From positions 1 to 32,253 of the forward strand of contig JAVYMA010000022.1 of NCBI GenBank assembly GCA_038740345.1: DNA of 32,253 nucleotides. Reading direction: 5' to 3'. The stretch comes from Methanomassiliicoccales archaeon (GTDB lineage Archaea; Thermoplasmatota; Thermoplasmata; Methanomassiliicoccales; UBA472). Shown here one piece after another: positions 1-32,253 of the stretch; position 1 is the first letter of the stretch; each line of letters opens with the position of its first letter. A model generated the notes under the pieces. It made no database searches and was not told the DNA's origin. It worked only from the letters and a program-made list of their open reading frames with translations. The translations under genes and the position numbers were made by a program.

Positions 1-2820
1 GCTGTGTGATTGCCGTCGGCCAGGCCGGTGAAGGTGTAGTTGGTGTCCAGGCCGACGAGTATCCAAGAGCCTCCGTCGATGGAGACCTCGTAGTGCGCGA
101 TGCCGGAAAGATTATCGCTACCAGACCATTCTACCAGAACGCTCTGAGAGGCGAACATGTCACCTGAAGTTGGTGCGATTATTTCCACCGTAGGCTTGGT
201 AAGGTCGATAGTAAAGGTTACCAGCGTAAGGAAGCTATTGCCTGCGTTGTCAAAGGCTTGCACTTCGAGAGTGTGCACGCCCTCAGTCAGATTCAACTGA
301 CGTGTTGTGGCGAGGCTCATGTTGACCCAACCCTCACTGTCCAACTGGGTCCAATAATATGCAATGTTGGAGGATGGAGTTGGATCGAACCCAAGCCATT
401 GAGCTTCGAGCTCAGAGTCGTTGTAATATCCACCATCCACAGGATTGGTAATTACGACAACCGGTGACTGGGTATCGACAAAGAAGGAAACGTTAGTTTC
501 ATTCCAGTTTCCTGCGATGTCATATACCTTTACGGAGAAGATATGCGCACCTTCGCTCAATCCGCTGATTTCATACCAGGTGTTGGTTCCTACAGATATG
601 TACGCTGAGCTGTCTACACGGATTTCGGCATATGCTAAGTTGTCATCAGCCATAACCCATGTAACATTAATGGCATTCACTTTGAAGACCTGACCACCCG
701 CAGGGAAATTGATTTGCACTGTGGGTTTGGTAACATCGACGATGAATGTTCTGGTAGCGGTTTGAGTGTTTCCTGCCTTATCGAATGCCACAACCTCCAA
801 GGTATGGACGCCCTCAGAGAGGTTCTGGAACAAATTATACTCAACATCTCCTAAAACTATCCAGTTACCATCAATGGAAACGTTGTAGTGGTCGATTCCC
901 GAGAGAGCATCGGAACCTGTCCAAGTGACGTTTACGTCCCTGCTAGCAACACCGTCGCCATCTTCGGCAGGGAAGGTTATGGTAACAATGGGGTTGGTAA
1001 GATCAACAACAAAGGCATGATTTACTGTTGCATTGTTGCCTGCCTTGTCCTGAACATACAGATCCATCGTCCAGCTTCCCTCTGTTAGTAGCGCTTTGCC
1101 AGCAGTGAAGTTTGTGATCCAAGCGCTAGTAACCGTTCCCATATTTATCCATCCCGCACTAGCTCCAGTGGAGTTCTGGACCCGTACGCGATAGAAATCG
1201 ATGGGGGATCCTGTACCATCGCCATTCCAAGAAGCTGTGAAGTTACTTAAGTTGATGAATGCTCCGGGGACGATAATGACTGCGGTTGGAGCGGTCTTAT
1301 CGATGGTGAAATTCGCGATGGCTGTAGCATTATTTCCAGCCGCATCTCTTGCAGCTATTATGAACGCCCAAGCCCCTTCATCGTTTAATAGCTGCTTGTT
1401 GGTGAAGTTCGTAATCCACTGCGAATTTTTACCCGTTATATTCACCCAACTTCCCGCCGCGCCAGTTGTGTTGATCACTCTGGCCCATGAATAAACGGTG
1501 CCAGAGCGTGCATCATTGATGGTCCATGAAGCAGTGAAGTTGTTCTTGTTTGTGTAAGACTCATCAACTGGTGAGATGATAGTAATGGCTGGGAACGTCG
1601 CATCTATGGTGAAGTTCGTCCAGGCCTGTGCATAGTTATCCGCAGCATCATACACTACCACCTTTAAGGTATAATTATCATCAGGAACGTTCGAGCCCCA
1701 TATAGCGCTTAGAGTGGTGGAGTTAGTTACGCCAATTATAGTCAATGTTTCGGGCCATCCAGTGGAGTTAGTCAATGTGACAATGCTCTTTACTATTGGG
1801 GACGAACCTCCATCTGCGTACCATTGGATGGCAAGGTTATTATCATTCCATAGGGTATTATTCTGAGGTTTGACCCAAAACACCGACGGAACGCTTGCAT
1901 CAACAGTGAATGTTAAAGATGCGTTATAATAATTCGAGTTGCTATCTGTCACATTCACATAAACGGTATAACTGGCGCCGTTAAACAGATCACTGCCACC
2001 AGTTATATTGTGTAGCCATATTTCTGGCACAGTTACAGTTTTACTATCGCCAAGCCAACTGTCACTCGTCTCATTATAGAGTGATACTTTATAACCGACC
2101 AAGCTAGTTCCATCGATCAAAGATGGAGTCCATGTGAATGTGAAATTGGTGCGGTTTATAAAGTTTCCTGATGGTGTAGTAAAGGTTACAAATGGAGTAA
2201 CTATGAAGTTGCTCCAATAGGTGCCCACATTGCCTGCACCATCAGTTGCCTCCAATTTAAGAGACCAACTACCTGCTTTTAATAGTTCGCCATTGGTGAA
2301 ATTTGTTATCCAATAAGCTGAGGCATTATGGGGTACGCTCACCCAACCATAGGTGAAATTGCCAGTAGCATTCCTCATTTGGCCACGAACTTGTGTTATA
2401 GAAGCACCATTACCTTTATTCGTTGTCCACGATGCTGTGAAATTAGTCTTGTTCGTCTTTGAACCATCTAATGGTATTGTAATAATTACAGTTGGGTTCG
2501 TCTTGTCAACATTAAACAAAACAGTTTTGTTTGTTGCATTTTGATATTTCATAGCAGTTGTGTTCCAGTAAACAGCCCAAACTGTTATTAAATACGCTCC
2601 TTCAGATAAACCGCTATAGGTGTATGAGTTGTTTTTCGATTTATTTTGTAGATTTTGTGGTTCCTTCCACCCGGTAGTTAAATTGCTTAACATCGTATAG
2701 TTCCAGATGGTTGCGAAGTCAGAGGGGTTCTTCGCTGTTACCGACCATTTTACTGTCACGCTACCAGTGTTATTATATGAGTTGGCTGTAGGAGCCAAAA
2801 TGGTGATTTCTGGCTCGGGC
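1..2820 (-). repeat. About ten Ig-like protein modules in the surface protein, in two size classes
   Basis: Module junctions (the V/I-D-x-T-x-P linker) fall near 2815, 2508, 2200, 1900, 1602, 1305, 1009, 738, 478 and 209. The first six intervals are about 296-308 nt (about 100 residues) and the last three about 260-271 nt (about 89 residues). Most long modules carry a WITNFT-type motif and the short ones carry GLSEG-HTLEV-AFD-AGN-type motifs. The modules are diverged at DNA level, so these are protein repeats rather than recent DNA duplications. Confidence 0.75.
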
Positions 2821-2954
2821 CCAGGGGATCCGAGCTCAGGCACCCCCACACTGGAATCAGCCGTGACTGCAACGCTGCTGAAGAGCAACGTAATTACCAT
2901 CATCAGCGCCAAGGCCGATGTCATAAGCTGATTCTTAACATTCATTGTTCTCAT
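1..2954 (-). CDS. Secreted surface protein with tandem Ig-like repeats (partial, 3' end outside window)
   Basis: The minus strand stays open for 984 codons from an ATG at 2954 to the window edge; I checked every in-phase triplet for stops. The N-terminus (MRTMNVKNQ, then a hydrophobic stretch up to about residue 31) looks like a Sec signal peptide. The rest is about ten Ig-like/fibronectin-like modules separated by linkers of the form V/I-D-x-T-x-P, rich in N-x-S/T sequons, as expected of a glycosylated cell-surface protein. A second in-frame ATG lies at 2945, with GGGATGAG just upstream; the first ATG follows a GGAAGGGAAAGGG run. Function is unknown: adhesion, S-layer or a binding role are all possible. 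The C-terminal anchor, if any, is beyond the window. The extreme 3' part seen here looks more GC-rich than the middle of the gene. Confidence 0.88.
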   Translation of the reverse strand, partial: MRTMNVKNQLMTSALALMMVITLLFSSVAVTADSSVGVPELGSPGPEPEITILAPTANSYNNTGSVTVKWSVTAKNPSDFATIWNYTMLSNLTTGWKEPQNLQNKSKNNSYTYSGLSEGAYLITVWAVYWNTTAMKYQNATNKTVLFNVDKTNPTVIITIPLDGSKTNKTNFTASWTTNKGNGASITQVRGQMRNATGNFTYGWVSVPHNASAYWITNFTNGELLKAGSWSLKLEATDGAGNVGTYWSNFIVTPFVTFTTPSGNFINRTNFTFTWTPSLIDGTSLVGYKVSLYNETSDSWLGDSKTVTVPEIWLHNITGGSDLFNGASYTVYVNVTDSNSNYYNASLTFTVDASVPSVFWVKPQNNTLWNDNNLAIQWYADGGSSPIVKSIVTLTNSTGWPETLTIIGVTNSTTLSAIWGSNVPDDNYTLKVVVYDAADNYAQAWTNFTIDATFPAITIISPVDESYTNKNNFTASWTINDARSGTVYSWARVINTTGAAGSWVNITGKNSQWITNFTNKQLLNDEGAWAFIIAARDAAGNNATAIANFTIDKTAPTAVIIVPGAFINLSNFTASWNGDGTGSPIDFYRVRVQNSTGASAGWINMGTVTSAWITNFTAGKALLTEGSWTMDLYVQDKAGNNATVNHAFVVDLTNPIVTITFPAEDGDGVASRDVNVTWTGSDALSGIDHYNVSIDGNWIVLGDVEYNLFQNLSEGVHTLEVVAFDKAGNTQTATRTFIVDVTKPTVQINFPAGGQVFKVNAINVTWVMADDNLAYAEIRVDSSAYISVGTNTWYEISGLSEGAHIFSVKVYDIAGNWNETNVSFFVDTQSPVVVITNPVDGGYYNDSELEAQWLGFDPTPSSNIAYYWTQLDSEGWVNMSLATTRQLNLTEGVHTLEVQAFDNAGNSFLTLVTFTIDLTKPTVEIIAPTSGDMFASQSVLVEWSGSDNLSGIAHYEVSIDGGSWILVGLDTNYTFTGLADGNHT

Positions 2955-2967
2955 CCCTTTCCCTTCC

Positions 2968-2994
2968 GGAAACCCACCAATAATGTAGGTTTCC
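2968..2994 (-). promoter_or_regulatory. 5'-leader hairpin of the surface-protein gene
   Basis: A perfect 7-bp inverted repeat (GGAAACC / GGTTTCC, 2968-2974 with 2988-2994) has a 13-nt loop. It lies between the predicted transcription start (about 2998) and the purine-rich ribosome binding region directly before the ATG at 2954. It could stabilise the 5' end of the mRNA or modulate translation; this role is inferred. Confidence 0.45.
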
Positions 2995-3020
2995 TATTGA
3001 TACATGCGATAATGATAACG

Positions 3021-3030
3021 ATATATAAAC
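3021..3030 (-). promoter_or_regulatory. TATA box of the surface-protein gene
   Basis: Reading on the minus strand gives GTTTATATAT, close to the archaeal TATA consensus. A start about 26 nt downstream would fall near 2998-3000, giving a leader of about 45 nt before the ATG at 2954. Confidence 0.55.
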
Positions 3031-3203
3031 TATAGCCCATAGGTCTCAAAGCAAAATTTAATTTCCAATCACATCTGGCATATTTTACTATCTAGAATGA
3101 TAATAATCCTGCATTAATCAAATAATTTATTTTTTGGTTAAAAACAGGAACCATGAAAGCTAAGAAAACATGCCCCAACGAAGATGAAAATTGATTAGAT
3201 GAT

Positions 3204-3312
3204 TGGCGCCGAGGGGGAGATTTGAACTCCCGAGGCGTTGCCGCCAGTAGCTAACTCGGTAGGGTAAAGCACACTCGAGGCTACCGCCTTGGCCGGACTA
3301 GGCTACCTCGGC
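3204..3312 (-). tRNA. tRNA-Ser(CGA) with intron and encoded CCA
   Basis: On the minus strand the acceptor GCCGAGG (3312-3306) pairs with CCTCGGC (3214-3208), followed by discriminator G and an encoded CCA (3206-3204). T8 and A9 are present. The D stem is GCC/GGC, the anticodon stem GTAGC/GCTAC, the T stem GGGAG/CTCCC with loop TTCAAAT. A long variable arm (GGCG-GCAA-CGCC) and discriminator G identify it as serine type. The anticodon CGA lies at 3277-3275 and reads UCG codons. A 21-nt intron interrupts the anticodon loop after position 37. The mature RNA would be 88 nt including CCA. Confidence 0.95.
3253..3273 (-). other. 21-nt tRNA intron at canonical position 37/38
   Basis: Removing these 21 nt leaves a normal 7-nt anticodon loop (CTCGAGA) closed by the GTAGC/GCTAC stem. 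In the precursor, CTCG of the anticodon loop pairs with CGAG in the intron, leaving 3-nt bulges AGT and TTA on opposite sides. This is the bulge-helix-bulge substrate of archaeal splicing endonuclease, with cuts after the second nucleotide of each bulge. Confidence 0.9.
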
Positions 3313-3333
3313 GCGGTCGGTCCAATGTCGTTC

Positions 3334-3345
3334 GCATATTTCTTT
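3334..3345 (-). promoter_or_regulatory. TATA-like promoter of tRNA-Ser
   Basis: AAAGAAATATGC on the minus strand is centred about 26 nt upstream of the tRNA 5' end at 3312, the expected archaeal spacing if transcription starts at or close to the mature 5' end. Confidence 0.5.
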
Positions 3346-3451
3346 CTAATGGATTTGGATGTCTAAACATGTCTTTCAACGAATAAAGAGTGATATAGAG
3401 CAAGAGAAACACTTTTCCATGGGTAAGCTATCAAAGTAATGAGAGTGTAGC

Positions 3452-3664
3452 ATGAATTCGAACATAAAAGTGATTCTGCAAATCTCGGGCAAAGAGATTA
3501 TTGAGGAAATTGCGGAGAGTTCAACCGTTGAAGACCTTTTGAGAAAGCTTTCTCTCCATCCAGATGCATATATTATTGTAAAGGATAAGCGCCCCGTGCC
3601 ATTGACTAAAATCTTAGAAGACGGGGAAAGGCTAAGATTGGTCAAAGTAGCCTCAGGTGGTTAA
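3452..3664 (+). CDS. Ubiquitin-like small modifier / MoaD-ThiS family protein
   Basis: This 70-residue protein has the beta-grasp pattern: an N-terminal beta hairpin (IKVILQISGKEI), a helix around residues 25-33 (TVEDLLRKL), a middle strand (YIIVKDKRPV), and the C-terminus LRLVKVASGG. The terminal Gly-Gly is the residue pair adenylated by E1/MoeB-like enzymes. In archaea such proteins act as sulfur carriers for molybdopterin or thiolated tRNA and/or as protein modifiers (SAMPs). Length fits the family (about 65-95 residues). No E1, MoaE or ThiF-like partner is in the window, so sulfur carrier and modifier roles cannot be separated here. It is convergent with the CobQ-type genes, with 20 nt between the stops. 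Confidence 0.82.
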   Translation: MNSNIKVILQISGKEIIEEIAESSTVEDLLRKLSLHPDAYIIVKDKRPVPLTKILEDGERLRLVKVASGG

Positions 3665-3684
3665 ATTTAAAAAAGCCACAATAA

Positions 3685-4542
3685 TTAACAAGATAATCCT
3701 TTTTCCAATATCAATGACAATCCTCTCATATCCAAATCGCTTACTATTTGCAATAAAGCATTATCTAAGCTAGATATCCATATTTTCCTGATATCATCAA
3801 CACGTTTTGGAAACAATTTTCGAGAGCCAAGGCTAAGACTGTCTTCTTGCGGAATATGAAATTCAATCATAGGTATTACTCCCAAGCACGGCAGTCGCAT
3901 TTTTTTCTCTATTTCTCTTATGCCAGGCTGAAGAATTGTGGGATCTCCTCGAAAGCGATTGATTATAAAGCCCCTTACCATTTTTTTATGATGTTCATTC
4001 AATAGGTAATAAGTTCCGTATAGCGCAGCAAAAACACCTCCCCTGTCAATATCACCTATTAAAATCACTGGTGCCTTTGCCAATTCAGCTGTCCTCATAT
4101 TAGCTATATCTTTTTCAAATAGATTAATCTCGGCAGGTGAGCCAGATCCTTCTATGATAATCGTATCATATTCTTCCAATAATTTGTTGTAACATTTACC
4201 AACCACTTTCATTAAATCCCCTGTTGGAAGCGATTCGCAACCCTTACCAAAGTTAGCGTAAGGCTTGCCCTCGAGAACAAGCTGGATAACACCATTGCCG
4301 CTCGGTTTCAATAAAATAGGATTCATCTCAACTCTGGGCTCAATACCGCAAGCTATGGCCTGAAATGCCTGAGCCATGCCCATTTCTTTTCCATCGCGGG
4401 TTACAAAGGAATTCAAAGATAGGTTCAACGCCTTGAAAGGGGCTACACTTTTTCCTTTCGCTGCCAAATATCGGCAAAAGAGCGCTGTCACAGTAGATTT
4501 GCCTGCCCCAGAACAAACTCCCTGAAACATTATTGAACTCAA
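3685..4542 (-). CDS. CobQ-type ATPase domain protein lacking the glutamine amidotransferase domain
   Basis: The 285 residues match the N-terminal ATPase half of adenosylcobyric acid synthase: P-loop GVCSGAGKS at 8-16, then FKALNLSLNS, EMNPILLKPSG, IIIEGSGSPAEINL, GDIDRGGVFA and FRGDPTILQPGI. It stops about 30 residues after the domain, so the GATase domain with its catalytic Cys and His is absent. There is no visible frameshift and the family motifs are intact, so it looks functional rather than decayed. The start is TTG at 4542, overlapping the stop of the upstream full-length gene (TTGA); a GGAGGAG sequence 7 nt upstream supports it. An in-frame ATG at 4530 is the alternative. It may partner the upstream CobQ or amidate a different substrate with ammonia from elsewhere; both are inference. 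Confidence 0.85.
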   Translation of the reverse strand: MSSIMFQGVCSGAGKSTVTALFCRYLAAKGKSVAPFKALNLSLNSFVTRDGKEMGMAQAFQAIACGIEPRVEMNPILLKPSGNGVIQLVLEGKPYANFGKGCESLPTGDLMKVVGKCYNKLLEEYDTIIIEGSGSPAEINLFEKDIANMRTAELAKAPVILIGDIDRGGVFAALYGTYYLLNEHHKKMVRGFIINRFRGDPTILQPGIREIEKKMRLPCLGVIPMIEFHIPQEDSLSLGSRKLFPKRVDDIRKIWISSLDNALLQIVSDLDMRGLSLILEKGLSC

Positions 4543-6350
4543 TCAGATACTCCTCCGACTTCAGGAATAAGATAACGCAAAATCAATCTCTTTTTCATAA
4601 TTCTAGCCACTTCAGAAATGCTGTTTTCAACAGCGCTATCGAGATTTTTCGCTTCTTCAAAATGAGATTTTCTATCTGCTTTGATGAGAGAAATTACATG
4701 CTGCCTAAATGCAGGTAGGTCAAACACTCCATGAAGGTAAGTTCCCAGAACCATTCCATCTGTAGAAACCGAGCCTTCATGATAGCCCCCATCCGAGGTT
4801 ATGTAGAAAACTGGAGCTTCAAGGCTAGTTGTCCTCCCCATGTGTATCTCGTATCCTCTAACTTTCCCTCCTTTTCCTAAAAGAAGTTCACCCTCCACTT
4901 GAACTGTTCTTTTTTCCTTTGAGTCAAATACCGTCTGAGCTTGAAGCAAGCCTATTCCTTCCAAAGATCTTGATTGACCCCCTTCCAATCCATACAAGTC
5001 ATGAATCTCAGTACCAAGCATTTGATACCCCCCACAAATTCCTATGATCGGCATTTTGCCTTTCAAGGAGCGAATCTTTTGAGATAATCCCCTTTCATTC
5101 ATCCAGATCAGATCTTGAACGGTGTTCTTAGTTCCAGGTATTATTATTAAATCGACATTATCCAAGTCATTAGGATCATCTATATACACCACAGATATGC
5201 CTTCTTCTAATGTGAAAGGATCGAAATCAGTAAAATTGGATATGCGAGGCAGTCTTATGATGCCTATCAAGGTAGTACTATCTTCTTTAGCGCCTTTATC
5301 CTTCAAAAACATTGAATCTTCGGTTGGAAGCTCTAAATCAAGATGCGGCAATACACCCAGAACCTTTATTCCCAATTCCTTCTCTGCCTTCTTTATACCG
5401 ACTTCGAGAGTCTCATGATCTCCATGCATATTATTGATGATTACCCCTTTGAACTTCTTTCTATCCTCTTCGTTGAGTAAGAGCAACGTACCGTAAAGAT
5501 ATGCAAAAGCCCCACCCCACTCAATGTTCACCACTAAAATACAGTCAGCATCGGATATCCTCGCAGTGGGAATGTTGGCGATCTCCTGATCGCCAAGATT
5601 AATCTCTGCCGGGCTGCCTGCACCTTCAATGATGACAAAATCATTGCTTTTAGATAGTATTTCAAAGTTACGTTTTATTATCTCTATTCCTTTACTCCTA
5701 GCAAAAGAACCATAGTACTCCTGTACATCCATATCTTTGTAAGGACGGCCTTCGACCACCACTTGTGATATCGCATTTCCCTTGGGTTTTAGCAATATGG
5801 GATTCATCGCCGCAATCGGCTCAGCCCTAGCGGCTCTAGCCTGCAATTCTTGCGCCCTTGCGATTTCTTCTCCATTTTGCGTGATATATGAGTTCAATGA
5901 CATATTCTGCGATTTGAAAGGAGCAACCCGAAATCCCAGGTCAGCCAATATTCTACAAAGACCCATGACCACAAGCGATTTACCTGCTCCCGATGTGGCA
6001 CCCATTACCATAATTGACCTTGCTCTTTTGCGGAATTTTATATCCAATATTCCTTTTACTTCCTCTTTTGCAGGTCTCGGTTGTCGACGAAACAAAGAGT
6101 GCATTTCATTAGTCACATCCGCTCTGTGCAACCAAAAGCATTTCTTGCAACTCCATATCCTTCTACCATCCTTTCCTATCACAAACTCGCCTAATTCATT
6201 ATCAAAGCAAGGATATAGTGGACAATAGCAAAAAGTGCAATCTTGTCCGGGGAAATGACAAGGGTAATATTCACAGGTTTTATTGCTGCCTTTGATCGGC
6301 CCGCAAATCTCCGATTCGACCTTGGTTTCGAATCTCATTCTGCTCAGCAT
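4539..6350 (-). CDS. cobQ: Cobyric acid synthase with N-terminal cysteine-rich domain
   Basis: This enzyme amidates four side chains of adenosylcobyrinic acid a,c-diamide using glutamine and ATP. Residues 16-72 hold a Cys-rich module (CEYYPCHFPGQDCTFCYCP, CFDN, WSCKKC) that resembles the archaeal 'cysteine-rich small domain' (Pfam PF04071), probably a metal or Fe-S binding unit. Residues 112-345 are the ATPase (P-loop GATSGAGKS at 117-125; IIEGAGSPAEINL). Residues 385-560 are the class I GATase-like domain, with nucleophile Cys439 in GICGGYQ and His540 in YLHGVF. At 603 residues it is longer than standard CobQ (about 480-510) because of the N-terminal fusion. The start at 6350 lies about 26 nt from a TATA box, so the message may be leaderless; the ATG at 6338 is an alternative. 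No other cob/cbi gene is in the window. Confidence 0.92.
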   Translation of the reverse strand: MLSRMRFETKVESEICGPIKGSNKTCEYYPCHFPGQDCTFCYCPLYPCFDNELGEFVIGKDGRRIWSCKKCFWLHRADVTNEMHSLFRRQPRPAKEEVKGILDIKFRKRARSIMVMGATSGAGKSLVVMGLCRILADLGFRVAPFKSQNMSLNSYITQNGEEIARAQELQARAARAEPIAAMNPILLKPKGNAISQVVVEGRPYKDMDVQEYYGSFARSKGIEIIKRNFEILSKSNDFVIIEGAGSPAEINLGDQEIANIPTARISDADCILVVNIEWGGAFAYLYGTLLLLNEEDRKKFKGVIINNMHGDHETLEVGIKKAEKELGIKVLGVLPHLDLELPTEDSMFLKDKGAKEDSTTLIGIIRLPRISNFTDFDPFTLEEGISVVYIDDPNDLDNVDLIIIPGTKNTVQDLIWMNERGLSQKIRSLKGKMPIIGICGGYQMLGTEIHDLYGLEGGQSRSLEGIGLLQAQTVFDSKEKRTVQVEGELLLGKGGKVRGYEIHMGRTTSLEAPVFYITSDGGYHEGSVSTDGMVLGTYLHGVFDLPAFRQHVISLIKADRKSHFEEAKNLDSAVENSISEVARIMKKRLILRYLIPEVGGVSD

Positions 6351-6370
6351 TAGTTGGATATATCATCCAA

Positions 6371-6380
6371 TATTATATAC
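6371..6380 (-). promoter_or_regulatory. TATA box of the cobQ pair
   Basis: The minus strand reads GTATATAATA. Its centre is about 26 nt from the ATG at 6350, so transcription could start at or very near the start codon. Confidence 0.5.
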
Positions 6381-6600
6381 ATTTAATTTAGTCAAAAATT
6401 TCAGGGCCATTTGTTATAATATTTAAAAATTATTTATTTTGATTTTTAGGTTATTATGAGAATTCAAAATAAATAATGCTTGATTATTAGCATGTCTAAA
6501 ATGTAAATATCCATTTCACTAAAATTCTCAGCTTGCCCGCTTTTTTTGGTACATTTTATGTATGAAGTATCTTTTTTGTCTCGGCTTTGGTTTTCATTAG

Positions 6601-6612
6601 AAAAGTATTTAT
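6601..6612 (+). promoter_or_regulatory. TATA box before the structured segment upstream of dnaG
   Basis: AAAAGTATTTAT resembles a BRE plus TATA box. A start about 25 nt downstream would fall near 6631-6633, just before the GC-rich structured segment and about 200 nt before the dnaG start codon. Confidence 0.45.
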
Positions 6613-6631
6613 CCGGCTTTTGTTGAATAGG

Positions 6632-6816
6632 GACAGAAGGAAAAACACTTCGGGCCAAGGCCTGAATAGTGTCTAATCATGATCACTATCACCCATTCAT
6701 CACATCCTAATGAAGGATACGTCAATGATTGGTGCGAAAAGGACCGCTAGGGCTCCTTAGGGGGTTTGCCCGGGAAAATCATTTAGTTCGGGCTAAGCGG
6801 CTACGGATTGTTTTTC
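6632..6816 (+). ncRNA. Candidate structured RNA (stand-alone or dnaG leader)
   Basis: This segment is clearly GC-richer than the AT-rich DNA before it and has no credible ORF. Visible pairings: ACACT/AGTGT around GGCC-AA-GGCC (6645-6672); alternatively ATAGTG/CACTAT (6666-6689); ATCCT-AATGA-AGGAT (6704-6718); GGGC/GCCC (6750-6771); CCGCTAG (6744-6750) with CTAAGCGG (6793-6800, one bulged A); and AATGATT (6724-6730) with AATCATT (6777-6783). The last two interlock and would form a pseudoknot. A TATA box lies 25 nt upstream and a T5 run at 6811-6815 follows. I could not match it to RNase P, SRP, 5S RNA or a riboswitch I know. It may be a separate RNA gene or the 5' leader of dnaG. Confidence 0.5.
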
Positions 6817-6836
6817 CATAAGAAAGAGGAGATTCA

Positions 6837-8255
6837 ATGAACATTGATCCTAGTACAACAAAATATTTGATTAAGGCAAAGCTGAATGCCGATGGAATCG
6901 TAGAAAAACCTGATGTTGTAGGTGCTATATTTGGACAAACAGAAGGCCTGCTCGGTGATGAGCTAGACTTGCGCGATCTTCAAAAGAGTGGACGCATTGG
7001 AAGGATTGAAGTTGATGTCCATTCGAAGCAGGGCAAATCTGAAGGGGATATACTCATCCCATCCTCTCTTGATCAGGTAGAAACTGTAATCCTTGCCTCT
7101 GCTTTAGAAACAATCGATCGGGTAGGACCTTGCAAAGCGAGGATAGTCGTAGATGGGATTGAAGATGTTCGCGTCGTAAAGAGGACCAAAATCATCGAGA
7201 GGGCGCGGGAACTCCTTACCGAACTTATAAAACAATCCAAGTCGTCAGGTATTGATCTCACTGAGAGTGTTAGGCAATCGGTGCAGGTTGAAGAGATCAT
7301 TTATTATGGAAAAGAAAGATTGCCTGCAGGACCAAATGTACCTGATTCCGACGCGATAATTGTGGTAGAGGGACGTTCAGACGTTCTAAATCTTTTAAAA
7401 TCTGGTATAAAAAATGCGATTGCTGTGGAAGGCACTAACATTCCTAAAACCATAAGCGATCTTTCCAAAGAAAGGGTAATCACCGCTTTTGTAGATGGTG
7501 ATAGAGGAGGAGAGCTGATATTGCGTGAGCTGTTTCAAGTGGCAGAAGTTGACTTCGTGGCTCGTGCACCGCGTGGACATGAAGTTGAGGAGCTAACTCA
7601 AAAACAGATAATGAAATGCCTTCGCAACAAAATCCCTGCCGAACAATTCATTGAGATGTTTGGTCTCGAGGGCGACCAATTATTCAAATCTGGAAATGGC
7701 GAAAAACGAGGCGTTAAGGATCTAGATGCTGCAGAGAAAGCTGAGCGAGCAGAAAAAGCTGAGCGCTCAGACCGTTCTGAGAAGGTCGAAAAGGTAGAAA
7801 AACCAGAGAAAGTAGAAAGGCAAGAAAAGCAGCGCGAAGAACGAGCTGAAAGAGTAGAGAGAGCGGAAAAAGCTGAGAGACAGGAAAAAGAGAGAGCGGA
7901 AAAGAATGAATTGGCAGAAGAATCAACTGAAGAGAGAAAGGGCTCAGGGAAGAAGTTAAACGCCGCTCAAGAGAAGTATAAAGGCATGATAAATGAGCTC
8001 TCCACTACATCTAAGGCTAGACTCCTGAATGCGAGTGGATTGGTCATAAAAGAGATTCCTGTTAAGGAATTAGCCAACACTCTTAAAGAAGGAGTTGAAG
8101 GTGTGAGTGCTGTAGTATTCGATGGAATAGTCACACAACGTATCTTAGATATTGCAGCGGAGCAGAAGATAGGTACCATAGTAGGTACTAAATTGGGGAA
8201 TATCACCAAACAACCAGCGAATGTCGATGTTTGGACTAAGGAAGATCTAAATTAA
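6837..8255 (+). CDS. dnaG: Archaeal DnaG-like primase
   Basis: Archaeal DnaG is a TOPRIM-domain protein with primer-synthesis activity in some species and association with the archaeal exosome, where it supports poly(A)-preferring RNA decay. The N-terminus ([33 protein letters not shown]) is typical. The TOPRIM domain spans about residues 170-250, with Glu178 (VEGRSD) and Asp220/Asp222 (DGDRGG). A highly charged linker fills about 297-366, and a conserved C-terminal domain (about 374-472) follows. Start ATG 6837 has GAGGAG 5 nt upstream. At 472 residues it is in the usual or slightly long range. It is followed after one base by an AAA ATPase gene, likely in the same transcript. Confidence 0.95.
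7725..7934 (+). repeat. Low-complexity charged linker encoded in dnaG
   Basis: About 70 residues (297-366) consist almost only of Glu, Lys, Arg, Ala and Val in short degenerate units such as AEKAER, SEKVEK and AERVER. Predicted structure would be a long single helix or coiled coil. The reading frame continues cleanly into the conserved C-terminal domain, so it is a genuine protein segment and not a frameshift artefact. Confidence 0.8.
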
Positions 8256-8256
8256 A

Positions 8257-9795
8257 TTGAGTGATATGCACCAACCTAAACTCCCTGACCTGACAAAAAT
8301 ATCCTCAACTGCAGAAGTCGAGATTCCGCAAGACCCACTTCTAAGAGTAATTGGACAGGATGAAGCGGTGGAGATAGCACGAATCGCCGCTAGACAACGG
8401 CGACATTTGTTGTTAGTCGGGCCACCTGGAACGGGTAAAAGCATGATAGCTCAAGCGCTTGCCTTACATCTCCCACCCCCTAACGAAGAAATAAGAGTGG
8501 TCCATAACCCAGAGAATCCAGAAAGACCGATGGTGGAAGTAAAGAAAGCAGATGAGGTGAAAAGGGAGAGAGAGTCACGAGAATTCGCTGGAGGAGACTT
8601 AATCGACCCTAAAAATGCACCTATAAATGTCGCTGAACGATTAGGCTATAGATGTCGAAATTGCGGAGAATATTCATCCTACAAAGAGAGATTCTGCCCT
8701 AAATGTCAAAAGCCTAAACTAGGAGAGTCCATAGGTTTCGCAGGTAATCCCTTCGGCGATTTAATGTCAACCTTGTTAGAAAGTTCCATAACAGTACAAG
8801 GAATCTCGTCGATTCCTATTGGTAGAGAAAGGGTCACTACTACTCGCAATCGCTTTGGAAAAGAGGAGGTGGTGGTTTTCGAACGTACGGGAGATATGAT
8901 CCGCGTACTTGATCAGGAGGCTTTGGAAAAAAGGAGAGAGTTAGAGAAACAGAGGCCGCGAAAAGTTATTGTGCCACTTGAGCGAAATCCTTTCGTAATG
9001 GCCACCGGAGCAAGTGAAACAGAACTTCTTGGCGACGTGCGCCATGATCCTTATGGTGGACACCCTCAACTCGGCACTCAGCCATTCGAGAGAGTCATTC
9101 CTGGTGCGATTCATGAAGCTCATCAAGGCGTTCTTTTCATTGATGAGCTTTCACACTTAGGAAATTTACAACGATATATATTGACAGCGATGCAGGAACG
9201 CCGCTTCCCTATCTCAGGACGGAATCCTCAATCTTCAGGAGCGAGCGTGAAAGTGGATTCTGTGCCATGTGATTTCGTGTTTGTGGGAGCCTGTAACATT
9301 CAAGATTTAGAGCACATCCTGGCTCCCCTTAGGTCCCGCATAAATGGTAATGGTTATGAAATACTCGTAAGAACAACTATGGAAGATACCCTGGAAAACC
9401 GATCCAAGCTTGTCCAGTTTATTGCTCAAGAGATCTCTATTGATAGAAGAATACCTCATGCATCAATTGAGGCCGTTCACTCTATAATAAAAGAGGCAGC
9501 TCGGAGGGCTAAGGATCTAGATGGACAGCAGCATTCTCTGACCCTTAGGCTACGTGAATTGGGTGGACTGATCCGTGCTGCCGGCGATCTAGCTGTTCAT
9601 GAAGGAAGTCATTTAATTGAGCCTGAACACATAGAAAGAGCGATAAAAAGAAGCAGGACGGCTGAGGAACAAATTAAAGAGCGCTATGGTTCATACACTA
9701 AAGGGCTTGGCAGCGATCTCAGTTCATCTCAGAAAGAAAGATCACCCTATTATTTTTGGAATGAAACTAGAGAAGATGATCAAATGTTTCATTGA
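8257..9795 (+). CDS. Lon-type AAA+ ATPase without protease domain, with inserted zinc ribbon
   Basis: The N-terminal VIGQDEAVEIARIAARQRRHLLLVG and Walker A GPPGTGKS (55-62) match the AAA module of archaeal LonB-like proteins. Walker B is FIDEL (294-298), sensor 1 lies in GACN (about 347), and a C-terminal helical lid carries LRLRELGGLIRAAGD. Between them is an insertion with a zinc ribbon C133-x2-C136-x10-C147-x2-C150 and a basic region. The protein ends at 512 residues, without the Ser-Lys dyad protease domain of Lon and without obvious membrane segments. The start is TTG at 8257, one base after the dnaG stop; ATG at 8266 is an alternative. Adjacency to dnaG suggests a nucleic-acid or quality-control role, but this is inference. 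Confidence 0.85.
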   Translation: MSDMHQPKLPDLTKISSTAEVEIPQDPLLRVIGQDEAVEIARIAARQRRHLLLVGPPGTGKSMIAQALALHLPPPNEEIRVVHNPENPERPMVEVKKADEVKRERESREFAGGDLIDPKNAPINVAERLGYRCRNCGEYSSYKERFCPKCQKPKLGESIGFAGNPFGDLMSTLLESSITVQGISSIPIGRERVTTTRNRFGKEEVVVFERTGDMIRVLDQEALEKRRELEKQRPRKVIVPLERNPFVMATGASETELLGDVRHDPYGGHPQLGTQPFERVIPGAIHEAHQGVLFIDELSHLGNLQRYILTAMQERRFPISGRNPQSSGASVKVDSVPCDFVFVGACNIQDLEHILAPLRSRINGNGYEILVRTTMEDTLENRSKLVQFIAQEISIDRRIPHASIEAVHSIIKEAARRAKDLDGQQHSLTLRLRELGGLIRAAGDLAVHEGSHLIEPEHIERAIKRSRTAEEQIKERYGSYTKGLGSDLSSSQKERSPYYFWNETREDDQMFH

Positions 9796-9804
9796 TTGAT
9801 GGAA

Positions 9805-10239
9805 TTAAAGATACAGCTGCATACGATAGGCATCCTCGCCATTTGAATAGTATTTCGATACGCGACCATTTATCTGGAATCCTAATTTTTTATAGAAATC
9901 GATAGCTGAAAAATTGCTAACCCTGACTTCAAGAGTGATGGTCCTAATTCCCTTGAGAGAGCATTGCTTTAAGAATTCATGAAAGAGGATAGTTCCTGCC
10001 CCTCTTCTGCGATACTTCTCATGCACCGCTAACATTAGAATGCGAGCGTCGATACGTGATAGCATTACTCCAAAAATAAAGCCAATTATCAGCCCCTCGT
10101 TTTCCATAACGATAAAGCCTTCAGGCCAATAAGAATATAGATCTAAAAACAAGGTAGGGTTATAACTCTCATTCAAAGAGGAGCAGGCTAGCTCATAAAC
10201 TTGTGGTAAATCCGCAGGCCGGAATAGCCTAAGTTGCAT
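9805..10239 (-). CDS. GNAT-family N-acetyltransferase (RimI-like)
   Basis: The 144-residue protein has the GNAT fold pattern: an N-terminal RLFRPADLPQVYEL, a central strand followed by the acetyl-CoA binding motif EKYRRRGAGTILF (R/Q-x-x-G-x-A/G), and the C-terminal NFSAIDFYKKLGFQINGRVSKYY typical of RimI-type acetyltransferases. These acetylate protein N-termini or other amines; the substrate cannot be told from sequence. It follows the phospholipase-D-like gene after 16 nt on the same strand, and its stop lies 9 nt from the convergent AAA ATPase stop. Confidence 0.85.
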   Translation of the reverse strand: MQLRLFRPADLPQVYELACSSLNESYNPTLFLDLYSYWPEGFIVMENEGLIIGFIFGVMLSRIDARILMLAVHEKYRRRGAGTILFHEFLKQCSLKGIRTITLEVRVSNFSAIDFYKKLGFQINGRVSKYYSNGEDAYRMQLYL

Positions 10240-10255
10240 CGCCAGTTGTCAAGGG

Positions 10256-12247
10256 TTAGTTCCTTTTAATCCTTTTCCGTGCAATAATTATGAAAAATAT
10301 TGCTGCTGATGCCATTATCACAGGGATTTCGAATCCCAGGTGAAAAGAGTTTGAGGACACAACCTTGATTTCAATTAAACATGTAGCACAATTGTCGTAT
10401 TTGTCCCATGCAGTAAATCTAACCGAGTGGTCTCCAACCGGTAGACGAATTGCAAGAAAGGAGCCATTGTCCTCCACACTCCCATCATCCCCTATATCCC
10501 AAGCCAATCTCGAAATTCCTCCTACATCATTAACATCAGCCTGGATTACAATCAACTCATCCTGTTTCACAGTTACATTTTGGGGTAGTAAAATTGTTGG
10601 AGCAATGCAATCATCTATCCAGTCCTTCTTAAATGCAGATGCATAATAATCTGATATTTCTCTCGATTCTATAACCAATGCAGCCTCTCTGTTGTTGTAA
10701 AAAGCTGAAGAGACCCAGTTTATACTTGATACTAGCGTCTTGTTATCGGCAATCAGTCCCTTATTGTGCAAAGTATGAAATTCATGTTGAGAACTTATGA
10801 GCTTGGCCTGGAGATCGATATTTTCCTCGACGGCCTTTGAGTTTAGTTCAGCAACAATTCTTGCATTCTCACCGCCTTTCTCATTATTATACCAATTATT
10901 GTCCAATAATATGCGTACTGTCACACCTCTCTTCGCAGCTTCCAAAACAGCGTGCATTGGTCCTTTTGAATCTGGCCAATTCATAGACGCGTAAAACATT
11001 TGTATCAATAGACGCTCTTTGGCGTTATTGATTATATCTAATAATGAAGCGAGGGCCGAGTCAGGCGCTGTGAAAGCGCATACTTTGGATGTGAAACTAG
11101 GCAAGTTTTCATATATTGGAAGTTCAGAGGAAATAGGAATATTTTCAATAGGCAAAAAGTTGTCAACGAGAACAGGATTTATATCTAATTGTTTGGAGTC
11201 AAAATCATTGTAAAATATTTCCTGAAAGAAACGCGCGATAGTTTCTGATTGTATGCAAGCTCCCCACCCTCTGTTTCCTTCAAAAGATGTAGTAGCCCAG
11301 TTCTCTGAGCCAACTAGAACTCTCTTTCCATCAGCAATGAGATATTTGCAATGAAGAAAATCGTAGCGTTTGAAGCCGTGCCATGAGGAAAGAATACGAA
11401 CATCACATCCTAATCTCAATAATGGCATAACAATTTTCATTGTATTGGGCTTCATTCCCCCAACTGGTTGCCCTTCTATTAAAATACTTACACGCACTCC
11501 TCTTTTTGTTGCTTCTGCGAGATAATAAGCTATGCTTGCATCTGTTAATTCATAGACTGCGCATTCAATACTGAATTGAGCGAATACCAATTCTCGAATG
11601 ATCCTTAGTCGCATATCATCTGGATTGAGAAAAGGTTCGACTGCAGCCATCGATTCGACTGGACTCATTAGCTTCCTACCAGGAGTGAAGTGAAACCAAT
11701 CATCCCTCGCATTTCTATCTAATAGTGGGTTTTCGAAGCGGCGAAGAGCTTTTCCCGGAGGAGGAGTTGGACATCTATCCCCAGTCCATCCTTCCAAAGA
11801 ATAAGAAGAGCTACCATACGCCAACACATCCCTTATTCTTCCCTCAGGATCTGTTAAATAAATTTCATCCCCATCATCGGCTAATCCAATTCTCCCCTTT
11901 TTGAAGACGCCTTCGGCCGTATCTATATGAATTGCAAATGGATGAATCGCTTTGGTGAATGTAATATTGGAACATACATAGACCTCATCGTCCGGTGACA
12001 GCAATAAGTCCTCTTTGATAATCCAAGTACCTTCTCCATCGGAAATCGACCAGCCAGATAATAGTACAGGTGTATCTCCAGAATTAACTAAACCTACGTA
12101 CTCATATGGGAAGCGAGGCATTACCTCGATTATTAGCATTCCTTGTTGTTGCTTGGAATCGCTCTCGACTAATGCTAATGATGAGGGTGCGTAAGGGATA
12201 ATGGGAAGGAGAATGAGAATGAAAACGCCCCAATACGCTACCCTCAT
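10256..12247 (-). CDS. Secreted, membrane-anchored phospholipase-D-like protein with lamin-tail-like domain
   Basis: A signal peptide covers about residues 1-26. A lamin-tail-like beta-sandwich follows at about 36-145 (VGLVNSGDTPVLLSGWSISD, YLTDPEGRIRDVLAYG). Two PLD repeats carry the catalytic HxK motifs: HCKYLIAD (His299, Lys301, Asp306, GSEN 313-316) and HNKGLIAD (His494, Lys496, Asp501, SSIN 507-510). A PKD-like beta domain lies at about 552-630, and a C-terminal transmembrane helix (about 637-656) ends in basic residues. The protein would sit outside the cell, tethered to the membrane. PLD-family enzymes cleave phosphodiesters in lipids or nucleic acids; the substrate is unknown. It is 57 nt downstream of tpiA and may have its own promoter. 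Confidence 0.88.
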   Translation of the reverse strand: MRVAYWGVFILILLPIIPYAPSSLALVESDSKQQQGMLIIEVMPRFPYEYVGLVNSGDTPVLLSGWSISDGEGTWIIKEDLLLSPDDEVYVCSNITFTKAIHPFAIHIDTAEGVFKKGRIGLADDGDEIYLTDPEGRIRDVLAYGSSSYSLEGWTGDRCPTPPPGKALRRFENPLLDRNARDDWFHFTPGRKLMSPVESMAAVEPFLNPDDMRLRIIRELVFAQFSIECAVYELTDASIAYYLAEATKRGVRVSILIEGQPVGGMKPNTMKIVMPLLRLGCDVRILSSWHGFKRYDFLHCKYLIADGKRVLVGSENWATTSFEGNRGWGACIQSETIARFFQEIFYNDFDSKQLDINPVLVDNFLPIENIPISSELPIYENLPSFTSKVCAFTAPDSALASLLDIINNAKERLLIQMFYASMNWPDSKGPMHAVLEAAKRGVTVRILLDNNWYNNEKGGENARIVAELNSKAVEENIDLQAKLISSQHEFHTLHNKGLIADNKTLVSSINWVSSAFYNNREAALVIESREISDYYASAFKKDWIDDCIAPTILLPQNVTVKQDELIVIQADVNDVGGISRLAWDIGDDGSVEDNGSFLAIRLPVGDHSVRFTAWDKYDNCATCLIEIKVVSSNSFHLGFEIPVIMASAAIFFIIIARKRIKRN

Positions 12248-12304
12248 GTTGTTTTGATTCAGTTTAATTGATTAAGAACTATGCATTTACAATAATCATA
12301 CAAA

Positions 12305-12982
12305 TCAAATGAGCTTTACCAGCTCCCTTAATGCCTTTTTCGGGTCCTTCGCCTTTACCACGCCTGACGATAACAATACCCCTTTAGCTCCAAGGTCCAG
12401 AGCTTTTTTGACATCTTTACCCGTTTTCACACCTGCTCCACAAAGAACGGGTATTGTCTTATCTATACTCCCTACTGCCTCTACAGAGTCTAATACAACT
12501 TCAGGACGAGCCTCAGTTACTGAAATGTCTCCTCCAATCAACTCTGGAGGTTCTATTGCCACCATGCTTGGTCTCAAGGATGCAAGATTTTGAGCGGCGA
12601 TGGGTGTGTCGGAGCAAACACATGTAATCAAACCAATAGCGGTGCAGGCTGGAATTATCTTAGCCACGACATCACTTGTCAATCTATGCTCTGAATGATT
12701 TATCAATGTTCCATAGGCTCCAGCAGACTTTACCATCTCAGCAGTGACCCAACCTGTTGCTGCCCCTGGTGCTTTTGGATCGACATGTTGAGCCATTATA
12801 GGAACCTTAATAGATGAAGCCACACGAGAAAGCTCAACCATCGGAGGGCATGCGACGATACATATGCCCGATTCTTCCATTACTTCTTTGCAAGCTTTAG
12901 CTATATTTAAGGCTGATATTCCCTCTGCTTCACGGTAAGCTTTGAAATTAACAATTATTAATGGATAGTTTATTTCAAACAA
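12305..12982 (-). CDS. tpiA: Triosephosphate isomerase
   Basis: This enzyme interconverts dihydroxyacetone phosphate and glyceraldehyde 3-phosphate. The 225 residues fit the short archaeal TIM family (bacterial enzymes are about 250). Catalytic residues are visible: Lys14 (VNFKAY), His96 (INHSEHR) and Glu144 (AIEPPELIG); the phosphate-binding loop is VLCGAGVKTG. The start must be TTG at 12982, because no ATG or GTG lies before the first core strand; GGAGG lies 3 nt upstream. It overlaps the FBP aldolase/phosphatase stop by 8 nt, so the two are probably translationally coupled. Confidence 0.95.
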   Translation of the reverse strand: MFEINYPLIIVNFKAYREAEGISALNIAKACKEVMEESGICIVACPPMVELSRVASSIKVPIMAQHVDPKAPGAATGWVTAEMVKSAGAYGTLINHSEHRLTSDVVAKIIPACTAIGLITCVCSDTPIAAQNLASLRPSMVAIEPPELIGGDISVTEARPEVVLDSVEAVGSIDKTIPVLCGAGVKTGKDVKKALDLGAKGVLLSSGVVKAKDPKKALRELVKLI

Positions 12983-14123
12983 TGTCCTCCATCCTCTTCC
13001 TTAACTTCTCCAAGACAGAAGGTCTTGTAGTGTACTCCATCTCCTCAGGTCCCAGTATTGCAGGCATAAATGGACCATGTCTCCTCATATAAACCGAAGC
13101 GCGAACTGCTTTTGCTCTTGCTTCGTTCCATTCCTCTCCAGCGAAGAAATCAACAGGAATGTGCACACCGACTGGAGAGGTTGGATCCTCCAGACCTTGT
13201 AGTCTACCATTTGTTATCTGAAAGCCTAAGCAACAAATTCTAGGCGGTCCATCGAAAAAAGTTGGGTCAGATTTGTCGACAGCGCAAGGATACCATGCGC
13301 CATAATGAGACCCACGCATCCAACCAGCTACCAACTGTGGAAACATGAACGGCTGAAGCACTTCCCCGACTGCAGGCAAACCACTCTGGCAACGCACCAA
13401 GCAAACTGGATCATCTTTTCCCACATATTTGCCAGCACAGATGTTCAATTTCTCTGTGCTCACTACACTGGCTGTTCCAATGCTAGGGTCTTTGCTTATT
13501 ACTCTTTTTATCGCATATCGAGTTGTATCTCCAAGAAGAGTTAGTATGTCGTACATCTCCTCAGGGGAACTCATTATCACTTTCTTGCAATCCATTACAT
13601 CAACTATTTCGAAATTGAAACCTTGGTGAGCCCTAGGATCTATGACTAACCCGGTTGTTGTAAAAGGATCCATGAAGATTCTAGTGAGAGGTAAAGAATA
13701 AGATGATGGCTCGGTTTTATCTGCCATGAAAAATAAAACGGGTTCGGAATTACGCTCTACGAACTCCATCTCCGCCGCACCCGGACCTGCGCCCCTAACG
13801 TTTCCAGAAAAAGCATCTTTCAAGATGTCTTGTCCAGCTGCATACAGCTTCATGGATTTAGCTAATTTCGATGCTTGGCTAAAGGCCTCCCACGCAATAC
13901 CATGAACGTCAGCATTGTTCTCGCCTTTGTTATGTGTCATATATAGGTTAATATCATCCCCCACTCTGGTGACATAGAAATCATTCAATATGCCAGACCT
14001 AACCCCATCTCGCAAGACATCCTCACATTTCGCCATCATCTTAGGATGAGGTCGCGAGTGTCCGACAACAGATCCTACATCCGCCTTAATTACAGAAACA
14101 GTTACCTTATCTGGCATATGCAT
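12975..14123 (-). CDS. fbp: Fructose-1,6-bisphosphate aldolase/phosphatase (archaeal bifunctional, type V)
   Basis: The enzyme joins triose phosphates into FBP and hydrolyses it to fructose 6-phosphate, making gluconeogenesis unidirectional. Conserved metal and phosphate sites are visible: Asp15 (KADVGS), His22, Asp56-Asp57 (VGDDINLY). The Schiff-base region is GKYVGKDD, with Tyr233 and Lys236 in the Y-x-x-K spacing known from crenarchaeal enzymes. GGSHYGAW-like and DGPPR motifs follow. Length (about 380) is normal. Two in-frame ATGs exist: 14123 and 14117. AAGGA ends directly before the first but is 7 nt from the second, so 14117 is the more likely start. It is upstream of tpiA. Confidence 0.95.
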   Translation of the reverse strand: MHMPDKVTVSVIKADVGSVVGHSRPHPKMMAKCEDVLRDGVRSGILNDFYVTRVGDDINLYMTHNKGENNADVHGIAWEAFSQASKLAKSMKLYAAGQDILKDAFSGNVRGAGPGAAEMEFVERNSEPVLFFMADKTEPSSYSLPLTRIFMDPFTTTGLVIDPRAHQGFNFEIVDVMDCKKVIMSSPEEMYDILTLLGDTTRYAIKRVISKDPSIGTASVVSTEKLNICAGKYVGKDDPVCLVRCQSGLPAVGEVLQPFMFPQLVAGWMRGSHYGAWYPCAVDKSDPTFFDGPPRICCLGFQITNGRLQGLEDPTSPVGVHIPVDFFAGEEWNEARAKAVRASVYMRRHGPFMPAILGPEEMEYTTRPSVLEKLRKRMEDIV

Positions 14124-14152
14124 TCCTTGCCTTATCGCTTGAAGAATGCCAT

Positions 14153-14168
14153 GGCTATATAAAATACT
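14153..14168 (-). promoter_or_regulatory. Promoter of the FBP aldolase/phosphatase-tpiA operon
   Basis: The minus strand reads AGTATTTTATATAGCC with a strong TATA core. Transcription is expected near 14134, giving a leader of about 15 nt that contains GGCAAGGA. Confidence 0.6.
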
Positions 14169-14208
14169 TCACCAACCTCTTTCTCGGACGTGGCAAAATT
14201 AAGATGAT

Positions 14209-14237
14209 AGGTCAGGATGACTTTTGGCATCCTACCT
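14209..14237. terminator. Hairpin between the ferredoxin and FBP genes
   Basis: AGGT-AGGATG pairs with CATCCT-ACCT (10 bp, one bulged base, 8-nt loop) on the minus strand. It lies 41 nt past the ferredoxin stop and about 45 nt upstream of the FBP TATA box. A short T run follows (TTAATTTTG). Most likely it ends ferredoxin transcription. Confidence 0.45.
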
Positions 14238-14277
14238 ATTGAAAGCAATTGGTTTTAAGGTTGAAAAATTTTATTTC

Positions 14278-14502
14278 TCAGCCTAGCGAAATCGCTGAAA
14301 CAGGGCAAGCATCAGCTGCGTTCTGTGCACATCCTTTTTTGTCATCCGGGATTTCTCCGACATAATTGCTACCTTTGCGGAAGGGTGCCTTCAACTGGGA
14401 ATTGCCTCCCTCACCTTCCTCAAAGATATCAGGGCATTCGTCATTGTAGCACAGGCCACAACCGGTACATTCATCCTGGTTGATGGAGACTTTGACGGAC
14501 AT
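14278..14502 (-). CDS. Single-cluster ferredoxin
   Basis: The 74-residue acidic protein carries C12-x2-C15-x2-C18 (ECTGCGLCYN) and a distant C66-P (DACPVSAI), the arrangement of one [4Fe-4S] cluster. Two further Cys (23 and 58) could form a disulfide, as in some archaeal single-cluster ferredoxins. It is a soluble electron carrier and a plausible partner for the 2-oxoacid:ferredoxin oxidoreductase further downstream, though that pairing is only inferred. It has its own TATA box and is separated from the FBP gene by 154 nt. Confidence 0.92.
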   Translation of the reverse strand: MSVKVSINQDECTGCGLCYNDECPDIFEEGEGGNSQLKAPFRKGSNYVGEIPDDKKGCAQNAADACPVSAISLG

Positions 14503-14524
14503 GAGGGGCGTAATTGAATAGAAT

Positions 14525-14536
14525 CATATTATAAAC
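14525..14536 (-). promoter_or_regulatory. TATA box of the ferredoxin gene
   Basis: The minus strand reads GTTTATAATATG, centred about 28 nt from the ATG at 14502, so the message has little or no leader. Confidence 0.5.
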
Positions 14537-14596
14537 TTGCCGAACATTAAGATTAGATGTCGGAACGTTTTAATCTCCTTTAAATGAAGGTATTCC

Positions 14597-14618
14597 AGCT
14601 ATTTAATTAAATACAGCT
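14597..14618 (+). promoter_or_regulatory. Palindromic TATA region of aspS
   Basis: TTTAATTAAATA (14602-14613) is about 26 nt before the ATG at 14634, so the mRNA may be leaderless. It sits inside an imperfect palindrome running from AGCT at 14597 to AGCT at 14618, which could be an operator or simply a symmetric TATA box. Confidence 0.45.
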
Positions 14619-14633
14619 AGGATAATCCGCGGC

Positions 14634-15956
14634 ATGGTATTTATGTCTCTGAATGCAAAATACTCGAAAGACCTCGGGCTTGAATATTCAGAAAAAGAGG
14701 TCATAATTGAAGGCTGGGTACAAGAAGTTCGCTCTCTTGGAGGAATAGCTTTCATAATCCTAAGGGATCGCTATGGAACCGTCCAAATCACCGTCCTTAA
14801 GAAAAAAATTGATCCAGAACTATTCCATGCCTTTGTTACTTTATCTAGAGAAAGTGTGATAAGAATTTCTGGTGTGTTGAAGAAAAGTGACCAAGCTAAA
14901 TCAGGTTTTGAAATTCTTCCTAATTCATTGGAGATATTAAGTAAAGCCCAATCACCATTGCCCATGGGTGTAGTGGATAAAGTAGGAGTAGAAATCGATA
15001 CTCGTTTTGACAATCGATTTATGGATCTCAGGAAGCCTGAGGTCAGAGCAATTTTTGAAATAAAATCTCTAGCGTTGAGGTTTATTGATGAATATCTTTT
15101 AAAAAATGGCTTCGTAGAAGTCTTCACTCCAAAGATTGTAGCCTCGGGAGCAGAGGGGGGCGCAACTCTTTTCGAAATTGACTATTTCGGAAAAAAAGCA
15201 TACCTAGCTCAGAGCCCTCAATTGTACAAGCAAATCCTAATGTCTACCGGCCTGGATAGAGTCTATGAAATTGGTCCCGCATTTCGCGCTGAACCCTCAG
15301 ACACCGTGCGCCATGTGTCAGAGTTCATATCTTTTGATGGAGAGGTAGCCCATATAACCTCTATGAAAGATATTCTTGAGGTCTTGGAAGGATGTGTGCA
15401 GTATACAATTAAAAAAATTGCTGCAGAAGCTATCGAGCATTTAACCAAAATGGATGTAGAAGTGCGAGTGCCAAGGAGTCCGTACCCAGTGATTACATAT
15501 TCAAGTGCAATAGATATGTTGGATGATGAGGGTTTCTTTGTAAAAATGGGAGATGACCTCGGAACAGAGGGAGAGAAGATATTAGGTAAAATTATGGCGG
15601 ATAAAGGATACGATGTATATTGGATAACAGAATACCCAGAAGAGTCGAAACCGTTTTACATAATGGAAAAAGAAGGTACACCCTTATCCTATTCTTTCGA
15701 CTTGGATTATCGTGGTCAAGAGATAGCTTCTGGAGGGCAGAGAGAGCATAGATTTGATAGATTATTGGATAGAATGAGAAAGAAGGGTTTAGACCCGAAT
15801 GATTTTAAGTTTTATACGGACGCGTTCGCATTCGGAATGCCACCTCACGGTGGTTGGGGACTCGGCATTGAAAGGCTTATTCAAAAAATCCTAGACCTTC
15901 CCAACATTAGAGAAGCTATATTATTCCCACGAGATAGAAATCGGCTTAAGCCCTAA
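14634..15956 (+). CDS. aspS: Aspartyl-tRNA synthetase (archaeal type)
   Basis: This class II synthetase charges tRNA-Asp. The OB-fold anticodon-binding domain spans about residues 1-105 (VIIEGWVQEVRSLGGIAFIILRDR). Motif 1 includes RFMDLRKPEVRAIFEIKS, motif 2 is FRAEPSDTVRH, and motif 3 is GWGLGIERLIQKILDLPNIREAILFPRDR split over its usual positions. Length (440) fits archaeal enzymes. The first ATG at 14634 is supported by the TATA spacing; ATG 14643 is the alternative. From memory, the Trp that helps discriminating archaeal AspRS recognise tRNA-Asp (Trp26 in Thermococcus) is Gln here (GWVQEV) and Lys85 appears kept, so specificity for tRNA-Asp versus tRNA-Asn is open. Confidence 0.96.
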   Translation: MVFMSLNAKYSKDLGLEYSEKEVIIEGWVQEVRSLGGIAFIILRDRYGTVQITVLKKKIDPELFHAFVTLSRESVIRISGVLKKSDQAKSGFEILPNSLEILSKAQSPLPMGVVDKVGVEIDTRFDNRFMDLRKPEVRAIFEIKSLALRFIDEYLLKNGFVEVFTPKIVASGAEGGATLFEIDYFGKKAYLAQSPQLYKQILMSTGLDRVYEIGPAFRAEPSDTVRHVSEFISFDGEVAHITSMKDILEVLEGCVQYTIKKIAAEAIEHLTKMDVEVRVPRSPYPVITYSSAIDMLDDEGFFVKMGDDLGTEGEKILGKIMADKGYDVYWITEYPEESKPFYIMEKEGTPLSYSFDLDYRGQEIASGGQREHRFDRLLDRMRKKGLDPNDFKFYTDAFAFGMPPHGGWGLGIERLIQKILDLPNIREAILFPRDRNRLKP

Positions 15957-16006
15957 ATCAAATGAAAGGCTTGAAGAGAAAGGATGTAGTAAATGGGGGT
16001 TAGGAT

Positions 16007-16498
16007 ATGCAAGATTATGACCGAAGCCCCATGGATGATCTAGAGCTTAGCGAAAGGGTAGAAGAGGATAGTATTACTTTTTTCGTGGCGGGCGAACCTC
16101 AACCTAAAGGGAGCACCCGCTCTTTTTATGTGAAGAAACTAGACAGAGTCGTAACTACAGCTTCGAATAAGAACACTAAGCAGTGGCAGCTACGTGTGGC
16201 CATGGAAGCACAACGCGCGAACGAAAGCAGAGATTTCTCATTCTTCTGCTCAGATAAAGAGTGCGCGTATGAAGTTGAAGCTCTCTTTTTATTTTCGCGA
16301 CCGAAAAGCCTTCCAAAGAGGGTTAGAATGAACACCAGAAGGCCTGATCTAGACAAGTTAGCTAGGGCCCTCCTGGATGGCTTAGCTGACATATTAATTC
16401 CTGATGACTCGCAAGTTACTTATCTCTCTCTAAGAAAGAGATATGTCTCAAATGGAGAAAGTCCTGGGGCGAGGATATGCGTTCGACGCATTCGCTAA
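16007..16498 (+). CDS. RusA-family Holliday junction resolvase-like protein
   Basis: The 163 residues contain the RusA signature: GEPQPKGSTR near residue 29, then RRPDLDKLARALLDGLAD (Asp114, Asp116) and PDDSQVTYL (Asp133/134), which correspond to the acidic catalytic cluster and the conserved DDSQ. RusA enzymes are dimeric, metal-dependent nucleases that resolve four-way junctions; they are often phage-borne. No other phage gene is nearby and it sits 50 nt after aspS, so here it looks chromosomal. GGTTAGGAT just before the ATG acts as ribosome binding site; ATG at codon 9 is an alternative. Confidence 0.82.
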   Translation: MQDYDRSPMDDLELSERVEEDSITFFVAGEPQPKGSTRSFYVKKLDRVVTTASNKNTKQWQLRVAMEAQRANESRDFSFFCSDKECAYEVEALFLFSRPKSLPKRVRMNTRRPDLDKLARALLDGLADILIPDDSQVTYLSLRKRYVSNGESPGARICVRRIR

Positions 16499-16555
16499 AA
16501 GCCCAATTACTGACAATGAATTAGTTTCTTAATAAAATTATGAAAAGGGTTAACC

Positions 16556-16819
16556 TTATTGTACAGGAGTATCTAGCACATGCGAGTAGTCAATAATTTT
16601 TTCAGTACTTTTGATGATAAGAAGTGGGCAAAGTATCTTTTCCCCTATCTCTCTATCATAGGATATTTTCCATGTTTGGTGTTTATTATTATCAAGTAAA
16701 GAATATTTATTACATTTATAAGAAAAAGATAGATTCATCTCTCTAGAACACCCTTCACAAGACCTACCGAAGGCCTCGCACTTTTTGCATAACTTTCCGC
16801 AAGGAGCCAAATCCATCAT
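16556..16819 (-). CDS. Small Cys-rich protein, DUF3795-like N-terminus
   Basis: The 87-residue protein begins MMDLAPCGKLCKKCEAF with C7-x3-C11-x2-C14-x6-C21-x2-C24, resembling the metal-binding N-terminus of DUF3795-type proteins (APCGLxCxxC...CxGC). Two more Cys lie at about 36 and 64. The C-terminal half is not recognisable. The five regularly spaced Cys suggest zinc or an Fe-S cluster. It could be a short family member or a remnant. Two adjacent ATGs (16819, 16816) are possible starts. Function unknown. Confidence 0.6.
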   Translation of the reverse strand: MMDLAPCGKLCKKCEAFGRSCEGCSREMNLSFSYKCNKYSLLDNNKHQTWKISYDREIGEKILCPLLIIKSTEKIIDYSHVLDTPVQ

Positions 16820-16914
16820 AGCATCCTATTTACAATAGTGTTGCCTCAAGTATTAATAATTAGAGTTAGTCTGGAGGCTCTTCACTATATGAAGCTTTTA
16901 TTTCTTAACTTATG

Positions 16915-16924
16915 CATATAAAAG
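16915..16924 (+). promoter_or_regulatory. TATA-like box before the nested inverted repeat
   Basis: CATATAAAAG would direct plus-strand initiation near 16945, the base of the large stem at 16941-17071. A minus-strand TATA-like stretch (ATAATATAAAT, about 17080-17093) also lies just outside the other end. Confidence 0.35.
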
Positions 16925-16940
16925 CCATATCCCTTAACAA

Positions 16941-17071
16941 CCAATGCAACCCGGCCATTTTAATTCAATTAGAACAGTCTGCACTCATAGGGTTCATCAT
17001 CCAAATGTTTCAGCTGACCCTCTTTTCTTCATCCTGTTCATATCTCATTGAATGACCGGGTTGCAATTTGG
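16941..17071. ncRNA. Nested inverted repeat, candidate structured RNA
   Basis: An outer stem pairs 16945-16959 (TGCAACCCGGCCATT) with 17051-17065 (AATGACCGGGTTGCA), 14 of 15 positions, extended by CCAA/TTGG after a 2-nt bulge. Inside, GAACAG (16972-16977) pairs with CTGTTC (17034-17039), and AGGGT-CA (16989-16996) pairs with TGACCCT (17015-17021). Such layered pairing in a 355-nt gap without a credible ORF suggests a structured RNA or a small mobile/inverted-repeat element. No clear target-site duplication is visible. Strand is uncertain. Confidence 0.5.
16972..17039 (-). ncRNA. Possible box C/D sRNA within the inverted repeat
   Basis: On the minus strand the 6-bp terminal stem GAACAG/CTGTTC encloses, in order: a C-like box ATGAAGA (17032-17026), 12 nt, a D' box CTGA (17013-17010), 9 nt, a perfect C' box ATGATGA (17000-16994), 12 nt, and a D-like box CAGA (16981-16978). 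The two exact 12-nt guide spacers are characteristic of archaeal dual-guide C/D sRNAs. The C and D boxes each deviate from RTGATGA and CTGA by one base, and the two guides can partly pair with each other, so this remains a candidate. Confidence 0.42.
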
Positions 17072-17174
17072 CTCAGATGATTTATATTATTTATCCGTTG
17101 GCGATTTCAAATTCATAATAGCAAAGCAATAAATTGATATCTAATACGTTTACAATATATTACTTGCGAGCAAA

Positions 17175-17414
17175 ATGCCGTCGGCATTGGTTTTAATCAA
17201 TTCTGAGATCGGAAAAGAGATAGACATCCTCGACCAGCTTTGCAAACTACCAGAAATAGAAGAGGCTTTCATTGTTTACGGTGTTTATGATTTAGTAGCA
17301 AAGGTAAGTGCGGATAGTATGGAAAATTTAGAGACATCAATAACGACCAAATTGCGAAGGATTACTGGTATTCGCTCCACCCTTACCTTAATAATTAGTC
17401 GAGAGTGTAAATAG
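17175..17414 (+). CDS. Stand-alone Lrp/AsnC-type RAM (ligand-binding) domain protein
   Basis: The 79 residues form the alpha-beta RAM domain of Lrp/AsnC regulators: ALVLINSEIGKEIDILDQLCKL, then EEAFIVYGVYDLVAKVSADS (the G-x-YD-hhhh motif), and a final strand TLTLIISREC. There is no helix-turn-helix. Such single-domain proteins are common in archaea and may bind amino acids or modulate full-length Lrp proteins. The start ATG 17175 is about 20 nt after a TATA-like TTTACAATATATTA, so it may be leaderless. The next gene follows after 35 nt. Confidence 0.85.
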   Translation: MPSALVLINSEIGKEIDILDQLCKLPEIEEAFIVYGVYDLVAKVSADSMENLETSITTKLRRITGIRSTLTLIISRECK

Positions 17415-17449
17415 TTAATCTTAAAAAATATTCTCTGTGGAAGATTGAG

Positions 17450-18136
17450 ATGGCACATAGAGAAGATTTGACACTAGGGCCTAAAAAAAGGCATGAATCT
17501 CAAAACGTCTATGAAAGGGATGTAGATATTCTAATCCAGCGGATACTATTAGACAAAACTCCTGAGATACAGAGACAAATACCATTGCTGGCTCAAAAGC
17601 TCAAAGACCTACGCGAACGAAATATGCTAAAAATAAATCATTCGATATTGGAACTGGTAGTGGCAAAGTATCTGATTGAAAATGGATATGAGGTTTCACT
17701 GGAGCATTCTTTGGGTTCTGGCCTTACATGCGATGTGTATGCCATTAAAGGAATGGGCACTGTAATTGTAGAAGTAGAAACTGGTTATGTGCCGCCATCA
17801 CATGCCTTAGATCCTATAGATTATATCAAGGCTCGAATTGCAAGTAAAATTGCACGATATTCGAGCTATTGTAATAAATTCTCATTGGGCGCACCAGCAC
17901 ACTATATCATGCCGATTCCAGCTATGCTGATTAAACCAGCTCGTTTTCGAGAGCAGTCAGAAATATCAGTGATAAAGCGTTATTGCGATATGTATTATTC
18001 AAATCCTCCCGTCTCAGACGAGGAAATAGTAAATGCTAGAATACACAGTGTACACATAATCGATGTGGAAGGACTAACAATTCGCGAATTTGAACCAAAG
18101 GAATACGTGGAGCGAACATCACCTTGGTTCATTTAA
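17450..18136 (+). CDS. Conserved protein of unknown function, possible PD-(D/E)XK-like fold
   Basis: I do not recognise a named family. The 228-residue protein has a basic, helical N-terminus (about 1-60), then a pattern reminiscent of restriction-endonuclease-like folds: Glu68 in a helix (ILELVVAKYLIENGYEV), Asp95 after a strand (LTCDVYA) and E108-V-E110 in the next strand (TVIVEVETG), followed by a Lys/Arg-rich helix (YIKARIASKIARYSSY). The usual Lys of (D/E)XK is Glu here, so activity is uncertain. No membrane segment or signal peptide. GGAAGATTGAG precedes the ATG. It probably shares a transcript with the RAM protein. Confidence 0.6.
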   Translation: MAHREDLTLGPKKRHESQNVYERDVDILIQRILLDKTPEIQRQIPLLAQKLKDLRERNMLKINHSILELVVAKYLIENGYEVSLEHSLGSGLTCDVYAIKGMGTVIVEVETGYVPPSHALDPIDYIKARIASKIARYSSYCNKFSLGAPAHYIMPIPAMLIKPARFREQSEISVIKRYCDMYYSNPPVSDEEIVNARIHSVHIIDVEGLTIREFEPKEYVERTSPWFI

Positions 18137-18407
18137 CCATTTGATAATGTTTAATTATTTTATATAAAATCATTAATTAAATATTAACTCAAATAGAGTC
18201 TTTTAATTCTAGAACAAGGTTAATTGTAAAGTGACTTAGATTAACCATCGAATTTCTTCCATTATCATACTGTTAATCTGTTTAAATTCTAATCTATTAA
18301 ATGTATTAAATTTTTATACAACATTTTAAAAATTATGAAATAGAAATTCAATTAATCGATTTTACACAGTCGAAGCCTTAATACGTGAAATTTAATTATT
18401 CCACTTA

Positions 18408-19037
18408 ATGCCAAACGAGTTTGATGCCTTTATTTATTTGGGAATGGTAGCCCTAATCTCATTAAGCGGCGTAATGGCCCCGGGACCTTTACTCGCAACC
18501 ACCATCTGCAAAGGTTACAAAGACCCAAAAGCTGGTGTCAAGATTTCAGTCGGACATGCCATTATAGAAGCTCCTTTAATAATTGCGATTTTTTTGGGAT
18601 TTGGCACTATATTGAGAAGTGACATTGTATTTGTTGTAGTAGCCACAGTAGGGGGTGTTGTTCTTTTATACATGGGGAGTGATTTAATTAAATCTAGAAA
18701 AACGTACATTTCAGATTGCCCTTCGAGACATTCTGGGGCAATGGGTTCGGGTCTTATAATGACTCTAGCCAATCCATATTGGTTAATATGGTGGGCTACA
18801 GCGGGTGCTGCATTAGTTGCAGGAGCTGTTACGTTTGGCTGGATTATGCTCCCTCTATTCATCGGAGTGCATGTTGGAACGGATTTACTTTGGTATTTGC
18901 TTGTATCCTTTTCCGTAAACCGGTCAAAAAGTTTGTGGGCCAAAGAAAATCATAAATGGCTATTTTTAAGTTCTGGTGCAATAATGTTGATCTTCGGAAT
19001 TTATTTTATATATTCAGCATTAAATATCGCCTTCTGA
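18408..19037 (+). CDS. LysE/RhtB-family amino-acid exporter
   Basis: The 209-residue protein is almost entirely hydrophobic, with about six membrane segments. The N-terminus GVMAPGPLLATTICKGYKDPKAGVKISVGHAIIEAPLI is the family signature (PGP motif followed by G-x-x-x-G-HAxxE). LANPYWLIWWATAGA matches the second conserved region. LysE proteins export lysine, arginine, threonine or other small molecules; the substrate cannot be assigned. It is preceded by 271 nt of very AT-rich DNA in which I see no other gene, and ends in a perfect hairpin. Confidence 0.88.
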   Translation: MPNEFDAFIYLGMVALISLSGVMAPGPLLATTICKGYKDPKAGVKISVGHAIIEAPLIIAIFLGFGTILRSDIVFVVVATVGGVVLLYMGSDLIKSRKTYISDCPSRHSGAMGSGLIMTLANPYWLIWWATAGAALVAGAVTFGWIMLPLFIGVHVGTDLLWYLLVSFSVNRSKSLWAKENHKWLFLSSGAIMLIFGIYFIYSALNIAF

Positions 19038-19066
19038 CTTAAATCAAAGAATTAATTTGATTTAAG
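19038..19066 (+). terminator. Hairpin directly after the LysE-family gene
   Basis: CTTAAATCAAA (19038-19048) and TTTGATTTAAG (19056-19066) form a perfect 11-bp stem with a 7-nt loop, starting at the base after the stop codon. It is AT-rich and no long T run follows, so it may protect the mRNA 3' end as much as terminate transcription. Confidence 0.55.
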
Positions 19067-19344
19067 ACAATAAAATAATAATTATAGTAATTATATTAGA
19101 AGTACGTAAGAATTAAGGCTTTAACCAAAAGGAGATTAAAAAAACAACAGGATGTCACTTTTTGAGTAAAAAATATTGAAGCATTTTTTAATATGGAAGA
19201 ATGTTTTTAAATCAATAATAAAATAATATTTTCAAATATTTGTATAACTAAAGCATTATATGAATGATATTAGTAAAACAAATCGACGTATTTGATCTTG
19301 ATTTTGTTAGAACGCATATGAGAAACAGGGCTTTGCTAAGTTTT
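19067..19344. other. AT-rich gap between convergent genes
   Basis: This stretch lies between the LysE-family gene and the nadA stop. I see only AT-rich sequence with several short A and T runs that could end both transcripts. No ORF or stable structure is visible. Confidence 0.5.
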
Positions 19345-20253
19345 CTAATCTCCTCTACCTACAGCCATCATACGTTCTAATGGCTTACGAGCACGTGACA
19401 TAACATTTTCAGGTAGGATAATCTCTTCTTTCATATATTCTAAAGAATGAATTATTGAACCCAAGCTTATCCGTTTCATGTTTGGACATATCATTCCAGG
19501 GATGGAGTGGAATCTTTTACCAGGTGCTTCTTTATTAAGTCTGTGAAGCAGCTCTCGCTCAGTTACTATTATAAATTCCCAATCTGAAGAATCTCGGACA
19601 TACTTAATCATGCCTTCAGTCGATTTCACCGCATCTGCTAAATCCAATACCTCTGGTCTGCATTCAGGATGAGCAAGAACCTTGGCTTGTGGGTACCGAA
19701 GCTTCTCCCTTAACACATCCTCCCGTGTTACAGAGTTGTGAATGGGGCAGAAACCTGGCCATAGTATCAACTTTTTTTTAGGCAGAGATTTTTGCACCCA
19801 ATATCCAAGGTTTTCATCAGGGACAAACAATATCTTTTCCGATTTGAGAGAGGAGACAACTTTAACCGCGTTTGAAGAAGTGCAACAAATATCCATCTCT
19901 GCCTTTGTGGCGGCTGAGGTATTAACGTACCCAACAACTTCAGCGTCGGGGTGTTTTTCCTTGAAGGTCTTTAGACCCTTCACGTCTATCATAGCAGCCA
20001 TAGGGCACTGTGCTTCGGGTTCAGGAAGAAGCACTGTTTTTTTCGGATTAAGGACCTTGGCACTTTCCGCCATAAAATCTACGCCACAAAACACTATCAC
20101 CTCCGCATCAACCTCAGATGCTAGAATGCTAAGACCCAGCGAATCACCCACGAAATCTGCCACATCTTGGACTTCGGGCATCTGATAATTGTGCGCAAGA
20201 ATGACAGCATTGCGCTCCCTTTTCAAATGCATAATGCGAGAGACCAAGGACAT
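19345..20253 (-). CDS. nadA: Quinolinate synthase A
   Basis: NadA condenses iminoaspartate with dihydroxyacetone phosphate to quinolinate, the first pyridine in NAD synthesis. The three [4Fe-4S] ligands are placed as in archaeal enzymes: Cys83 (EAQCPMA), Cys169 (PGFCPIH) and Cys256 (GMICPNM). ILAHNYQMPEVQDVADFVGDSL is the N-terminal substrate loop and HPECRPEV is conserved. Length 302 is standard. No nadB, nadC or aspartate dehydrogenase gene is in the window. A TATA box lies about 26 nt before the ATG, suggesting a leaderless message. Confidence 0.96.
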   Translation of the reverse strand: MSLVSRIMHLKRERNAVILAHNYQMPEVQDVADFVGDSLGLSILASEVDAEVIVFCGVDFMAESAKVLNPKKTVLLPEPEAQCPMAAMIDVKGLKTFKEKHPDAEVVGYVNTSAATKAEMDICCTSSNAVKVVSSLKSEKILFVPDENLGYWVQKSLPKKKLILWPGFCPIHNSVTREDVLREKLRYPQAKVLAHPECRPEVLDLADAVKSTEGMIKYVRDSSDWEFIIVTERELLHRLNKEAPGKRFHSIPGMICPNMKRISLGSIIHSLEYMKEEIILPENVMSRARKPLERMMAVGRGD

Positions 20254-20272
20254 TAGATTGTAAAAACAAATT

Positions 20273-20285
20273 GTATGTATAAAGT
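20273..20285 (-). promoter_or_regulatory. TATA box of nadA
   Basis: The minus strand reads ACTTTATACATAC; its centre is 26 nt from the ATG at 20253. Confidence 0.5.
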
Positions 20286-20333
20286 ATTGGCGATAGATTA
20301 AACTTGATATTATGGATTTTTAGAAAACAACAA

Positions 20334-20343
20334 AATTATATTT
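20334..20343 (+). promoter_or_regulatory. TATA box of the kor operon
   Basis: AATTATATTT would direct initiation near 20364, just before the GGAG (20370-20373) that serves korD at 20383. It is divergent from nadA. Confidence 0.45.
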
Positions 20344-20382
20344 GAAATAGGCACGATTGATATTCAAGGAGAAAAATATCTG

Positions 20383-20625
20383 ATGTTAATAAAAACTAAT
20401 CGAAAATATTGCAAGGGTTGCAATCTGTGCGTGGTTGTTTGCCCTAATAAAGTCTTTGAAAAGGGCTCTGAAATAAGTGAAAGAGGCTACATTTTACCTC
20501 AAGTTAAACACCCAGAGAGATGTCCTAATTTTAAACGTAAAACCAAAAGAAATGCAGTTTGCGAAATGTGCATATTGACGTGTCCTGACCAGGCCCTTTT
20601 TTGGGATGAGGAGGTTTCGAGATGA
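20383..20625 (+). CDS. korD: 2-oxoacid:ferredoxin oxidoreductase delta subunit (two [4Fe-4S])
   Basis: The 80-residue ferredoxin-like subunit carries C10-x2-C13-x2-C16-x3-C20-P (YCKGCNLCVVVCPNKVF), and a second set ending C-x2-C-x3-C-P (VCEMCILTCPDQALFW) with an additional Cys about 13 residues before it (RCPNF). It would transfer electrons from the catalytic subunits to free ferredoxin. Its stop overlaps the korA start by 4 nt (ATGA), marking the operon. A GGAG lies about 10 nt upstream of the ATG. Confidence 0.9.
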   Translation: MLIKTNRKYCKGCNLCVVVCPNKVFEKGSEISERGYILPQVKHPERCPNFKRKTKRNAVCEMCILTCPDQALFWDEEVSR

Positions 20626-21740
20626 AATTGCCCCCTGGAACTTACTTTATGCAAGGAAATGAAGCTTGTGTCGAAGCCTCCCTCCATGCAGGTTTGCGTT
20701 TCTATGCGGGGTATCCAATAACACCGTCTACGGAAATAGCTGAAGGATTAGCGTTAAGGATACCAGAGGAAGGGGGAATATTTCTCCAAATGGAAGATGA
20801 GATAGCATCGATATCTGCTTGCATAGGAGCAGCGTGGACGGGAGCTAAGGCTCTTACAGCTACTTCAGGACCGGGGTTCTCTCTAATGCAAGAGAGTATT
20901 GGGTATGCAGCAATGACGGAGACACCTCTGGTCGTAATTGATGTTATGAGGGGGGGGCCTTCGACTGGATTGCCAACAAAAGTTGGTCAAGGAGACGTGA
21001 TGCAAGCGAAATATGGCTCTCATGGGGACTACCCCACCATTGTATTGGCTCCTGCTAATGTGCAGGACATGTTCGATTTGACGATAGAGGCATTCAATTT
21101 TTCTGAGAAATATCGTGTTCCATCAATTATTCTTTCCGATGCAGAGATCGGTCATATGAGAGCTAAATTCTCAGTTCCAGAGAGTATAGAAGTGTGTGAA
21201 AGGAAAATCCGCGAGGATAAGGTGTGGCACGACGGGTTCGCTTATGATGAAACACTGGTACCTAAAATGCCAATATTCGGGACTGGGGCTAGAGTCCATG
21301 TTACTGGTCTTTCTCATGATATAACTGGATATCCCTCAGATGACCCTGAGGTGCATAATGAGCTGGTCAATCGTTTGCATGAAAAAATATCGATTAACAA
21401 AGATAAGATATGCATGGTGGATGCGTATAAACCTGGTTCAAAGTACATGCTTATAAGCTATGGCTCCTCGGTCTTTCCCTCTTGGGAAGTCATGCACATG
21501 AGGGAGGATGTTGGTCTTATAATCCTTAAGACATTATGGCCATTTCCATATGAAAAATTGAGTAATTTAATCTCAGAGAGCAAAGAATTGATAGTGGTAG
21601 AAATGAATATGGGCCAAGTATTCAATAACGTTAAGATCGCTGCCTGTATGGCTGGACATCCTAAGGTAAGATTATTTTCAGAGGTTGGGGGGGAAGTCCC
21701 ATCTCCTAAACGCCTTGCTCGGTATCTGGAGGAAGAGTGA
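20622..21740 (+). CDS. korA: 2-oxoacid:ferredoxin oxidoreductase alpha subunit
   Basis: With the beta subunit this forms the thiamine-diphosphate enzyme that decarboxylates a 2-oxoacid (probably 2-oxoglutarate) to acyl-CoA and reduces ferredoxin. The pyrimidine-binding domain starts with GNEACVEASLHAGLRFYAGYPITPSTEIAEGL and contains EDEIASISACIGAAWTGAKALTATSGPGFSLM; the transketolase C-terminal-like domain includes YGSSVFPSWEV and VVEMNMGQV. The 372-residue length fits KorA rather than the longer pyruvate-type alpha subunits. It overlaps korD by 4 nt and korB by 4 nt. A run of eight G at the MRGGPS codons stays in frame. Confidence 0.94.
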   Translation: MKLPPGTYFMQGNEACVEASLHAGLRFYAGYPITPSTEIAEGLALRIPEEGGIFLQMEDEIASISACIGAAWTGAKALTATSGPGFSLMQESIGYAAMTETPLVVIDVMRGGPSTGLPTKVGQGDVMQAKYGSHGDYPTIVLAPANVQDMFDLTIEAFNFSEKYRVPSIILSDAEIGHMRAKFSVPESIEVCERKIREDKVWHDGFAYDETLVPKMPIFGTGARVHVTGLSHDITGYPSDDPEVHNELVNRLHEKISINKDKICMVDAYKPGSKYMLISYGSSVFPSWEVMHMREDVGLIILKTLWPFPYEKLSNLISESKELIVVEMNMGQVFNNVKIAACMAGHPKVRLFSEVGGEVPSPKRLARYLEEE

Positions 21741-22531
21741 TGGAATTTTTTGACCTTTTTAGAGAGGATAGGTGGCCGCATATGTTTTGCCCGGGATGCG
21801 GTATAGGCACGATAATGAATTGCTTCTATCGAGCATTTGACCAGGTTGGAATGGATCAAGATAAAACCGTTTTTGTCTCAGGCATAGGTTGCTCATCAAG
21901 GATTATTGGTTATATCAGAGCGGATAGCATACATACAACCCATGGGAGAGCTCTGCCAGTAGCGACGGGCATCAAATTGGCCAATCCTGACCTTAATGTG
22001 ATCGTATTTTCCGGGGATGGAGATATCGGTGCCATTGGTGGAAATCATTTCATCAATGCGGCGAGAAGAAATGTAGATATTAATGTCATATGCATCAATA
22101 ATTTCATCTATGGTATGACTGGAGGGCAGGTATCAACTACGACGCCTTATAGGGCGTACTCAACGACTACCCCCTATGGAAGCAAAGAATATCCCTTCGA
22201 CCTAGCCGAACTAGCAGTTGCTTCAGGAGCTAATTATGTTGCTCGCTGGACAGTCCGAAATGTAAAAGAATTGATAGCAAGCATGTCAAGAGGAATGCGG
22301 AAAAAAGGATTTTCCTTCATTGAAGTGGCATCTCCATGTCCTACTTCATTTGGCAGGAGAAATCGTATGCCAGAGCCTAATCAAATGTTCGAATGGCTAA
22401 AAATAATAACAGTTAGGCGTGAAAAAGGCAAGGCCTGGGGTCTAGATATGATGGATTTGAACTTAGAGGGTAGGGTCACAATAGGTGAATTTGTAGAGCG
22501 AGATCGTCCTCCTTATGGACTTATTGCTTGA
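21737..22531 (+). CDS. korB: 2-oxoacid:ferredoxin oxidoreductase beta subunit
   Basis: The TPP-binding subunit has FCPGCGIGTIMNCF at the N-terminus (a cluster-binding Cys pair), GIGCSSRIIGYIRADSIHTTHGRALPVATGIKLANP split over conserved blocks, and the TPP motif GDGDIGAIGGNHFINAARRN followed by CINNFIYGMTGGQ. Length 264 is typical of KorB. Its first ATG overlaps the korA stop (ATGA). The gamma subunit that usually follows is absent here and is found at 27351. The gene is followed by a weak hairpin and a T run. Confidence 0.94.
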   Translation: MMEFFDLFREDRWPHMFCPGCGIGTIMNCFYRAFDQVGMDQDKTVFVSGIGCSSRIIGYIRADSIHTTHGRALPVATGIKLANPDLNVIVFSGDGDIGAIGGNHFINAARRNVDINVICINNFIYGMTGGQVSTTTPYRAYSTTTPYGSKEYPFDLAELAVASGANYVARWTVRNVKELIASMSRGMRKKGFSFIEVASPCPTSFGRRNRMPEPNQMFEWLKIITVRREKGKAWGLDMMDLNLEGRVTIGEFVERDRPPYGLIA

Positions 22532-22543
22532 TAAGATTAATTT

Positions 22544-22582
22544 AGGAGGTTTTCTATCCTCTTAATATTCATTTAATTTTTT
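22544..22582 (+). terminator. Probable terminator of the korDAB operon
   Basis: GAGG (22546-22549) can pair with CCTC (22558-22561) over an 8-nt loop, followed by T-rich sequence with a T6 run at 22577-22582. It lies 13 nt after the korB stop. The stem is short, so the T run is the main evidence. Confidence 0.35.
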
Positions 22583-22745
22583 ATTCTGGCACTGATGCGT
22601 TGAACGAAAATAAACGTTAATTGAGCTTTTTTTCTAAGATATAAAATATGCTTCCGTGTTTCTAATTTTCAGGATAAATTGCCCTTAAAACATAGTCATA
22701 AAAATTTCTACCGTAAATCACGCTTTCAAAATAAAGTTATGAACA

Positions 22746-23678
22746 CTAAGCCATTAATTGATCCTCGATCAGCGATGTTATCTCTTCTGCCTCCTTATTC
22801 AAGGGTACTAGCTCTATCTCTTTAGCTTCTCTCACTCCTAGACCTAACTCTGCTGCTCTTTTTATTTGATCTTGCATGAATACAGGACGACGCTCTATTT
22901 CGGGTGTTGTACCGTGCATCTTTAATGCAGCCACCCCTACAGCGTCTATAGCGACACGGTCCTTAGAGGCTAGCGTAAGATTCGCCCTCCATATTGCCCC
23001 TCGCATCGGTCCCCCTGTATAAAACGATTCTACTCCATCCATTATTATGAGATCGGGTTCGTAAGCATAGTTCATTTCTGCGATCATTTCTCTTTGATAT
23101 GCGGAGGTATGAAGCTCATCCATATTCATTCGATGCACCATGCCAGTAGTCAACTTTAAGGACATGCTAAAATGCCCTCCATATTGGTGAGTTTTAAGAC
23201 AACATAAGCAAACAACTCGGTCTGCTTGTAGGACTGGCCTGGCGAATAGGAAACCGTCTTTCCAATGAGAGCTTGGTGGCTGTATCTTTCGATAATTCTC
23301 GTCAGGCATTTCATCAAAGATTAGACAAGAGAATCCTTCCTCTTTACCGTAATCGAAAATGCCCTTTTCGAAAAATACTTGCCTAGTACTCATGGGTCCG
23401 CTTCTGTCAGCTACAACCACACTTGAAGGTGAATCTTTCTTAACTATCCCCACAATTGCTTTTAACGTATCGATATGAGTGGAGGCTGGAGCTGGATCAC
23501 TAGTGTTGAAATTTGGTTTGATTAGAACGTCTTTTCTTTCAAAATTTGGGAGTCCTATAGCTTTCGCGACGTTTATTATGGCTCTTATTCGATTGCTATC
23601 TAACGATATGGCGACCTTAACACCACTCAAGATGTCACCAATATATAATACTTTTAAGTTTTCAATAAAATTTTCCAA
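22746..23678 (-). CDS. DUF362-domain protein
   Basis: The core GVKVAISLDSNRIRAIINVAKAIGL, VLIKPNFN, VVVADRSGPMSTR, CCLKTHQYGGHFSMSLKLTTGMVHR and LIIMDGVESFYTGGPMRG is typical of DUF362 proteins, whose biochemical role is not established; some are fused to ferredoxin domains but this one has none. The longest frame starts with TTG at 23678, without a ribosome binding site. An internal TTG at 23630 is preceded by GGTGAC and lies just before the conserved GVKVAIS, so it may be the true start (294 residues). It is convergent with korB. Confidence 0.85.
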   Translation of the reverse strand: MENFIENLKVLYIGDILSGVKVAISLDSNRIRAIINVAKAIGLPNFERKDVLIKPNFNTSDPAPASTHIDTLKAIVGIVKKDSPSSVVVADRSGPMSTRQVFFEKGIFDYGKEEGFSCLIFDEMPDENYRKIQPPSSHWKDGFLFARPVLQADRVVCLCCLKTHQYGGHFSMSLKLTTGMVHRMNMDELHTSAYQREMIAEMNYAYEPDLIIMDGVESFYTGGPMRGAIWRANLTLASKDRVAIDAVGVAALKMHGTTPEIERRPVFMQDQIKRAAELGLGVREAKEIELVPLNKEAEEITSLIEDQLMA

Positions 23679-24155
23679 AAATAATGATGTGAAATTGAAG
23701 GAACCTACTTCGACTTTTTCAGCTAATTTTTTTGTAATAAAATTATATTACATATAATTAAAAAAGGATGGATTATAAATTGATGTTCAAATCAAATAAA
23801 TTTTTTGAATAATATTTACATTATATTAATAGAAATTTAATTTATATATAAACATTTTGAATCAAAATAATACAAAAAACATATTCTGACCTTTTAATTA
23901 TTTTGCTTTTTTAATTCCCACTAAAAACTTTTGAGATATGAGGTTTTATGATAAACAAATAAAATTATAATTGATGAATTATCTGTTAACAATTATTTTT
24001 TTAAAATTCATATTTAAAGGTGTTAAATAAAATTAAGAGTTAAGAATTCTTTTTAATTTCAGATGCCTCAAAAAGAAAAACCTTAGAAATGAATCATAAT
24101 AAAAAAAATCAGAGTATATTGTTTATGATTAATAATCCTGATTTGGGTTAATATT
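23679..24155. other. Very AT-rich divergent intergenic region
   Basis: This 477-nt stretch separates the DUF362 gene (minus) and the PPC-domain gene (plus). It contains several TATA-like sequences, including a palindromic TTTATATATAAA near 23840 and AGTATATTG near 24113-24121, about 35 nt before the PPC start codon. I see no gene or stable hairpin in it. Confidence 0.5.
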
Positions 24156-24602
24156 ATGAAATACACGCAAGGTAAAATTGGAAGGATTTTTGTACTCAGA
24201 TTAGAAGATGGAGAAATTTTGCATGAGGAGGTAGAAAGATTCGCGGCCGATAAACGCATTGAGGCTGGAATAGTTACTATAGTAGGTGCCGCGAACAAAG
24301 GGAGCTTATTAATTGTAGGACCTGATAATGATGAAGTGTTACCTATCCTCCCGATGGAGCAGGGACTTGATCAAGTTTTCGAAATGGAAGGCGTTGGCAC
24401 GATATTCTTGAATGATCAGGGAAAACCTGTATTGCATATGCACATTGCTTGTGGCAGAGCGCACAGCACTGTGACTGGTTGTGTGCGCAAAGGTGTTCGG
24501 ATATGGAAAGTAGCGGAAGTAGTCATAGTGGAGCTGACTGGAATTAATGCTCGAAGGGAATTAGATGTTCAAACGGGATTTGAACTTCTGAAGCTTAGAT
24601 GA
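24156..24602 (+). CDS. PPC/DUF296-domain protein
   Basis: The 148-residue protein matches the PPC (plant and prokaryote conserved, DUF296) domain, found alone in prokaryotes and fused to AT-hooks in plants. Conserved features are FVLRLEDGEILHEEVERFA, GIVTIVGAANKGSL and the His-rich core HMHIACGRAHSTVTGCV (His94, His96, His103), which probably binds a metal. These proteins form trimers; DNA binding is proposed for some members but not shown for archaeal ones. It has its own promoter region and convergent neighbours, so no operon context helps. Confidence 0.88.
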   Translation: MKYTQGKIGRIFVLRLEDGEILHEEVERFAADKRIEAGIVTIVGAANKGSLLIVGPDNDEVLPILPMEQGLDQVFEMEGVGTIFLNDQGKPVLHMHIACGRAHSTVTGCVRKGVRIWKVAEVVIVELTGINARRELDVQTGFELLKLR

Positions 24603-24897
24603 CCTGTTATGATAGACCTGTCCAAGCAATCCTTGAATATTTGAAAATAAGCGAAGTGTGAACTCTAAAATCTCATATCTTTCCTAGTTCATAATGGGCA
24701 AATGAAAAAGTGATTACCATTGCGTTTTGAAAGGCTCCATAATGTCAAAAAATGAAGGGGGACCTGCTGCTTGTTTATTTATTTTTGATTTTTTGAAGGG
24801 CGCTAAGCTTTCGCCTTTAATATATAGACATCCGATAGTTTATATTAGATCCTTATAAAATTCTTTTTTTGAAGATATTGTTTAATTTTAAATTCTG
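24603..24897. other. Gap between convergent PPC and sensor-kinase genes
   Basis: Mostly AT-rich. One imperfect hairpin is visible: AAGGGCG (24796-24802) with CGCCTT (24812-24817), one bulged G. A T-rich stretch precedes it. It may be part of a terminator; no ORF is credible. Confidence 0.35.
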
Positions 24898-27150
24898 TTA
24901 TTGAGCCCCTGGAAATGTAAAGACGAATGCAGTTCCCCGAGGTTCATTGTCCTCTACGCGCACATTCCCCCGATATCTCTCTATCGCTTTTGAAACAAGA
25001 TACAAACCCAGCCCAGTGCCTGCGTTTCCTCCGTAGCTGAACCCTTCTTCGAAAATGCGAGGCTTAATAGAATCTGGTATGCCTATTCCATCATCAGCGA
25101 TGCGCAATATCACCTGTCCATTCTCATTCCAAATCTTAACTTTTATATGATCTGCCTTGCCATGAATCATGGCATTGCGAACAATATTGTCTATTGCAGA
25201 TGGCAAAGCATCGTCTGCATAAATCATTCCTTCTCCCTCTACATTGAAATCCACCATATATCCACGGAGAACTTTTTCTGCCGTTTGCTTAAGATCATAA
25301 AGTTTGACAGAGCCACCCGATACGACCAGAGATTCAAGTTCCTTCATGCGGCGAATCATTTCCACAGATCTATTGACTGCCTTCGTGGCTGTATCCAAGA
25401 ACCTCTCCTGTTTAGTGCGCTGGTACATTTCTAAAGAACCTGAAAGTACCATGAGTTCATTCAGCGTATCATGACGAAGGATACGATTAACAAGCCGCAA
25501 TATATCATTTAGCTGAAGAAGCCTGTCTTCCATTGCCTTACGTTCTGTGATATCCGATGCCACTATAATTATCGAAGACACTTGACCTTCCTGATCTAAA
25601 ATCGGAGCACTACAAATATTGATCGTTCGACCCTCAAAGCTAAAGGGAAAATCATAAATATTTTCGCCTCGCAACATTCTATGGAAAACGTTTTTTGTCT
25701 CGATGTTCTCTTTTAAAGGCAATTTAAAAATTTCACATTTTTCGGAGTCCCAACCGAATATTTTCTCGGCAGCAGGATTCCATGTCAAAACATTACCCTC
25801 TGGGTCTAAAGTCACGATGGCCATGGGTGAGGTTTGAATTATCGCACGAAGCTTATTTCCGGTGGACCATAATCTTTCCTCTGCGGCTTTAATTTCTGCT
25901 TCTTCTATTATGCGTTGCCTGTCTGAAATCTCTTTTATAGCATGAGAGATATTCTCGGCCAGCTCCTCAAGTATAAGGACTTCCTCTTTCTCCATATCTG
26001 CACGATTAGCGGCTACAATGAGAACCGCTTTAACTTTGTTCTCTATTACTATAGGATAAGCTGAGTACGAAATCCTCTTACTCGATTTTTCTTCATTATT
26101 TAAAATATAAAGAACTCTTGATGATGTACGATAAACATCTCTCAATATCTTTTCGAGAATATTCTTTTCAAAAATAGTTTTGCCTTCTCTAGAAATCAAT
26201 TCGCTTTCAGAACGTACAATCTCCCTCGGAGCGCTTGATTCATCCAAATCCCCTATCCAAGCAGCACAGTATTCGCCCTCCTTCACTAAACCATTGCAGA
26301 TATTAATCAGCAACTCTATCTCGCTCTTAGCACGTAAAATAACTAAGCTAGCAAAGCTCATCGTCTTGAATATTATAGACATCCGGTGCTCGCGCCGATG
26401 GGCTCGACAAAGCTCAGTTACATCATGAATCATTGCATATCCTAGCCTTCTCCCTTTGATTTTTAACATTCCTGAAAATATCTCTACTTCTCGAGTCTCG
26501 CCATTTGCCAATAGGGCTAGGCCCTGCACCTTAACACCTTTACCTATGCCATCATGCCATTTCCTGAAGTTTTCAACGTCCACGATGTTAGGGCTGAGCT
26601 TTGAGATATGCATTCCTACTAAGCTTTCATAACTATAACCAAATAAGCTAACCGCTGCTCCATTAGCATCTATTATAACGCCAGTGACGGGATCGATGAG
26701 GAGCATCCCTTCTATGTTTTCTTTAAAGAGCTTTTCATATATTTGCTCAGATTCCTCTATACTCTCAGAGGCTTCACGCTGTTCCACTGAGCGTTTGATC
26801 ATGTTAATTAACTCAACAAATTGAGCCTTTGGATCTCCCCCTTTCTGAAGATAGAAATCAGCGCCGTTATTCAATGCCTCGATAACTACATCTTCCCTTC
26901 CCTTGCCAGTGAACAGAATAAAAGGTAATTTCCGCCCCTGCAGCCTCACTGTCTTAAGGAAATTAATCCCATCGACAAGCGGCATCTGATAATCACACAC
27001 TATGGCATCTATTTCCAAGGCTTCCAATTTTACGAGTGCATCCATTGCTGAATCGCTAGTAACCACTCTGATGTCGCCATCTCTCTCCAGGAATTCCTTT
27101 GCCAACTCAAGCAACGATGGCTCATCGTCTACATAGAGGACCGTTATCAT
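24898..27150 (-). CDS. Hybrid sensor histidine kinase (REC-PAS-GAF-PAS-HK)
   Basis: The 750-residue cytoplasmic protein starts with a receiver domain (1-125): acidic pocket Asp8-Asp9, phospho-acceptor Asp53 (VCDYQMP), Thr81 and Lys103. A PAS domain follows at about 136-245, a GAF-like domain at about 265-405, and a second PAS at about 430-540. The kinase core has the phospho-acceptor His560 in RILRHDTLNEL, N-box around Asn656, G1 DDGIGIP (686-692) and G2 GTGLGL (711-716). No transmembrane segment is visible, so it senses an intracellular signal. The receiver at the N-terminus implies it also accepts phosphate from another kinase. No separate response regulator is next to it. The domain limits are estimates. 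Confidence 0.93.
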   Translation of the reverse strand: MITVLYVDDEPSLLELAKEFLERDGDIRVVTSDSAMDALVKLEALEIDAIVCDYQMPLVDGINFLKTVRLQGRKLPFILFTGKGREDVVIEALNNGADFYLQKGGDPKAQFVELINMIKRSVEQREASESIEESEQIYEKLFKENIEGMLLIDPVTGVIIDANGAAVSLFGYSYESLVGMHISKLSPNIVDVENFRKWHDGIGKGVKVQGLALLANGETREVEIFSGMLKIKGRRLGYAMIHDVTELCRAHRREHRMSIIFKTMSFASLVILRAKSEIELLINICNGLVKEGEYCAAWIGDLDESSAPREIVRSESELISREGKTIFEKNILEKILRDVYRTSSRVLYILNNEEKSSKRISYSAYPIVIENKVKAVLIVAANRADMEKEEVLILEELAENISHAIKEISDRQRIIEEAEIKAAEERLWSTGNKLRAIIQTSPMAIVTLDPEGNVLTWNPAAEKIFGWDSEKCEIFKLPLKENIETKNVFHRMLRGENIYDFPFSFEGRTINICSAPILDQEGQVSSIIIVASDITERKAMEDRLLQLNDILRLVNRILRHDTLNELMVLSGSLEMYQRTKQERFLDTATKAVNRSVEMIRRMKELESLVVSGGSVKLYDLKQTAEKVLRGYMVDFNVEGEGMIYADDALPSAIDNIVRNAMIHGKADHIKVKIWNENGQVILRIADDGIGIPDSIKPRIFEEGFSYGGNAGTGLGLYLVSKAIERYRGNVRVEDNEPRGTAFVFTFPGAQ

Positions 27151-27350
27151 TCAATTATCCCATTTCGTCGATTAAGCCAACATCTCGACAATATTTTATT
27201 CTAACTGCATCAAAATCCCGGTTTAAAATTGAACAGATTTAACCGCATGACATGAGCTTTTTACAATTATGAAATGCCATACCTATTTTCATATAAGATA
27301 TTATACTTATAATCAATATTTTTAAAAGGAGTTATAAAGGTGATAGGCAA

Positions 27351-27905
27351 GTGCAGAAATCAGTACGCCTGGCTGGACTTGGCGGACAAGGCATGATATT
27401 TGCTGGAATCGTGCTAGCCAGAGCTGTGGCACTGTATGAGAGACGAAATGGTCAGGAGTTATATGCTATCCAAACTCAATCCTATGGTCCTGCCGCAAGG
27501 GGAGAGACTTCAAAATGTGACGTCGTTATATCGGACGTGCCCAATTTTTATCCTTTTCCAGAGAAGGTGGACTTTCTTGTCATTATGTCCCAGCCAGCTT
27601 ATGAGAAATATATTGAGAGCGCTCACGAGGCAAGCATAATAATATTGGAGGAAGAAGCCGTAGGAAGCAGACCACAAATTACTCATTATGAGATTCCAGC
27701 CCTTAAACGAAGCGATGAAATCGGAGTAATATCTTCGGCTAACATGATTATGCTTGGAGCGCTGGCATACATATCCAATTTAGCCTCTAAGGAAGCTTTG
27801 ATAAAGGCGATATTTGACCTTAGCCCTTTGGGTGCTTTTGAAATGAATGAACGCGCTTTTAACGAGGGTTTGGCTTTAGGCAAAGAAGCTGTTAAAGAAG
27901 GCTGA
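27351..27905 (+). CDS. korC: 2-oxoacid:ferredoxin oxidoreductase gamma subunit
   Basis: The 184-residue protein has the gamma-subunit pattern: VRLAGLGGQGMIFAGIVLARA at the N-terminus (glycine-rich loop), then QTQSYGPAARGETSKCDVVISD, FLVIMSQPAYEKY and GALAYISNL. It probably completes the KorDAB enzyme encoded 5 kb upstream. The start is GTG at 27351, with AGGTGAT about 8 nt upstream. A TATA-like region lies near 27300-27312. It is 50 nt before an ADP-forming acyl-CoA synthetase beta gene, consistent with energy conservation from the acyl-CoA product. Confidence 0.92.
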   Translation: MQKSVRLAGLGGQGMIFAGIVLARAVALYERRNGQELYAIQTQSYGPAARGETSKCDVVISDVPNFYPFPEKVDFLVIMSQPAYEKYIESAHEASIIILEEEAVGSRPQITHYEIPALKRSDEIGVISSANMIMLGALAYISNLASKEALIKAIFDLSPLGAFEMNERAFNEGLALGKEAVKEG

Positions 27906-27955
27906 AAAGAGAAATCGCATAAGAAGGAATTAATCAATCTTCGGAGAATGCATGA

Positions 27956-28594
27956 ATGACACGCATGTCGCAGCCTTTAAAGACGCTATCAGAAGCAGAG
28001 GTTAAGGAGATGCTCCGTTCCCGTGGTATAACCACGACTGATTTTCTGCTTCCCACAAGAGAGGAGTTGAGCAGGATATCTTTACGTTATCCGTTGGCTG
28101 TAAAGGTGAGCTCCCCAGATATTTTGCATAAGACCGAGGTGGGAGGTGTATTTCTCAATGTGAGCACACCACAAGAGCTTGTGGCCAGATATGATGAAAT
28201 CATATCACGATTTCCTCAGGGAAAGGTTTTGGTCGAAAGCATGGAAAAAACAGGCCCGGAGGCCATCGTCGGACTATTTAGAGATCGAAGCTTTGGAATG
28301 AGCATAATGACTGGACTTGGAGGCGTCATGACCGAGCTCTTTCGAGACGTCTCTTTCAGAAAACTTCCCATATCCCGATTGGATGCTTTGGAGATGATTG
28401 AGGAGACAAGGCTTAACTCATATTTTGAAGGGTTTCGAGGTTTCAGGGCTGATGAGGATGCTTTCATTGACCTTCTATTGAAAATGTCATCTTGGGTGGA
28501 AGAGCTAAAAGACTTGGAGCAATTAGATCTCAATCCAATCATATTGCGGGAAAAGGGATATGTCGTTTTAGATGCCAAAATGATTATCAATTAG
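27956..28594 (+). CDS. acdB: Acyl-CoA synthetase (ADP-forming) beta subunit
   Basis: The 212-residue ATP-grasp protein matches the beta subunit of archaeal ADP-forming acetyl/acyl-CoA synthetase: LAVKVSSPDILHKTEVGGVFLNV, EAIVGLFRDRSFGMSIMTGLGGVMTELFRDVSFR split over its conserved blocks, and DLNPIIL near the C-terminus. With an alpha subunit (CoA-binding and phospho-His), it makes ATP from ADP, phosphate and acyl-CoA. No alpha subunit is in the window. GGAG lies 9 nt before the ATG at 27956; ATG 27965 is an alternative. It is slightly shorter than typical (about 230). Directly after korC and before mptD. Confidence 0.88.
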   Translation: MTRMSQPLKTLSEAEVKEMLRSRGITTTDFLLPTREELSRISLRYPLAVKVSSPDILHKTEVGGVFLNVSTPQELVARYDEIISRFPQGKVLVESMEKTGPEAIVGLFRDRSFGMSIMTGLGGVMTELFRDVSFRKLPISRLDALEMIEETRLNSYFEGFRGFRADEDAFIDLLLKMSSWVEELKDLEQLDLNPIILREKGYVVLDAKMIIN

Positions 28595-28606
28595 GGAGAT
28601 GAAATT

Positions 28607-28996
28607 ATGAGCAGTCTACGCGAGCAGCTGGCTAGCAAATACTTCAATTGCAGCCTTAAAGAGAGAGCAATCTTCGAGGCGGGAATTAAACTAGGGACCA
28701 TATACCATCAATTTGTAGGTACACCTGTTTGTTCCGCTAATGTTGACATCCTTGAGAGGGCTATAGAAGATGGCGTCAAGGTTCAGCCCTTTGTCAGAGG
28801 CATAAAGGTGAATATAGATCGTAAAGCTCTCAGATGTAAAAAGGACGAGTATGATTATCAAACCTTGACAGGCAACATGCTAGATGTGATTCTAGAAATC
28901 CAGATAGAAAATGTCAGGGTCGTAGCAGAGATGCGATATATTAAAGAACTTCATTATCCTTTAATGTTTGTAAGCTCCGTAGAGGAGCTCGACTAA
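28607..28996 (+). CDS. mptD: Archaeal dihydroneopterin aldolase (MptD)
   Basis: The 129-residue protein matches the archaeal MptD family (MJ1585 type): FEAGIKLGTIYHQFVGTPVC followed by ILERAIEDGVKVQPFVRGIKVNI. Glu24 and Gln60 align by eye with catalytic residues reported for the Methanocaldococcus enzyme. It converts 7,8-dihydroneopterin to 6-hydroxymethyl-7,8-dihydropterin and glycolaldehyde, for folate or tetrahydromethanopterin synthesis. GGGAGATG is 5 nt before the ATG at 28607. The acdB stop is 12 nt upstream, so these genes are probably co-transcribed although functionally unrelated. Confidence 0.88.
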   Translation: MSSLREQLASKYFNCSLKERAIFEAGIKLGTIYHQFVGTPVCSANVDILERAIEDGVKVQPFVRGIKVNIDRKALRCKKDEYDYQTLTGNMLDVILEIQIENVRVVAEMRYIKELHYPLMFVSSVEELD

Positions 28997-29025
28997 TTTT
29001 CACAAATCAATATTTTATATTATAC

Positions 29026-29430
29026 TCATTTTTCATTTGAATCATCTTTCTGTTTGTTTTTATTGTCATTTATCGAATTCTTTGTTGAAGACGATTTTAA
29101 AACGACCTCTAAATAAAGTCGCCTTTTATGAATATGAATAAGCGTCTCAAGTCTTCGTAAATAATTCCAGGGGCGTAAGATAAATATAAAAGCTGCTACC
29201 ACAGAGAATGAAAGACCCGATATAAAACACAACAGTTCTCTAGCCAGAGCTGAGAGCGCTATCATTGCAAATCCTATAATGACCAAGATCGAGGAAACTG
29301 TAAGCAATTCTCTCTTCAATTGCTTCCAAGCCTGACTACTTTCGCGATTTTTCATTGTGTGAGTGAAGAGTCCCTTTGGAATATATCGTCTATTGCCAGT
29401 GTTTTCTGTGTTAAACATTTTCGAGGACAA
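29026..29430 (-). CDS. Small membrane protein with two transmembrane helices
   Basis: The 134-residue protein has a basic N-terminus, a hydrophobic segment at about 42-63 (LTVSSILVIIGFAMIALSAL), a second at about 66-85, then a basic segment and a hydrophilic tail rich in Lys, Asn, Asp and Ser. No family is recognised. The longest frame starts with TTG at 29430 and an ATG at 29418 is more conventional. It is convergent with mptD and divergent from the NTPase gene. Function unknown. Confidence 0.6.
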   Translation of the reverse strand: MSSKMFNTENTGNRRYIPKGLFTHTMKNRESSQAWKQLKRELLTVSSILVIIGFAMIALSALARELLCFISGLSFSVVAAFIFILRPWNYLRRLETLIHIHKRRLYLEVVLKSSSTKNSINDNKNKQKDDSNEK

Positions 29431-29515
29431 AGGTAGTTAAGTAAGAAAATCCATATCCCCATTCTAACCTGTTTGAGCGAAAAAACTTCTGGATGTCGCT
29501 CCCTTCGGTGAAAGG

Positions 29516-30058
29516 ATGAACAACATTAAAATCGGGATCACTGGTCTGCCTGGCGCAGGGAAAACTCATGCTCTTCTGAAAGTCATAGAAATGTTAGAAT
29601 CGGAAGAGATGAAAGTTGGAGGAATGATTACTGAGCCAATAATGGAGGATAATCGTAGGGTAGGATTTTCAATAATAGATTGGAGGACTAAGGAAAAGGC
29701 AGTGCTGGCCCATATTAATATTCAAAGTAAGTTCATGGTGGGAAAGTTCGGGGTTGATTTGAGCGTGCTCGAAAATATCGGAGTCAATGCTCTAATGAGA
29801 GCCTGCGAGGAATCTGACGTCATTGTAATTGATGAAGTTGGGAAAATGGAAGTGGAATCCGACCGCTTCGTTTCAGCAGTTAAGTTCGCGCTGGAAGTGG
29901 AGAAGCCTATGATCCTTACCCTGCATAAAAAATCACGCAATCCATTACTCCAGGATATTCGGAGAAGGGATGATGTTAGGATATTAGAAGTCACCCCTAT
30001 TAACCGAAATCTTCTTCCCTATAAAATAATGAAACTCATGAAGGGAGAGCTGCTTTGA
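29516..30058 (+). CDS. NTPase, THEP1 family
   Basis: The 180 residues begin with a P-loop GLPGAGKTHAL (Walker A), and contain GGMITEPIMEDNRRVGFSIID and the Walker B-like VIVIDEVGKMEV, the pattern of THEP1-type nucleoside triphosphatases (known from Aquifex and Methanocaldococcus and related to vertebrate cancer-related NTPase). They hydrolyse a broad range of NTPs and dNTPs; the physiological role is not settled. GGTGAAAGG ends directly before the ATG at 29516. Its stop overlaps the TTG start of trm1, suggesting coupled translation. Confidence 0.9.
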   Translation: MNNIKIGITGLPGAGKTHALLKVIEMLESEEMKVGGMITEPIMEDNRRVGFSIIDWRTKEKAVLAHINIQSKFMVGKFGVDLSVLENIGVNALMRACEESDVIVIDEVGKMEVESDRFVSAVKFALEVEKPMILTLHKKSRNPLLQDIRRRDDVRILEVTPINRNLLPYKIMKLMKGELL

Positions 30059-31158
30059 ATGTGATCAGGGACTCAATAGAGATTATTGAGGGAAAAACTA
30101 AATTGCTGATTCCTAAGGAGCATTCACAAAAAGGACCGGGCAAGCGCTTAGGGCAGGTTTTTTTTAACTCTCAAATGGCTTTCAATCGCGATGTCACAGT
30201 GATGCTTTTCCGCGCCCTTCGATTTAAAGGTATCTGCTTGGATGCCATGGCTGCCACCGGGGCAAGAGGATTGCGTATCGTAAATGAAAGCCCAGGAGAT
30301 TTCGAGATGGTGTTGAACGATAAAGATCCTCGCGCCTTTCAATATATCCAAGCAAACATCTCTCTTAATTCATTGAAAAATTGCCAAGCCTGCAATGAGG
30401 ATCTAAGATGCCATTTAGCTAAGCACATGTATGATTACATCGATATTGACCCGTTTGGCTCACCGGTTCCATTTATTCATGCTTCCTTTCAAGGTTTAAA
30501 GCGAGGAGGAATACTAGCCATTACTGCTACTGACACCGCTACTTTATCTGGCACCCATGAGAAAAAATGTATTCGCCGTTATATGGCATCGCCTTTACGC
30601 AATCTTTTCTGTCATGAAACAGGTTTACGGATAATGTTGGGGTATCTAGCCCGTGAAGCAGCTCAATTCGATAAAGGTGTTAGACCGATCTTATGTTTCT
30701 ATGCCGATCACTACTTTCGTTGCTTTATTCGATTAAATGAAGGAGCATCCGCTGCGGATGCTGCGCTGGAAAACCTGGGTTATGTAGGATTCAATGAGTC
30801 GAGCCATGAGCGTTTGCTTTCGACACGGCAGGCAGAAGGTCTTTGCGGACCCTTGTGGCTGGGATCATTGCAGGATAAAGAGCTCATTAACTCAATGAAA
30901 CCAGCAGAGGACCTTGCCGAACCAGGTAGATGCGCCAAATACATACATATTTGGAGACAAGAACTTAACATACCATTTTTCTACGAGAACAATGAGATCT
31001 CTTCATTGCTCAAGACTTCCCCTCTTCCTTTAGAAGAACTATTGCGGAGGCTTAATTCAGTCGGTAGAGCTTCCAGGACTCACTTTTCACCCACCGGCTT
31101 CCTTACCGATCTGCCAATTGAAAAGATTAAAAATCTATATTTGATGAGCCAGATTTGA
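30055..31158 (+). CDS. trm1: tRNA (guanine26-N2)-dimethyltransferase Trm1
   Basis: Trm1 uses S-adenosylmethionine to make m2,2G26 in tRNA. Conserved blocks are VFFNSQMAFNRDVTV, the SAM-binding DAMAATGARGLR (62-73), NDKDPRAFQYIQANI, IDIDPFGSPVPFIH (catalytic DPFG) and TATDTATLSGTH. The C-terminal domain includes GPLWLGSLQD. Length 367 is normal for archaea. The start appears to be TTG at 30055, overlapping the NTPase stop (TTGA), with GGGAGAG 5 nt upstream; a GTG at 30061 is the alternative. Confidence 0.95.
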   Translation: MNVIRDSIEIIEGKTKLLIPKEHSQKGPGKRLGQVFFNSQMAFNRDVTVMLFRALRFKGICLDAMAATGARGLRIVNESPGDFEMVLNDKDPRAFQYIQANISLNSLKNCQACNEDLRCHLAKHMYDYIDIDPFGSPVPFIHASFQGLKRGGILAITATDTATLSGTHEKKCIRRYMASPLRNLFCHETGLRIMLGYLAREAAQFDKGVRPILCFYADHYFRCFIRLNEGASAADAALENLGYVGFNESSHERLLSTRQAEGLCGPLWLGSLQDKELINSMKPAEDLAEPGRCAKYIHIWRQELNIPFFYENNEISSLLKTSPLPLEELLRRLNSVGRASRTHFSPTGFLTDLPIEKIKNLYLMSQI

Positions 31159-31208
31159 ATGACCGAACGGTTTATTTATGCCCTGTCGGATGCCAGCGCG
31201 GTGAGGGC

Positions 31209-32253
31209 ATGAGCACGCTCGCAGTCATCGGTATGCAATGGGGTGACGAGGGCAAGGGTAAGATCACAGACTATCTGGCTCAGAATGCCGATATGGTGGT
31301 AAGATTCCAAGGTGGAGCCAACGCAGGTCATACAATTGAAATCGGTGAGGAGGTGTTCGCCCTACACCTCTTGCCCTCCGGAATTCTTAGGCCCAAAATC
31401 ATAAATGTCATCGGAAATGGCGTTGTGGTCGACCTCGAAGCTTTGGAGGCGGAGATGTCCAAGGTCCAAGCAAGCGGGCGGAGTGTGGAGGGGTTGCGCA
31501 TTTCTGATCGGGCCAATATCGTCATGCCCCACCATCGAATGATGGATGGATTGGAAGAGAAGGTCAAGGGAAAAAAAGGATTAGGGACCACAGGAAGAGG
31601 GATTGGCCCTTGTTATGCAGACAAAGTGGCTCGCCATGGATTGCGAATGTGCGATCTTTTAGAGTCAGAAGAGTATCTTAGAGAGAGATTAGAACTGATT
31701 TATGACATTAAACGCGATCAAATAGCTGCTCTAGGAGAAGATAAGTTACCACCAATCGAAGATACCCTAAATCTTCTTCTGACCCAAGGGAAGAAACTTG
31801 CACCATACATTTGCGATACATCCAATTTGGTCAATGATGCTATAAAAAAAGGTAAAAAGGTGCTTTTTGAGGGGGCACAAGGCACTATGTTGGACATTGA
31901 CCATGGAACATATCCATACGTAACCTCGTCAAATTGCGTAACAGGGGGAATATGCACAGGTGTGGGAATCGGCCCACAGACTATCCATGAGGTGATCGGT
32001 GTGATGAAGGCGTACACTACTCGTGTGGGTGCTGGTCCATTCCCCACTGAGCTAACGGATGAGATAGGAAAGAGACTATTAACCAAAGGGGGCGAATATG
32101 GGGCCACTACAGGAAGGCCAAGAAGATGTGGCTGGTTGGATATGGTCGTGATCAAGCATGCCATTAAACTTAATGGGGTATCTTCTCTAGCGATTACGAA
32201 ATTGGATGTTCTTGGAGGGATGCCTAAGATAAAGATTTGTATGGCATATGAAA
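31209..32253 (+). CDS. purA: Adenylosuccinate synthetase (partial, 3' end outside window)
   Basis: PurA joins IMP and aspartate with GTP on the route to AMP. The frame from ATG 31209 reads MSTLAVIGMQWGDEGKGKIT with the family GDEGKGK P-loop, then FQGGANAGHTI, LGTTGRGIGPCYADK, FEGAQGTMLDIDHGTYPYVTSS in parts, and GRPRRCGWLDMV. 348 codons are present; about 80 more are expected. GGTGAG precedes the ATG, and a TATA-like TTTATTTATG lies at 31170-31179 between trm1 and purA. Confidence 0.95.
   Translation, partial: MSTLAVIGMQWGDEGKGKITDYLAQNADMVVRFQGGANAGHTIEIGEEVFALHLLPSGILRPKIINVIGNGVVVDLEALEAEMSKVQASGRSVEGLRISDRANIVMPHHRMMDGLEEKVKGKKGLGTTGRGIGPCYADKVARHGLRMCDLLESEEYLRERLELIYDIKRDQIAALGEDKLPPIEDTLNLLLTQGKKLAPYICDTSNLVNDAIKKGKKVLFEGAQGTMLDIDHGTYPYVTSSNCVTGGICTGVGIGPQTIHEVIGVMKAYTTRVGAGPFPTELTDEIGKRLLTKGGEYGATTGRPRRCGWLDMVVIKHAIKLNGVSSLAITKLDVLGGMPKIKICMAYE

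Follow-up and report, generated by a model that had tools for sequence, protein, structure and literature searches.

A probable structured leader of the archaeal dnaG mRNA, with a covarying closing stem and a UCAY array, across much of Thermoplasmatota

To our knowledge, few structured mRNA leaders have been described in archaea. The mRNA leaders through which a protein controls its own synthesis include those of ribosomal protein genes, e.g., the L1 leader, and the Bacillus trp leader represents the TRAP type, in which tandem (G/U)AG repeats are read. The fluoride (crcB) riboswitch is a leader RNA found in both archaea and bacteria (PMC2864571). The archaeal DnaG protein harbors an N-terminal RNA-binding domain with a preference for poly(A) and is a member of the exosome cap (PMC4227792). 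Literature searches for a leader of archaeal dnaG returned nothing relevant.

The window analyzed here is a 32,253-nt stretch of DNA from a Methanomassiliicoccales archaeon, namely, contig C22 of a 1.8-Mb genome that is 99% complete (G000). The segment of interest lies in a divergent intergenic region between cobQ (minus strand, 4539-6350) and dnaG, whose product has a Toprim domain, matches NCBIfam NF003108 with 553 bits (cutoff, 300), and has its closest named relatives among Methanomassiliicoccales archaea. The exosome core protein Rrp41 is encoded in the same genome. An initial annotation had described the segment as GC rich, endowed with its own TATA box, ending in a T5 run and able to form a pseudoknot, and had proposed that it is either an undescribed archaeal RNA gene or a structured leader controlling both dnaG and the AAA ATPase gene behind it. 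The features that we assign to the locus are as follows.

6600 to 6612, plus strand: BRE-like GAAAAG and TATA box TATTTAT (GAAAAGTATTTAT), read from the sequence.
6639 to 6647, plus strand: 5' strand of the closing stem P1, A rich (GGAAAAACA), from the arm-swap tests.
6651 to 6664, plus strand: local hairpin CGGGC/GCCTG, with outer pairing of CACT (6646-6649) and AGTG (6668-6671).
6660 to 6666, plus strand: inner part of P1, 5' side (GCCTGAA), partner of 6787-6793.
6677 to 6703, plus strand: UCAY array (UCAU 6677, UCAC 6683, UCAC 6689, UCAU 6697, UCAC 6700), from motif density and spacing.
6704 to 6718, plus strand: hairpin P3 (ATCCT-AATGA-AGGAT), from the comparison of 49 representatives.
6787 to 6793, plus strand: inner part of P1, 3' side (TTCGGGC), from the swap test and the RNAalifold consensus of the f1A group.
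6809 to 6817, plus strand: 3' strand of P1 (TGTTTTTCC), including the T5 run, from the arm-swap tests.
6826 to 6831, plus strand: Shine-Dalgarno sequence GAGGAG of dnaG, read from the sequence.
6837 to 8255, plus strand: dnaG, coding for the archaeal DnaG primase/exosome subunit, preceded by the element.

In DnaG itself, a long repetitive, charged linker (window 7720-7980) separates the Toprim part from the C-terminal domain. An AAA ATPase gene (8257-9795) abuts dnaG; its product is similar to the ATPase portion of archaeal LonB (TIGR00764, below the cutoff), gave no protease-domain match, and is possibly an ATPase-only LonB relative cotranscribed with dnaG. On the other side, the full-length cobQ product has a Cys-rich, zf-like domain at its N terminus (PF04071), and a short second CobQ-like ORF (3685-4542) shows by eye an N-terminal CbiA-type domain only. 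In the f11-like genomes L113, L243, and L244, a tRNA gene (Rfam tRNA, 51.8 bits) is located near dnaG, beyond the leader region.

The upstream TATA box proposed initially was present, as GAAAAGTATTTAT at 6600-6612, approximately 27 nt 5' of the P1 5' strand. Transcription very probably starts just before P1, the predicted start being at about 6632-6638. TATA-like sites precede the element in 115/119 relatives, while only 13% of cases have one between the array and the ATG. The description as GC rich holds relative to the A+T-rich upstream DNA (G+C of 0.41-0.50 versus 0.18-0.32) but not relative to coding sequence (0.36-0.49). Likewise, the T5 run exists at 6811-6815, yet it forms the 3' strand of P1 and is probably no free terminator tail; across the order, the longest T run of this U-rich strand varies between 2 and 7. 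Both pairings of the presumed pseudoknot can be drawn in the window, and neither is conserved in relatives of the same genus: AATGATT (6724-6730) with AATCATT (6777-6783) drops from 7/7 pairs to 5/7 and 3/7, and CCGCTAG (6744-6750) with CTAAGCGG (6793-6800) drops from 6/7 to 5/7 and 4/7. Folded alone, the segment barely surpasses its shuffled versions (z = -1.58; 14/200 shuffles as good), and the case for structure rests on comparison.

The segment was correctly judged to resemble no known RNA class, as neither the window nor 20 homologous loci gave an Rfam 15 match to it at the gathering threshold; on the homologous loci, neighboring tRNAs were the sole matches. Models of archaeal RNase P RNA (RF00373) and archaeal SRP RNA (RF01857) did not match the segment, and the genome has its own copies of both (G000:C17:35262-35559 and G000:C21:15852-16163, respectively).

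We compared the DNA upstream of dnaG in about 180 genomes, drawn from the order and from its phylum (Thermoplasmatota only), with 119 upstream regions from six families representing Methanomassiliicoccales. By BLAST, the segment was found in 14 of 61 genomes, its own included, each time adjoining dnaG. The same layout, i.e., TATA box, A-rich strand, UCAY-rich array, hairpin, variable domain, U-rich strand complementary to the A-rich strand, Shine-Dalgarno sequence, and ATG, recurs in each of these six families; without exception, the element is on the dnaG strand. A profile of the conserved part detected the element in 40/147 genomes of the order, having been trained on families f1, f5, f3, and f6 and missing the distant f2, where the element was recognized by position and layout. 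All strong profile matches were at dnaG, and four weak ones (E about 1e-3) were elsewhere. Farther away, perfect closing stems of 11 to 18 bp (G-U pairs counted) are located at the equivalent position in f8, f10, f23, f33, and f36 and in named Thermoplasmata records. Their sequences have changed, as in G227 (TGAAAAATGGCACTTTAT/ATAAGGTGCTATTTTTTA), G292 (GGGAAAAATGGTCATCCT/GGGATGACTATTTTTCCC), G268 (TTTGAAAATAGCACTTCA/TGAAGTGCTATTTTCGGA), and L244 (CGAAGAACAGC/GCTGTTCTTCG), G-U pairs being counted here as well. In the genomes examined from f9, f7, and f15, we did not find the element, indicating that DnaG can do without it. Among relatives, the element is conserved in position and layout, and its P1 arms covary.

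This covariation was assessed with an alignment-independent arm-swap test, in which the 3' arm regions were exchanged among representatives of different genera or subgroups. The core of P1 pairs GGAAAAAC (6639-6646) with GTTTTTCC (6810-6817). In the order, true arm pairs had a mean of -26.7 kcal/mol compared with -21.5 ± 0.53 for swapped arms (z = -9.7, 0/1000), the test with 11 representatives of other families gave z = -5.6 (0/1000), and all representatives together gave z = -13.0; because of kinship, these tests comprise fewer independent cases than their counts suggest, but the controls are subject to the same kinship. None of the control pairs, 5' region versus middle, array versus 3' region, and promoter-upstream DNA versus 3' region, was significant. 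When the 5' region was divided, its distal part (z = -4.6) was significant, as was its proximal part (z = -7.6, 0/2000, with 16 nt tested for pairing to the 3' region), and pairs inward of the anchor motifs GGAAA/UUUCC gave z = 7.1. RNAalifold, applied to separate genus or family alignments, recovered the closing stem and P3 among the groups listed. The 5' end of P1 is close to the predicted transcription start, and its 3' end precedes the ATG by about 20 to 30 nt in the order (about 19 nt in G000); in other families it ends at about -12 to -41 relative to an ATG that, in some distant genomes, was located with tblastn and could be misplaced by a few codons. The length of its U run differs among lineages. 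Altogether, the comparisons argue that P1 is maintained by compensatory changes.

The P1 5' strand also pairs above chance with the stretch just before the array (z = -4.6, 0/2000, 49 representatives), and in many lineages this local hairpin excludes part of P1. Such an arrangement is that of a two-state leader, and both states, P1 and the local hairpin, may occur. The array is a second hallmark: at least three TCAY motifs within 34 nt were present in 116/138 upstream regions and in 1.1% of shuffles. Successive motifs were 6 nt apart in 159 cases, where shuffles predict 0.7, an excess that is partly due to selection, since the array was located by density. Its invariant core is UCACNAUCAY. Downstream of the array, P3 is moderately supported: a contiguous hairpin of changing sequence is found in 46/49 representatives, beating shuffles at p ≤ 0.05 in 20/49, and swapping its halves gave z = -2.2. 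P1, its covariation, and the array at 6677-6703, all absent from the initial annotation, are the strongest features of the segment.

Other candidate pairings were considered and discarded. Pairing of the array with the downstream half (CACUAUC/GGUAGUG, noticed in f5) was not significant (z = -1.6; against the 3' region, z = -1.5), and a 3' local hairpin, b:b', gained no support. Sequestration of the Shine-Dalgarno sequence by an anti-SD-like UCACC in the array fits, by eye, only f8 and part of f1. In family f2 (Methanomethylophilaceae), a candidate Shine-Dalgarno hairpin, CACCC-AGGA-GGGTG with variants, is visible by eye right after P1; its swap test was not significant (z = -1.6).

Of the two proposals made at the outset, that of a leader is upheld, and that of an independent gene has become much less likely. 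The element holds a conserved place upstream of homologous genes, on their strand and behind a promoter. TATA-like sites before but rarely after the element, together with a P1 end close to the ATG, point to a 5'-UTR element rather than a mobile RNA gene. As the pseudoknot pairings are not conserved, the T5 run belongs to P1, and the strong profile matches are at dnaG, a 5'-UTR element is the most likely reading of these sequences. We therefore consider, with high confidence, that the segment is a conserved, cis-acting structured 5' leader of the dnaG mRNA over much of Thermoplasmatota.

A leader of this kind might be a small-molecule riboswitch, with a metabolite binding the loop and switching P1. 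A terminal stem and a mutually exclusive local hairpin are the usual riboswitch layout, and the element is single copy and gene associated. We nevertheless regard a riboswitch as unlikely, because what is conserved at the core of the element is a short single-stranded motif, repeated at somewhat variable spacing, and not a set of conserved loops forming a compact pocket. In addition, the array shows no significant long-range pairing, and the element is carried by one gene instead of a metabolic pathway.

We assign a similarly low probability to an independent or processed noncoding RNA that is cotranscribed with dnaG and acts elsewhere, e.g., bound to the exosome, with read-through of the U run yielding the dnaG mRNA. 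Such an RNA would agree with the promoter, the presence of a closed terminal stem close to the predicted 5' end, the U-rich stretch at the end, and the fact that P1 encloses almost the entire RNA. However, its location should not depend on dnaG, and the 147 genomes yielded none away from that gene apart from the four weak matches. There is, moreover, no space for another promoter before dnaG, and the U run is inside a stem and missing in some lineages.

A regulatory site acting at the DNA level, with operator repeats just 3' of the transcript start, is improbable: the array is a tandem direct repeat a few tens of nucleotides downstream of the TATA box, but operators leave the covarying complementary arms more than 100 nt apart unexplained. 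Within the array there is a small open frame (MITITHSSHPNEGYVNDWCEKDR, 6679-6750). Attenuation by a leader peptide translated from it (MITITHSS, ATG at 6679) is hardly credible, since the frame is open in most G000-like and f5 sequences but start codon and frame are not conserved, the ATG being missing in f2, f3, f4, and some f1 and f5 members that retain the array, G002 having an early stop, and no Shine-Dalgarno sequence preceding the ATG; given its absence in f2 to f4 and the early stop in G002, the frame is probably a by-product of RNA conservation.

A folded element in the dnaG leader that is shared by much of the phylum and matches no known RNA family suggests that these archaea control DnaG through RNA itself. 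KH domains, for example those of the Nova proteins, recognize sites of the UCAY type, and Rrp4 of the exosome cap has a KH domain; we therefore favor protein-mediated feedback on DnaG. P1 closes the leader beside the ribosome-binding site, with the array and P3 in its loop. An RNA-binding protein may read the single-stranded array and/or the A-rich strand and thereby tip the leader toward closed P1 or toward the local hairpins; this, in turn, would alter access to the Shine-Dalgarno region, mRNA decay, or read-through at the U-rich strand. DnaG itself with the exosome cap would be the likeliest reader, resulting in feedback control of DnaG, and the main alternative would be a KH-domain protein. 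We give about even chances to the explanation as a whole, a dnaG leader with protein-mediated feedback, and hold the step that involves DnaG and the exosome only tentatively. More speculative still is a phylum-wide switch: the exosome cap (DnaG, perhaps together with Rrp4) would read the array of its own leader, or a leader-derived RNA would be a partner of the exosome. Our literature searches found no published specificity of DnaG for UCAY, the reported preference being for poly(A), and exosome iCLIP identified a AAATTTTTTA motif, not UCAY, at -30 of 5'-UTRs (PMC7667871).

If true, this proposal describes a feedback circuit linking RNA decay and the DnaG subunit, for which no described counterpart was found in Rfam and literature searches for dnaG. 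Shared by much of the phylum and located on the gene for an exosome subunit with a dual role, primase-like and exosomal, the leader offers a directly testable regulatory circuit. The element would also add an RNA family to a group to which the gut methanogens Methanomassiliicoccales belong.

Among known systems, archaeal RNase P RNA and SRP RNA are comparable as archaeal structured RNAs of about 300 nt, and differ in that they reside at other loci and do not match. The fluoride riboswitch (PMC2864571) is likewise a cis-acting structured leader occurring in archaea, whereas the dnaG element has neither a sequence or structure match to it in Rfam nor a recognized conserved ligand pocket. Closer in kind are protein-autoregulated leaders, e.g., the L1 leader, which share with it a structured, single-copy 5'-UTR directly before the start codon of a gene for an RNA-binding protein; dnaG, in contrast, is not a ribosomal protein gene, and its element combines a covarying closing stem with a UCAY array and has no Rfam family. 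Finally, TRAP-type leaders such as the Bacillus trp leader similarly display tandem short RNA repeats at near-fixed spacing beside alternative hairpins, with the difference that the repeat of the dnaG element is UCAY rather than (G/U)AG and is usually present in three to five copies.
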